A model generated the notes under the pieces. It saw only the letters and a program-made list of their open reading frames with translations. It was not told where the DNA came from and made no database searches. A stretch of DNA of 64,000 nucleotides from Telmatactis stephensoni (taxonomy: Eukaryota; Cnidaria; Anthozoa; Actiniaria; Isophelliidae): NCBI GenBank assembly GCA_029948255.1, contig JALIZF010001693.1:496001-560000 (forward strand). Reading direction: 5' to 3'. Positions 1 through 64,000 of the stretch are shown here, in pieces. A program made the position numbers and the translations under genes. Every line of letters begins with the position of its first letter. Position 1 is the stretch's first letter.

Positions 1-224
1 CATGATTCTTTGAGACGAAAGAATTCAGAGTTTTTTGCATGTTTAATTTCTCATAGGGTGTTGTCTCAGAATTCCTATTGAGGCATATATTGTGGGCTTT
101 AAAAGTCTGTTTTGTCAAAAGATCCTTGTTGAATAGCGCATTAATCAAGCCATTGTCTTAATCTTGTTTATTTAAGTTCAATGAGTGGAATCATAATGAA
201 TAATGCATACTTTATTTATTTTAC
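1..224. other. No gene seen (left edge)
   Basis: AT-rich sequence with no supportable ORF. It ends in a pyrimidine-rich stretch and CAG just before the gag-like frame, which could be a splice acceptor. Confidence 0.4.
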
Positions 225-794
225 TTGACTCAGGTCTATGGGACTTGTGATATGCATAATTTTAATTTGAGCCTTATCTGGTCTCTGTCTGATTGTTTTA
301 GCCTGAATAAGTCATTACAATCCTTAACTCAAGCTTCCGTAGAAAAAGACCTGCAAAAGTTTATGGCATACGCGTCCCGTCCGCTGACGGAATTCAGAAA
401 CTACGAAGCTTTAGAGATGGTCGAAGCCTTGCAAAATGTCTCTCACGATATGAAACATGACAAGGAAACGTATTATCGTTTAGTATACCAGACTGCCAGA
501 TCAAAGGTGGAACTGCCGAATGAACACTTCCGAAGTCTGCTCCTTCGTCTTCTTGGAGATAAAGACCATGACCATGATACAGTAGTGAAAGTTGAAAAGA
601 ATTTTCGCCAGAAGAATCGATCCAGAGTAGATTGTGTGATGGGCCCTTCCACAGCCAGATCACCACGTACATCCCAGAATGTTGGTACATCACGCTGTTT
701 CTACTGCCAAAAGCCAGGCCATTTCAGGGCCAACTGCTATAGGAGAATGGCTGATATGAAATCAAAGGCTGAAAATTCCCCGTCGTCGAAATAA
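225..794 (+). CDS. Gag-like protein with CCHC zinc knuckle
   Basis: Open frame of about 189 codons with no ATG at its left edge. A pyrimidine tract ending in AG near 301 suggests the coding part may start there as an exon. The C-terminal part (residues about 158-171, nt 696-737) holds a C-x2-C-x4-H-x4-C zinc knuckle followed by a basic tail, the nucleic-acid-binding signature of retroelement Gag proteins. The middle is charged and helical-looking without a recognised domain. It lies 0.5 kb upstream of a degenerate DIRS-type polymerase on the same strand and is most simply that element's gag. It could instead belong to another element, since zinc knuckles are shared by several classes. Confidence 0.55.
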   Translation: MTQVYGTCDMHNFNLSLIWSLSDCFSLNKSLQSLTQASVEKDLQKFMAYASRPLTEFRNYEALEMVEALQNVSHDMKHDKETYYRLVYQTARSKVELPNEHFRSLLLRLLGDKDHDHDTVVKVEKNFRQKNRSRVDCVMGPSTARSPRTSQNVGTSRCFYCQKPGHFRANCYRRMADMKSKAENSPSSK

Positions 795-1308
795 ATGATG
801 ACGAAGTCATAGTAATTTTTTTGTTTTTTGCTGTTGTTAATTTAATTATCATGCACTTGAATATGTACTTGTTTTTGCCTACGTCCTTGAACAAATCTTG
901 GGTTACGCTTGATTATTCTTTTGTGTTGTTCCTTTTCTATTAAACAATAAGATATTTATGTCTACATATATCATACAAATGTAACTACTTTGTTTAGGTG
1001 TTTGAGAATAAAATTTGAAGTTGTTATGCTAAATGTTGTTCTTTTTGTGTGGCTATTTTCTCTGCTGAGTAATAATAAAATTAATAATAAAATAATAATT
1101 TGGGAGTCTCAGAGGTATAACAGCTCCGAAAATGGAATATCTAAATTAACCCTCCCGGTTTTACTGGGTCAGAGCTGTTATCTCTCTGCTGACAGAACGG
1201 GGCTCATTCAATCTCTACTTTCCTTCATTCTAGAAGAGACTATCTTGGTCTTGGGAAAGTGATCGAGCCTTTGACGCGGAGGTATCTTCAGCAATTCCAA
1301 AGAACAAA
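795..1308. other. Spacer between gag-like frame and pol remnant
   Basis: AT-rich sequence without a supportable gene. Two ORF-sized frames here show no domain and are probably chance. Confidence 0.4.
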
Positions 1309-3540
1309 GTGAGAAGGGTTGATGTTCATGGAAACCCCGTTCTTGTCAGCAGAGGGATAACAGCAAGTCCGAGTCTCGAGCAAACTTTGAGAAGGGTGGA
1401 ATGCGGGGAGGTCATCGGTAATATTGAAGATTTGATCTTCCGGGACCCCAGTTGTTATTGTTCCGGAGAACTTCATGAGCATGTGGTTTGCTGGGAGAAG
1501 ATTGCGTTAAGAAACCCGTCCAAAAGACACGTGGAGGTCCTTGATTGGCTCAGAAGTAAAGTTTCTATATTCCCTTTCTTTCAACACTTCAAGGGATCAT
1601 TTAAAGGGCAAAACTATGATTGTGACCGTCCTCCTTCCAGGGTGTTTCAAAACAATGCGTCGTGCAAATCATTTGTGGCCTTTATTCAACGTACCTTAAT
1701 TGATCGTTTAAAAACGGGTGCCATCTCTCTGGTGGGAAAAGTTGGTCTAGTGGAACGACCCTACCTTGTCCTTCGTCTCACAGTCGAACACACCAAACCA
1801 CGTTTATGTCATGACGCGCGTTATCTAAACCTCTGGATGCAAGATAAACTGTTCACGCTGGATAACGTGAAAGACCTGCCTCGTTACGTATCCAAAGATA
1901 GTTATCAAACGGTCTTAGACGACAAATCTGGTTACGACCATATCTTGCTAAGTGACGACAGCTGGACCTATTTTGATATTCAGTGGGGGGGCTGGTATTT
2001 CACCTGCAATACTTTGCCTTTTGGGTGGAAAATCTCCCCTATATTTACCATAGTACGGGACTCCTGGCTACAGATTTTTTCCACTCTGTTGGTGTCCCGT
2101 GTCTGTTATATATAGACGACAGGCATAATGGTCAGCTACAAGTCCCATTAGATCAAGGGGAATATGCGGTTTTACCTACAGAGGACCAGCGGAATTTCGC
2201 CGTAGCCAAGTCAACAATATTTTTGGTGGCTTACCATCTAGTACGTCTCGGCTACTTTCTTGGGCTCTCTAAGTCCATTTTAACGCCCAGGAAAGTTGTA
2301 CCGTATCTTGGCTTCCTGGTGGATTCATCCAACAAGGCGTTTCGTTTGATCCCTGAAAAGAAGCTGAAATTTCTTCAACTAATTCACCACACCTTAAAAG
2401 GTTGGTTTGTAAGCGTTAAAACCCTCCAGTGCCTAGTGGGTAAATGCGTGTCGTTCTCGGTGGTCGTCCCAGCGGCAAGGCTTTTCACCAAAGAGATGAA
2501 TCATGCCATCTCTCTCTGTAAACGCACCCAAAAACCAGTAGCTGTTCAAGGTCCACTTCGTGATGAAATCTCTCATTGGTTGTTCCTCGAAACTTGGGAC
2601 ACCCCACTTCCATGGCGTGACGAGTGTCACGTGCGCGTCACCATAGTGACAGACACTTAGGCGTCTGGCTGGGGTTACTCCATCATGACTGGTTCGGATC
2701 CACAACAGGTCTCTGATTACTGGTCTCCAGAGGAGCACACTTTGGATATTGCCACAAGGGAACCATTGCTATCGACTAGATGCTGTTGTGTTGTCGAGAT
2801 CAATTACAGAATGCTCGTGTCGATGTTCTTGTTGACAACCAAGCGGTTGTCCAATCTTGGAACCACCAGGGTGGGAGAAGTGGCTCACTGAACAAAGTTC
2901 TTAAACAGTTGTTCTACACCACTTCGAAGCTCATGCATGCAACATCCTGTTGCAGTTGTAGTATATCCCATCTAGTGAGAACCCAGCCAACCCTCCTTCT
3001 CGTCGCCTGTTGATGCTGGACTGTCAACTGACTCCTATAATGTGGCACACCGTCGAGCGTCTATTTGGAAAGTCAGCAGGCCACACATGCGATCTAATGG
3101 CTTTAGATTCTAATGCCATGAAAGAACAGAGAGGAAATCCACTACCCCATTTTACGTCACACCCTTTGCCTGGATCGTCTGGAGTAAATCTTTTCGCCCA
3201 GGACCTTACGCACCATAGGAATATTTTGCAGAGGCCTTATGTATTTCCCCCGTTGGTGATGGTTGGCCCGCTTCTATGTTTCCTTGAAAGTTATCGCCAA
3301 TCTTGCACTGTTGTTGTACTTGATACCTACCCCAGGAAATACTGGTGGCCACTCCTGCGACGCCAATCGTTGAAGTCATGCAAAATAGCCTCCAAAGGAG
3401 ACACCACAGCTCTCTTGTGCCCTCCAAGCGAGGTTGGGTACCCCATCCAGGCATCCCAGGAAACCTGTGGGCCTTCCATGTTGTGTTTTAGTCCAATGAA
3501 GCATTTGATGGACACTTTTTTGTTCTATTTAGTTCGATAA
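1309..3540 (+). pseudogene. DIRS-type RT-RNase H polyprotein, broken
   Basis: Frame 1309-2115 contains the RT fingers and palm: a KPRLCHDARYLNLWM segment, a DDKSGYDH motif and a TLPFGWK motif typical of YR retroelements. The frame shifts near 2100 and the polymerase box YIDD follows at 2109-2120 in another frame, continuing to a TAG at 2658 in the middle of the RNase H start (T-D-x-ASGWGY). RNase H-like residues (DNQAVVQSWNHQG) follow after a further shift. Frame 3010-3540 continues with the linker found between RNase H and recombinase in DIRS elements (IMWHTVERLFG, PYVFPPLV, WWPLL). I did not recognise a clear methyltransferase domain. At least four breaks show it is inactive. Confidence 0.75.
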
Positions 3541-3727
3541 TTGTAAACAGAACTCACATTAAGTACTCAGCAATGCTGCTGAAGGACAATTTTCACATAT
3601 ATAGGACTCACATTGCTCAATAATTCATGTAATAATGTATTTGATACTATTCAGCTTAATAAATATTAATGCGAATTTCATCCAACTTGTATTTCTATTA
3701 CATTCTTGGTGTCACTTGTTTCTCTAG

Positions 3728-5077
3728 GAACTGCCTGCCATCGCAAAGCTATTTGTCCCTTCCGTGAGGTGTCCTGTTTGTTCGCATGCAAACTATAGTG
3801 ATTTCCGGTTTTGTCAACGCTGTGGCTACAAAAGAAAAGTGATCCACGTGGAAAGAGGTCATGAAAGCGTGCACGTTGATATTGACCAGATCGACGAACG
3901 CTTGCGACAGTTACAAAACTTCGATCAGGCGACAAGTTATTCTAAACAGAAGGATTCCCTTCAAAAAGAATTTTCAGGTTTCCTAGATGCACTTCCAGGT
4001 CATGTAAGCCTGGCAACCGTGACACCACGCGATTTGTGCCGGTTTCTAGTCTTCAAAGATAAAACTGGCAAAACCCAGGTTCACCGAAATGGTTGTGCGC
4101 ATCTTGGCCAGCGAGGTCGATATACCTGTGGATGCCCCTTGAGGCTGTCCTACAAGACGGTGGATTCATATATCGGCAAGCTCCGGTCTATTTTCCATGC
4201 CATGGGGAGGGATGGTGAATGGGACCGACGTCTAGGGCTAGGCAACCCTGCAGCAGATAAGTCGGTTAAGGATTACCTCCATATTATAACAGCTGAACAG
4301 CTCCAAGCCCAAATAACCCCCAAACAGGCCACGCCCTTTTTTGTTGACAAACTGACGCAACTATCGTGTTATCTGTAAAGACAATTAGAGAATTGTAAAA
4401 CGCCTACCCAACGTTTTATCCTAGCCCGAGACCAGGCGTATTTTAAAATGGCATTTTTTAGTGGAGATCGTCCAGGGGACCTCGGTCAAATCAAAGTCCC
4501 TGGAATTCTTCGGTTCCCCGGCGACGACGGCTTGCTCTTCAACCACGTATGGGGTAAAACATTGAGGGATGGGGATGAAAACGTGTTTGGCCGAAACCCT
4601 CAGACCACCATTTGCCCCATTCGGGGTATTGAACGATACGTTGAGGTTGCTCGCCAGAAGAAGATTGACCTAACTCGCGGTTTTCTGTTTCGACCAACAA
4701 CGCCCAATGGAGGCATCCAAGACTTACCGCTGACTTCGTCTACTGCCGAAGCTCGTCTCTGAGTATATCTGAGAGATATGGGAGCAGATGACGGTGAAAC
4801 GTTGCATGGCTTTCGTTCTGGCTGTGCGATTACATTGGCGCTTAAGGGGGCTGAGCTATCTGAAATCATGGACCACGTTGGTTGGTCACGAAGACACACT
4901 GCTCTATATTATTTGCAATTAGCAAAGGTGCTTAATCCGCATGGTGCATCGGCTCGGCTTGCCTCCGAGAATGTGATGGAGGTGGCTAGCCCCTGGCAGG
5001 ATTTGAACGAACTTAAACGCTTTGTGTGTGCATTCCCTGCCGACAATCCGAATAAGAGACCCCATAAGGATTCATAA
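3728..5077 (+). pseudogene. Tyrosine recombinase with ALOG-like DNA-binding domain
   Basis: The frame opens after a TCTCTAG that could be a splice acceptor and is interrupted by TAA at 4376 and TGA at 4760. In the first frame, counted from nt 3764, a zinc ribbon (C-x2-C-x10-C-x2-C, residues 3-20) precedes residues about 59-172, which resemble the plant ALOG domain. That part includes DKTGKTQVH, an inserted zinc ribbon H107-x3-C111...C122-x-C124, then CPLRLSYKTVDSYIGKLR and a conserved NP-x7-DYL. The catalytic part follows in two more frames: Arg at 4469 (GDRPGD), H-x2-R at 4805-4816 (HGFR), H and W (DHVGW), and the Tyr nucleophile in ALYYLQL near 4907-4912. All key catalytic residues survive although the frame is broken. 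Confidence 0.75.
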
Positions 5078-5640
5078 TACTTAGTCACAAGCAATCCTTT
5101 AAATTAGGTGTGGGATTAGATTTGGGCAAAAGTGAGGATTGGGAGTTGATTTTTTGGGGGGGAAGACATATAGGGGACTTTGAGAAGTGTAAGAGTAGTA
5201 TTGTAAGATTATATAGTTAAAGTTGTAACTGATAGGTGAAGAGGCGCTGAATAATATTTCATCCCATTCCTTAATTCAATTGAGCATGAATGGGAGTGTT
5301 GTAGAATAGATTACTATTCCCATTTCTAGTAGTTTTGGTTATGCCCTCTCATTCTGAACAATAATGCCACTTCACCATGCATCGTCTTGATACATTCCAT
5401 AGTTATGCATTTAGAAGTGCGGGTTTCTTTGCAAGAATACAGAACCAAAGGTAATTGTTTTGGCAAAACACAGAGAAATATAATTTCCCACTTGAGTGTT
5501 TGATCAGTGTCTGAGTTCGCATGATTTTGAAAATGCGTTTATTGTAGGTGCAAATGTGAATGATCCACTTAATTTAGATCAGATTTATGAAATAAATATA
5601 TTCTTATTCCAACAAAAACGTCTTGCCAATAGTATTTTAA
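5078..5640. other. Intergenic, nothing recognised
   Basis: AT-rich sequence with a short G run near 5157. It separates the DIRS remnant from the Gypsy remnant. No repeat, RNA gene or ORF could be supported. Confidence 0.4.
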
Positions 5641-5651
5641 ATATTTAATCT

Positions 5652-7398
5652 TGACAAACGATCAGCCGAGGAGGTAAGAGGATCTTTTACGAAATTAGAA
5701 CATGCATTTGAAAACGTTGTTTCAAGACATGAGGAAGTCGCCAGGTTGATAGACAACGACGAACGTATCTCGAAAGTTTTAAGTACATTGCCTGCACAAC
5801 CATTAACTGGGGAGTGTAGTTCCTTTTCTGTTATCAGTAATGTATCGCAAAATGCCAATGCTAGTAAGGGCCACAGTGACTCAGAAATGAGTGGAATGAG
5901 AATACAACGATGGGGATTACGACTGCAACCATATAAACTATCTATAAAGTATCAGCCAGGAAACACTAATCCTAGCGATTATTTGTCACGTCATCCACCT
6001 TCAAACGGTGAGTCCAAAACACCACTACAGCAAACCGCAGCTGAACAATATATTAATTTCATTGCGCAAACATCAACACCAAGATCTATGACACTAGAGG
6101 AAATCAAAGAAGCCACAAGTAAGGACAAAACATTGCAACAAGTTATGAATTTTGTACGTACTTCACGATGGCATGACATGAAAATAATTACAGACACTGA
6201 TGTCGACTTAAAGGAACTTCATTCGTTCTACATTATACGTGATGAACTTACGTGCCATACTGACAACATTCTACTAAGGAACAATTTAATCGTCATACCA
6301 CGCACGTTGCGACAAAGAACCGTCGATATCGCACACGAGGGTCATCAAGGAATTAATCGCACAAAAGCATTTGTGAGATCCAAGATATGGTTTCCGGGAA
6401 TTAATGAAACTGTCGATAACACGGTTAAGAGTTGCATTGCATGTCAAGCCACTACATATAACAACACATCTCGAAAGGAACCTCTTCAAATGACAAACAT
6501 GCCTTCTAGAGCATGGGAATACTTAAGTGCTGACTTCTGTGGTCCACTCCCGACAGGAGAATACCTATTGACTGTGACTGATGAACACTCTAGGTATCCA
6601 GTTGTTAAAATCGTACGATCTACCTAAGCTAATACTGTTATCCCTGTACTTGACAAAATTCTAGCACAATTTGGATGTCCCAAAGAACTTAAAACTGACA
6701 ATGGACCACCATTCAACTCAATTAAATTTGCACAATATATGGGTCTTAAACATCGCAAGATTACACCCAGATGGCCCCAAGGGAATGGCCAAGTTGAAAC
6801 ATTTAACACCCAACTCATAAAAGCAATACGAACTGCACATGCTGAAGGAAAGCAATGGAAACAGGCTATGCACACATTCTTAAGACAATATCGCAGCACC
6901 CCACACTCAACAACAAAATACACTCCTCATCGACTTCTCTTCGGACGAGAACCAAGAACAAAACTCCCAGAATTGACAGCAACCAAGCCGGAATCAAGCA
7001 TCACTGCCCAAGCTAAGGTAAACGATGGCCTAGCAAAGTCCAAAGCTAAACAGTATGCAGACGCAAGTAACAAAGCTAAACACCGAGAATTTGAAATTGG
7101 AGAAAGAGTCCTAGTAAAGAATGAACAGAAAAGAAACAAGTTGTCTACACCCTACAAACCAGAGCCATTTTATGTCAAAGAGAAAAAAGGGAACATGATC
7201 ACAGCTTCATCAAATGGAAAGGACATCACAAGGAACTCATCATTCTTCAAAAGGCTGCACCAGAATGAAGTTAAGCAGGAAAAGGCGAGTGCAAGCAAAG
7301 GTGATACATCCAGCACTTTAACTGCAATACCTCCATCAAGCAGGCCTGTGAGACAAAGACGTCCACCAGCTTATCTGAAAGACTTTGTGAGATTTTAG
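5652..7398 (+). pseudogene. Ty3/Gypsy pol remnant (RNase H end and integrase)
   Basis: A single frame with one nonsense codon (TAA at 6625). After about 75 codons of unrecognised charged sequence, the end of RNase H appears at about 5905-6000 (RIQRWGLRLQPYKL, then NPSDYLSR). The integrase follows: an H-x3-H...C-x2-C zinc-binding domain at about 6334-6455, then a catalytic core with D in SADFCGP (near 6530), D in KTDNGPPF (near 6697) and E in NGQVETF (near 6794). A C-terminal basic region ends at 7398. Protease, RT and most of gag are absent, so the copy has a large internal deletion. The first 75 residues may be gag joined by that deletion. It ends 150 bp before an LTR. Confidence 0.8.
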
Positions 7399-7550
7399 TA
7401 CAGATACACTTCAAGACAGTAGTGATAAAGAAACTCTATTTTGTTACAGTTTGAGTATTAGACATTAGCACTCTCATTCAATAATCATTGACAATCATTA
7501 GTAGTGTAATAATAGTTGTATACAAATTTAGTATCCGCAGTTGGGAGGGA

Positions 7551-7689
7551 TGTAATGTCCTAGTCATGACGTCATAGTCACATGATTATGTATATATATA
7601 AAAGCACATGTTAATCACTATTAGGACATTCGGGTTTGATTAAAGCGTGATTCTAATCAACGGCAGTGTCTGTTTGTTTATCTATTACA
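7551..7689 (+). repeat. 3' LTR of the Gypsy remnant
   Basis: The segment begins TGTAAT and ends ATTACA, the short inverted TG...CA ends expected of an LTR, and is directly preceded by a purine tract (TTGGGAGGGA at 7541-7550) that fits the plus-strand primer site. At 139 bp it is short for a Gypsy LTR. It holds a TATA box and an ATTAAA that could be a polyadenylation signal. No matching 5' LTR was seen in the window. Confidence 0.65.
7567..7604 (+). promoter_or_regulatory. LTR promoter: CRE palindrome and TATA box
   Basis: TGACGTCA at 7567-7574 is a perfect CRE-type (CREB/ATF) palindrome and TATATATATAAAAG at 7591-7604 is a strong TATA element. Both lie inside the LTR in the right order for an LTR promoter. 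Activity is inferred. Confidence 0.45.
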
Positions 7690-7769
7690 GCTCCCAACTT
7701 CGGATTTGAAGCTGTTTACAGCACGAACCAAGTGAATTTTCATCCTGTCATCTTTAAGCACCAAAGCGC

Positions 7770-8120
7770 TTCTGGGGAACGTTGTATCTGTTATTACAAA
7801 TCCTACTGTTATGTGGCGATGTTGAAGCAAACCCTGGCCCGCAATTTAAATATCCATGTGGTTCAAGCTACTGAAAAGAAACAAACGTGGAATTCAATGT
7901 GATGCCTGCGATATTTGGTACCACACTCATTGTATGCTGATATCGTCAACAATGTATGATCACTTGGCAAACTCATAGGCAGTATGGATCTGTTCGAGCT
8001 TCAATCTACCAATTTTTTCCGAAATCGTTGCTGGTGGATTCAAGTGGCCCTGACATTAATAATCAATTTTCATCTCTGAGTCTGCATGACTGATTATCTG
8101 AAGACAATAATCAATTACCC
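7770..8120 (+). pseudogene. LINE ORF remnant with 2A motif and PHD finger
   Basis: In the frame through 7800, a leucine-rich stretch runs into CGDVEANPGP (2A core DVEANPGP at 7818-7841). This matches the 2A ribosome-skipping consensus D-x-E-x-NPGP known in some non-LTR retrotransposons. A stop and one-base shift near 7881 follow, then the second half of a PHD-type zinc finger (GIQCDACDIWYHTHCM, then WICSS) at about 7890-8010. A Ser-rich stretch continues to about 8120. 2A plus PHD before an endonuclease-RT is a known layout of CR1/L2-like LINEs in marine invertebrates. Endonuclease and RT are missing here. Confidence 0.6.
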
Positions 8121-8129
8121 ATGGTATCA

Positions 8130-9065
8130 TTAGGCTATCAATTACCATCCAAGAAGAATCAAGAACAGAGTTCGCATAGCTGGAGAATGCAATGTTGCAG
8201 ATAACTTATTGCTGGTTTACCAGTCAAGCAGCTCACAGAAAGGTGGTAGAAGGGACCAGAAATTCTACTACGTCCCAAAGAAGAATGGCCAATAGCTACT
8301 GAGACCTGTAAAGATCGCAAAGAAACAGACAAAGAACATAAGAAAGTTAAGGCAGTGGCGTCGCCATGATAACATGACTAAAAAGATTCAACAACCTGCA
8401 TGCAAAGAAAAATAAAACCTACACAGCTCAATCTGGACACCTTGCACCACAAGAACTGGAATGGACCAGCAAGTTTGCAGTTAAAGATGTGCATGATTCA
8501 AGGATGGGACGTGGATAAGACGTATGATTACTGAGCTGACAAAGGAATGGAATGGAAATTCGTAACCCCAGGTGTGCCTCGCCAAAATGGATGTGCAGAC
8601 ACCATCAAAAGTTGTAAAATATGCTCTTAACAAATCAATTGGTGAACAAGTTCTCGCACCATTTGAGCTTCATACCTGCCTATTGGCAGTTGACAATCTT
8701 GTAAACTTGTACAAAATGACCCAGATATGGTTCATACCTGTGTCCCAATAACATGCTGTTAGGAAGAGTGCCCTCTCATGTTCCTGAAGGTCCACTTGAA
8801 CAAACAAGAATAGCAGACAAAGAGTTGAATTTGTGCAAAGAGTCCTGGAGATGCTGGACAAACATATATATTGACTGAAATGGAAGGCAGAGAAGCTAGA
8901 TGTCTGTGTGGGTGGTGTAGTTATGATGAGTGACCAGAATGCAGTGTGTATAAAGTGGGCCATTGCTAGATGAGATAGTAAAGTACGAAATGTGAAGGTG
9001 AAGGCAGCATCTGGCCAGTACTCAAGACCAGTAACGAAGGTAGTAGGTAATTCTTCCAAAAGAAG
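8130..9065 (+). pseudogene. BEL/Pao pol remnant (RNase H end and integrase)
   Basis: Fragments in shifting frames match the 3' part of BEL/Pao pol: RGLPVKQL-like and WKGPE residues with EEWP at about 8215-8300, the integrase core end (GMEWKFVTPGVPRQNGCAD) at about 8543-8605, and NNMLLGRVPSHVPEGPLEQTR at about 8748-8810. The Pao-type C-terminal domain (VGGVVMMSDQNAVCIKWAIAR, then KVRNVKVKAASGQYSRPVTK) runs to about 9045. The catalytic Glu expected in NGCAE reads Asp here. Many stops and indels show an old copy. The CACTA-1 element is inserted about 200 bp downstream. Confidence 0.7.
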
Positions 9066-9264
9066 GAGATGAGTAATAAAGATGAGGACAACGCCCTCAT
9101 AGTTGGAAAATTGCCTGTGAATGATCAACTAGTTTTAATAGACCTTTTGAAATTAAGACGTTTGTCCCAAGTCTGAGGACGTCCTACTTAACAAATGACT
9201 TAGACCTAAATAATGAGTTGGCTTCATTATTAGCATAATGATAGACGCGGCTGCATAGCAGTGA

Positions 9265-9610
9265 CACTACTACTGTAAAACCTATGAAAACCTTATGAAA
9301 AAGCTATGAAATTTACACAGGCTATGAAATTACCTATGAAAACATTTCATAGTGCTATGAAATTTTCTTTTCATAGCCCTATGAAAATCAACATGCTATG
9401 AAAGTACTATGAAATTATTCACTGGCCTAAATTCAACCCTATGAAATCTTTTCATAGGATTACTTATGCTATGAAATTGCTATGAAATACATTTTGTCGT
9501 TAATCCAACCCTATGAAATCTTTTCATGGGATTTCTTGTGCTATGAAATAGCTATGAAATACATTTCTTACTTATAATTAATTAATTTAACCCTATGAAA
9601 ACATTTCATT
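9265..9610 (+). repeat. CACTA-1 left terminal inverted repeat and subterminal repeats
   Basis: After the CACTACTAC terminus there are about fifteen copies of CTATGAAA in direct orientation and three inverted (TTTCATAG) within 340 bp, often preceded by C or G. Subterminal repeats of plant CACTA elements bind the element-encoded TNPA/TNP1 protein; a similar role here is inferred. Confidence 0.8.
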
Positions 9611-10002
9611 GAATTCTTTATTATACATTTATACATATCTCATCACAATCAGTTGATTGTTATTTTAAGTATTTGTGACTCAAATTTGATCATAGATATG
9701 TACATGTATACATGATTTGCAACAAATTGATAGCTAGCTGGGAAAAGACAGTGCAGAGCTAAATTGTTCAGCCTCGTAGTTGGATTGTTAAAATGATCAG
9801 CCTTGAAGACACCAAGTGAACTGCTGACCAGTAGAGCAAACCACTGAACAGAAGGCGATATCGCTAGTCCATTGCAAAATTGAGAGTTGCTCTCATATAA
9901 ACAGCCCTAGTTCTCACGGCCACAGTGTGAGATTAGTTTCACTGCTCACTGTGCTTGCAGCAATATTATTACCTGAGTACTATGCACAACAAAGTACAAA
10001 AA

Positions 10003-10593
10003 TTAATTGTTTAAAATATATAAAATGTCCATGTTATCAACTGGTTTGGCTGTGACCAGTGGCCTTGAAATATATTCAAACTTTGCAGGTATGATGACCG
10101 TTTTTGAATGTCCAGGGATTACCCTCCATTGATTTAGACTTGTGTGAACTGTGCTATTGTGTTCAAACATTTCCATGACAGCAAACTTGGTCGTCTTGCC
10201 ACCATAGTTGTGACTGAAGAAATGCTTTATCTGCCCAAAAGTGGGATTGATGTCAGCAGTCTCTGCCTCTAGTTTTAATTCAACTACTGAAGACACCTTT
10301 GACAACCTTTCTTTCTCCCCACCTCTCCACTCAACAACTCTTCCAGATACCATTTCACTGTGGCTGTGTGAAATTGAAATTTCTGTCAAGAAATCCTCAT
10401 CTTCTGTGATGTCATAAAAATTCTTTAAGACAATAGTAACATTGTCTGGGGCTGGAATGCTCTCAACAGCAGTACTAGTACTAGTGATTTCATCATCGGC
10501 ATCATCATCTGAACTGATATCCAAATCAAAGAAAGGGCTTTCAGCTGTTGGAAGTCTTCCAGACATCTTCATATATTGACACAAGTCATGTAC
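10003..10593 (-). CDS. CACTA-1 transposase, C-terminal exon
   Basis: Starts after an AG acceptor at 10594-10595 and ends at a stop at 10003. An acidic linker (DISSDDDADDE) is followed by IKHFFSHNYGGKTTKFAVMEMF and VIIPAKFEYISRPLVTA, matching the C-terminal domain of CACTA transposases. Confidence 0.75.
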   Translation of the reverse strand, partial: VHDLCQYMKMSGRLPTAESPFFDLDISSDDDADDEITSTSTAVESIPAPDNVTIVLKNFYDITEDEDFLTEISISHSHSEMVSGRVVEWRGGEKERLSKVSSVVELKLEAETADINPTFGQIKHFFSHNYGGKTTKFAVMEMFEHNSTVHTSLNQWRVIPGHSKTVIIPAKFEYISRPLVTAKPVDNMDILYILNN

Positions 10594-10942
10594 CTAAATT
10601 TAATGAAACCACATTGGTTGATGAATGAATGAATGAATCTGTTTAGGTTTTGGAGTTTCAAAGTTGAAAGGGTGCTCCTGAAAAATTATGAGATCAAGCC
10701 ACCTCAAGATTTCCTAGTACTTTTACTATTTTTTACTGGCCAACTGCTATTGAACATGAAACAGGTCTAAAACTGGTTTGGTAGGTGGTTGAATCCACAG
10801 GGTGACCATTTTATCAAAAAATCTCAAATCAGATGGCTGAATGGCTAAATTAGGCAAGTATCAGATTTCAATCCTTGTTGTTGTCTGAAGATAAGGAGGA
10901 AGGATGTATCCATTAGGCACTTTTAACACTGTCAATACTCAC

Positions 10943-11104
10943 TTGGTATGTTCTCATTATTGTAGCTTCAGGAGTTTTTCGGTTCATAACACGTCTTGAG
11001 ATCCATGAATTAAACCTCTCGTACATCCACATGCTCCAGCTGTGTGTTGGACCTTGAATCTCTATCCCATCAACAATATGTCTTAAAATGTGCAAACTTA
11101 TTAC
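10943..11104 (-). CDS. CACTA-1 transposase, DUF4218-like exon
   Basis: Acceptor at 11105-11106 and donor at 10942. The exon encodes LHILRHIVDGIEIQGPTHSW, then MYERFNSWI and RRVMNRKTPEATIMRTYQ, the 'H-x-GP-x-W-x-FER' pattern of DUF4218 near the end of CACTA transposases. Confidence 0.75.
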
Positions 11105-11126
11105 CTAATAACAAACAAAAAATATA

Positions 11127-11651
11127 TAATATAATATAATATAATATAATATAATATAATATAATATAATATAATATAATATAATATAATATAATATAAT
11201 ATAATATAATATAATATAATATAATATAATATAATATATATAATATATATACTATACTATACTATACTATACTATACTATACTATACTATACTATACTAT
11301 ACTATACTATACTATACTATACTATACTATACTATACTATACTATACTATACTATACTATACTATACTATACTATACTATACTATACTATACTATACTAT
11401 ACTATACTATACTATACTATACTATACTATACTATACTATACTATACTATACTATACTATACTATACTATACTATACTATACTATACTATACTATACTAT
11501 ACTATACTATACTATACTATACTATACTATACTATACTATACTATACTATACTATACTATACTATACTATACTATACTATACTATACTATACTATACTAT
11601 ACTATACTATACTATACTATACTATACTATAATATAATATAATATAATATT
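11127..11651. repeat. Pentanucleotide microsatellite (ATAAT)n-(ACTAT)n-(ATAAT)n
   Basis: About 105 bp of ATAAT repeats change into about 380 bp of uninterrupted ACTAT repeats (11251-11630) and then back to about 20 bp of AATAT. It lies in an intron of the CACTA-1 transposase gene. Confidence 0.95.
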
Positions 11652-11890
11652 ATTCAATTTTCATACACTGTACAAATTCTGATTTTCTGATTGGTCAGTT
11701 TGTACCACGTGAGGCGTTGTTATGACGTGAAAACACGTCACGACGTATTAATACCGACGTATTAATAGAATAAAGCACTGGCAATAACGCATAGTTGGAA
11801 AGAAAAAATGTTCCTGGTGGTAAATTTGAGGATTTTTCGAAAAAGAGATCAACAAGCCTACTTAAAACTGCTTAGCATGCCTGTTTGTAT

Positions 11891-12054
11891 AGGAAATAAT
11901 ATGGTTACGAGTGCAATTTAGAATAAATTTGCACGAGTGAGTTTTCAAAGAGTTCAAAATTGCACGAGCCCGTAGGGCGAGTGCAATTTGTGCTCTTTGA
12001 AAACTCACGAGTCAAATTTATTCTAAATTGCACGAGTAAACCATATTATTTCCT
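11891..12054. repeat. Fold-back element, GCACGAG type
   Basis: Two arms of about 75 bp are near-perfect inverses around the centre GCCCGTAGGGC. Motifs GCACGAG/CTCGTGC recur. It is non-coding; chance ORFs cross it. Confidence 0.85.
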
Positions 12055-12348
12055 TTTAATAATATACATGCAAAAATTCAAGCAAAACTTTCAAGTTTTC
12101 TCTAGCTTTTCAGTTGAAAAATCAGCCCGCGCGCGACCTGACGATGTCGTCACCAAGCGCGCGCTCAAGGAAAAAATTCAAAACTTTTCACCCGAAACTT
12201 GGGCACTTTGTGACATTTTTCTTGCATATTTACGACAATTTTGGAAACAAATCCCGCTAAAAGTGTTTTATAAATTGTTTCTTTGATGAATAAAAAGAAG
12301 AATTTGACGTTTTAGTGCATTTTGACTGTTTTCTGCCAAAAGAAATTT

Positions 12349-12405
12349 GCACTAAATTTCCTTTTTTTGGCACTAAATTTCCTTTTTTTGGCACTAAATT
12401 TCCTC
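12349..12405. repeat. 21-bp tandem repeat, three copies
   Basis: Unit GCACTAAATTTCCTTTTTTTG is repeated nearly three times, starting at 12349, 12370 and 12391. Confidence 0.8.
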
Positions 12406-13366
12406 GAAACAGCACTGCTCTTAGCCAATCAGCATCGAGAAATTTTTGCATGTATATTATTATGAAGGTAAACTCAATTTCATTGAAGTTTTTGGAGCTT
12501 ACTGAGATCAACATATTTCAACGGCTTTAAAAATCAGAGTTCGTCAGCTTTCCAAATTCATCTTAATATTTACTGTTTTTTAGACTGGTTATCCAAAACC
12601 TATCTCATAGAAAGTTTAGAAAGTCTGTCGCCACAAGTCTGTCTCTGTTTTTAACGGTAAGCTTACGAAGTTCTAACTTTCATTCAAACCGTAAATTCAG
12701 TTTTTGACGTGTTGTTTTTGTCAAAACACTATTCGCCGCCTTTGCAAATTCATCATTATAATTTTTGTTTTTTAGACTGGCTATCCAAAAAATATCCAAC
12801 AGAAAGTCTGGAAATCCTTTCCCCGCAACTTCTCTCAGATGGGGTAAAGAAATTTTATCAGGAATCGAAGAAAATGCCAAATGAGTACTTCAGCCTTCGG
12901 CTGTCGACAGACGAAAACTACTTCTTCCCGGCTTCATGCACCAAGGTTTAGCAGCGTTTCAACCGTAAGTCGCCAGTTTAAACCTATATCCAAAACTCCA
13001 GCGATAATTTTCTAGACCTTTCACTTACCGAGTTCTAGGACTCAGTGCTGAATCACTTAACGATCCAAAAAAGTCTGAGTTCTTTGTTTATAAGACTTAT
13101 GGACGATTTCAATTTTACCGAGCAAGTTGTAAACATGGATTCTGAGAACTCGTTTATTATTCTTGTATCACGGTACTTTTCTCCTAGTTTTCTTCTGAAA
13201 GGTTTATTTTGTATTGTTAAAATTACCAAATGCTATTAAATAAATTTTGAATAAGTCTTACTATTTTGAGTGACTTGAGTTAAGCTTATTTCTAGTGATC
13301 TTAGATGTCGACTGACAGTTTTAGCCTGCTTCTGCAGTGTATTCAAATTAAATTGAATAATAAAAA

Positions 13367-13549
13367 GGTTAACGCACTCTTTGCTCGTGAATTATCGGGA
13401 TTTTATCTTCACTCGTTTACTAACAATGAACTCGAAATTTTTTCATACTGCACTCGGCTAACGACTCGTGCAGTATTTAAAATTTCTCGTTCATTGTTAG
13501 CAAACTCGTGAAGATAAATCCCGATAATTCACACGCTGAGTGCGTTAGC
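13367..13549. repeat. Fold-back element
   Basis: Outer ends GTTAACGCACTC and GAGTGCGTTAGC are inverse, as are the inner arms carrying ATTATCGGGATTT and ACTAACAATGAAC. It is similar in style to the fold-back at 11891. Confidence 0.8.
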
Positions 13550-13789
13550 CTCTAAATATAATATAATATAATATATAATAATTCACTTGCATTATTTGAT
13601 AGGAAGGCCAATTTCATAAAATGAGCACAGAAATAAAGGGAAGTGATCAGTAATCATTGTAAAAAGAAGCTATGTTAAGTGTGGGATGTTAAATTGTATA
13701 GAGCCATGATGCATATGTTCAAGTGTCAGAGCCTTGTTTGCATTGGGTAATAATATTGGTATAAATATCATGTTTATTAGAGTGCTCGC

Positions 13790-14246
13790 TTGGGGACCGA
13801 TCCTTTACAGCTGCTGCTCCAAAGATTTGGAACACTCTACCTGTATCGATAAGGAATGAGAACAATTTTGCTAGATTTAAAAGTCTACTTAAAACACATT
13901 ATTTTAGAGAGGCCTTCTCTGACCTAAGTTAATTTATGATATATGCATTACATAGGATATACTAGTCATTTTATGAGCACGATGATCACTTATTTTTATG
14001 AGTAAGATAATTAATTACACTGTTTGTTTATTTTATTTATGTAATTACTTCATTTTATATTAGGGAATTATATCATTAGGTTTTTTCGTGTTTATATACC
14101 GACACATATATATATATATTTATTTTATTTTATTTTATTTTATTTTACTTTATATTTTTATATTTTATTTAGTTTAGCGCATTTGATCATATCTAGATGC
14201 TAATTTGCGCTATAGAAGTAATAAATATTATTATTATTATTATTAG
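13790..14246 (+). pseudogene. 5'-truncated CR1/L2-like LINE, ORF2 C-terminus and tail
   Basis: The plus strand encodes LGDRSFTAAAPKIWNTLP, a closely following KSLLKTHYFREAFSDLS and a stop, which is the conserved last part of CR1/L2-group ORF2. A 3' UTR follows, ending GCGCTATAGAAGTAATAAAT with an (ATT)n tail at 14228-14246. The tail abuts a transposase exon, so this LINE landed in CACTA-1. Confidence 0.75.
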
Positions 14247-14249
14247 AAT

Positions 14250-14349
14250 TCAGTTTCCTTAGAAAATCAAGGAGTGCAAAAAATGTTGCTCTTTGATCAC
14301 TACCAAGTGCATCTTGCAAGCAATATTTTAAAATTCCTTGAGTCACAAC
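14250..14349 (-). CDS. CACTA-1 transposase, exon cut by LINE insertion
   Basis: An AG acceptor at 14350-14351 opens VVTQGILKYCLQDAL...ATFFALLDFLRKLNS in the phase left by the previous exon. The reading is broken exactly where the poly(ATT) tail of a LINE begins, so this exon appears physically interrupted. Confidence 0.6.
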
Positions 14350-14943
14350 CTAATTACAAAGACAATATTGAAAAAGAGTTCACATAAATACACAAGAAAT
14401 TATTTCATTATTGCTATCATTATTTAAAACACGATATGTTAAATATATATCATGCTAATTATAAAGAAAAAATATTTGGAAAACAAAATATATGTTGAGT
14501 TTCATGTCATATCATCATTTGCACATAACGTTAATAAAGAAATGAAGCCTTTAGAACATACAGCCATTATACAGTCAGTGAACATAATTATTTCTCTTTT
14601 TAATCAATTTGTTTAAAATTTGCATATTCTTATGAAATAGATGGCAAAACTACAAGGTCATATTGATGCAGAAATTAAATAGGGAAACAAAGGATTCTGT
14701 ACAATTTTGTTTATAACATAGGTAATATATAACGTGCGCTCTGATTGGGTGATAAGCGTGCACGAGCGTGCGTCCAAAACTCGATGGACAGCACGCTGAC
14801 GTCAATGTTTCCTTTTCTTGCCTTTTGATTTTCTTAAAATAGACAACAATTTTTGCTTATTTTGTTTGTCTAAGTTATAAAAGAAATGGTCAACACTCAG
14901 CAGTGCGTCCAACATAAATTTATATTGAAAAGTCTACTATACC

Positions 14944-15154
14944 TCTTTCCAATCATGGGTTTTCATGTGAGAGTAGCTGCTAAAAAATGCTTTTGGTTTC
15001 CACCCAAACCCAACTGGAACACTGATCTCTGAAGCTCTTTTATCAGCCTTCTTTATTTCATCCTTTGTAAGTCTAAATGGTGCATCTGGAAGTTGTTTCT
15101 TGGCATTGGATGCCTTCCTCTTGTTTCCAGTTACACGAACAGTAGAGCGGTTTC
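14944..15154 (-). CDS. CACTA-1 transposase, exon before DUF4218-like region
   Basis: GT-AG bounded block of 211 bp. It carries a basic start (GNKRKASNAKKQLP), then LTKDEIKKADKRASEISVPV and FFSSYSHMKTHDWKE. The last motif matches the conserved LKAHDW-type segment of TNP2-like proteins. Too short for automatic ORF calling. Confidence 0.7.
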
Positions 15155-15840
15155 CTTAATAAGCAGCATATACCATTATTATCAAACAACTATTTTTTAC
15201 ATCTGTACCTCTTTGCATTGATTATCTCATAGAGATAACCTTTCAGGGACTGAAAGTAGCTGGTAAGGTCTCACTATCTAGCTATACCTCTACAGTGAAT
15301 AAAAAATAGATTCACAGTGGTTTTCAACAACCCATGAAATAATTACTAAAGTAATACACAATAATAAGCTTATGCCATTATTTTTGTTTGTGTTTGTTCA
15401 GTTATTTTATAATTAAAAATTACTGGTAGTTGTTTCACAGGTTTATGAAAATGACTCTATACATGATTCTTAACTGCATGCATGATTAAGTCTAAATTTT
15501 TATTTTGCACTCCAAATACTATAGCTGCTAGCTACAGTATATATATATTGTATATTTGTATTATAGTAGAGTGCACACGTACAGCACATCCGTGAATCTC
15601 TAATTACTAAATAGTGCTAATTAAACAAAAGAAAACAAAGGATTTTGCAATTTAGTATAACTAAAGTTTCACGGATTTACTGTGAGCACTCTAAGTGGTA
15701 TTGGACATACATGCTGTACAAAATATAATTATGATATCAATAAGAAATGTTCATTTTATCATAGCGGAGCACCATACCTAAGAAAAAATGGTAACCCATC
15801 GAGTTGATTTTTCATGGACACACAGGGAGCCCAACGGCTG

Positions 15841-15893
15841 TACGTCCGTCCGTACATACATACATACATACATACGTCCGTACGTCCGTGTAC
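15841..15893. repeat. CATA/CGTC simple repeat
   Basis: Short array of TACA and CGTC units inside an AT-rich intron. Confidence 0.8.
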
Positions 15894-16867
15894 ATCGCGA
15901 TGCTGATTGGCTGATTGCTTTTTGGCGCCAACTTGACGCGCGCTGACACTTTGAAAACTGAAAATTTACAAGTTTCCTTGCAGTTTTAACTTGCAAAGCT
16001 TAAAAATAGTATTCTCGAAACCTCGTAAAAATTTAGCGATTTTGATGGACATTAATCTGTGCCAATCTTGACAGGTTAAAACGAAAAAAACTGTACGTTT
16101 GAATTTTTTTCGGGCCTGGTGTCGTTTCAAAAACTGCTCGAAAGACGAAAGACACAGAGGATATTTTCAAAGTTGAACGACTTTTTAGTTGGATTCGTAG
16201 TTTAAAAGAATCCCTCATAATGAATGAGTCATTGAGGATCGTGTATTCTTCGTTTCGTGAAGATGCCTTCAGTAAAGCTGCTTAAAAATCTAGCCAAAGT
16301 TGGAAATAAATCAAGAATCGTCTGCATTGAGCGTGAAACAAGGACCAGTATGCTTCGAAAAGACAACAAGGAAAGCACTTCAAGGTAAAGACCCTGGCCA
16401 GAAAATGATATCAAAAAGTCTCTTGTACCTATATTTGATCTTTTATCTTTGATTTGGGATTGATGACTTTAAAAAAAACCTTTTATGCACGTTGAACTGT
16501 GGCCAAGTTTAAAGAAACACTCGATCAAGCCTTACATGAAATGTACAACGACATTTTGTTTTACGGTGAACTTTTTGCACTAGTTCTAATAATGATAAAA
16601 TTAGTAAAAACAATTAATTTTGAACTTATTTCAACCCCACTAATGTGTAAATACAGCTCAAGTTTTGGTCTGGAATTTAATGAAACAATTGACAGGAAAA
16701 AAAAAGGAATTTTGCCATGCAAACTAGAGTTGTTTTACTTTATTCATCTGGATGAAGTTGCTCAGTGAGCCCTGTGAAGCCTTAAATACAGACTGAAAAT
16801 GCTTAATTCCTTGTTTTCTTGTTATTTCAATTAGCTGTTTTTATAATCACTTTAAATTGTATTATCA
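15894..16867. other. Intronic stretch of CACTA-1, no gene recognised
   Basis: Several chance ORFs of 60-90 codons on both strands show no domain and no conserved context. Confidence 0.4.
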
Positions 16868-16948
16868 GTGTAACCTGGAAGAGAAAAGTGGGAGACAAGT
16901 ATTCACCTAACTAGTGTGTCATTCTATTCTACATTAAATAACAAAACA

Positions 16949-16990
<42 letters not shown>

Positions 16991-17960
16991 CCACAAAAAA
17001 ACAAGATGTCACAAATATAGTGAAGACAGACAAATCAATATAGTCAATATATGTTGTTCTGTAATATTCAGGATGTCAAAAAGGTTTAATTACTTGTATC
17101 AATTTAAAAAAATGTTTTGGAGATTTTGCTTTCTATTTCTGAAAATTATGAACCCTTACAAAGTCAGTTATGAAATCTGACAGTGAATCTGAATATTGAA
17201 ATTTACTGTAACAAAGGTCACTGAGCATACAAGCCCATACAATATACAAACCAAAACCAAAACTTATTTTAAAAATGCTTTTTAAATAATCTTCATTTCA
17301 ACTTTTTCAATTACCACAGGAAGCCCAATTCATTTGAATCAAGAACATAAAAAAATTAAAATTGAAATTGGAGCTTTGCTTTTAGGTAGTAGTTGTTTTG
17401 AGTTGTTTTACAATTTCATCTAAAGTCATGATTAGTGTAACCTGGAAGAGAGAATTCTTGTTTCGTGTAAAGACAACTATTTATCAGTGTCATTCTACTC
17501 TACATAATACAAAAAAAAAAAAAACAAACAAGATGCCACAAAACTGTCAAGACAGAAAAATCTAAATATAATTTTCTGCAATGTCTAATTGTTTAATTGA
17601 AGGATGTTGAATTAGGTTCAGTATTTATGTGAATGAAATCAGTTTGAGGGATTTTTGCATCCTATTTCTGAGAATTATGAAGCACTTACTACTAAGTCAA
17701 TTATAAAATCTGACACAAATATCTGAATAAATATCACTATGGTCACTGAGTTGAAAGCGTTATAATTCTCAGGAGACTGAAGGGCAAGAAATAAAGCTTG
17801 ATCTATAGTCTTTATTTCAACTTTTACAACAAAATGCAATCTTTGTTTGCCTATTACCACAGCAAGCCCAATTCATTTGAATCAAAAATGTCAAAATAAA
17901 ACAAAGTATTTAAAATTATTATTATATTTAAATGGGAGCTCCGCTATTAGGTAGTACCTA
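16868..17960. repeat. Diverged tandem duplication of about 560 bp
   Basis: Two consecutive segments each start GTGTAACCTGGAAGAGA and share, in order, a CATTCTA-TCTACAT stretch, a CAA- or A-rich run, AAGATG-CACAAA, TCTATTTCTGA and GGTCACTGAG. The first copy includes a (CAA)n array (16950-16992). Both lie in a transposase intron. Confidence 0.65.
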
Positions 17961-17982
17961 ATTTTTATCATATATACTAACC

Positions 17983-18423
17983 TTTAGATATTGTAGCAGC
18001 TTGGTCAGTAATAATATTGGGCTTGACGGTGAATCTTTGTAAAGTAGCTTGTTTTTCTCACTTTTTCAGTGTCTTCTCTTCCAGTAATGAGATCAAAGAT
18101 GGCTAGAACGACATTCTTGGTTGCATGCATAACATCAGGAAAGGCTTGAGTAGTTCTGTCATGATCTGGTAGCAGCATTAAACTATAGCATGACTTAACA
18201 CCAGACCCACGGGCAATATTCTTTGCTTGAGTTGCATTCGGTGCATTTTCATAAGCAACAGAATCAAGCATGATGTCTGTAAACTCTTTCTTGGATGGGG
18301 GTTCTCTTTTTTCTATCATCTTGTCTGGAAAATGTTCTTGGTCTAGACGCATTTCAGAGTTTCTGGGCAAGTACCTCCTGTTCCCCAAATACACGGTCTT
18401 GTCAAGGGAATCTATATATGTAC
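17983..18423 (-). CDS. CACTA-1 transposase, post-core exon
   Basis: An AG acceptor before 18423 opens a frame with TVYLGNRRYLP and then FPDVMHATKN, both typical of the region after the DDE core. A one-base shift near 18050 separates this from a downstream frame (FTVKPNIITDQAATISK) that runs to a GT donor at about 17982. Confidence 0.7.
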
Positions 18424-18708
18424 CTGAAATTAGATTGAATTTAAAAATTATCACTTGTTGAAAGTTACTGTGGCTGTACGTGGCTGTCAACACGAAAGTT
18501 TAAACTATTTTGACAGCCACACATGCCTAAATTGAATCTATATATTTCATGTTCTTGATACTATTTTACTTATATAAATGAAACTTTCTTATTTAATAAT
18601 TCTGTAACCTTATTTTGAGTGTGAATAAACAAAAGTCAAAGTACTGTCTACTTTTGCCAGTTTTTTCTACTCTAAATTTTCAAAAGGAAATTCAATGCCA
18701 ATCTCAAA

Positions 18709-18858
18709 TTTTCCCCCTTTGGGTCCTCTCAAAGGGATTAATTGCCGGACTGACGCATTTCCGGTCCGGATCATGTTCACATAGTTATCACCAGATATTG
18801 CATACTCCATGTCATTTGCGTTCACTTCTGCTAGTACTTCGTCTTTCATAAGTCTTTC
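18709..18858 (+). repeat. Ngaro split repeat A1
   Basis: Direct repeat of about 150 bp shared with 22985-23137, starting TTTCCCCCTTTGGG and ending AAGTCTTTC. It lies just upstream of the gag start and probably holds the promoter. Confidence 0.85.
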
Positions 18859-18875
18859 TTAAGTCTACCTTCGTT

Positions 18876-19931
18876 ATGGGCCGTACTAGTCGATGTCCAG
18901 GATGCAAGCGAGTTAAGTCTTCTCATACGTTTGGTAGGCCAGGACCTGAGTGTTCCGGTCCTTCAGCTCGTCCTGAGTCCGAGAACGATGGGACGAACAA
19001 GGAATCAGACAACGCCTCCATAACTGACACTGCTTCGCTGGCAGCCATCTTGGACTCCGTTAAAACGTTAACGGCGGAGGTTAAGTCTATTCGTGAGGAG
19101 ACCTCGGAGTTACGGTCCTTGGTCCACCGTCAACCAGAGCAACCAACACACTCAACCTCTGGCGTCCAAAAACCTTCTACCACCGCCCAGGTTACTTTGC
19201 CTGAGCTTCGTGCGATGTCACAGCTAGCTTCGAAGGTGGATCAACGCGTGGCTCAACTCGATCTGGTTGGTTCGTCCTCCAGCGACTCTGATGCTGAAGT
19301 CGACACTGGTGCTACTCCTTCGAGGTCTGCAAAAGCTAAGAAGGGTAAGTTCAAATCCGGCAAGGATGCCAAGCCGACAAGCGATGTGGTTTCTCCTCAG
19401 TTTTGGCCACAGAGCTTTCTATCTTTGACACATGCACAACGTGACATCAAGTATGACGACCTCTCGCTGGCCGAGTTTGTTGCTGGCTATGCACAAATAT
19501 TACAGTCTGCTGATATCTCCAGTCTGGAGCGCACTGAACGGCTCAAGCATCTAGTTTGTCTTATGTATTTTGCTGCACAGTACGAGTGGTCCGCCGTGCT
19601 TACCTTCCACGGTGCCGTTTTGCTTGAGATTGAACGCGGTCTGCTCACGTGGGGGGATTCTTTCACCCATCTGGAAAGTCGCACACTATATGGCCATCTC
19701 TTGCGTGTGAAGCCCGCCTCCAAATCTACTTCGCCAGTATTATTTTGCCGTGACTTCCAACGCGACAAATGCTCTCATACTGGGGATCATTATGGTACGA
19801 TTCGGGGAGAATCAAAATGGCTCCGACATATCTGTGCAGCATGCTGGATATGTAGTCGCACACAGGAGACGCATCGCGAATCGTCCTCTGATTGTCCTCT
19901 GGCGTCGACTGCGTCGCCAGCAAAAAACTAG
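18876..19931 (+). CDS. Ngaro-like Gag protein
   Basis: 351 codons from an ATG 17 bp after A1. The N-terminus carries C-x2-C (RCPGCKRVKS), then a Ser/Glu-rich part with a predicted coiled coil near residues 50-85 (SLAAILDSVKTLTAEVKSI). The conserved central region (WPQSFLSLTHAQRDIKYDDL) and a C-terminal Cys/His cluster (FCRDFQRDKCSHTGDH, then HICAACWI) follow. These match Gag proteins of DIRS/Ngaro elements, which package the RNA. The stop at 19929 lies 40 bp inside the pol frame, which is in the -1 frame. Confidence 0.75.
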   Translation: MGRTSRCPGCKRVKSSHTFGRPGPECSGPSARPESENDGTNKESDNASITDTASLAAILDSVKTLTAEVKSIREETSELRSLVHRQPEQPTHSTSGVQKPSTTAQVTLPELRAMSQLASKVDQRVAQLDLVGSSSSDSDAEVDTGATPSRSAKAKKGKFKSGKDAKPTSDVVSPQFWPQSFLSLTHAQRDIKYDDLSLAEFVAGYAQILQSADISSLERTERLKHLVCLMYFAAQYEWSAVLTFHGAVLLEIERGLLTWGDSFTHLESRTLYGHLLRVKPASKSTSPVLFCRDFQRDKCSHTGDHYGTIRGESKWLRHICAACWICSRTQETHRESSSDCPLASTASPAKN

Positions 19932-21835
19932 CTTCTTGGAGCGCTTCCACCAGTAACAGTTCTACAGGGGGAGTTCCTGCGTTTACAACTCGTGACTCTA
20001 TAACTTACGCTAAAGATCGTGAATCTGTTTTACATGCCTTTTATTCTCAAGATCGTGACTCTGTTTTACATGACTTTTATTCTCAAGATTGTGACTCTGT
20101 TTTACATGACCCAAATTCTCCGTATCCGGGTAGTGGGAACGTTAATTCAATTCTTGACAGTGCTTCATATCAACAATTCTTCGTTCAAGCTCATCGTACC
20201 GTTCGTGCTAGTGGATTACCGAATTTTTCGGGTGTTCGTTTGTCAGTACCCTCAGGATTACACATCGAGGTTTGGCGGAAATTGTTACGGGACTATCATG
20301 ACAATGTCATTTGTGACTATTTGCAGTATGGTTGGCCGGTGGGTTATGACAACAGGACACTTCCGGTCTTTGATCAGCGTAATCATCGTGGCGCCATTAA
20401 CTTTCCTACCGCGGTTTCGTCGTATTTAAACAGCGAGATCTCTCGGGGACAGATCGCCGGTCCGTTTGACTGTGTTCCTTTTCCCGACGGTTTTGTGGTC
20501 TCGCCTCTGAATACAGTCGAGAAGCGTGATTCGTCCGAGCGGCGGGTGATCGTCGATCTCAGTTGGCCATGTGGACGATCAGTCAATGATAGCATCGCTA
20601 AGGACTCGTATCTTGGTGATCATCTGGACATCACTTATCCTACTGTAGACTTAATTGTGGAAGCGATTATCGGTTACGGTCCTGGTTGTTTGTTGTTTAA
20701 ACGTGACTTAAGGAAGGCCTATCGGCAGTTTCCTATTGACCCCCATGACTATCATCTACTAGGCTATTTTTGGCACGACAAGTTTTATTTTGACACTGTC
20801 CTTACGATGGTTTTACGTTCGGCCGCGATGGCCTGTCAGCGATCGACGTCGGCGGTTTCATGGATTTTTCAACAACAAGGACGGACATTATTTAATTATT
20901 TAGATGACTTTATCGGTGTTGCTCCACCGACAATTGCTCATCAGCAGTTTCTTGACGTGGAATTGCTATTATGCTCCTTAGGTTTAGAAGAGTCTGGTAA
21001 CAAAGCATGTTCTCCGTCAACAGTAATGACCTGCCTGGGTATTGATATTGACACGGTTGCCTTTACTTTATCTGTTCCTCCATCTCGATTGTCCGAACTT
21101 GGTACGTTACTCCAGGTCTGGTTGAACCGGAAATCCGCTACTAAATCTGCCTTGCAATCCCTCGTTGGTAAACTGGTTTTTGTCTCCCGCTGCGTTCGTC
21201 AAAGTCGCGTGTTGATTTCTCGTATTCTGGATCTCTTACGTTCAGTCAAATTCCCGCATCACTACGTTCATCTTAATGCTGAGTTCCGAAAGGACATTCA
21301 TTGGTGGTGTCGATTTTTAAAGGTCTACAACGGGGTTTCATTGATCAACACTTCTCATTGGTCTTCGCCCGGTGAGATATTCACAACAGATGCTTGTCTC
21401 ACTGGTTGTGGTGGTATTTGTAACGATCAGTATTTTCACGCGGTGTTTCCCGAATTCATCGTCGCTCGATGCCTCGACATAAATTGCCTGGAATTATTGA
21501 CTATTGTAGTGGCTCTCAAGTTGTGGGGGCAGCGTTGGTCCGGTCTTAGATTGACAGTGCGCTGTGACAACGAAGTGGCGGTCACTGTGTTGAATTCTGG
21601 TCGATGCAAAAACCAGTACCTGAACACGTGTCTTCGGGAGATTTGCTTTCTTGCTGCGACCTTTGCCTTTGAAATTCGGGCCGTTCACCTTCCCGGCAAG
21701 CAAAACGAGGCCGCCGACTTGCTGTCACGTTGGGACTCCACTACTACAGAACGTTTTATAAACAACAGCAACCATCAACGCTTGCGTGACGTTCCTTTAC
21801 CTTTGTCTTACTTTGAGTTGGACGGTGTTTTATAA
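19892..21835 (+). CDS. Ngaro-like reverse transcriptase-RNase H
   Basis: Open for 647 codons. After a linker with three copies of a DSVLHDFYSQD-type 11-residue repeat (20023-20115), the RT spans about residues 130-420. It has KRDLRKAYRQFPI, the catalytic YLDD at 20897-20908, and LGIDIDT. RNase H follows with Asp in FTTDACLTG, Glu in CLELLT, Asp in RCDNEVAV and Asp in AADLLSR, so all four acidic positions are present. It overlaps gag by 40 bp in the -1 frame with no internal ATG near the overlap, so -1 frameshifting or a fused product is likely. Its stop TAA overlaps the next ATG (TAATG). Confidence 0.85.
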   Translation: MSSGVDCVASKKLASWSASTSNSSTGGVPAFTTRDSITYAKDRESVLHAFYSQDRDSVLHDFYSQDCDSVLHDPNSPYPGSGNVNSILDSASYQQFFVQAHRTVRASGLPNFSGVRLSVPSGLHIEVWRKLLRDYHDNVICDYLQYGWPVGYDNRTLPVFDQRNHRGAINFPTAVSSYLNSEISRGQIAGPFDCVPFPDGFVVSPLNTVEKRDSSERRVIVDLSWPCGRSVNDSIAKDSYLGDHLDITYPTVDLIVEAIIGYGPGCLLFKRDLRKAYRQFPIDPHDYHLLGYFWHDKFYFDTVLTMVLRSAAMACQRSTSAVSWIFQQQGRTLFNYLDDFIGVAPPTIAHQQFLDVELLLCSLGLEESGNKACSPSTVMTCLGIDIDTVAFTLSVPPSRLSELGTLLQVWLNRKSATKSALQSLVGKLVFVSRCVRQSRVLISRILDLLRSVKFPHHYVHLNAEFRKDIHWWCRFLKVYNGVSLINTSHWSSPGEIFTTDACLTGCGGICNDQYFHAVFPEFIVARCLDINCLELLTIVVALKLWGQRWSGLRLTVRCDNEVAVTVLNSGRCKNQYLNTCLREICFLAATFAFEIRAVHLPGKQNEAADLLSRWDSTTTERFINNSNHQRLRDVPLPLSYFELDGVL

Positions 21836-22857
21836 TGCAACATTTTTATTATTTCATAGTTACTCAAGAACTGCATTCCCTTCGTCGCGAGCTAAAGAAC
21901 AGTCTTCGCTCAGCCTATAGTAAAGGGACTTTTAGTAATCTTCGTACACAATTTTCAGCCTTTTTGTTATTTTGTTCTTATTTTAACTTTAAGCCGCTTC
22001 CCGCTGAGTTAGATACTGTTTGTCTATACGTACAATTTTTAAGTCGTACACTGTCTCCTCCTTCCATCAGAAATTATCTCAATGGGGTTAAATTATTTCA
22101 TTTGTTTTCAGGGGTCGATTATTCCTTGCGTCGAGACTTTGTTATTTCGTTAGCACTGCGAGGGATTGCGCGTGTTTCACGACACGTGCCATCTCGAGCC
22201 CCGCCGGTCACACCAGATATCTTGTTATCAGTGTCTCGACATCTGGACATTCTGCATGACCCCGTCGATTGTACTTTATATTGTTCTTATTTGTTTTGTT
22301 TTTTCCCCATGGCCCGGTTAGCCAATATCGTCTCATCAAAATCCAGTTTTGATCCTTCCCGAGATCTCACCCGAGGAGACGTGGTTTTTAGTGATCAAGG
22401 TTTATTAGTCACGTTTAAACATACTAAAACTATTCAGTTCGGTGAGCGCCGACTGAACATACCATTACTTAGCATGCCCGGTTCATCGCTATGTCCAGTC
22501 GCGGCCTACAAGCGCATGGTTCGCCTAGTCCCAGCGGGTGACCGACACCCTTTGTTCCTCCTCCCTAGTAGTTCAGGGCTTCGCCATTTATCCAAAGAGT
22601 ATTTCATCGCTGAGTTCCGTCGTTGTTTACTGCGTTCGGGCGTCCGGGACGCCAGTCGATTTAGGGGTCATTCCTTCCGTCGGGGTGCCGCTTCGTGGGC
22701 CTTTAGGATCGGAGTCCCGGGCGAACTTATTCAATTGTATGGCGACTGGTCGAGTGATGCTTACAAAGTATATTTAGAGTTTAGTCTCGAGTCAAAGCTC
22801 ACGCTCGCGCATAAGTTTCGTCAATCTCTTGCTGGTTGTTCCGTCAGTGACGCTTAA
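21835..22857 (+). CDS. Ngaro-like tyrosine recombinase
   Basis: 340 codons starting in the TAATG overlap with pol, suggesting termination-reinitiation. The N-terminal core-binding half includes SIRNYLNGVKLFH. The catalytic half has Arg161 (PMARLANIV), Lys195 (TFKHTKT), His279-x2-Arg282 (GHSFRRGAASW), Trp305 (YGDWSS) and Tyr310 or Tyr313 (DAYKVYLEF), so a complete active site. The enzyme would integrate the circular element DNA. The frame shows no breaks and could be functional. Confidence 0.85.
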   Translation: MQHFYYFIVTQELHSLRRELKNSLRSAYSKGTFSNLRTQFSAFLLFCSYFNFKPLPAELDTVCLYVQFLSRTLSPPSIRNYLNGVKLFHLFSGVDYSLRRDFVISLALRGIARVSRHVPSRAPPVTPDILLSVSRHLDILHDPVDCTLYCSYLFCFFPMARLANIVSSKSSFDPSRDLTRGDVVFSDQGLLVTFKHTKTIQFGERRLNIPLLSMPGSSLCPVAAYKRMVRLVPAGDRHPLFLLPSSSGLRHLSKEYFIAEFRRCLLRSGVRDASRFRGHSFRRGAASWAFRIGVPGELIQLYGDWSSDAYKVYLEFSLESKLTLAHKFRQSLAGCSVSDA

Positions 22858-22877
22858 TTGTTTTGGCCGGGTTCTTG

Positions 22878-23328
22878 GGTGCCTGAGAGGTTTATTCTGT
22901 GTTTGTTAGTATTTTTATTCCTACCTAATAAACTTCTCACTTCGGCCAAAAACCCTGTAAGCGTCATTGATGGGTCACCCAGGGAATTTTCCCCCTTTGG
23001 GTCCTCTCAAAGGGATTAATTGCCGGACTGACGCATTTCCGGTCCAGATCATGTTCACATAGTTATCACCAGATATTGCATACTCCATGTCATTTGCGTT
23101 CACTTCTGCTAGTACATCGTCTTTCATAAGTCTTTCCCCCCCCGCCCAGCCCTAGCTACTTATCTATTTTTGCTATTGTATTGTTAGTAGTATATATTCT
23201 AGCCTTGCACCCTTAAGGTGCCTGAGAGGTTTATTCTGTGTTTGTTAGTATTTTTATTCCTACCTAATAAACTTCTCACTTCGGCCAAAAACCCTGTAAG
23301 CGTCATTGATGGGTCACCCAGGGAATTT
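22878..23328 (+). repeat. Ngaro split repeats B1-A2-B2
   Basis: B1 (22878-22989) and B2 (23217-23328) are 112-bp copies beginning GGTGCCTGAGAGG and ending CAGGGAATTT. A2 (22985-23137) starts overlapping the end of B1. AATAAA within B (CTAATAAACTT) may serve polyadenylation. Confidence 0.85.
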
Positions 23329-23777
23329 GAAAAGAAATTGGGGAATCTTATGCTATTTTTTTGTGATAATCAGCATTTTCTCACAGCCTATTCGTTTCAT
23401 GGGTAAAAATATCATCATATCAAGTTATACGTAAGAAACTCTGTAACTCAAAAAATAGGATGTGGCAACAAATATAGTCATAAATATTAGGAGAATGCTA
23501 TGATGAACTGCTCATTTAAACAGATGTTACAGCCATTTCAAAATGGTTGAATACTGTTTTTTAAAAATTGTATTCTAAGGGTAAAGTGATCATTTTCATA
23601 ATTAATTTGAATGGAAAGTAATTTGCTCTATACATGCCATTTGTTTATTCTTGCTTGTATGCAGATAGGTTCACTAGAATTAAGACAAATTATACTTATT
23701 ATTCAGTATTCAAAGATTTTTAAAATAGCTGTATGTATGCATGGTTCTTTTGGAAATATTTAACTGCATTAACTAAC
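23329..23777. other. CACTA-1 intron remainder
   Basis: AT-rich sequence between the Ngaro right edge and the DDE-core exon. Nothing else is seen. Confidence 0.5.
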
Positions 23778-24455
23778 CTTCAATTTCACACCACATGCAT
23801 GCTTGAATTGCATTTGCCCCAAACGCAGAAAACAACTTGTTCAGTCCAGGGTAGTCTAACACATGGTTAAGAATCATGACTTTGAATGTAAATGACTCCT
23901 TCAGGAAACCATCATAAAACTGAACACCAGAAAGCTCACACAGCTCATCCACAAGAATCTCCAAATATGCATCTAGCTTAAGAGCACAGTCACCCTGTTG
24001 ACCTGGGATAATACCAACCAACATAATACTGGTAAACAAATGCCTAACTTTCTTGGGAAGGTTTAACATTGTAATTGTCAAAGGCCACATGGAATAAGTG
24101 CCTTGACTGAACGGATTCATTCCATCTGTGGAGAACTGTAATGCAAGTTCTCGTGGATCTCCACATAACTTGCCAGTGTTCTCATATGCGTCAAGGAACT
24201 GAGGAGAATCATGGATGTCCCCCATTACATTACTACATTCCTGGCCAGTAGAAGGCATTTTGTGGCTTTGTAGTATTTGAGAAACGGTCGCATCACCATA
24301 CATGCGTTTCCAGCGTGGCCCAACTGGGTAGTAGTGAAAGCGGTTTCTTGTTTGTTTGGTCTTTCCGAAACATCTAGGACTGCCGCACTCCGGGCACTTT
24401 GTTAATTTACTGTAATTGAAACGAGGGCAATCTCTGAACACCACACAGTGATTTG
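23778..24455 (-). CDS. CACTA-1 transposase, DDE core exon
   Basis: Contains a C-x2-C zinc pair (KCPECGSPRC), then ALQFSTDGMNPF with the first catalytic Asp (codon 24126-24124), TYSMWPLTITMLNLP, IPGQQGDCALKLDAYLEILV, a GVQFYDG motif, and the second Asp candidate in LNHVLDYPG. It closes with ACMWCE. These are the family signatures of Transposase_21. The exon ends at a GT donor at 23777, 450 bp from the right edge of the Ngaro insertion. Confidence 0.85.
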
Positions 24456-24469
24456 GGAACGTGAAAAGT

Positions 24470-25099
24470 TTCTAACGGTAACAGAAATGGCTCTACAAAT
24501 TTGAAGGCATCATCATACGAAGAGGGAAGGTTATTGTCAGTGGGCAAAACATATCGATGCTGAACAGACAGTAAGTCAGACAGTGAGCTTTTGCTGACTC
24601 CAGGATGCTCCGAAAACCACAGAAAATAACGACAGTGAGTCTGAAGTACAGTCTGGTCACTGTTTGGATATAAAGGTATCTTTGCACGCTCTGTGTCGTA
24701 CAGAGCTTCTTCATAGCATGATTCTTTGCGATCGTTTGCCAAGTGAGAAACTGTCTCCGAGCTGCCTTGTTCTGTCTCAACTGTACTACATTCCTCTTCG
24801 TCAGACCAAGAAGTACATACACCATGACGTTCAGAATTAACATGCCAAGAACTTGAAGCAGAATTTAAAGTCTCAAAGTCATCTTGTATTAATTCAAGTT
24901 CGTCAAAGCTTCCAGTTGATTCACATGTCCCAGCGTCGACGCCGGCACCGCCGCCATTGTTGTCATCATTACTTGCAATTTCAAAAGGTCCGTAAAGCTT
25001 TAAATGCTTTCCAGCGGTGCGTATTGCTAGTTCAATTACTCCCTTACATAACTTGCAATTACATAGAACCTTCCTTGACCGTTGTCGAGCTTTTTTTCT
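24470..25099 (-). CDS. CACTA-1 transposase, N-terminal exon
   Basis: Open from a stop at 25102 down to a one-base frameshift near 24460. It starts with a cysteine pair (LCNCKLCKG) and RTAGKHLKLYG. An acidic stretch follows, then HCRYFLWFSEHP and DNNLPSSYDDAFKFVEPFL, the conserved region just before the DDE core of TNP2-like transposases. No ATG lies in the open part before it, so a short upstream exon or a lost start is likely. Confidence 0.65.
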
Positions 25100-25335
25100 T
25101 TACTCTGTCTTTTTTGTTTCTTTTACGTCTTTTTCCATCGAACTTCAATATACCATTCGTGCCCGGTGATCCTTGAGTTTCTTTGCACATGCGTATGAAA
25201 TTCCACCAATCAGAGGCCGCCGGGAAGGTAGCCCGCCAAAATACGTTCTTGGTACCGGCTTGTACGGTCTCTAAACACCTGTTCGACCTTTCATTGGACA
25301 GAGAACACTTTCTTAAAGCTTTTATATCATAAAAT
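25100..25335. promoter_or_regulatory. CACTA-1 divergent promoter region
   Basis: The transposase (minus) and accessory gene A (plus) start head to head around this 240-bp gap, so it probably holds both promoters. A TTTATATCATAAAATATG context precedes the plus-strand ATG. Function is inferred from layout. Confidence 0.4.
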
Positions 25336-28300
25336 ATGAGTTCCACAGCTTTAGACATGTTAGCTAGCCTAAGCGAAGAGCAAATTAAAGCCCTTAAGAG
25401 CATCTTGAATGCATCGGCTAACGAAACAGCTGATCCTTTGTTGACAGCACTGAGCACTGGTACCGGCAATGCTGGGGATGAAGCTATGATGAAAGCCGCT
25501 GATGCACCACCACAAAAAACATTCACTGCTTCTGAACTTCTTCAAAAGAAGAAGAGAAACTCGAAATCAACACAGGCTCAAGAACTTTTCTTGGTATGTA
25601 AAAAAGACTTATGCATGCAATGATAGCTTAATTATGGGAGATTTTATGGATTTTTTTCAACGTCACGTCCTCACACGAGCTCTTTGCTGAAACGCGCGCG
25701 TTCCTGAAAAGATTGTAGATTGTAAGCTTAATATTAACTAGTCTTCCCTTGTAATTACTTTTTCTTGATTCTTCTCTGTTAAATATTATTGAAAAGTTAT
25801 TGTTTAATTTGAAGTGATATTTTGTTCCAGCTGACTAACACAACTTTTGCTTTTTAGTACACAATAAGGGAATCGGCCAGGCAAGTGGGACTGTGGGAGG
25901 AAGCTCCCCGTCTGAACAAAATTCCTTACGCTACTTTGGCCACATTCATGGGAAAGGTCAGTGTTATAAGTTCAGTAATTTATAAGCTTATTGCATGTAA
26001 AGTTCAATACATATATATATATATAGAGAGAGAGAGCTGATCATACATGTGACTTCTTGGATGGCAAAGGCGCGAAAAAACTAATGAAAATCTGGATCAC
26101 TTTGACGTCTGATCACAACTCCACTAGCTAAAATATCTCACTTAATTTTCAAAATGCAAAGTTCATTATTCAGCATACATACACATAGGGATGAAAAAGA
26201 CATCAAAGTTTATGTTGTATTTTTCTGAACATGTAACTCTGCAAAGACCACAAATATAAACTTCAACTTGAGATCATATAGGACTCCTCGATATGGATAG
26301 CAATGCTTGTGTAAAAATTCCAAAGTAACATCACTTTATAAGATTTAAAGTTTGTAAATGCTTTTCTTCATATATAACACTAGTGCTATTACAGATCATG
26401 TAAAAAAATAATGCAAACAAGAAAAATGAGCAAAATTTAATAAACTTAAAAACTGATGAAATATTTGTTCTCATTCTCTAATCATTTGGACCATGTATGT
26501 GCTCATACATGCATCTACATGCATCAAATATCTGACAGATTTTTAATATGAATTTTATCATAGGTTATTGCTGCCATGCCACAGCTAGCTGGCTATGAAC
26601 ACCGCATCAGGGAGAGGCTATCCCTCACCCTGATGAACAGGAGGAGCCAGCTTAAAAATGTCCTAAACTGGAATAGAACAGCTAAGGTAATGCCATATCA
26701 CAAAATATAGCAAAATAATATATTATTACTGTAGTTTTCAAAATACCTATTAGTGCATTTCAGAGTCTAATTGATAAATGGAATCCTATTAGAGATTTCC
26801 GATTTAGCGGAATCGGAACGAAGTTTTCCAGCACTTATGTAGGTGATTACGAGAACAATAGGAATGACACGCATCGATTTTTAAACTTCTTTATTTGTAA
26901 AATATACTAAAGAATCACAAACTGGACAGCGTGTGCTAAGATACCTAAGTGATATCAGAGTTAACTCCGGTGATTTTTTAGTTATATTTCTCACTTTATC
27001 AAAAAGTAAAACAGAGTGATTAAAACCAGTGACACAAAAACTAATATCTAGCGTGTAACAGTTTAATAAAAACAAAAGAAAACAATAGTAAGAAGGTTTA
27101 ACAGTGTCTATAAATCAAACAAAGTTAACATGATTTACCACATGAGTCACTAGAATGATTTTCATTTGACCGTGAAAGAAAAATGACGGCATTTAGTTTG
27201 TAGTAGTTGATAAGAAACAAAAGAAAACAATGGCTTTAGAGTCTACTACCAACTATTAGTTTGTCTATTCCTTCATGGTCAAATGAAAACCACTCTATTG
27301 AATATGCAGAGATGGGGACAACCAGAATATTGAGGATGATAAAACAACGTAAATACTAAGGTAGCAGTTTCGTTGTTTTTCAGTTACTTTTCAAAATACA
27401 GTTGTTTTCTATCATATTCCTTTTCAAAATACAGTTGTTTTCTATCATATTGCAAATGTCTTTGTTATATATATCAAAGCAGAACTAGAAGCCGTGTGGG
27501 ATCTACAGTAACCGTTGTACGCATGCGCTTAAATGGCTTCGAAAATGGCAGTGACTTTGCGATTTTCGCGAGGACATATCACATTATCTTTTCAGCACAG
27601 CATTATTAGGTGTATATTAATACTTCATGATTATAAATGTGCAAGGTTTTACAAGTTTCTGTATAAACAGTTGCACTCATCACTGCTCATGCCCAACGAC
27701 AAAATTTGCCGAAAGTTTAGTCTGAATTTGCTGTGTTCTTTGTTTCTTTGATTGCTTTTGTTTGTTTGTTTGTTTGCTTGTGTGCTTTTCCGTCTTTTCT
27801 ACGAATTAAATGACTGTTCAAATACATGAGCACTGATCTTGGGGTGCTCCCCTGTATAAGAATTGCGAAAAAATCCACTTAATCTCATATAAAAGAATTA
27901 AAATGGTCGACTTGTATAGAGACTACACAAGAGAGCTTATAAATAGGAGAGGGAAACTTGTTAATTGGGCGCGCGCCGTGATGATTCCCATGTGTGCTAT
28001 TTTTAGTAACCGGATGCAGTTTAATTTTTGTCTTACCCTACTCCCGTACGTCATAATTTGACACTTCCGGACCCAAAGAACCGCGTTTAGTGCATATTTG
28101 AGTTTTCAAAAACAGCATTAAAATCAAAGTTATTAAGTTCTGCCCTTGTTCATATTATCTACCATCAAAAGTGTGTACTTTCTGATTACAGAGGAACGAT
28201 TTTGCTGATTGAGATAAAAGGCAAAAACGTCGAGGATTTTATTGTGTTTTTGAAAGAAATTTTAGCGGGAATGCGCGAGCTACTGACGCATCCTGATCAC

Positions 28301-30307
28301 ACGTCATCGAGCGCGCGCTTAGGCTTATTCAAAGATTTTCGCTCATTTAGATGAGAAAAACTCGTTTGTTTTTACAATTTTTTTATGTATGTTATTAATT
28401 AGACATCAGATGGCTTTTTCGTGGAATCTAGAATAAATTTGGTATTGATTGTGTGATTTTATGAAGCTCAAATCGCGGAATTCCACTCGTTCAATTTTTC
28501 GACGCACGGGAGTAGGGTAAGACGAAAATTGAACTGCTTCCGGTTACTAAAAATAGCACAGATGGGAATCATCACGGCGCGCCCCATTAACAAGTGTCCC
28601 TCTCTTATTTATGCTCTCTTGGACTACAACAATACTGGAGAATGTAGAACAGTGCAAACTATTAAAGGGTTGAATGAAAGTGACAGACTTTTGTTTCGTT
28701 CTTCTTTCTGAGCGCGTTAATTTGCTATGGTATGATGGAGACTGAAAATGGCCTCCCACTATCCAGGGTTTTAAGGGTGAGTAGACTCTTTCACGTTTGT
28801 TGAGAGAGATCAGCCGCGAGGATACTTTTGGTAAGAAAAGATGTCTGTGCGAAGTACGGCGTTTTCATTACTGTGATGATTGTAGCATGTCTTTTTGCGT
28901 GAATATTTAATATATTTACCGTCACACATCCATATATAATGTTTTACATTGACGCATGCATTATTAGTTGATTCCCAACGAATTTGAGACTGAGCTGTTA
29001 AATTAAAGTTTCTAGATCTATAGGAGTGAAAGGTATTTCTTTTTAATAAAAAATGTACAATTCTGAAAAACGAAAATGTTTTCAAGTGAATACTTTTAAG
29101 TGAAGTACAAACTCCATGAACATATCTGGTGGCGTAGTGGTATGTGAATGGATATGGAAATCTGGGGGCCGGGGTTCAAGTCACGCTGAGAATTATATAA
29201 ATATTTAATCTTTCTTTTTATGAAGAAAAACAAATAGTTTATCACTTTTCTAGTTTTCAAGGGTTATGTTATTGTTTAATTTAAGAATTTTCTGGAAAAA
29301 GAATGTCGTTCATAACTAAAAGATATGGTTCGAGCGTTTCTATTGTTCTTGAAGTGATCCAAAAATTTGAATTAATTACCATTACAATAAACGGAAAAAA
29401 GTCTTCCATTTAAGCGAAAATTCCGCTAAATCGGAAACCCCTATTACTAGTGTATTTAATTTTTAGTTCCTAATAGTTATTATCCCTGAACCAGAATAGT
29501 GTATATGACAAATAGAGGAATACACAGTTTGTTTCCATTTCATGGTTCAATTGTGGCTATGAACACCGCATCAGGGAGAGGCTATCCCTCACCCTGATGA
29601 ACAGGAGGAGCCAGCTTAAAAATGTCCTAAACTGGAATAGAACAGCTAAGGTAATGCCATATCACAAAATATAGCAAAATAATATATTATTACTGTAGTT
29701 TTCAAAATACCTATTAGTGCATTTCAGAGTCTAATTGATAAATGGAATCCTATTACTAGTGTATTTAATTTTTAGTTCCTAATAGTTATTATCCCTGAAC
29801 CAGAATAGTGTATATGACAAATAGAGGAATACACAGTTTGTTTCCATTTCATGGTTCAAGTGTGTTTGCTCTATTTAATATGTAATATAATTCAATTTCA
29901 TTTCAAAGCTTCACAAATGGCAAAATGCTTTAAAAGCGAGAAATAATGCACAGACCCCCCAGCAGCCCTCAAGCACCCAAAATGTAGTAAAACCTGTAGA
30001 CTTAGTGAAAAAACGCCTTGTACTGGAATCGATATCCCTGGTCTGCAAGAAGACTAAAACGGGAAGTACTAAACATGTCCAACAAAAAAAGAAAAAAATT
30101 CCTACTTACAGCCTGTCCGATGAAGAGGAAGAGAATGAGGAGGAGAATGAGAAAGAGGAGGGGAATGAGAAAGAGGAGGGGAATGAGAAAGTGGAGAATG
30201 AGAATGAGGAAGAGAAGGAAGAAGAGAACGAAGAAGAGAAGGAAGAAGAGAACGAAGAAGAGAAGGAGGAAGAGGAAGAAGATGACTTTCTATTTGAATC
30301 TGGGTAA
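25336..30307 (+). CDS. CACTA-1 accessory gene A (spliced, unknown function)
   Basis: Four exons with GT-AG borders all join in phase 0: 25336-25593, 25858-25956, 26564-26686 and 29909-30307, giving about 292 residues. The start is MSSTALDMLASLSEEQIKAL. Exon 2 encodes YTIRESARQVGLWEEAP, exon 3 a helical stretch (GYEHRIRERLSLTLMNRR). Exon 4 carries two basic KK-rich patches that could be nuclear signals, then a long Glu-rich tail (about residues 230-288). No domain is recognised. By position it may be the counterpart of plant TNPA-like proteins, which bind subterminal repeats; this is inference. Part of exon 3 is duplicated at 29555-29656 and a 2.65-kb insert sits in intron 3. Confidence 0.6.
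27373..27452. repeat. Short direct repeat pair
   Basis: TTTTCAAAATACAGTTGTTT followed by TCTATCATATT occurs twice in tandem. Confidence 0.7.
27931..28619. repeat. Inverted-repeat MITE (about 690 bp)
   Basis: The left arm (27931-28055) and right arm (28505-28619) are inverse over more than 100 bp, sharing GTGATGATTCCCAT, CTATTTTTAGTAACCGG and TACCCTACTCCCGT. The centre is AT-rich with GCGCGC patches. It is nested inside the 2.65-kb TIR transposon. Confidence 0.8.
29129..29200 (+). repeat. tRNA-derived SINE or tRNA pseudogene
   Basis: TGGCGTAGTGG fits the Pol III A box and GGTTCAAGTC the B box, about 50 bp apart. A tRNA cloverleaf could not be completed, so this is more likely a SINE head than a working tRNA. 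Confidence 0.4.
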
Positions 30308-30511
30308 TTGCAAACATGAGAACTTGGGCCAGTAAAAATATTCATATTATTAGCATGTACACGTACAGAGCATAACAGTATTAATTAATGTATACAAGAG
30401 AAGCAATATGCACTTGCATGCACTTAGCATGGCATTGTGTAAGATAGAGGATCACTGTATAAAATTTTTATTCGTTTATCTATTTTTTGCCACAGAGATT
30501 AGGTATAAATA

Positions 30512-31271
30512 ATGGATGGTGCAAATAAAGTTGCAAGGGCCTCATTTATAAAGCCATCAAAATTAGATGGTAAGTAGCTATATAGTGGACCAACAACCTT
30601 ACTGTAGCTCAATATTTGTCATAGCAAAAAGCTTACTATGCACGCATAGTGTAATGCTATTAATAAGAATATTATATTCTTTTATTAAAGATGAATATGC
30701 AGTTGTGGCAGTACAATCCATCTACAAAGATGCCAATGATGGGAATATTACTGTAAAAGATGTCAATTGCAAAAAACAAGATAGACTGCTGGGAAGCTTA
30801 AAGGTATGTGACCTAGCCACAAAGAAATATAATTGTCTTCTTAATTAGGCCTAATTTATATACAGAATCTCACATGTACCAAATGCAATTACATCAAAGA
30901 AGACTGCCAAATTATCTATTCTTTGAATTGTATTTGGCACATGTGTAAACTATATAATTATATATATATACATATGTATTATGCGCTAAGCCTAAACTTA
31001 TCTATTATTGGTATTTTAGCCTGGTGATAGATTCCTATATAAAATCAACCAGATGATCTTATTAAGCCACATAAAGAAAAACACGATGAAGGAAAACTCT
31101 CAAGTACCAGATAAAGCAAAAAATGTCAAACACCCACATCCACGTGCACCAAAAGGGTGGAAAGGATATGTGCTTGGGGAGGCACAACCCAAAAATAAAT
31201 TTGGGCCCCCTACCACCCAAAAAAGAAAAAGAAAGCCCAAAAAGGCAGCAGATGATTATGTGCTGTTCTAA
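30512..31271 (+). CDS. CACTA-1 accessory gene B (spliced, unknown function)
   Basis: Three exons, 30512-30569, 30691-30803 and 31020-31271, join in phase with GT-AG borders to about 140 residues. It starts MDGANKVARASFIKPSKLD and contains a PGDRFLYKINQMI segment. It ends in a Lys/Arg-rich tail (KRKRKPKKAADDYVLF) that looks like a nuclear signal. No domain is recognised. It follows gene A by 200 bp on the same strand and may be a late exon set of that gene if the gene A stop is skipped. Its last codons lie inside a long palindrome. Confidence 0.5.
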
Positions 31272-31331
31272 TAATTAGAACAGCACATAACGATAATCAT
31301 CTGCTGCCTTTTTGGGCTTTCTTTTTCTTTT
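31219..31331. repeat. Long palindrome over the gene B stop codon
   Basis: About 52 bp ending in the gene B stop are repeated in inverse just downstream, with a 2-4 bp centre (AATAATTA) and a 6-bp extra in the right arm. The copy starts with the complement of the gene B tail. Confidence 0.85.
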
Positions 31332-31810
31332 TATATTTATAATTATTATAATACACTATACAAAATTACTCGATTCACGGCTATGCCAGAGTGGAGAAAT
31401 GGTCATTTGGTCAAACTCTTTTACTCTTTTCCAAAAGAATCTGATAAATCAAGCTCAAGATAATGATGTTTTGAGACATTTGAAAGGCCAGGTATGTTTA
31501 AACAACGTAAATTTGACCATATTTCTCTGTGAAGGAACTCAAATCCTTTGTCGTATCTTGGGCTCTTTGCTCATTTTCATTCAATAAACAAACCTGTCAG
31601 TGAATAAACTACATGCTTTATAGAAATGTAAAAGAATTGTAATTCGCTCAGAATACAAATTAACTCTACTTTATTTTGTTTTCGAAGTTTCTTCCTTCTT
31701 TGAAATATTCAGTGTCTACTCAATTAAGTCTGCACTTTTTATGAAAACATGCTATATGTCAGACATTTGTCTTTCCTCAAAGAAATTTTGTATAGTGTAT
31801 TATAAATAAA

Positions 31811-31953
31811 AAATCGCATGACTATCTTGTACAATTCAGAATTAATAGTTACTCGTAATGTTTTGAAAACTCTCAAATAGGACTTGCCTAAAGGCTCGTC
31901 CTATTTTGAGAACTTTCAAAACATTACAAATTGTACACAAGATCGTGCGATTT
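31811..31953. repeat. Fold-back element
   Basis: The arms carrying AAATCGCATGA and TAATGTTTTGAAAACTCTCA are inverse around AGGACTTGCCTAAAGGCTCGTCCT. Confidence 0.8.
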
Positions 31954-31997
31954 CCTATACTAATTATTATAATTAGTCAAATTAATTCCGTAAGGAT

Positions 31998-32333
31998 TTT
32001 ACAGCACAAAGCCCAAAAGTATGACCAGCTATAATATATTTGCATTCTTTTGAAAGACCAATCATCCAATCAGCATCCGAGGACTCTCTTATCTTATCTC
32101 TTATATCTAAAGCATTAGAGTACAAACACTAAAAGTGTGCAACATAAATAGTACTAAATAGTACTAAATTATGCAAATTCTTTTCTTTTCTATTGTTTAA
32201 TTAGTGCTATTTAGTACTAAATACTGCAAAGTATTGCACACTTTTAGTGTTTGTACTCTAATTGGAGGAGAGCGAGACAAAAATATGCAAATATGTTAAT
32301 ACTGGTCACAGTTTTGAGCTCTGCGCTGTAAAC
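31998..32333. repeat. MITE with TTTACAGC termini
   Basis: Starts TTTACAGCACAAAGCCC and ends as a partial inverse (CTCTGCGCTGTAAA). The same termini flank the 2-kb element at 53577-55627. A second inverted repeat (32114-32262, arms ATTAGAGTACAAACACTAAA) is nested within. Confidence 0.75.
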
Positions 32334-32370
32334 TGATTGCATACGCAATTTTATTGGATATGATTTTCTT

Positions 32371-32838
32371 CATGACCAAGCAGATTATTATTATACTGAT
32401 GTGTTGATTGCAAATTAATCATTGTGTGATCATTTGGTTATAACACATCTAATTCAGAACTTATTTAAATCTAATATTTATGAAATTTATCTGCCATATT
32501 TTAAAAATCAAACTTTTTGAATCTTTCATGACCAAGCAGATTATTATTATACTGATGTGTTGATTGCAAATTAATCATTGTGTGATCATTTGGTTATAAC
32601 ACATCTAATTCAGAACTTATTTAAATCTAATATTTATGAAATTTATCTGCCATATTTTAAAAATCAAACTTTTTGAATCTTTCATGACCAAGCAGATTAT
32701 TATTATACTGATGTGTTGATTGCAAATTAATCATTGTGTGATCATTTGGTTATAACACATCTAATTCAGAACTTATTCAAATCTAATATTTATGAAATTT
32801 ATCTGGCATATTTTTAAAAATCAAACTTTTTGAATCTT
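32371..32838. repeat. 156-bp tandem repeat, three copies
   Basis: CATGACCAAGCAGATTATTA begins at 32371, 32527 and 32683, a 156-bp period. The copies are nearly identical. Confidence 0.9.
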
Positions 32839-33001
32839 ATATATGAAACATATGGATAATTGAATGAATTAAATAGAATTACCTTTAGGGGCGCATGTAC
32901 TGTAAAAATATTTTATAGTTTTTTTTCAATAAAATATAAAGTATTCAATAAAAATGGTTCAGACAATTCAATTTTGTTTTATTAGCTCTAGATCTATTTA
33001 A

Positions 33002-33838
33002 GGTTGGTGCCTACTATTGTCCGCACGCACTGCTTTCTGCGCATGCAAAAACACTGAATTTTTGTTGGTAAAGCAATCGTAAAAGCAAGGCCTTTTTACG
33101 ACTTTTTGAAAAAATAAACTTACAGAATTAAAGGAAAACCATTTAGCCTCTCCTGTGTTTGAATGAAATTCACAGTTGATAAATATAACCCGAGTTACAA
33201 CGCCTGTTTTGACTATCATTTCTACCAGAAACGATCTGTTTTCGCCGCCATCTTGAAAATTTCCCACAATGCATTGTAATTCGCTCTACTTTCCGGGGAG
33301 GGCTAGGGAATTTTTGATCATTTTCGCGAATTCTGATCAGTTTTCGCGCGTTTATCGGCAAATAACTTTCTAAATCGCACGGATACCCCTATTTTTTATT
33401 TCTGTAAATTGTAAAGTGGAGATTAACCTACTTTTTTAAAATACTTTTATGAATTTAAAATTGAAACTTGATTGCAAAAATTGGACTTTTCATTTGGCGG
33501 TCATGAACAAAAACAGGTCTAAAACTAGTAAAAAGTCATTGAAAAAAATTGTTCTTCTGGTTTTTCATATTTCGTATGGCATTGACAAGTAAGAGAATTG
33601 TGTTGTAAACGTTTTAGTAAAAAAAAGTTTGACATTTTTTCAAAATATGGGGTATATATGATTTTTTCTTTGGGCCTCTAGAATAGGCAGATTTTGCAAC
33701 ATTTGATGGTGTGTAACTCATTAATATGCACGGTGACCCCCAATTTTTTCCTTGGATTCTAGCTCCCTATGATGTGTTCTTTAATACCCATGTGGTTTTT
33801 GGCCAAAAAAATTACCTTCCCATTAGTAGGCACCAACC
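33002..33838. repeat. MITE with TTAA target duplication
   Basis: Perfect ends GGTTGGTGCCTACTA and TAGTAGGCACCAACC are flanked by TTAA at 32998-33001 and 33839-33842. TTAA targets are used by piggyBac and Kolobok elements. No transposase is present. Outside it, a further inverted repeat (GGATAATTGAATGAATT at 32853 and its inverse at 33841) encloses the site. Confidence 0.8.
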
Positions 33839-34019
33839 TTAATTCATTCAATTATCCATGCATATATGTAGAATATAATAACATACATATAAATTATATG
33901 AATATGAGATTTTGGTTATTACATTTTTGTAATTTTAATTATTAAAGTACATTTCCATATAATTATATGACTTTACTGTCATTGTACATGTATATATTCT
34001 ATATAAAATTGTGTTTCAT

Positions 34020-34449
34020 AGGTTATTCATATGTTTAACACATGAAATACCTATGATATTAACCTGGATTTTTCATAGTGTTTTATAAGGAGCTGAATCG
34101 AAATATTGTTTCATGGCCTTTTCCTATAAAATCCCCATGAAATAATTTGTGTTTCATAGGTTTTTTCATGTAAAATACCTATGAAAAATGCTTATGAATC
34201 ATCATATCATTTTCATAGCTTTTTTCATAGGTTATTGGTATAAAACTTCTTCCAATATTTCATAGGGTTTACCTATGAAAAGGGGGACCACGTTTCATAG
34301 CCTTTATTTCATAGCACTATGAAAAAATGCTATGAAAATCCTATGAAATTATATTTGTTTCATAGGTTTATCCTAGGAAAACCATATGAAATAGCTATGA
34401 AAAACCATAGGTTTTCCATTGGGTTTTCATAGGGTTTCCAGTAGTAGTG
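34020..34449 (-). repeat. CACTA-1 right terminal inverted repeat and subterminal repeats
   Basis: Mirror image of the left end: about ten TTTCATAG and six CTATGAAA copies within 430 bp, ending in the inverted terminus. The direct TGA at 34450 completes the target duplication. Confidence 0.8.
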
Positions 34450-34863
34450 TGAGAATGTGCATGACGCCTTTTGGAATCTGAATGAATAGACTTAGAATAT
34501 GCGAAAATAATATACACCTTCTTAGGCGGTTTTATGATTTTTCGAAGATATTTGGTTTGTATTTACTTGTTTCTTGTAGCAACAAGAAAAGTAAAATGAT
34601 CAATTGACCTGTTTTCAACATGAGAGGTGAGAAATAAATCCAAGCGTGCAAACCTACACCATAGTTAGTGCCTACACTTATCATTGCGCGTCATTCCAAC
34701 ATTTCACAAACTTATAATTGTTTAGCTTTTGCAATATGGTGTTTGAAAACATTCAAAAAGGGACGTGATAACTTTCACCTTCACTAGTATAAATTAGGCT
34801 AAATCCAAACACTCAAACACATCTGCACAGCCTATTCTTCGAACATGATTTTTAGAGGCCACC
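34450..34863. other. Right flank of CACTA-1
   Basis: AT-rich sequence that would have continued from 9264 before CACTA-1 inserted. No gene seen. Confidence 0.4.
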
Positions 34864-35007
34864 ATGGCTGGTCGTCCAGTCATTACAGGTCTCACAGGCT
34901 TTGGGGTCCAAGAAAAAGCCAAAGAATTAAAAGCTACGTCTAGTACTTCAAAAACAAAACAACAAGCCATGGACGCTAAGGCCAAGGATGCTAAGGCCAA
35001 TTTTTAA
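34864..35007 (+). CDS. Small ORF with strong Kozak context (unknown)
   Basis: A 47-codon ORF begins with an ideal vertebrate-type start context (GCCACCATGG). It reads MAGRPVITGLTGFGV and then a Lys/Ala-rich stretch with AMDAKAKDAKA repeats. No homology is recognised. It could be a first exon, a truncated gag, or chance. Confidence 0.25.
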   Translation: MAGRPVITGLTGFGVQEKAKELKATSSTSKTKQQAMDAKAKDAKANF

Positions 35008-35052
35008 ATTTCTAATACGTCAAGCGATGCAAAATACTGGCAGACTGCCATC

Positions 35053-35455
35053 TCAAGTTTTAACATACGTTGAGCTTATGGCATATAATTTATCTGAGAA
35101 GGATAAAGCAAGAAGCACTAGCAGCATCACATTTTGATGATTGATGTTGACACAGATATCATTCAAGACTTTAACAAGTGCCGTCTCTGTGCTGTGGTGT
35201 TTTCTGTAAGCTGACTGTAACAAAGGATACAAACCATTTTCAGACATATGGTTATGAATCTGAAGAAAAGCAGCCCTCTCAACCACTTTGGAGAGAAACT
35301 GCAGGTTACTCACAGGTCTAAGATTTTTATATGCAGTGCTCATGCCAGACTTCTTTAGGAGTGGATGTACAAGCGCTTCCTTCCATTCATCAGGGAAATA
35401 ACCAGTTGTTAATGATGTATTGACAATGTTGGTGATCACAGAAAGTAAGATGTAA
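35053..35455 (-). pseudogene. CR1-like LINE reverse transcriptase fragment
   Basis: The minus strand encodes YFPDEWKEALVHPLLKKSG, YKNLRPVSNLQFLSKVVERA and QSAYRKHHSTETALVKVLND, the RT palm start of CR1/Jockey-group LINEs. Similarity stops just before the first catalytic Asp (LLVLLALS). Both ends are missing. Confidence 0.8.
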
Positions 35456-35591
35456 GTTTTATGAAAACAATTAGTCCAACAACAGACTATATATATGGCA
35501 GAGATACATGTATATATTTTTGTCTTGTATTTTCATCCTTTTTTCAAGACTATATATATGTATACTTTTCATACTTTTTTTAGTAAACTAT

Positions 35592-36227
35592 AGCCTGGTT
35601 TCCATATGATCGCGGACGATCACGGAATCGCCAAGTCCACTCAAGCATACGATCGCGGACGATCGCTAGCTCAGTGTTTCCATATGATCGCGGACAACTG
35701 CCAAATTAGCACAGCGTCTGTCCGATAAGCTATTTCTTAGCTTCAAATCACTTCTATTCGTGTTTACAACGATCCGAATCCTTTTTGGTGCTCATTTTGC
35801 TATGTTGGTGCTATGCCAAAAATAATCGGACTTGTATTTCGGTAGAAAGCTCAAAAGATACGTCAGTTTTCTTGAATTTATTCGAAATAAGCAGAAGTAT
35901 TCACTAATTTACATCGATAATACTTTTGTATTAAATACTGTTCTCATTTTATCAAAATTCTAAGCACAAATAACAAGTTATAAAAAGTTTTTTGAGGTTT
36001 TAGGCATTCATATCACAAAAATCATCATATTATGGTATACATTTGGATTGCTCGATCGCAGAATCTGTTTCCATATGATCGCGGACGATCGCAGGAATAG
36101 AACCTGAATCTATTCCCGCGATCGTTCGCGATCGCAATTGCGGACGATCGCGGGATCATGTTTTCATATGATCGGACGATCGCTGAGCAACCTCCGCGAT
36201 CGTCCGCGATCATATGGAAACCAGGCT
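35592..36227. repeat. 636-bp MITE rich in GATCGCGGACGATC
   Basis: Inverse termini AGCCTGGTTTCCATATGATC and beyond (about 30 bp) are flanked by TAT on both sides (35589-35591, 36228-36230). Near both ends the palindrome-like GATCGCGGACGATC recurs many times, in sharp contrast to the AT-rich centre. It has no coding capacity. Confidence 0.85.
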
Positions 36228-36263
36228 TATATTTATATGTATTATCTTCTCTGTAGTGATAAT

Positions 36264-36888
36264 GCTGATAGCAAATCTGTAGTGGCGTCGTCATCAAACA
36301 AATGCATCAACTCAGAAGATGTCTATGTGGATTCTTCAAGTGCAAGCAGCAACGATGATGCAGACCTCATGTATATGCTCAAAGACAAGCAGCCAATGTC
36401 AAGAAAGACCGCTCGTTGGCTACAAAAGACGGGAAAAAGAGTCAAAGAGAACAAACCCTTTCCTGTCAAGTGACGAGGAGGATGAAGGTTGGTAATATTA
36501 TACTAAAATTTTATTTCAATGTCAAATATTAGAGTGATTCATGCAAAACCCGTGAAATAATTATTAGCTAATTAAGTAGTATTACAGTTCAAATCCATTT
36601 TTTTTCTTTATAGTTGCCAACTGTTTAGTGAGTAAATGGGTACTAATTATTTTAATAACGGGTTTTTGCAAACGACTCTAGGCTAACTCACTATGGTTAG
36701 ATTCTTTTGTAGGTGGCGTTACCAGCAGGGATAAGAGAAAGGGAAAAGGAAAGAAACCTAACAAGGGAGCACAAATGGAAAAACTGATGGATATGTTACC
36801 GCAAATGGTTCAAAGCGTGCAAGAAGCTACAGCTGCACACAAGAAAGCTGTGGAGAAATGGCAACCGCCCAGCTCCGATTCCAATTAA
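36264..36888 (+). CDS. Harbinger partner gene fragment (unknown, two exons)
   Basis: An exon at about 36264-36485 encodes a Ser/Asp-rich segment (SSASSNDDADLMYML), then a basic part (RKTARWLQKTGKRVKENKP). The exact frame at its end is uncertain because of a TGA at 36472. After a GT-AG intron, 36713-36888 encodes GKKPNKGAQMEKLMDMLPQM and a stop. It runs opposite to the Harbinger transposase and may be the remains of that element's second protein; the usual SANT/Myb motif is not seen. Its 5' side is cut by the MITE. Confidence 0.4.
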
Positions 36889-37457
36889 GGGGAGCGTCTG
36901 GTCACAATTTGAAGCAAATTGAAGATAAACTTTGAAATTCTGCAAAACCTTTACAATTTGACAAAATGGGATGCAATTTCTCACAAGCATTAGATAGACA
37001 ATGAAGTTTAATATTATGCAATAATTAATAAGGATTGTCCTAATTTCAGTTAGCTATTTAACTACAAAGTAAACAAATACCATTTTTGAGTATAAAAAAT
37101 ATAGGTTTGTAATAAATCATATAAATATTATTATGTGCATATCTCATAAATATTGGCCAAATCAAACACGAGAAAACAAAGGGGGCAGTTCGACATCAAG
37201 GATTTTCCCATATTTACAGAAAATGCAATTAAAGTTAACACAGTGAAAATTTTTTACTTTTGGTTTAATTGGCTATCTGGAAAACGTTTAAAGTGGATGT
37301 TCTTCACATGCATATTTTCCTTTTGTTGTTCTGTTTAATCAAAATAAGATTTCTTTTTTTGACAATTTTTTTATTCAGACATAAATATCTTCCGTCTGTT
37401 ACTTAAAAAAGCACACAAATGTATGACAATGGATAAAAATGGCTTTCTATGTCTCCA

Positions 37458-38464
37458 TCACCCTCCTTCGTCAGAAATACATCGATATGTTTTGAAAAAG
37501 CCGATTTTGTGCTCCACCTTCACGTGACACTTTCGTAGCTCCCTGTTAATTTTCTTTAGTCTTGCGTTGCCCCTAACTTGTTTTTTTCTTCTTGGTCTCA
37601 CCAGTACTGGGTGAGGGGGGTAGCCACCATCTGCTAAAATACGACACCCATCCGGAAGAGGAAGGTCACATCCTACACCAAGACTAGGCATCAGATTAAA
37701 ACAATTGTCATTTAAGTGACCAGGAAACCTGTGGATAAAATAAAAAAAAAACAGGTTGTAGTCAAGTCAATGATAACAATAAAAGAAGACAATTGGCCTC
37801 AGACAACTGAGAACCATTCTATTGTAGTTTATTTATTTTAAGAGTTTTTGAAAATGGCCTTATAGTTCTTACAAGGTTATAGAGTGAGCAGAATTTAACT
37901 GACTCGATGTAATTTATTTATTTAATAAAAGAGGGCTCTATAAAATTATGCCAATCATGAGCTCTGGTCTATTTTACTTACGCGGCCGAACAATGAGCAA
38001 TCACGCCATCTGGAGTCACAATTATATGGCTTGCCAAAAAGTGTTTTTTTCTTATCGCAACGATAGAAAAGCCTTTGCCTCTTTGATGGGCGCCATATTG
38101 AATGCGTGGTTCCATCAATTACCCCTACACAGGTAGGAAACCTTTTCCAGTGACCTTGCCATGCTTGCCATTCTTCAGGACTCGGCCAAGATACTTCTGG
38201 AGTTTGTACACATTGATAACGTTGGAGCCATATTAGTACTAAAAGCAATCTGTTTGTAATGTTCAGACTTTGTATGCGAACTCGCCTACTGTTTCTTCGT
38301 TGGGAATTTATAATGGGTAGCCTCATTCTTCTCAAGATATCTTGAAAGGATTCCAGTGTTTCACCCGTCATGTACCAGAACTTGATAGGAGATTTTGATA
38401 GTTCCAAATAATAATCTCTCCCCCCATTATTTTCGGGCCCAAATATCCCCAACTGATTCAGCAC
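37458..38464 (-). pseudogene. PIF/Harbinger-type transposase (DDE_Tnp_4)
   Basis: Exon 1 (38464-37982) has a helix-turn-helix-like N-terminal part (LNITNRLLLVLIWLQRY), SPEEWQAWQGHWKRFP, and the first catalytic Asp in VGVIDGTTHSIWRP. A one-base change in an A run near 38040 shifts the frame; beyond it SHIIVTPDGVIAHCSA reads on to a GT donor. Exon 2 (37728-37458) holds FPGHLNDN, the second Asp in LADGGYPPHP and the Glu in KVEHKIGFFK. The DDE triad is complete. The first exon lacks an ATG, so the N-terminus is missing or on another exon. Confidence 0.8.
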
Positions 38465-39963
38465 ATTCAGTGGATATTATTGATCCAGTAAGTTCACAAT
38501 AAAAACAAGTATAAAACATGCTGTACCAAAAAGCTCCAAGGGAAATGGAGGATACAGGTTGAATTTCAGGTGACATATAAAAGCCAAAATTATCGCAGGC
38601 ACCTGAGCTAAAAAGACTGGAAATGGTGGTGCGACCTCCATGATAATACTGTTGTATTAGCTTGATAAATTAAGAGTGGAACATGCGAACCGAATTAATT
38701 TTGATAATTCAAAAATAACGCATTCGGATTTGCATTTTCAAACAGAATAATAGCCTTTCACCATGTGCGATTCAATCTTTTGTGAGAGCTCACTCTGAAA
38801 ATATTCCCGGGCCCAAACACCATATTCTTTTCTATTGCTGTCAATCATGCGTGATTTACAGCAACAGACGCTGTAGTTTTCCAATTCAAGTGAAATCTAC
38901 CAAATGATAACGAAATGTTTGAGAACTGCATGTACAAGCCCCATGGAATCTTCAAATTTGATAAAACATTCTTTATGTACGCGAAAGTCCAAGATCAAAC
39001 TATAGCATATTTGCAGTAATATTCTCATTGTTGTCATTGTATTTTTCAATATTATTGAGAAATATTGCAATATCATTGTGAAAAAATCGTGTATTCTTTG
39101 AAAACGTTCATTAGCACAAACAACAAATATTTGAATTTGCATTTGTTGATTAAATATTTCACTCGATCTAAAACTTATTGTTCTTTCCCATACTTGCGTT
39201 TATGAATAACAATACCCTGACATATAAGTGGGACATTTTGGTACATAGGACACACGTCCTAATTACAAAAGGTCTAATAGGTATAATGACAAATGTCAAT
39301 CATATATTTGATCAAACATTTAACTTGATTTAGGCAAGTGATATATATATTGAGTTTCAGTTCAGGTTTAGTGGTGACAAGAAGTAAACGATGTATACAT
39401 TAAGGTCTGATGAAGCTAACCTGTTCAGTTCGAGTGCTAACCTGTAGGAAATCGTCACAGAAGTAAGTTACACAATATTGAGAGTAATCTATTGCATGTA
39501 AAAGGTCGTATTTCATGTAGAGTTCAAACACGTGTATGGTAAGATGTGATTGTGTAACTTTCAAATCGAATATGTAAGATCAGTTATCTTATAGGCCAGC
39601 GGTCTTACATTGTAGAATAAATTAGTCAACACGAGGAAAGAGAGGAAAGGAAAGTTATATGTAGGATCAACGTCTGTGGAGTTTACCACGAGGTATTTAA
39701 TACGTTTTTGTAGATTTACTTTCATTAACTGTAACTATAATTATTGTTGTACTGTTGTATTAGAACCATATAGACTGAAGAATGCTGTATTAAACCGATG
39801 TTGTCAGTTCGAGTTGTGGATATGAGTCGATATGCTTTATCGTGTAAATTCAGATCCTACAGAATAAAAAGCCTGAAAAGCCCATTACACGATTCGTGAC
39901 TAAATGTCTGGATATTTCCACGGACCTGAATCAGTGTCCACTTAATAATGTCTACATTAAATA
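38465..39963. other. No gene recognised
   Basis: AT-rich, with chance ORFs only. It may contain the end of the Harbinger element; matching termini were not found. Confidence 0.4.
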
Positions 39964-40230
39964 CCCTTACGAAAATTTGTTATACAAAATGTATATATAT
40001 TTCATACAAAAAGTATACATTAGAGAGAGTCTATTTGTATACATTTTGTATACACAGAAACCTGTGAATGTGTACTTTTAGTATCCATCATTTGGGACAT
40101 ATTCATGTACAAAAAGTATACAATATAGGGCAGTGGTTGTATACAAAAAGTATGCAATATGCATCCTCTGGTTGTATACTTTTTGTACATGAATTTGTCC
40201 CAAATTGTATACAAAAAGTATACATATTTA
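39964..40230 (+). repeat. CACTA-2 left end and GTATAC subterminal repeats
   Basis: At least eight GTATAC-type half sites, many as GTATACAAAAAGTATAC, in 270 bp after the inverted terminus. Confidence 0.7.
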
Positions 40231-41972
40231 AATATTATTAATTCTAATACACATCAAGAAAAGAAACACTTCAAACATATAAATACAGAAATATCGTTTT
40301 ATTAGCAGAAAACTGTTGTACAATATTTATCAAATAATACAACTGCTAACTAACTAAGGTTAACCTATTGGAAATATATTTAAATTGTAAAACTTCTTTA
40401 CTTTTCATTGTGAAATATTTAAATTGGTGAATTGTAATAAAACATATTTTTATGCAACCATGCAAGAAAGAAATTAGTTAATAGTCAATATATGTAACTC
40501 AGTATTCCGTCTTGGACTTTAAACAGTTATATGTAAATATAAATATAACAGGAACTGTAAATATCTAATGTAGATAGACAAAATGTCTTAAATATACTAA
40601 TGAGGACATAGTAAATACAAGAACAATTTTTTTTCATTCAATATAAATCATTGACAATCAAAATTCATTTGTAATTAGATAAATATAAAATATAGGTAAA
40701 TATAGATGTTTTTGAGGATAAATATATTAAATACAATAAGATGCTTTCATTTATTATAAATTCATTGACTATAAAGACAAAAATTAGTTTGTAATTATAT
40801 AAATATAAAATATAGCTAGATAAAATGTATCAATACTAGAGTGGTTTTCTTTTGCAGAAACTAATTAACAGTTCCTCATCAACTGGATGCATGCATGTAT
40901 ATCAAAACAAATTGTTAGGGTCACCTAATTATAACAAAATAAAAGAGAAGTGATTGTGTATTTTTTATATATAATTATGTAGATCATTTCATATTTTTGA
41001 TTATAGCAAGATGATCTAAACAATTTGTTTTAATCATGTCAAATATGTCCAATTATTTTACTCCATGTTCTTTGCCTCTCTACAGTTCAAAGCGGATAAT
41101 TTGTTTCTCAAAGAAACTTTAATTGCTGAAGCTGTTGATGATGCATGAAGCTTGACAGTGAAATCTAAAGTTAAAAAGCATGAAATTAATAGCTATACAG
41201 TATAGGTTATCCAAAACCAAAAGGCATTATCATGGGAATAACTCTTTTCTGTCTGTTTACTCTCCTTGAACTACTAGATGCAGAATAATGCATCTGAGAC
41301 AATTGAGAAAATAATCAAGCATTGATTTAAGAGTGTACAACAAAGGGAACACAAAACTCTTTAAGTCATCACAAAGTACAAACTCCTGCATGACCAATTG
41401 AATACTTTTTGTATATAAGCTATTTCAAGAAGCATTAATTGTCATTGTAAGGTGATAGCTAGGTCATCCAAGACTGTGAGAAACATAGGGTTTATTTAAT
41501 TATTTATATTTACCAAAAAAAGTCACAGGGTGCTCACAGCATATATCATTTGTGCATGCATTGCTAGTAATTGCTAACTGTATCACATCTTGACAAAAGC
41601 ACTCACTTTGAAATGTGTGGTGTCTTTGAGCTAATTACATATTCTAATTTGTATTATATATTATAGTCAGCTGAATGCTTGATGTAGAGTCATAAAACAA
41701 ACACCGTCAAATTTGGGTACTTTATACTTTTGTTAAGATGTGACACTTGTCTTACCTAGCAGTGAACAAACAATTTATTCTGTAAGCTCCCATTTTTAAA
41801 ACAAACAAATAAATAAATAAAAAACACCTTAGTGCCTTGCAGTCTTGTTATACAAAAGGTATTTAATCTGTCATGCAGGTGTTTGTACTTTGTTTACATG
41901 GGAGTATGTTAATTATGACTGAAATAAACAAACAAACTTATCACAGGTGAAACAACAATTAATTCTAATGAT
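40231..41972. other. CACTA-2 left interior, no gene
   Basis: Very AT-rich and without a supportable exon. The accessory gene ends at 42139, so this may be its 3' untranslated or intergenic part. Confidence 0.4.
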
Positions 41973-42080
41973 GGGCCTGGTTGTTCAATGGTAGATTAGA
42001 GTTAATCCAGGCTTAACTCTAAAGGTTTCTTAATATGTGATCCTGGGTTAGTGCTTATCCATCTTTGAACAACTGGGCCC
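41973..42080. repeat. Short MITE, GGGCC-GTTGTTCAA termini
   Basis: A 108-bp hairpin: GGGCCTGGTTGTTCAA at the left and its near-inverse TTGAACAACTGGGCCC at the right, with an inner GATTAGAGTTAATCC-like stem. Confidence 0.8.
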
Positions 42081-42138
42081 TGCTTAGTAAGTTTTTGTGA
42101 TCCTTAATTACCAATTATGCTTTGTAGAACTTGTTTAT

Positions 42139-44460
42139 CTACTGCCACTTTTCCATTTGAGACAAGTTTCTTCCTATAAGTTCTTCATTAGTGTAAAAGG
42201 CATTCAATAAAAAGGCAGCACATGCAGAAGGGGTCTTTTTTCTTTGTGCATTTTCGATGATAGTGGGGTAAACATATACAGAAGATCCAGCTGTTAAACG
42301 AACCATCTATAAGAAAAAAAGGTACTTCTTAATTTTCATGAAAGGTAAAGTTATTCTTAAAACATGTACACTCAACTCAAAATTATATCAGTATAAAGGG
42401 GAATATATATTGTAGAAGTATTTGTAAGAGTGCAGACAAAAATGTTATTTAATCATGAAATGTTCAGTGCTATATGCAATTTAAGTATACTGATCAATAT
42501 CACTAATTAATATATTTAAGTATAAACAACTGTTTATTTAGGTGTCCTAGTCTTCTAGCACTCCAAGCACTAATTGGGGGACACTGTACTCTCAAACTCA
42601 CTACCTCTACATTAAATATTTTTCATACATCACTCTACTCACATGTTGATTTTTGGTGAGGGAGGAAAACCCGGAGAACCTGGAGAAAAAACCCTCGTGG
42701 CATGGTAGAGAACAACATCAAACAAACTCAGTTTACTTATGACCCAGGTGCTTGAGCTGGGGCTTGAACCTGGACCACAGTGGTGAATGGCCAGCACGAT
42801 AACCGCTCAGCCAACTATGCCACTCATAACACATTTGGTGCAGTTTTCATATAGTTTGTTGGCTGCACTCTATTGCAAATGTTTGTTATAATAAAAGTCA
42901 GTATGTACATAATTGGATAATCATTGCTTACATTGAATTTATTTGCCAAGAGTGGATGGATATTTGGTCCTGGTCTTGGAGGCTCTGAGGCTGCATTGAT
43001 GAATAGAAAAAGTATCAAGGTTAACATTATCAATCACTTCGATACATTGATTCATTATACATTTTACTAACTACATTGAATCTGATGGGCCAAAAGTACA
43101 TGGCTAAATCTCAGTAGCATGTGAACTTGACCAGTGATAGATGCAGTATCTGAAGCAATTAATCCTTAAGTCTGTCAGAGACTGTGAACAATTAATATAG
43201 AGAACACTTTAATATCTGAAGTGCTTAGCTTACCTTTATTTTCAATCAATTCTTGCAGTTGATTTCTCAGCTGCACATTTTCATCTTGTAGCTTCTTGAA
43301 GGAATTGCAAGTTTCAGTTGATTGATTTGTCGAGGTTCCAACTGTATCACTTACTTGGGTGAAGATGGCCCTTGGCCTCTTCCCTCCTGTGGTAGGACGT
43401 GGCCGAGTAGGGGTTGTCTTTACTCTTGACCTACTAGTAGTTGGTACTGGTGATATCATAGTGGATGATCTACTTTTATCTTGAGAGTTTGACATTTGTT
43501 GAGGTGGTTTATCTCTATTATTATGTGTATAGGTAGCTGGGTGCAGGTTTGGTGGCCTTTTTGGTGTACATTTCAGGATTCACTGATGATATAGAGGGCG
43601 TATTGACAGGATCATATTCTGGATGAGAGGACAGCCTTTTTCTTTTCTTTATCTTTCTTTTTTTGGGGAATTTCTTTTTCTTTGTTTTTGTTCTTCGATT
43701 TCTTTGTCTGTAGACTTGGCTCAAAATCATGGTCTACTGTTTTCTCAGTCCCTTTCCTCTTTTTAGATGTCTGTTTCGTTGTCTGTTTTTGCTTTTTTTT
43801 GTTTTTCCCGGGTTTCAAAACTTCAAGCTTCCTTAAAAGCTGTTCTTTTTCATCTGTTTGAATTTTAAATAAAACATGTTAGACACATCTAAGTAATTAA
43901 AATGTGCCCTACAGGCCTGATGATTAACTTAAGTGCACGTTGTTTACAGAATTTGAGAGCTAGCTACTAAGGAATTCTGCGACACTTAAGACTTATGAAG
44001 AGTGGATATTTCTAAGATCGAGTTTAGAACAGGTAAAATGCTAATAATAATAATATAATGTAATTTTAAACTTACCACTTCTATCGATTATAGTGCAGCT
44101 GTAATATTGCCCATCGTCGTACTGGGCCAACAAGCTGCCATTGTCGTCGTCTTTCGACATCATTCCTTCAGAGACTATCTTGAAGATTCCATCATCCAAA
44201 AACTGGACCAGTATAAACTCTATATATACGGAAGGAAAAAAAGTAAATTACAGTCATAACATTTTTAAGCTTATATTTTGATTCAAGCTTCGAAATTATA
44301 CATACTGATAGGGCAAGTTATGAATTTCAATGAAGCTCAACACTTCGCTTGGAACGTTGTTTTTGTTACTTAAATTGACTGGTTTTACATGCAATTGTTA
44401 TTTCTACGTACCTTCGTCTTCATAACGGGTAACAGTGCGTTTTTCTCGCTGATTTGACAT
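42139..44460 (-). pseudogene. CACTA-2 accessory gene: Tudor-like, coiled coil, BEN-like domain
   Basis: Five exons on the minus strand: 44460-44412 (MSNQREKRTVTRYEDE), 44219-44076, 43853-43234, 42990-42932 and 42306-42139. GT-AG borders and phases agree. Exon 2 encodes LVQFLDDGIFKIVSE and LLAQYDDGQYYSCTIID, resembling a Tudor/SH3-like fold. Exon 3 is Lys-rich with nuclear-signal-like KKRK runs, then a Ser/Thr/Pro part and a coiled coil (FKKLQDENVQLRNQLQELI); two frame changes there (near 43615 and 43510) break it. The last two exons (PPRPGPNIHPLLANKFN, then CAAFLLNAFYTNEELIGRNL) look like a BEN domain, a DNA- or chromatin-binding module. It is head to head with the transposase gene. A SINE lies in its last intron. 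Confidence 0.6.
42600..42826 (-). repeat. tRNA-derived SINE
   Basis: On the minus strand, GGCATAGTTGGCTGAGCGGT fits an A box and GGTTCAAGCCCC a B box, giving a clear tRNA-like head. A body containing GGTTCTCCGGGTTTTCCTCC follows, a motif seen in invertebrate SINE bodies. Confidence 0.7.
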
Positions 44461-44862
44461 GACTTTTCAGAGAGCAGTATATGATCAGAACAGAAAGAGA
44501 AGAGAAAGAGGCCGTTGAAATGCTCTATCTCACCGTACCTGGTCGTACCTGGCACTCCGAAAGCCCGCGTAAAGACGGCCACAGGAAACCCAAACACCAA
44601 GATCTTACATTATATGCTTTTTGTCTGACTTGTGATACTTTAAACTGACTTAGCAGTGCTAGATATATCTTAATTAGCCGAATTGTATTCTTTTTCTTCC
44701 GTTTTTATGCATACTACTTGTGTAAAATAGGAAGAATCCTATATCAATCTTGGGCTTCCTGTGGACAACACCGCTGTGCATAGTGTATAGCGTACTCACA
44801 CATTTCACACACAACGAGATACATGTTTAAGCAACTTATTTCTTTGAATTTTATTTTACACA
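44461..44862. promoter_or_regulatory. CACTA-2 divergent promoter region
   Basis: 400 bp between the two head-to-head ATGs (44460 minus, 44863 plus), mirroring the arrangement in CACTA-1. No individual promoter motif is certain. Confidence 0.4.
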
Positions 44863-46208
44863 ATGGATGATCAGGAAAACAACACACGTAAAGTACACAG
44901 AAAGAGAGGTTTCTACAATCGCTATCTGTCTCATCCCACCATGGAGATCCCTAGGCAATCGGAATTGAGAAACAAGGAGACGTATAATACGAAATGTTCT
45001 TTGCTTGAAGACAGTAGTGCCGTTGGAGGAGAGTCACCAGAACATAAAGCTGTAGAAGCTGAAGAAATCGAAAGTTTTGATGAAACATTGCATGCTGAAG
45101 AAGTGTTATGTGAATCGGATGAAAGCAGTGACCATGTTACTAGTGAAAATGACATTAATTTGCAGTCCGTTCACCCTGGCGACATAAGGAGTGTAAACAA
45201 ACTATGGAATGGAGACCCAGCCGATTCATTTGACGATCTGCTGAATAGCTGCAAAGATATGAATGATCCCACTACATATTTTGCTGATGACAATCCTGAT
45301 GATGAGTTGTACGACCAACTGTATGATAGTGAAAATATTGTTGATGAAGATGCACTTGAACATGAAACCAACGAGGAGTCATTGCCTGTCTACCAAGGAG
45401 CAAAGATAACTCTTTCTGTCAGCATGCTATTGGTAATTAAATATTCAATGCGTCACAGTATTACGGGTGCAGCGTTAGCAGATTTGTTGTTGTTGATCGA
45501 AGTGCATCTCCTTTCACCCAATTTGTTTGGTAAGTCTATGGCAACACTTCACAACTTCTTTAAGAGACTCAAGAACCCAATTGAATACCATTATTATTGT
45601 TCATTTTGTTATGAATATATTGGGACAAAACAAGAACACAAGCATTGTCCAAACAGCCATTGTCTTAAAGACTTGAGTATCAAAGATTCCCTTGGCTATT
45701 TCATCATCATCCCTTTAATCAACCAACTACAAGCTCTTTTGTCAAGTAAGTACCTGAAAGTTATTAGGATTTAATGCAATAGGACTCAAGAATTCACAAA
45801 CAAACAACCAAACAAAAACAAAAAAAACAAACCAGCTATGGTACTGAAAATTAATAGGTAGGATAAACAATTTGAGCAAAACTATGAAATGAATGATATT
45901 TTTGACTATAGGATAATCGTATACCACATTCTAAAACTCATTCATAATTCATCCGGTAATCGTCCAATCCAGGATTTTAACCGGTCATGTGATGATAAAC
46001 TTTGTTTATTATCTAAAACAGTTTAATTCTTACTCCAATTCAAGTTATAACGCCATTAGATGACTGGTTTTAGAAGTCATTTAAAAAATTTGCAGTTCAT
46101 GATTTATCATGGATATATACAGTAAACACTCAGCCTGTGGCCTCATGTTTATATCTCACGATAAAACACGCCTACTCGTTTTTTTTAAATCTTACTAAGC
46201 ACGTGAAT

Positions 46209-46372
46209 CAATTCCTAACAATTACCAACTAATAAGATTTAGTTATCAACTGACTAAAAATTCACTGAGGCATAAACACAATGCTAGAAAGGAAAGCATC
46301 TTTGTTTATGACTCATTGAATTCTTTGTTAACTGATAACTAAATCTTATTAGGTTCAAATTAGTTAAGAGTT
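46209..46372. repeat. Hairpin MITE in transposase intron 1
   Basis: The arms sharing AATAAGATTTAGTTATCA and its inverse TGATAACTAAATCTTATT surround a short centre. Confidence 0.8.
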
Positions 46373-47982
46373 GTTTCATGCTTAAAAGTGGATACATGTA
46401 CTCTAATACATAATAATGTCATATTATTTTTATATTTAAAGGAGATGATATCCCAGAACTGTTAAAGTATCCAACAAAAAGAAGGAAAAAGTGTGCAGAA
46501 AACCATCTATGACAAGATGACAAAGACATCTATGATGGCAAGCTTTATAGAAAACACTTTGCTGCAGATGGATTCCTTCATGGCACAAGTGAAGCCTCCA
46601 AAAAGATTGAGGTCCATTTGTCTTTACAAATGAACACTGATGGCGTCTCATTGTTTCGCTCATCATCATTTAGTGTTTGGCCTGTTTACTTTCTCATAAA
46701 TGAACTTCCGCCTAAAGTCAGGTATTGTCCATCTTTTAAGTCTAACAATATATAATATTATGTATACACAGACTTGTGACTTATGAAAGTAGAACATTTG
46801 AGACTTAGTGCAAAATGAATTTATTAGAAGACAAAAGAAAAGCACCAAAACTGGACTTTTTTGTCTTTTAATTATCTACTTTTGTACTAAACTACAAGTG
46901 TTCCATTTTTTAAATGCCAAAAGTTCTATTTTTGTATGACAACCTTGTTGCCAATCAATGTATATTTTTGCGATATATATGCTCCCTCATACATACATGG
47001 TGGGATAGATAATAATAATTATTATTTGTCCATTTTCTTTATTGCTTTGCTAAATTGCCATGTATATATAAAAAGGTGGAGGCACTAGCAGCATTTTAAA
47101 TTTCTTTTATGAATTTTTCTTAAAGCTTAAAAAAACCTCCAACTCTTATTTGAAATTATTGTATCCTTCAAAGTGTCTTTAGCAAATCTTTGAATAAAAT
47201 GTGATCTTTCCAATTTGATCATGAGCAAACTACTGTACTTTATCATGCTTGTCATCCCATTGTGAGAAGATGCACTGCATGCAAGTATTTGACAGTGGCT
47301 TTCTCATTTTAGAACCTTGTACAGGTCAATGATGAGAGTTCAAATTAAATCATTAGACCTTTACAAGTGTCACAGATACTTAGTTTACCAGAGTACGCCT
47401 GTTTCTATATATGAAAATATGAGTTTAAAAATGTGTTTGAATATTTATTGATACCTAGATAAATGTATTTTAGGTAGGTTGTGCATGTGACCAAATTGGA
47501 AAACCTTGGTTGGACTAATAGCTCTATTATTTATGAGTTTTTAATGTCATTTATCAATGATCTATAATTGTTGTTTGTTATTTGTATAATTGTTTTCATA
47601 GATAGAATATCACACAATCAATTAAAAAATTAATCTAAAACAATCATTCAGAATTTTCTCATTTTTATCAAAACAATGCTTAATGAAAAAATATTTGATT
47701 AATGATTGTTAATTGATTGATTTTTTTCACAGAAGTCAACGCCAGTATCGTATATTTGCTGGGCTCTGGTTTGGCACTTGTAAACCAGTTTTTCTGACTT
47801 TTATGCAGCCATTTGCAATAGCTCTCAAGGATATTTTTCACAAAGGTAAATAATACTGTATGCTTTTGGGGTGATATAGTTTATCCATTCCAACTGAAAT
47901 ATGAAAGTTTCAGTGGGTGAATGTTAATATTGCAAGTTATATCAAGTTGTATCTGTTTATTCGCAGATGTTTGGAAATTGAG

Positions 47983-48169
<187 letters not shown>

Positions 48170-49997
48170 ATTTTTGCTTATGATTTTATTTTCATTTCTT
48201 ACAATACAACAAAAACAGTCTGTGAGTGTTACATTGACAAACAGTGCCAATGTTACATGTAGATAATTTTCTCATATATTCATTGTACATTTTCATTGTT
48301 ATATTCTATTGCTTAAGTCATTTTTACAGTATTTTTTGGCTATAATTTTTTGTGTGTTCTTGTATCTAATGTTGATTTTAATTATTTTCTAAAAATGGTG
48401 TACCCATTACTATTAGTCAAGAGGAAAAGAACCTTCGATGCCTACTGTTGTTTGGTACATTTGATGCACCAGCTAAATGCCTTCTTCAAGAGTTTTCGCA
48501 GTTTAATGCTCAGTGTGGTTGCCCTTATTGCCTACATCCTGGTGAGACCTTCAAAATCAGTGCTAGAGGCCACTCACATGTCTATCCGTTCAATGAGCAG
48601 GACCTGAAAACAGGGCATTGGCAAGAGAGAACACACCAACAGACTCTAAGGTTTGCTGCCATTGCAGCTCAAGGAATGGAAGACCAGGGAATTCAAGTGG
48701 TGGAGAGTGGGGTAAAAGGTTTTAGTTGGATGTTATTTGTTCCAAACTTTGACATCATCAAGGGCTTTGCAATTGACTACATGCATGGAACACTTCTTGG
48801 TGTTGTAAAATGCTCCTTTCTCTGTGGATGAATAAGTCATATAGTAGTGAACCCTGGTCATTAAGTAAACAAGTAAGTGCCATTGACAGCAGATGTCTGA
48901 AAATGACGCCCCCATCCTGCATCACGCGACTTCCCAGAAGTTTGAGTGCACACTTTGGCCATCTAAAGGCATCTGAATTGAGGACATTTCTCCTTTTTTA
49001 TTCAGTACCCTGCCTGTATGGAATTCTTCCAGATATATATTTCCAGCATTATATTCTCCTTGTTGAAAGCATTTATCTCCTGCTCCAAGATTCCATCTCA
49101 GTCTCAGATTTAAAGAAAGCTAGCAGTTTATTGAAACACTTTTGCTTAAAAATTGGTGAACTGTATGGTCCACGGTATGAGACATACAATGCCCATTGCC
49201 TTCTTCATTTATCAGAACGAGTTAGTGACCTTGGGCCTCTATGGACCCACTCCTGCTTCTGTTTTGAAGATTTTAATGGTGAACTTCGGAGAATGTTTCA
49301 TGGCACACAAAGTGTAGAGGAGCAATTGGTCCTAGCTGTTAGTGTCCAACAGAAAATTCCCTCTCTAACTCCACTTCTAACTGAAGGATCTGTAGCAAAA
49401 CAGCTGTATGAGAAGATGGACCAAGGAAATCAACAAGTCTATAAAAAAGAGCCCATTGGAGAAAATCATTGTGTAATTGGTCCATTCCACAGCTGCAAAC
49501 TTTCTGTGGTTGACAAAGCTGTTGTAGAGTCGTTGGTGGGAAAATTGTCAAAAGTAAAGGCATTCAACAGGATAATGGTTAACCATCAACTTGTACATTG
49601 TAAAGAGTACAAGCGCATGACAAAGAGAAATAACTACACCATTGAATACAAGGAAGACGTGCAACCATCAGTATCGAAAGCATATGGCCTGGTCAAAACC
49701 TATCTTGAATGTTATTCTGCCTGCCCAAATGTTAATGTTTGTTCTCAGCAATGTGTCTGCAGGAAACCTGAATTTGTAGCAATCATCATCCCTTTGGAGC
49801 ACCAGAAAACAATTTCCCTTGAGAATGACCCTTATACTGGTGCAAAACTGAGCCATTTAGTTCCAGTTTCAAAACAAGAAGGGCAGTTAAAGGCTGTTAG
49901 GGTGCATCAAATTGTTGGACTGTGTGTTTACATGGATTGCTTGGATAATGGTATTGCTTTTGTTGGTCATTTCCCAAACCAAATTGAGAAAGATTAG

Positions 49998-50739
49998 CCA
50001 ACAGTGCTCAAAGACGCTGCTCTGTAATAACATAAACCGTTTTTAAAAGACAAATGTAAATTACTTCTTAATCATGCCAATTCTGAAAAATAATTTCCCT
50101 TAATAGTAACTCTTACTTATATATATATATATACATGCAGACTCAAAGTTAACTAGTTAGGTCACCTAGAATATCATTTGTTCTTTAGTTTTGTAAAATA
50201 TGTTGTACCTCAATTTTTTTTTCTTCTTTGGACTAGGCAAATGGAAAAAGGAAGCAACCTTGGATAATAGAAAACACTTGTTTGAAGAGAGAAACTAAGT
50301 TTTGCTGTCCATTTTGTTGTTGAAACTTAAACAATGTAAGGTAGTGGTTGATTTAGCAAAATGACCAGCAAACCAAAGATTTGGTCAGATGTAACCTTCT
50401 TTTGATTGGACAATTTCAAACCCTGGTGTAAATATAAAGCCAACTATGATATGATAACGTAATGCGCTAGTATCATGTTAGAATTTAGAAATGCAACACA
50501 GTGTTCAATAGGAAGTTATATACATTTAGTAGTATTCTTATGATGCTTACATGTATATGTTTTTTCTTTACTCTTGTATATACTCTAGCTGGATATTTAT
50601 TATACACTAGATTTTATTATATAGATATTTTATTACATTATTTTGGTCTTTATAGATATTTTTGTAAATATAGTTCAATTGTAAATGCAAAAGGATTGAC
50701 AATATTGATCTGAAAACATGTACTACTGCATTTATTGTT
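49998..50739. other. CACTA-2 transposase 3' flank
   Basis: AT-rich sequence between the transposase stop and the right subterminal repeats. No further gene seen. Confidence 0.4.
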
Positions 50740-51047
50740 TTGTATACAAAAAATATACACAGACCCTTTTGCTATTTTACCTGTATTTGATTGCAGGGAC
50801 ATTTGTATATTTTGAGTATACAAAAAATGTACAAAAACAATAGAGTATTTTTGATGTATATCTGATGTATAGAAACTCTCAATGTACATATACAAAAAGT
50901 ATACATCATTTTTTTCTCCAAATGTGTCATTTTAACGTTTGTATATCTGATGTATACAAAAAACATACAAACAAGAGTAGTTGTATAGCTGATGTATACA
51001 ATCTGACCCAAATTGTATACATTTTGTATAACAAATTTTGGTAAGGG
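50740..51047 (-). repeat. CACTA-2 right end and GTATAC subterminal repeats
   Basis: Many GTATAC/TGTATA half sites, including variants GATGTATAC, precede the terminal GTATAACAAATTTTGGTAAG. Confidence 0.7.
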
Positions 51048-51361
51048 CAGTCAGATTTGTTGAGATTACTGTAATATGTACAAACACCAAAACCATGTTT
51101 TGTACTAATATATCACATCTAAACAATATATAACCGTATAAATGTTTTAAGTAACTTCTACCATAGTACTGTAGTTCAGATGTTTTAGTGTTTGTAATCA
51201 CAAGTGCAATGCTAGAATCTTAGTGGATGAGAGCAAAAAGAAGTTGATGACGTCATCTTTCATTTAACAGGAAATGAAAGATTTGATCGCATCTTAAATT
51301 TCCCAAGGCTTTGACAATCCATCATCAAAATGGAGGTGAAGAACTATTTGATTGAGTAAAA

Positions 51362-51826
51362 ATGGAAAGCAATAAGAAGGCTTCTGGCTTGTTCACCATA
51401 TTGTTGTCCTCTATTCTAAATAATGAGAAAGAAAAACCTAAAACTGAGAGAACAAAATCGTATCATAATATACCAATACAAAATGAATTTTTAAACAATA
51501 TATTGAAAGCTTTCATATTTTTAAACAAAAAATCAATACCTTCCAAAAACACAATGGTCTACACTTGTAGTAAAGTCAATTCAATTGAATTTTCCAAAAC
51601 CTGCAACACAAAACTCAAGTCACCAATGATTAATGTTCTAATAAATGTAACTGGAAACAATCCTGTGTGCTACTCCTTGAATATGACATCCACTTCATTC
51701 ATTGCAATAAAGCTCTCACAAAACAAGCATCTCTACTTCCATTCGTATATGGTACACATACAATCAAAAATTCAAAGAATCTACTGCAATGGTAGACATA
51801 CAATCAAAAATTTAAAGAATTCATAG
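51362..51826 (+). CDS. Unrecognised ORF (154 codons)
   Basis: ATG-started frame with a Lys/Asn/Ser-rich, helix-poor protein and two near-repeats of ATACAATCAAAAATT near its end. No signal, domain or neighbouring exon supports it. It may be chance in AT-rich DNA. Confidence 0.2.
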   Translation: MESNKKASGLFTILLSSILNNEKEKPKTERTKSYHNIPIQNEFLNNILKAFIFLNKKSIPSKNTMVYTCSKVNSIEFSKTCNTKLKSPMINVLINVTGNNPVCYSLNMTSTSFIAIKLSQNKHLYFHSYMVHIQSKIQRIYCNGRHTIKNLKNS

Positions 51827-52299
51827 AAATGTAAGGACAGTGTTCAAAATGGTAAACATCAGCTGCAGGGGTGGGATTTACGTTGATGAGCTGTGGTCAT
51901 TCTTTGAACTCAGGGGGGCAACAGCGAACCTACTTTAGTTGAAGCTTCCTTGAAGAACCACTAAAAGAAATAAAAACCTTGATTTGTCAATTGCCAAAAA
52001 GAATGTAAAAACCAAAGGTGGGTGCTTTCCAGTAGGTAATAATTTCAAGAATGAAGAAGTGTGAATAAACGCAATGATGATGTCCAGACACACTCCCTCC
52101 ACTCATCACCTTCCTGGACTACACTATGGGCTGTGGTGTTCAGCTATTGCCTATACCATTTAATAAATCGTTGCAACGGTATTTCCAAAAGGCTTTTCAG
52201 ACGTTTTAGTAAGAAAGATGCTATCCCCTATTCTCCTTGGGGAAAAAAGCCATTGACACAAACAGGTGGAAACAAAAAGTAAGAGTCGAAAAAAGCTAT

Positions 52300-53480
52300 C
52301 CATCTGGGTTGTGAAACTGGTTCCAGGACTGTGCATATGGTGGTCTCTTGCCCCATCCTAAGGCTCCTCAAATTGAGGTGTGTTTCTTTCTCTGTCCATT
52401 ATCGTGGTCAGGCCCCCAGGAGAGCTGTGGCTCCACAGGTTCCCCTCCCCTGCTCAGGGTTCTGTGGACTTGGCAGGTTCCTCTGGGGTTGATTCGGCTA
52501 ATGGGCCCCCCTCCCATTCCACAGGGTCAGTCCTCCACTCAGGATGAGGGTGATGCTGCTTGGTTATCCCGGTCCCAGGCAGAAGGGGACAACTGACAGC
52601 CAGTTTTATATCAGCATGGGAGAAAATGGTCCAAATCTCCCAACGACTCTCCGTCTCCCGGTCAGGACACGCCCCAGGCTAAAAGGGTCATTCCAGAACC
52701 CTCTCCCTTGGATGGGGAAGCCTCAGATGGAGAGGCTAAGTCTGATGTTGTCAAAGAAGTGGTAGAGGGAACATTGACCTTCCTCCTATTTCTGATCATC
52801 AAGAGACTGAAGAAGCTGACCCTACTCCAACACCTCACGAGGGAGACGAGTGCACAGCAAGTGATGAAGTGGAAACTGCGCCTGTTGACCCTAATGCAAC
52901 CCCTGTAACCCCTAATGTAAGGGGGGAACGGTCACAGGCTATTACTGAGAGTGCGGCTGTCCATGGTGTGGTTAACATGGTAGGTCAAGATTAGGCAACT
53001 TACAATTCACTTTTCGAAGAGGCAAGCCAGAGACATTCTCAATGAGCCTCTCTTGAATCTCAGTTTCCCTCTTTTTGATCCACTCTTGATCAGGGACAGC
53101 ACGTCACTGTCACACAAACCAAGCAGCTGGAGGTCGACCAGATCAGCACTTGCATGCAAAAGGCGTGGAAGAAGGTGAAACATTGTCCTCCCACTTTCTA
53201 CATCTCAAGAAGTCGAGAGGGTCAAAGCAGCACAATGTTGCTATTCAACACCCTGATGGCAATCTGCAGTGCAGATGGCATCCTGGACAAGTGGATTTCT
53301 TATCACTGCCATCCCAGTGGACTCCTAAACACAAGATGTTATGCTCTCGCGTCTGGAGAGAAAGCTTGATGAGGCTAAGGCTCGCACCTGCAAAGGTCCA
53401 TGGACGCTTGATGAGACCTTTGTGGCTCTGAAGGAATAAGAGCCCTGGACATGATGGCCTTCCCATGAAGTTTAGTCTTG
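52300..53480 (+). pseudogene. Decayed Tx1/L1-like LINE fragment
   Basis: GC-richer than its surroundings. Frames around 52640-52990 give Pro/Glu/Asp-rich text (EPSPLDGEASDGEAKSDV, then PTPTPHEGDE) typical of disordered ORF1 parts. 53154-53369 reads KAWKKVKHCPPTFYISRSRE. 53345-53480 holds LSRLERKLDEA, GPWTLDETFVALKE, then after a shift KSPGHDGLPMKF, the start of a Tx1/L1-like reverse transcriptase. Endonuclease and the rest of the RT are absent. Confidence 0.5.
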
Positions 53481-53576
53481 TTATAGGAAAATAAGAAAAG
53501 TTACTGTAGTTGAAAGGCAAGCAAAATTGTTTAATGTGTAGAGATCACATGAAGCTTCAAGCTCCATTACAGCACG

Positions 53577-55627
53577 AAGCCCAAAAGTATGACCAGCGAT
53601 TTGGTGAATTCAAGCCAATTGAGTCTGTAAAACATAGTTTCTAGTTTTCACACTGAGTAAATAATATACATTTCTCTTTTCTAGCACAAAGGTAAAAATA
53701 AAAATGAAAACTCAACGGTTTCAGAAAGACAAGAATGTTCCAAAATTTCGGCAAAAATACCCAGTATTTGTTTATGTCATTACTGTGGCCGAACGCAACC
53801 ATTGGTTTGATCCAATTCAAAACAAAAATTTGAAATTTTGACCTCCTCAACAGTATTTCTAAAGATCACAACAGTCTTTTTGCAGTTTGTTACGGCTACA
53901 GTACCTATATAAATACGGATCCAGCTAGTTTACAATTCAGCTGTTTTCTTTGTGATTGAAATTGCTTGTTGAGTTTTGTCAGAGGTCCGTGGGCGTTTCG
54001 TTCATTCGATTTTCCTCTAAAATAGAAAACCGAAAATTATCATTGAATTCAATTTTAATTTGATTCGAAAATCAAAAAAGACCAATTTTTCTCATTTTCA
54101 ATTTTTGTTTTTTATAGAAATTAAAAATCAAATCACAAAATTCGATATTTTCGGAAAAACCTTCAAGTTTCATTGTCTCTAGAAATCGAAAAAAGTTCGC
54201 CTGACAAATGTGACTATGGAGGGGAGGGCCCGTAGTCGCCGCTTAGCTAGTTTACTTTGTAGGAGAGGCCCGGGTAACATTTGTTTGGCGAGGAACTAAC
54301 ATGGCAAATGTCCAGCGATTTTAATTCAGAGGTTTTTCTTCAATTTTGTTTCATTGCAAAATCTTTTTCATTTAATCAAAGTATCGCACCCTGGATTCAC
54401 AGCAAATATTATAGAGATCTTATAAAGATGCTTTAGCTGTATCCCAGAACCTTCATCAAACACGACTCGGTGTTCGCCGGCCAGGACCTCCGAAATTAAA
54501 CTCTGATTCCTTCCTTCTCTTTCTATTTATCAATAGTGCCCATAATAGCCATACTAACCCAGGCACGGATGATCAATGGACAAAATAACTCATTTTTAAT
54601 TTCAAAGAGATGATTCAAATTCGTCGGGTTTGCTTGAGTGTCCTGTTACTAGTATTGCTAGGTGTTTATAGACAGCGGGCCAGAGTTGTTCATTCTTTGC
54701 CCAGATTCCAACTGGAATTTGTCACCTCACTCTCCTTTTCCCAAGGTACTGGTAATTGTGCACAAGAGTCAGAGTAAAAAGTAACGATCAAACGACAAAG
54801 ATTTCCCCATTAAACTTGAAGAAAAACTCTTTATCAAGTAAAATCGCTAGACATTCGCCATGTTAGTTCCTCACCAAACAAATGTTACCCTCCCCTACAA
54901 GGTAGACTAGCTAAGCGGCCTACTACGGGCCCTCCCCTCCATAGTCATATTTTTCAGGCGAACTTTTTTCGATTTCTAGAGACAATGAAACTTGAAGGTT
55001 TTTCCGAAAGTATTGAATTTTGTGATTTGATTTTTAATTTCTATAAAAAACAAAATTTGAAAATGAGAAAAATTGGTCTTTTTTGATTTTCGAATCAAAT
55101 TAAAATTGAATTCAATGATAATTTTCGATTTTCTATTTTAGAGGAAAATCGAATGAACGAAACGCCCACGGACCGTCAGAACCTTGTATCAGTCAATAAT
55201 GTAGCGGACGAAACAATACATTTTCATCTGATCTTATATTTTGATTCACAACTTACATTTTAATCAACTACAATGATACTATATTGTAACTTCAGGGAAT
55301 AAAGTTTTACTTGAATGATAATCAAGCAACTAGTCTTTTATATTTACACAACTAAGGTTTAGTGCCACAAATGCGTTTTACAAACGTATCAAGGGTGGAA
55401 TGAATGCAGACTTGAAATAAGACGTCTATTGGAAATAATCAATTTTTATTACTGCAAATTTATCTAAATACCGTAAAACTATCTGCTTATCTATCTATAA
55501 GTCAAAACGAAAGTCTTGTAAATTATTTTGCAATTTTTACATTCAAACTCAACTGCTGATTGGATAGTCACGGCATAAGAATGTGAATAAATTATCACTG
55601 GTCATACTTTTGGGCTTTGCGCTGTAA
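53577..55627. repeat. 2-kb non-autonomous element with TTACAGC termini
   Basis: The left TTACAGCACGAAGCCCAAAA and right inverse TTTTGGGCTTTGCGCTGTAA define about 30-bp inverted ends shared with the small MITE at 31998. A large fold-back (53984-55174) is nested in its middle. No transposase. Confidence 0.8.
53984..55174. repeat. 1.2-kb fold-back element with about 350-bp arms
   Basis: The left arm from GGTCCGTGGGCGTTTCG (53984) is nearly the inverse of the right arm ending CGAAACGCCCACGGACC (55174), for about 350 bp. The arms also share GGAGGGGAGGGCCCGTAG and ACATTTGTTTGG. GTCAG flanks both sides as a possible 5-bp target duplication. Confidence 0.85.
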
Positions 55628-55799
55628 AATTACTGTAGTTGAAGGACAGTTAGATAAGCAAAACTTGTGTTTAATTCATAGAGGTCACATTGATCTTGAA
55701 GTGTCCTTAGAAAATAACAAAAGCTACTGCAGTTGAACATTCATAAGCAAAGCTGTTCAATTCCTAGAAATCATGCTAAGAAAAAATATTTGACTCATG

Positions 55800-57134
55800 A
55801 AATTTCATTACGACTTCAACACGGTTTAATCTTGGACACTAACGATTGGTATTGACTGCTGGTATTTACAACTAAGGGCTCACAAAATATGAATATTTAT
55901 CATATTTAGGCATCGATGATTGGTCAAAACCCTGATCTGAATCATAAAGGCAAGCTTTGCACTAGGGTGATTGTGTTTGCTAACACATCCTCGTTATACT
56001 TTTCATTAATGGACTTCTATATCTAATTATTCAAACTTAATCATGTCGCAGAAAACAGGTAGGCTAAAGTTTTCGAAATGAAATACTAAATATCTTTGTT
56101 TAGCTTTGATGATGTTCAAAGATGATATAGAAGCAAAGAGAGGAAAAGAAAGATAGAGTCTGAGAGAAAGCGTACTTTTTTGCCGGAATAAAATAAAGTA
56201 TGAATGCTCATCAGTCCTATTCGTTTGTTTTCATCATCATCTAAATAAAGTGTAGTCTTCAAGTTGTTGTTCTTATAGATTATTTGGAAACAACGTTATT
56301 TTTTATAGCCTCTGTTTTCAACTGATTCGTTTGGTGCTTCTTTAGCAGATATCTAAACGACGACAATCTTGTGATACTCATAAAGTTATTAATTGAGTTT
56401 CGTTATTATTGAATTAAGTTTCAACCAGTAACGATCTTTGAAATCGGTATTATGAAAAGGCAAAACAAGCTATTATCCTCATAATCAAAGTTGATCCCGC
56501 ATTTCGAAGAAAGGAACTGTATGTTATAATAAAACTCAAAGCATGACCTTCAAAGAATAATTTACCGTGAGCTTGCACAATAAACGTAAAGTGAAGCCGA
56601 AGTTTGTATCACGGCACGTTAATTAATGATAATAACTAGTACAGGGCCTGGTTTTTCCGAAGCGGGCTCGCGCTAACGTAGAGTTAAAGTATTTTTTGGT
56701 AACACTAACATACTTTAAAACAACCAGGCTCAGTTCAGTAAAAACGAATCCAAGCACGTAGTTGAAAATATATTTAATTCACTGTTGGTTACAAGTGAAT
56801 TAACTGATTCAACACAAGACATTAGTAATGTGAAGATATTTACCCATAACAGAATCCCACGCAAAGTTTTGCTTGTATTGAAATATACTAGTTTTTGTTG
56901 AAGAAAATTATGGAAATATATGCGAAAGGCTTCTAGCAAACACAATGAAGTTAGAAACCTGAATGTAAGTCATGTTTGAACACTGGATTAACACGTTACT
57001 GTTAGGTCTCTCTGAAACGATTGTCTAGATCGCCATATGTGGTGTTTCATGCATATATACATATTAATTGACCGCACAGAGTGCGGTCCTTAGTGTCCAC
57101 AAATAAACCGTGTTGAAGTCGTAATGAATTTCAC
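55800..57134. repeat. 1.3-kb element with 40-bp inverted repeats
   Basis: TTTCATTACGACTTCAACAC at 55803 and its inverse at 57111-57132 belong to about 40-bp inverted ends that extend inward to GGACACTA. The interior is AT-rich with no ORF. A perfect-stem hairpin (GACCGCACAGAGTGCGGTC) lies at 57070-57088 inside the right end. Confidence 0.7.
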
Positions 57135-58829
57135 GGCCAAATATCTCCAATGGCCATCACTGTCTTTAAATGAAATTACCATCACCGTTCAACTCTATGT
57201 TTGGACTAAGGATTTTGAAAATATAATTTTTGGGACTTCTTAATTTCTTAGTGCAGGCCATGCTTGAAAACTTGGTATATCAAACTACAATGGCAAAATG
57301 AGAATCTGTGTTCAATTACAACCACGTTTCAAACTTTATGTCATATATATCAAATCAGTGAGCTCTCTGAGAGGTCCAAGAACAGTAGAAATGCAATATG
57401 ATTCGAAATTTGGTCAAAAGTATCAGAAAAACGTCATCTTGTCACTTGGTAATCATCAAATTGGGCACCACAAAATTGATTATTCATCAGACACTGGCTG
57501 ATATCTATAATATCAGAATACATAATTCAAAGCATTGTATTTATACCGTAAGTAGGCATTACAACAAGTTTTTAGTTAAAAATTAATGTGAATCCTCCTA
57601 AGAAGCCGGACAAGGCCTAAGAGACAAAATTACAATGTGACAATGTTTCACACACACATAACTGCATTAATTAAGGATTTCCGTGGGCATTGTTTGTGCG
57701 CATCTGTTCTGCGCATGTGGCGTGACCATAAGTTAAGTGGATGTGAGATTTGTAAACAAAAGGCAGTGTGTTCAATTTTTTCTGCTAGCAAAGGGCCTTG
57801 ACGAATGTGAGGACTGTAAAAAATCCTGAGGTTGAGCAGGACAATCGATAACAAGCATTACGGCGTCGAGAGTTTACTGTATATCCTTTACACTGGAAAA
57901 GTTTACACTGGAAAAGTTTACACTGGAAAAACACATAGAACTGACAAGAATTCTCGAGGAATTCCAATATATGATATTAACACAAAAGCAGCAACAGGTA
58001 AGCATTAAAAAAACACGTTTTGGGTTGTTTTCTAGGGTATCAATGAGCAGTGCCGTTTGCATATTTGGTCACACAAGTGTTACAATATACCTGCTTCCAA
58101 CTTTTGACAGAAATTTTTCCGTGCTATTTCTGAAACTAAAAAGGAAAAAGAAACATAAGCTTTCAATCCTTTTTATAGAGATTTCGCTTGTGAACCTTGC
58201 GTTTACTTTTCTCCTTGATATTATACTTCTGAAAACAATTTTTTGTCATTTTTAACATCATGTATATATTCTACTAATATCATTAAAAATCATCAGAAAT
58301 CTCTTAAAATTATAAAACATACAATGTAAACACTATATCACAATGATATGCATCGATTTTTAATAGATAGTCACGTTTTACTGTACACACAATTATACAT
58401 TTCTTTAATTTTTAATTAAAATTTGTTGTCATTACAAACAATGATTCACACTGGTCTTGAAGACATGTAACATAACTTTATGGCAGCGATAAATGTAAAA
58501 ATCACTAAAGAATAGAGAACAGGAGTCTGGCGTTGGCGTTGGCGTTGGGATCGAAAAAGTGGCCAAGCAGTCAACTAAGCAGGCCTTAGAACAGGAGATA
58601 TCGGCTCTCCGCAACAGAACATCAAGGTAAAGCATGGGGTACCCAAAAGATAAAACATAACATGTAGAGAAAATATTGACTATATTTTATGTTGGACAAA
58701 ACAGTGATAAAATACCTCAGTATGGCACCAGAATCCTTCATGTAGGGTATAAGACCATGCAAATTCAATAAGTGTTTGAGGCAAAGAGAACATGATTGCA
58801 GAAAAAACTGGACAGGCAGTTAAAAGGCC
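57135..58829. other. No gene recognised; one 15-bp triple repeat
   Basis: CACTGGAAAAGTTTA is repeated three times at 57887-57930. The remaining frames of 60-94 codons have no support. Confidence 0.4.
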
Positions 58830-59486
58830 ATGGCTGCAGTTCTTGGCAGTAAACTATCGCAATACCTAACAAAGGTTTCACAACCAATCATGAAAATATA
58901 TCAAGTAACGCTCCACCAGACCCTTAAAGCAGCAATTCATTCAAAATCGAGTCCAAGAAATCCAAAACTTAACTTATGGAAACACTGCCCATCAACATCC
59001 AACCCCGCAGACTTGATTACTCTTGGAGTTGATGTAGAAACATTCGTGACCAAATCAGATGTATGGTACAACAACCCTTCATGGGTCACAAGACCCCAAA
59101 ACGAGTGGCAGACTGACCAACATGAAATTGAAGCAGAAGAAATCACGGACATGACAAAAAGTACTAACCTTGCAAACGTTGTTGAAACCACAAGTCTGTT
59201 AAATGTCATTGACACAACGAAGTACAGCACCCTAAACAATTTAATACGTATCACCGCGATCGTCATCCACCTTACGAGAAAATGGAGAATTCATGAGCCC
59301 AAACACAATAGCATCACAGCTCTTGACATGAAAAAAGCTTCCATTACAGTTTATTCCTTCACACGACTTCACAGTGCAGTTCACAGCTTCATTCATGATC
59401 AGCAAGACATTCAAAGCAACAGACGCAACTCAAATTCCAATAAAACTGCTGGAAATTTTCAATCCAGTGGCTTTAGGCTGCAGTAA
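58830..59486 (+). pseudogene. BEL/Pao pol fragment (second copy)
   Basis: One open frame of 218 codons. WKHCPSTSNPADLITLGVDV, then VWYNNPSWVTRPQNEWQT, matches the end of BEL/Pao RNase H, where the order is W-x-x-P-x2-x-NPAD...G...WW-GPSWL...P-x-x-W. Further on, YSTLNNLIRITAIVI matches the segment that precedes the integrase zinc domain. The integrase and everything upstream are missing. It is better preserved than the copy at 8130. Confidence 0.7.
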
Positions 59487-59699
59487 CGAGATAACCAAGG
59501 AGCAAATTATAATGCAGTTTATACAGAGTAAACATCCATTCACGGAATTCTGATAGCTTGGAAGTTTCAGAACAGATTATACTCTACTTTGTTTTGTATT
59601 TTATCGTTTGTCAGATCGTTTGTCAAGCACTAACACTTGTACTTGCTTCTGATTGATCAGTTTAGGACTGATGGGTTTCCTGTTGTGTTACGCACACTC

Positions 59700-60118
59700 T
59701 TACATACTTACTTACTTACAACCCGATGACATAGTACAATAAAAGCCCTCTATGAGGACGTGGTTACTGGTAGTCAAAACATATAGCATCCACAATGATC
59801 ACAATGTCTACTATCATAGATTTTTTGAACGAGTAGCATTTTTATGGCCACTTATGGCCGCTGTAGGGGTCAAAGGGTTAAATTATTTTGAATTTATTTA
59901 CATTTATATATAGATAGGCACAGTTGATCTTATTCACATGTTACATGTGCGGTATAAATAATAAAGATTACTATAATTATTATTATCTGGCCAAACCGTT
60001 TATAGACCATTCACTGCTCTGACCAAAATGTTAACAGCCCATTCACTGATTTGGCCTAAGCGTTCAAACAGTTTGGTCAAGCATTAACTCTTTTTTATGT
60101 ACGCATGATCGATGGAAG
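59700..60118. other. LINE 5' flank, possibly with an older LINE tail
   Basis: CGGTATAAATAATAAAGATT and an ATT-rich run at 59970-59990 resemble a CR1/L2 3' tail. The sequence from there to the ORF1 ATG is the likely 5' UTR of the next LINE. Confidence 0.3.
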
Positions 60119-60946
60119 ATGGCGGCCGATAAATCTAGCTCTAGTAAAGAAAGCACAAATTTGTTCAAAGATTACCTCAAAATCCAGGAAGACAGCTTTA
60201 AAACATTTGTTAATATGCTGATGGACAGCTTTAATACAAGATTTGACAGTCTCACTCGAGAAATCCAAAGCATTAAGGACAGCCTTCAGTTCACGCAAAG
60301 AGATGTGGATGACTTACGAAAGAAACAACTAGATGCAGCATCCCTTGACTCCAAAATTGAAGTCTTAAAGAAACAAATCATGGAAAATCAAGACAAAATA
60401 GACTACTTAGAAAATCAAAGTAGAAGAAATAACATCAGAGTTAGTGGTTTAGAGGAAGAGGAAAGCGAAACATGGGCCGACACTGCAGCTAAAGTCAGGG
60501 AGCTCCTCCATTCCAAACTAGAGTTTTGCTATCCAGAGGAAATTGAAATTGAGAGAGCCCACAGGACTGGAAAATCTAGTCGAAAGCCCCGACAAGTGGT
60601 CGTTAAATTCCTAAGATATAAGGACAAGGAATTGGCACTTAAAAATGGCTGGAAACTCAAGGGTACAGGGATCTATGTCAACGAAGATTTCTCGTCCCGC
60701 GTTATGGAGAGAAGAAAGCAACAACAAGAAGCCCTTAATAACGCAAGAAAGGAAGGAAAGATTGCATATTTTAATGTCGATCGACTGGTAATAAAAGACC
60801 GCCAACATCAACATCAAACAACCCATGTCGTGCCTTATGGATCATTGGGTGCCAGTGCGGGCTACCAATCGCCTCTTGAAAGCTGGAAAAATCAAGAAAA
60901 CCCTTCAAATCAGCACTTTGCGAGCCAGGAGAAGGATACTACATAA
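60119..60946 (+). CDS. LINE ORF1 protein (coiled coil, RRM-like)
   Basis: 275 codons. ATG in ATGGAAGATGGCGG: the frame ATG is the second of two close ATGs. A coiled coil spans residues about 35-105 (SLTREIQSIKDSL to KIDYLENQSRRNN). The RRM-like domain starts RRNNIRVSGLEEEE and includes IEIERAHRTG. It continues with RQVVVKFLRYKDKELAL and a C-terminal domain (IYVNEDFSSRVMERRK). This is the L1-ORF1p-like (Transposase_22) architecture: a trimeric RNA-binding chaperone. The tail is polar. Confidence 0.85.
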   Translation: MAADKSSSSKESTNLFKDYLKIQEDSFKTFVNMLMDSFNTRFDSLTREIQSIKDSLQFTQRDVDDLRKKQLDAASLDSKIEVLKKQIMENQDKIDYLENQSRRNNIRVSGLEEEESETWADTAAKVRELLHSKLEFCYPEEIEIERAHRTGKSSRKPRQVVVKFLRYKDKELALKNGWKLKGTGIYVNEDFSSRVMERRKQQQEALNNARKEGKIAYFNVDRLVIKDRQHQHQTTHVVPYGSLGASAGYQSPLESWKNQENPSNQHFASQEKDTT

Positions 60947-61127
60947 GATGTCAAAAAGAACAGACGTTATAATATCCAACAGCTATGACATTAACATCAT
61001 GGCTAAGTATCTAAAACCGCAACAAACTGAACAACTTGTCAAGCTAAGTGGACATATGATTATATTTTATGATACGTTAAACTGTATTTATTTACTTATT
61101 TATTATCTATTTTCAGCCTGAATTAAT

Positions 61128-64000
61128 ATGCGTAAAACTAGAACTAATTTATGCACAATATGCTGTAAACACATAAACTCAAATTCTAGAATAGTTAATT
61201 GTTCAGTTTGTCACCACCGTTCACACCTTACGTGCCTATCCAAAGCACACAGTTCTATTGATGCTAATGAGCTAAACCATTTATGTTGCTTATGCATAAA
61301 TGACGCATTGCCTTTCGCATCATTAGATAGCGTAGACTTCCACTCAGCCATACTGGAATTACAATATGGCTCGAGCCCGTTTCACAATTTCGATAAACTC
61401 AATGGTTTAGCATTCCAGCCATTTCAAAACACATTTACTAAATCCAAGGCAAATTTCATTGACAATTTTTGTGACCCTGATGAAAACATTTTCGCAAATG
61501 TCAATAATCTGATAAATAATTGCAAATATTACGTTGAAGATAGTTTTAAAACTATTTTAGACAAGCCAATCAATTTTTCATTCATCCATTTTAATATAAG
61601 AAGCCTGCGAAAGCACTTTACGGATCTGGTATGCTATCTCGCTTCTTTGAAGTTTCACTTTGACGTCATTGCTCTAATGGAGACATGGCTTAAGGAGAAA
61701 GACGATCTGGCTTCTTTAGGAATGACGGGCTACCAGGGCCCAATTGTATTAAATCGACCGAACGAGGACGGCGGGGGAGGAATCGCTCTTTATATAAAAA
61801 ACAATTATAGTTTCAAGATTCGTAAGGACCTAATCTATAATAGTAATGAAAGCCAGTTCTTGTTTGTTGAAGTCAGTGGAAAGGAGGATGATACAAGTAA
61901 GTTAGTGGGCGTCTCTTATAAACCTCCAAAAATCAACATTGACAGTTACTCAAATGTTTTTACAGAGTTATTAGATAAACTGCATAATAATACGAAGAAC
62001 TGCTACATTGCTGGAGACTTCAACATAGATCTTCTAAAAAGCGAACTTAACGCTGAAACGTATGCTTTTGTTGATACATTACTTTCCTATTCTCTTTTCC
62101 CAGTTATTATTAAACCTACAAGAATAACCAGTGAGTCGGCCACTTTGATAGATAACATTTACATGAATACCTTCCACCAAGTCGAAAACAACCTTTCTGG
62201 CATTTTATATACTGATATTTCTGATCACCTACCAGTTTTTGTCATTCAATATGCGACAGAACGCAGAAAATCTCGAGAAAAGATAACCAGACGTATTTTT
62301 TCCACTCGCGGGGCAGAAAGTTTTAAAGCTGATATTTCAAAAGTGGATTGGTCACCTGTTTATAATTCCAATGAGCCCAACGCACAATATAATTACATGA
62401 TGGATACACTTAAGAAAACATACGACAAACACTTTCCCATAAAAACAATCTCAGTCAAATCCACAACTAAGGATCATCCCTGGATTACCACAGGAATTAT
62501 AAAATCGATAAAAAGGAAAAACAAATTATACAGAACAAAACTCCAGAATCCTACGGCAAAAAATATTGAAGCCTTCCGTAATTATCGTAATAAATTGAAT
62601 CACCTAATTAGGTTTACAAAAAAGGAATACTACAATACATTAATCACCAAAGCTCGCGGGAACTTGAAAGCCACTTGGGAAATAATTAATGAACTGCTAA
62701 ACAAAAAGAGAAAGAATACAAAATGCCCTTCAAACGTTACATACAATGGAAAGCGTTATGACAAAAAATCTGATATTGTTAACATCTTCAATAGGTTTTT
62801 TACCAACATAGGACCTTCGCTAGCAAAGAAACTACCACCAAGTAAATTGTGTTCTAATAACTGGTTGAAAGATACTTCTCCTGTTGAGCTTAAATTTCAA
62901 TCCGTGTCACCTTTTAAAGTCTTAGACCACCTGTACAGCCTCGATTGCTCGAAGTCTACAGGTCATGATGGTATTCATGTAAAATATCTATTAATGATAG
63001 CCGAGTCAATTTATCAACCACTTTGTTTTATTTTCAACACTTCTATAGTGACTAGTACTTTCCCAGACATGATGAAAATAGCCAAGATAATCCCACTTTT
63101 TAAAAGTGGTGATAACTCCATTGTCACCAATTACAGACCTATCTCTCTTCTTCCAACTCTTTCAAAAGTATTTGAAAAAATAATATGCGAATTATTAACC
63201 GAGCATTTGGAAACTAATCATCTACTTTATGACTTTCAATTTGGTTTCAGGAAAAAGAGAAACACAACTTTTGCCATTCTAGATTTCGTAAATAGAATCA
63301 TAGACTCAATAGATGCAGGGAATTTTTCCATAGGTTTCTTTCTAGATTTATCCAAAGCTTTTGATTCGATTGATCACAATTTATTGTTACGCAAATTATC
63401 TTATTACGGGATCAAGAATGGCACTAAGGCTTGGTTTGAGAGTTACTTAAAAGACAGGAAGCAATATGTTTCTATAGATGGGGTGGATTCTGATCTTCTA
63501 CCTATTTCCTATGGTGTTCCTCAAGGTTCCATCCTCGGACCTATACTATTCCTAATCTTTATAAACGATGCAAAATACGTAACAAAACTCATACACCTAG
63601 TATTATACGCTGACGATATGAATTTGTTTTTCAGTCATAAAAGTCTAACATCTACCTTATCTGTTTTAAACAGTGAGTTAAACTCGCTTCAAGAATGGCT
63701 ATTGGCAAATAAATTAACTGTCAACATTTCAAAGACAAATTTCGTCCTATTCGGTTCAAAACAAAAACTCAAAGACATTGAGCAAAATCTGACACTAGAG
63801 CTAATGAAACAACCAATAAGTCGAGTTTCATACATAAAATTTCTTGGAATTATAATTGATCAACATTTAACATGGGACTCACACATTGACTTCATCTCGC
63901 GAAAAATCGCTAAAACAATTGGTATACTATATAAAGTCAGACACTTTCTAAACATCGACATTCTTAAAAACCTCTATTATAACCTGATTTACTCTTATGT
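61128..64000 (+). CDS. LINE ORF2: zinc finger, endonuclease, reverse transcriptase (partial)
   Basis: Open from ATG 61128 to the window end, 957 codons without a stop. Residues about 9-65 form a Cys/His finger (CTICCKH, CSVCHHRSHLTCL, CCLC) of PHD type. The APE-like endonuclease covers about residues 145-380: FIHFNIRSLRKH, ALMETWL, GGGGIALYI, CYIAGDFNIDLL and SDHLPVF. The RT has STGHDGIHVKYL, PLFKSGDNSIVTNYRPISLL, FLDLSKAFDSIDH and GVPQGSILGPILFLIFIND. The catalytic YADD is at 63606-63617 (first Asp residue 829), and KFLGIIIDQHLTWDSHI follows. All look intact. Style is that of the CR1/L2/Jockey group. Confidence 0.9.
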   Translation, partial: MRKTRTNLCTICCKHINSNSRIVNCSVCHHRSHLTCLSKAHSSIDANELNHLCCLCINDALPFASLDSVDFHSAILELQYGSSPFHNFDKLNGLAFQPFQNTFTKSKANFIDNFCDPDENIFANVNNLINNCKYYVEDSFKTILDKPINFSFIHFNIRSLRKHFTDLVCYLASLKFHFDVIALMETWLKEKDDLASLGMTGYQGPIVLNRPNEDGGGGIALYIKNNYSFKIRKDLIYNSNESQFLFVEVSGKEDDTSKLVGVSYKPPKINIDSYSNVFTELLDKLHNNTKNCYIAGDFNIDLLKSELNAETYAFVDTLLSYSLFPVIIKPTRITSESATLIDNIYMNTFHQVENNLSGILYTDISDHLPVFVIQYATERRKSREKITRRIFSTRGAESFKADISKVDWSPVYNSNEPNAQYNYMMDTLKKTYDKHFPIKTISVKSTTKDHPWITTGIIKSIKRKNKLYRTKLQNPTAKNIEAFRNYRNKLNHLIRFTKKEYYNTLITKARGNLKATWEIINELLNKKRKNTKCPSNVTYNGKRYDKKSDIVNIFNRFFTNIGPSLAKKLPPSKLCSNNWLKDTSPVELKFQSVSPFKVLDHLYSLDCSKSTGHDGIHVKYLLMIAESIYQPLCFIFNTSIVTSTFPDMMKIAKIIPLFKSGDNSIVTNYRPISLLPTLSKVFEKIICELLTEHLETNHLLYDFQFGFRKKRNTTFAILDFVNRIIDSIDAGNFSIGFFLDLSKAFDSIDHNLLLRKLSYYGIKNGTKAWFESYLKDRKQYVSIDGVDSDLLPISYGVPQGSILGPILFLIFINDAKYVTKLIHLVLYADDMNLFFSHKSLTSTLSVLNSELNSLQEWLLANKLTVNISKTNFVLFGSKQKLKDIEQNLTLELMKQPISRVSYIKFLGIIIDQHLTWDSHIDFISRKIAKTIGILYKVRHFLNIDILKNLYYNLIYSY

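Follow-up and report, generated by a model that had tools for sequence, protein, structure and literature searches.

How does a DNA-binding domain that plants use in stand-alone regulators come to lie in an open reading frame of a sea anemone, and what would it do there? We analysed a window of 64,000 nucleotides from Telmatactis stephensoni (contig JALIZF010001693.1, positions 496,001 to 560,000 of the forward strand; positions below are those of the window), and found that the ALOG domain in it is real. Pfam PF04852 (ALOG) matches residues 66–186 of the frame at 3728–4375 with E = 6.8e-23 and 81.6 bits (cut-off 26.6), and the single window sequence is sufficient to match the solved plant protein LSH3 (8p5q; E = 8.2e-9). 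The profile search thereby bears out a preliminary description of the locus, whose domain limits of 3938–4279 stand, with the Pfam match slightly longer; the start at 3764 named there falls inside the same frame, which opens at 3728. The motifs it quoted are all present in this one + strand frame, which carries CPVC at 3770, CQRC at 3812, SYSKQK at 3935, GKTQVH at 4067, HRNGC at 4082 and CGC at 4127. The last two supply the H-x3-C and C-x-C ligands of the zinc ribbon inserted in ALOG domains, with the histidine and three cysteines in register with those of LSH3. An N-terminal CxxC-CxxC ribbon can be seen in the sequence, its Pfam matches being sub-threshold (best DZR, 21.2 bits; cut-off 27.3). 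The ALOG family search returned matches in none of 14 control genomes.

The domain belongs to a recombinase. Its order is ribbon, ALOG and a Cre-like catalytic domain, with Gag and reverse transcriptase (RT)-RNase H upstream (Table 1), and all four signatures of tyrosine recombinases lie in the window frame, though downstream of stops: the Arg (of GDR, 4469–4471), H-x-x-R (HGFR, 4805), H-x-G-W (HVGW, 4874) and the Tyr (4910–4912). These parts score low in profile searches: RVT_1 reaches 22.4 bits on 1309–2112 (cut-off 29.6) and Phage_integrase 19.5 bits on 4763–5077 (cut-off 27.1), while the catalytic piece 4379–4759 has no Pfam match. Pfam likewise offered no family for the Pol C-terminal domain, and its label of methylase-like is borrowed from the accessible portion of PMC3537659. 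The window copy is dead; it cannot make a whole recombinase.

Table 1. Parts of the ALOG element in the window and the basis on which each was placed
Feature	Position	Strand	Basis
Gag remnant with CCHC knuckle (CFYC...GHFRANC from 696)	303..746	+	tblastn with Gag frames of five same-genome families, E 5.8e-16 to 5.8e-7
RT-RNase H remnant over three frames, YIDD at 2109	1234..2929	+	tblastn with Pol frames of five families
Pol C-terminal domain, putatively methylase-like, at the position of that domain in DIRS	2935..3459	+	tblastn with Pol of five families
Splice-acceptor-like tract and AG before the putative recombinase exon	3713..3727	+	12/15 pyrimidines, AG at 3726-3727, position as in relatives
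N-terminal CxxC-x10-CxxC zinc ribbon	3770..3823	+	sequence; DZR sub-threshold
ALOG domain	3923..4285	+	Pfam PF04852; LSH3 8p5q
Zinc ribbon inserted in ALOG, HRNGC ... CGC	4082..4135	+	ligands align with LSH3
In-frame TAA truncating the recombinase	4376..4378	+	sequence
Recombinase catalytic part, TGA at 4760, natural stop at 5075	4379..5077	+	motifs; relatives match Cre
B terminal repeat, the 3′ end of the window copy	5245..5319	+	100% to B2 of L051 over 5245-5316; alignment stops at 5319

Because the frame 3728–4375 is open across ribbon and ALOG while the remainder is broken, and the closest protein matches listed include many short ALOG frames, the locus might instead be read as a host gene for a domesticated solo ALOG regulator. 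We rejected this reading, which is very improbable: the rest of the recombinase continues in frame behind the stop at 4376, decayed Gag and Pol lie upstream, and the kin of the locus are dispersed copies. The nearest of these, on contigs C497 and C890, are 95% alike to the window over 4120–5100; the C497 copy (record L051) also matches 1940–3641 and is without 3642–4119, the first part of the recombinase exon and so the start of the ALOG exon, and the limits of the C890 match suggest the same loss.

The window holds other elements as well. A further retrotransposon has left pieces of its integrase at 5746–7398, soon after the ALOG element (Integrase_H2C2 at 52.6 bits and a weak rve_3 match). 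At 18707–23328 lies a second tyrosine-recombinase retrotransposon, Ngaro-like by look (no methylase was seen), with open frames of 351, 647 and 340 amino acids, no ALOG match in Pfam, and split direct repeats of its own (A1 18707–18858 = A2 22985–23136, 99%; B1 22878–22989 = B2 23217–23328, 100%). It seems to have inserted into a tnp2-type transposase, two pieces of which flank it on the − strand (18008–18493 and 23776–24444, matching Transposase_21 profile positions 162–207, below cut-off, and 8–153).

Better-preserved relatives of the ALOG element are abundant in the same genome. A profile search over 483.5 Mb in 1782 contigs gave at least 150 ALOG loci, a lower bound from 150 scored matches of 185 candidates, all above the cut-off; by hand count, 69 of the 150 matches lie in an open frame of at least 400 amino acids with no stop within the match. 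Fourteen loci share an identical score and a frame length of 440 amino acids. Six of these were examined and proved to be copies of one family with a body identity of 99.6–99.9%; Gag (168 codons), Pol (728) and recombinase (440) are open in all six, no similarity was found among their 400-bp flanks, and no target duplication was found within 12 bases on each side. These copies look recently inserted and may be active. At other loci (for example C362:365510, C832:143663 and C1073:95515) the second half of ALOG alone is present (profile 56–124), in frames of about 100–150 amino acids; these are perhaps amplified deletion derivatives, comparable to the C497 copy. Beyond this genome, protein matches in Porites, Acropora, Actinostola, Desmophyllum and Branchiostoma appear among the best 120 of 409 and the best 120 of 4535. 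One of the proteins, P0162, an Acropora cervicornis ALOG protein, bears the name ‘Protein LIGHT-DEPENDENT SHORT HYPOCOTYLS 6’ and is probably an element fragment called after the plant gene.

The relatives make the architecture legible where the window copy is worn. RVT_1 scores above its cut-off in all four intact Pol frames tested, with RNase H below cut-off in two of the four and the Gag knuckle below it in both frames tested. We combined 14 recombinases into a single profile and compared it with PDB sequences: it matches LSH3 over 127 positions (E = 1.2e-21) and, further along, Cre (E = 8.5e-7), which indicates homology of the catalytic domain with that of Cre; the catalytic Arg, H-x-x-R, H-x-G-W and Tyr are invariant or nearly so across the 14. 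Pfam finds both ALOG and Phage_integrase in 14 of the 14, which, having been picked for length and a clear frame, do not amount to a survey. The recombinase frame of family 46 (L046, 6467–7723) has no N-terminal ribbon, so the ribbon may be dispensable.

Plants and elements share the ALOG domain, together with its inserted zinc ribbon; they differ in that the plant proteins are solo regulators without a catalytic domain, whereas here the domain is part of a retroelement’s recombinase. We placed both in a tree of 71 rows, 68 from elements and three from plants (angiosperms; no algal rows), over 131 columns, which is few for that number of rows; the searches that supplied the element rows skewed them towards the window. 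All three plant rows group on a single branch, 2.0 changes per column long, separate from every one of the 68 element rows. So long a branch might suggest that the likeness arose by convergence between a zinc-bearing recombinase domain and the plant domain, which we regard as the least credible reading of all given the extended profile match to LSH3, in which the H-x3-C and C-x-C ligands fall in register. The rows nearest the plants are P0146, family 42 and P0150; a special closeness of the window’s clade to plants finds no support in this tree. The element can be called an animal-side relative of the source of plant ALOG, as had been proposed, in a broad sense, but its own clade is not the nearest one.

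We wondered to which class of retrotransposon these recombinases belong, and used self-comparison of the relatives to locate their ends. A repeat A1 opens the element on the 5′ side; towards its 3′ end, a repeat B1 joins A2, followed by a spacer and then B2. Full split direct repeats of this kind are present in families A (L036, L037, L041), C (L044, L045), 46 (L046), 42 (L042) and 50 (L050); in families B (L033–L035), 47, 48 and 49 self-comparison detected A1 = A2 and no B pair, in L043 it found neither pair, and in L051–L054 the B pair is present. The window copy retains one B and also A1, which lies at C253:493734, before the window starts (positions −2266 to −2103 match); relative to L051, A2 and B2 are missing. 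Inverted termini of the DIRS1 type were rejected, no inverted pair linking both ends having been found in the examined copies. According to the accessible part of PMC4157794, split direct repeats are what defines PAT elements in the DIRS group, and the placement of the repeats fits the echinoderm form of PAT described there. From its relatives’ split direct repeats the element is therefore PAT-type, not DIRS1-type; the earlier label of an ALOG domain in a DIRS-type tyrosine recombinase is right in that the retrotransposon belongs to the DIRS order and goes astray if DIRS1-like inverted repeats are understood by it. With the echinoderm-form Pat1-like elements it shares split direct repeats, a B1-A2 junction just upstream of the 3′ repeat and a zinc-knuckle Gag; the accessible description of Pat1-like elements (PMC4157794) does not mention ALOG, whereas the elements here carry it.

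A1 and A2 are 100% identical in three B copies and in families 46 (over 193 bp), 49 and 50, and 94.8–99.2% identical in the remaining families (family A, 97.5–98.9%). The published model, as laid out in the accessible part of PMC6681497, expects near identity at insertion, so that divergence between A1 and A2 counts against either a very recent insertion or a strict use of the model; the family A copies are nearly identical to each other despite it.

The B1-A2 junction drew our attention as a candidate site of recombination. ACTAT occurs no more than 12 bases from the B1-A2 boundary at all 13 junctions, which are not independent, 47/48, 42/49/50 and 53/54 being close kin. With 16-bp arms around a 6-bp spacer, the matched positions number 15 in family A, 12 in C, 13 in 46, 11 in 52, 14 in 53 and 15 in 54, and an equal palindrome occurs elsewhere in the record at 0 of 9320 positions (A, C, 46) or 0 of 920 (52, 53, 54; the L052–L054 junctions were added after the pattern had been noticed). 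The palindrome is weak, with 7–9 of 16 positions matched, in B, 47, 48, 42, 49 and 50, a level that between 90 and 851 of 9320 positions attain; in L051, the window’s kin, it is 7 of 16 at spacer 6 (447 of 4320 positions) and 11 of 16 at spacer 7. As a control, the second tyrosine-recombinase element of the window reached no more than 11 of 16 close to its junction with any spacer from 3 to 12. The inner arms approximate GAATA and TATTC in most junctions, and the arm sequences vary between families. The dif site has inverted arms around a 6-bp spacer, and the junctions recall this dif of Xer recombinases; against Cre and Xer, the recombinases here serve a retroelement life cycle and their arms differ between families. 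From its sequence, the B1-A2 junction looks like the core site of the recombinase, at which a circle would close and crossover would occur.

A second regularity concerns how the frames begin. In nine families, eight of nine Gag frames and eight of nine Pol frames open directly after TAG with 9–13 of 14 pyrimidines, and none of the 18 starts with ATG; since 16 of 18 follow splice-acceptor-like sequence, we infer that expression may be spliced. Seven of nine recombinase frames follow TAG, and four of these (A, C, 47, 49) combine a good tract with the conserved start; the recombinase frames of B, 42, 50 and 43 contain a good acceptor at that start. In A, B, 42, 49 and 50 a leader frame with ATG, 40–109 codons long, ends at an in-phase GT that lies about 290–440 nt from A1, and in C and 47 such a frame ends at weaker donors, outside the six best scored; family 46 has no leader frame listed and no clear recombinase acceptor or donor. 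By uncalibrated score rank, the leader donor is the top-scored site in A, 42, 49 and 50 (4/10) and third in B; in the window, a similar donor ranks fourth and is without an in-phase ATG. Several families have a tandem array between leader and Gag (in A, 1033–2083 of L036). We rejected the idea that an intron bridges the end of Pol and the recombinase, the gap between Pol stop and acceptor being just 23–26 nt in A, 42, 49 and 50. No leader-exon splicing in DIRS-order elements was recognised in the accessible parts of the literature searched, and PMC3266345 makes no mention of introns or splicing.

Both regularities, the palindromes and the pyrimidine-TAG starts, might be side effects, of transcript-end hairpins or AT-rich spacers, for example, with ALOG binding elsewhere and the frames expressed from one RNA by frameshift or re-initiation. 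Indeed, the junction is near the element’s 3′ end, seven of the 13 palindromes are weak, and TAG before frames is common: among 374 other frames of at least 60 amino acids, TAG precedes 94, and in 43 cases the TAG comes with a tract of at least 8 pyrimidines in 14. The excess of such starts among Gag and Pol frames tells against this reading, as does the coincidence of the palindrome with a junction that was located by repeats, and the lack of any equal position in six records, three of which (L052–L054) were fetched once the pattern was known. We consider it unlikely, though clearly less so than a host gene or convergence.

We conclude that the feature in all probability belongs to a PAT-like retrotransposon, now decayed, as the core-binding ALOG domain of its tyrosine recombinase, an explanation in which we include insertion of a circle and splicing. 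A DNA circle would be made from the element’s RNA and, once closed, its junction would restore a site that reads roughly GAATA-N6-TATTC, with further arms outside it. Each arm would hold one recombinase protomer, whose catalytic domain would lie on the inner part while ALOG and its ribbon would lie on the outer part; crossover within the spacer would insert the circle without target duplication. To make the mRNAs for Gag, Pol and recombinase, a leader exon that carries the ATG would be spliced to one of three exons that have no leading ATG. Against this explanation we count the seven weak junctions, the missing repeat pairs (L043; B, 47, 48 and 49), the A1/A2 divergence of family A, the unnamed methylase-like domain, the sub-threshold catalytic pieces of the window, the weak donors of C and 47, and family 46 with neither a clear acceptor nor a clear donor.

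Part of this was known. Iyer and Aravind in 2012 described ALOG-containing DIRS1-class retroposons and proposed them as the source of plant ALOG (PMC3537659, accessible text), as the preliminary description correctly stated. Since the architecture was published there, ribbon included (the Ectocarpus recombinase has an N-terminal FCS-type zinc ribbon, ALOG and a catalytic domain), the core claim is not new; the N-terminal ribbon, previously described as extra, is so relative to plant proteins but had already been reported. Their elements and ours have in common a knuckle Gag, RT-RNase H, a methylase-like domain (putative in ours), a ribbon-ALOG-catalytic recombinase and broken metazoan copies, and two of their hosts, Nematostella and Lottia, are also those from which Pat1-like elements are reported in the accessible text of PMC4157794. 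In the same portion of PMC3537659, all metazoan copies known to the authors are called inactive, in contrast to the many open frames here, and for some Nematostella remnants a domesticated solo ALOG is suggested as possible; the Ectocarpus element has terminal direct repeats of 159 bp, whereas we find split direct repeats and a candidate core site, and that portion describes no splicing, whereas a splice layout is proposed here. Four things go further than that text: PAT-type ends, a candidate junction site, open copies that are nearly identical to one another, and a proposed splice layout. None of them was recognised in the accessible parts of the literature searched.

If the junction is the core site, its outer arms are where ALOG would bind, and one word recurs in them. 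CAYTG lies at arm positions 7–11 from the spacer in both arms of A, 46, 53 and 54 (8/8 arms), on the right arm at 11–15 in 47, 48, 42, 49 and 50, and on the left arm at 15–19 in 42, 49 and 50; it is absent from the junction arms of B, C, 51 and 52. Its rate is 0.0022 per position, a statistic that is post hoc, the word having been noticed by eye and chosen before counting. One family 46 arm reads CACTGTA, which fits YACTGTW, the motif that Rieu is said to have given in 2024 for LSH proteins. The plant ALOG motif was not found in the literature searched, including the accessible parts of PMC12675423, PMC12457153, PMC12030751 and PMC13252624. That plant ALOG regulators kept the half-site preference of an ancestral recombinase is thus a tentative idea, suggested by these words and rather doubtful, yet directly testable, since uninterrupted near-identical copies with recognisable junctions provide a natural DNA substrate for recombinases of the kind proposed as the origin of plant ALOG proteins.

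The link between ALOG and animal retroelements has so far rested on copies called inactive, according to the accessible text of PMC3537659. The splice layout, if borne out by RNA, would be an unusual route by which a retrotransposon obtains separate Gag, Pol and recombinase. And if the inherited preference is true, the ALOG domain that plants domesticated would to this day recognise what was once, in an ancient recombination site, the outer arm.
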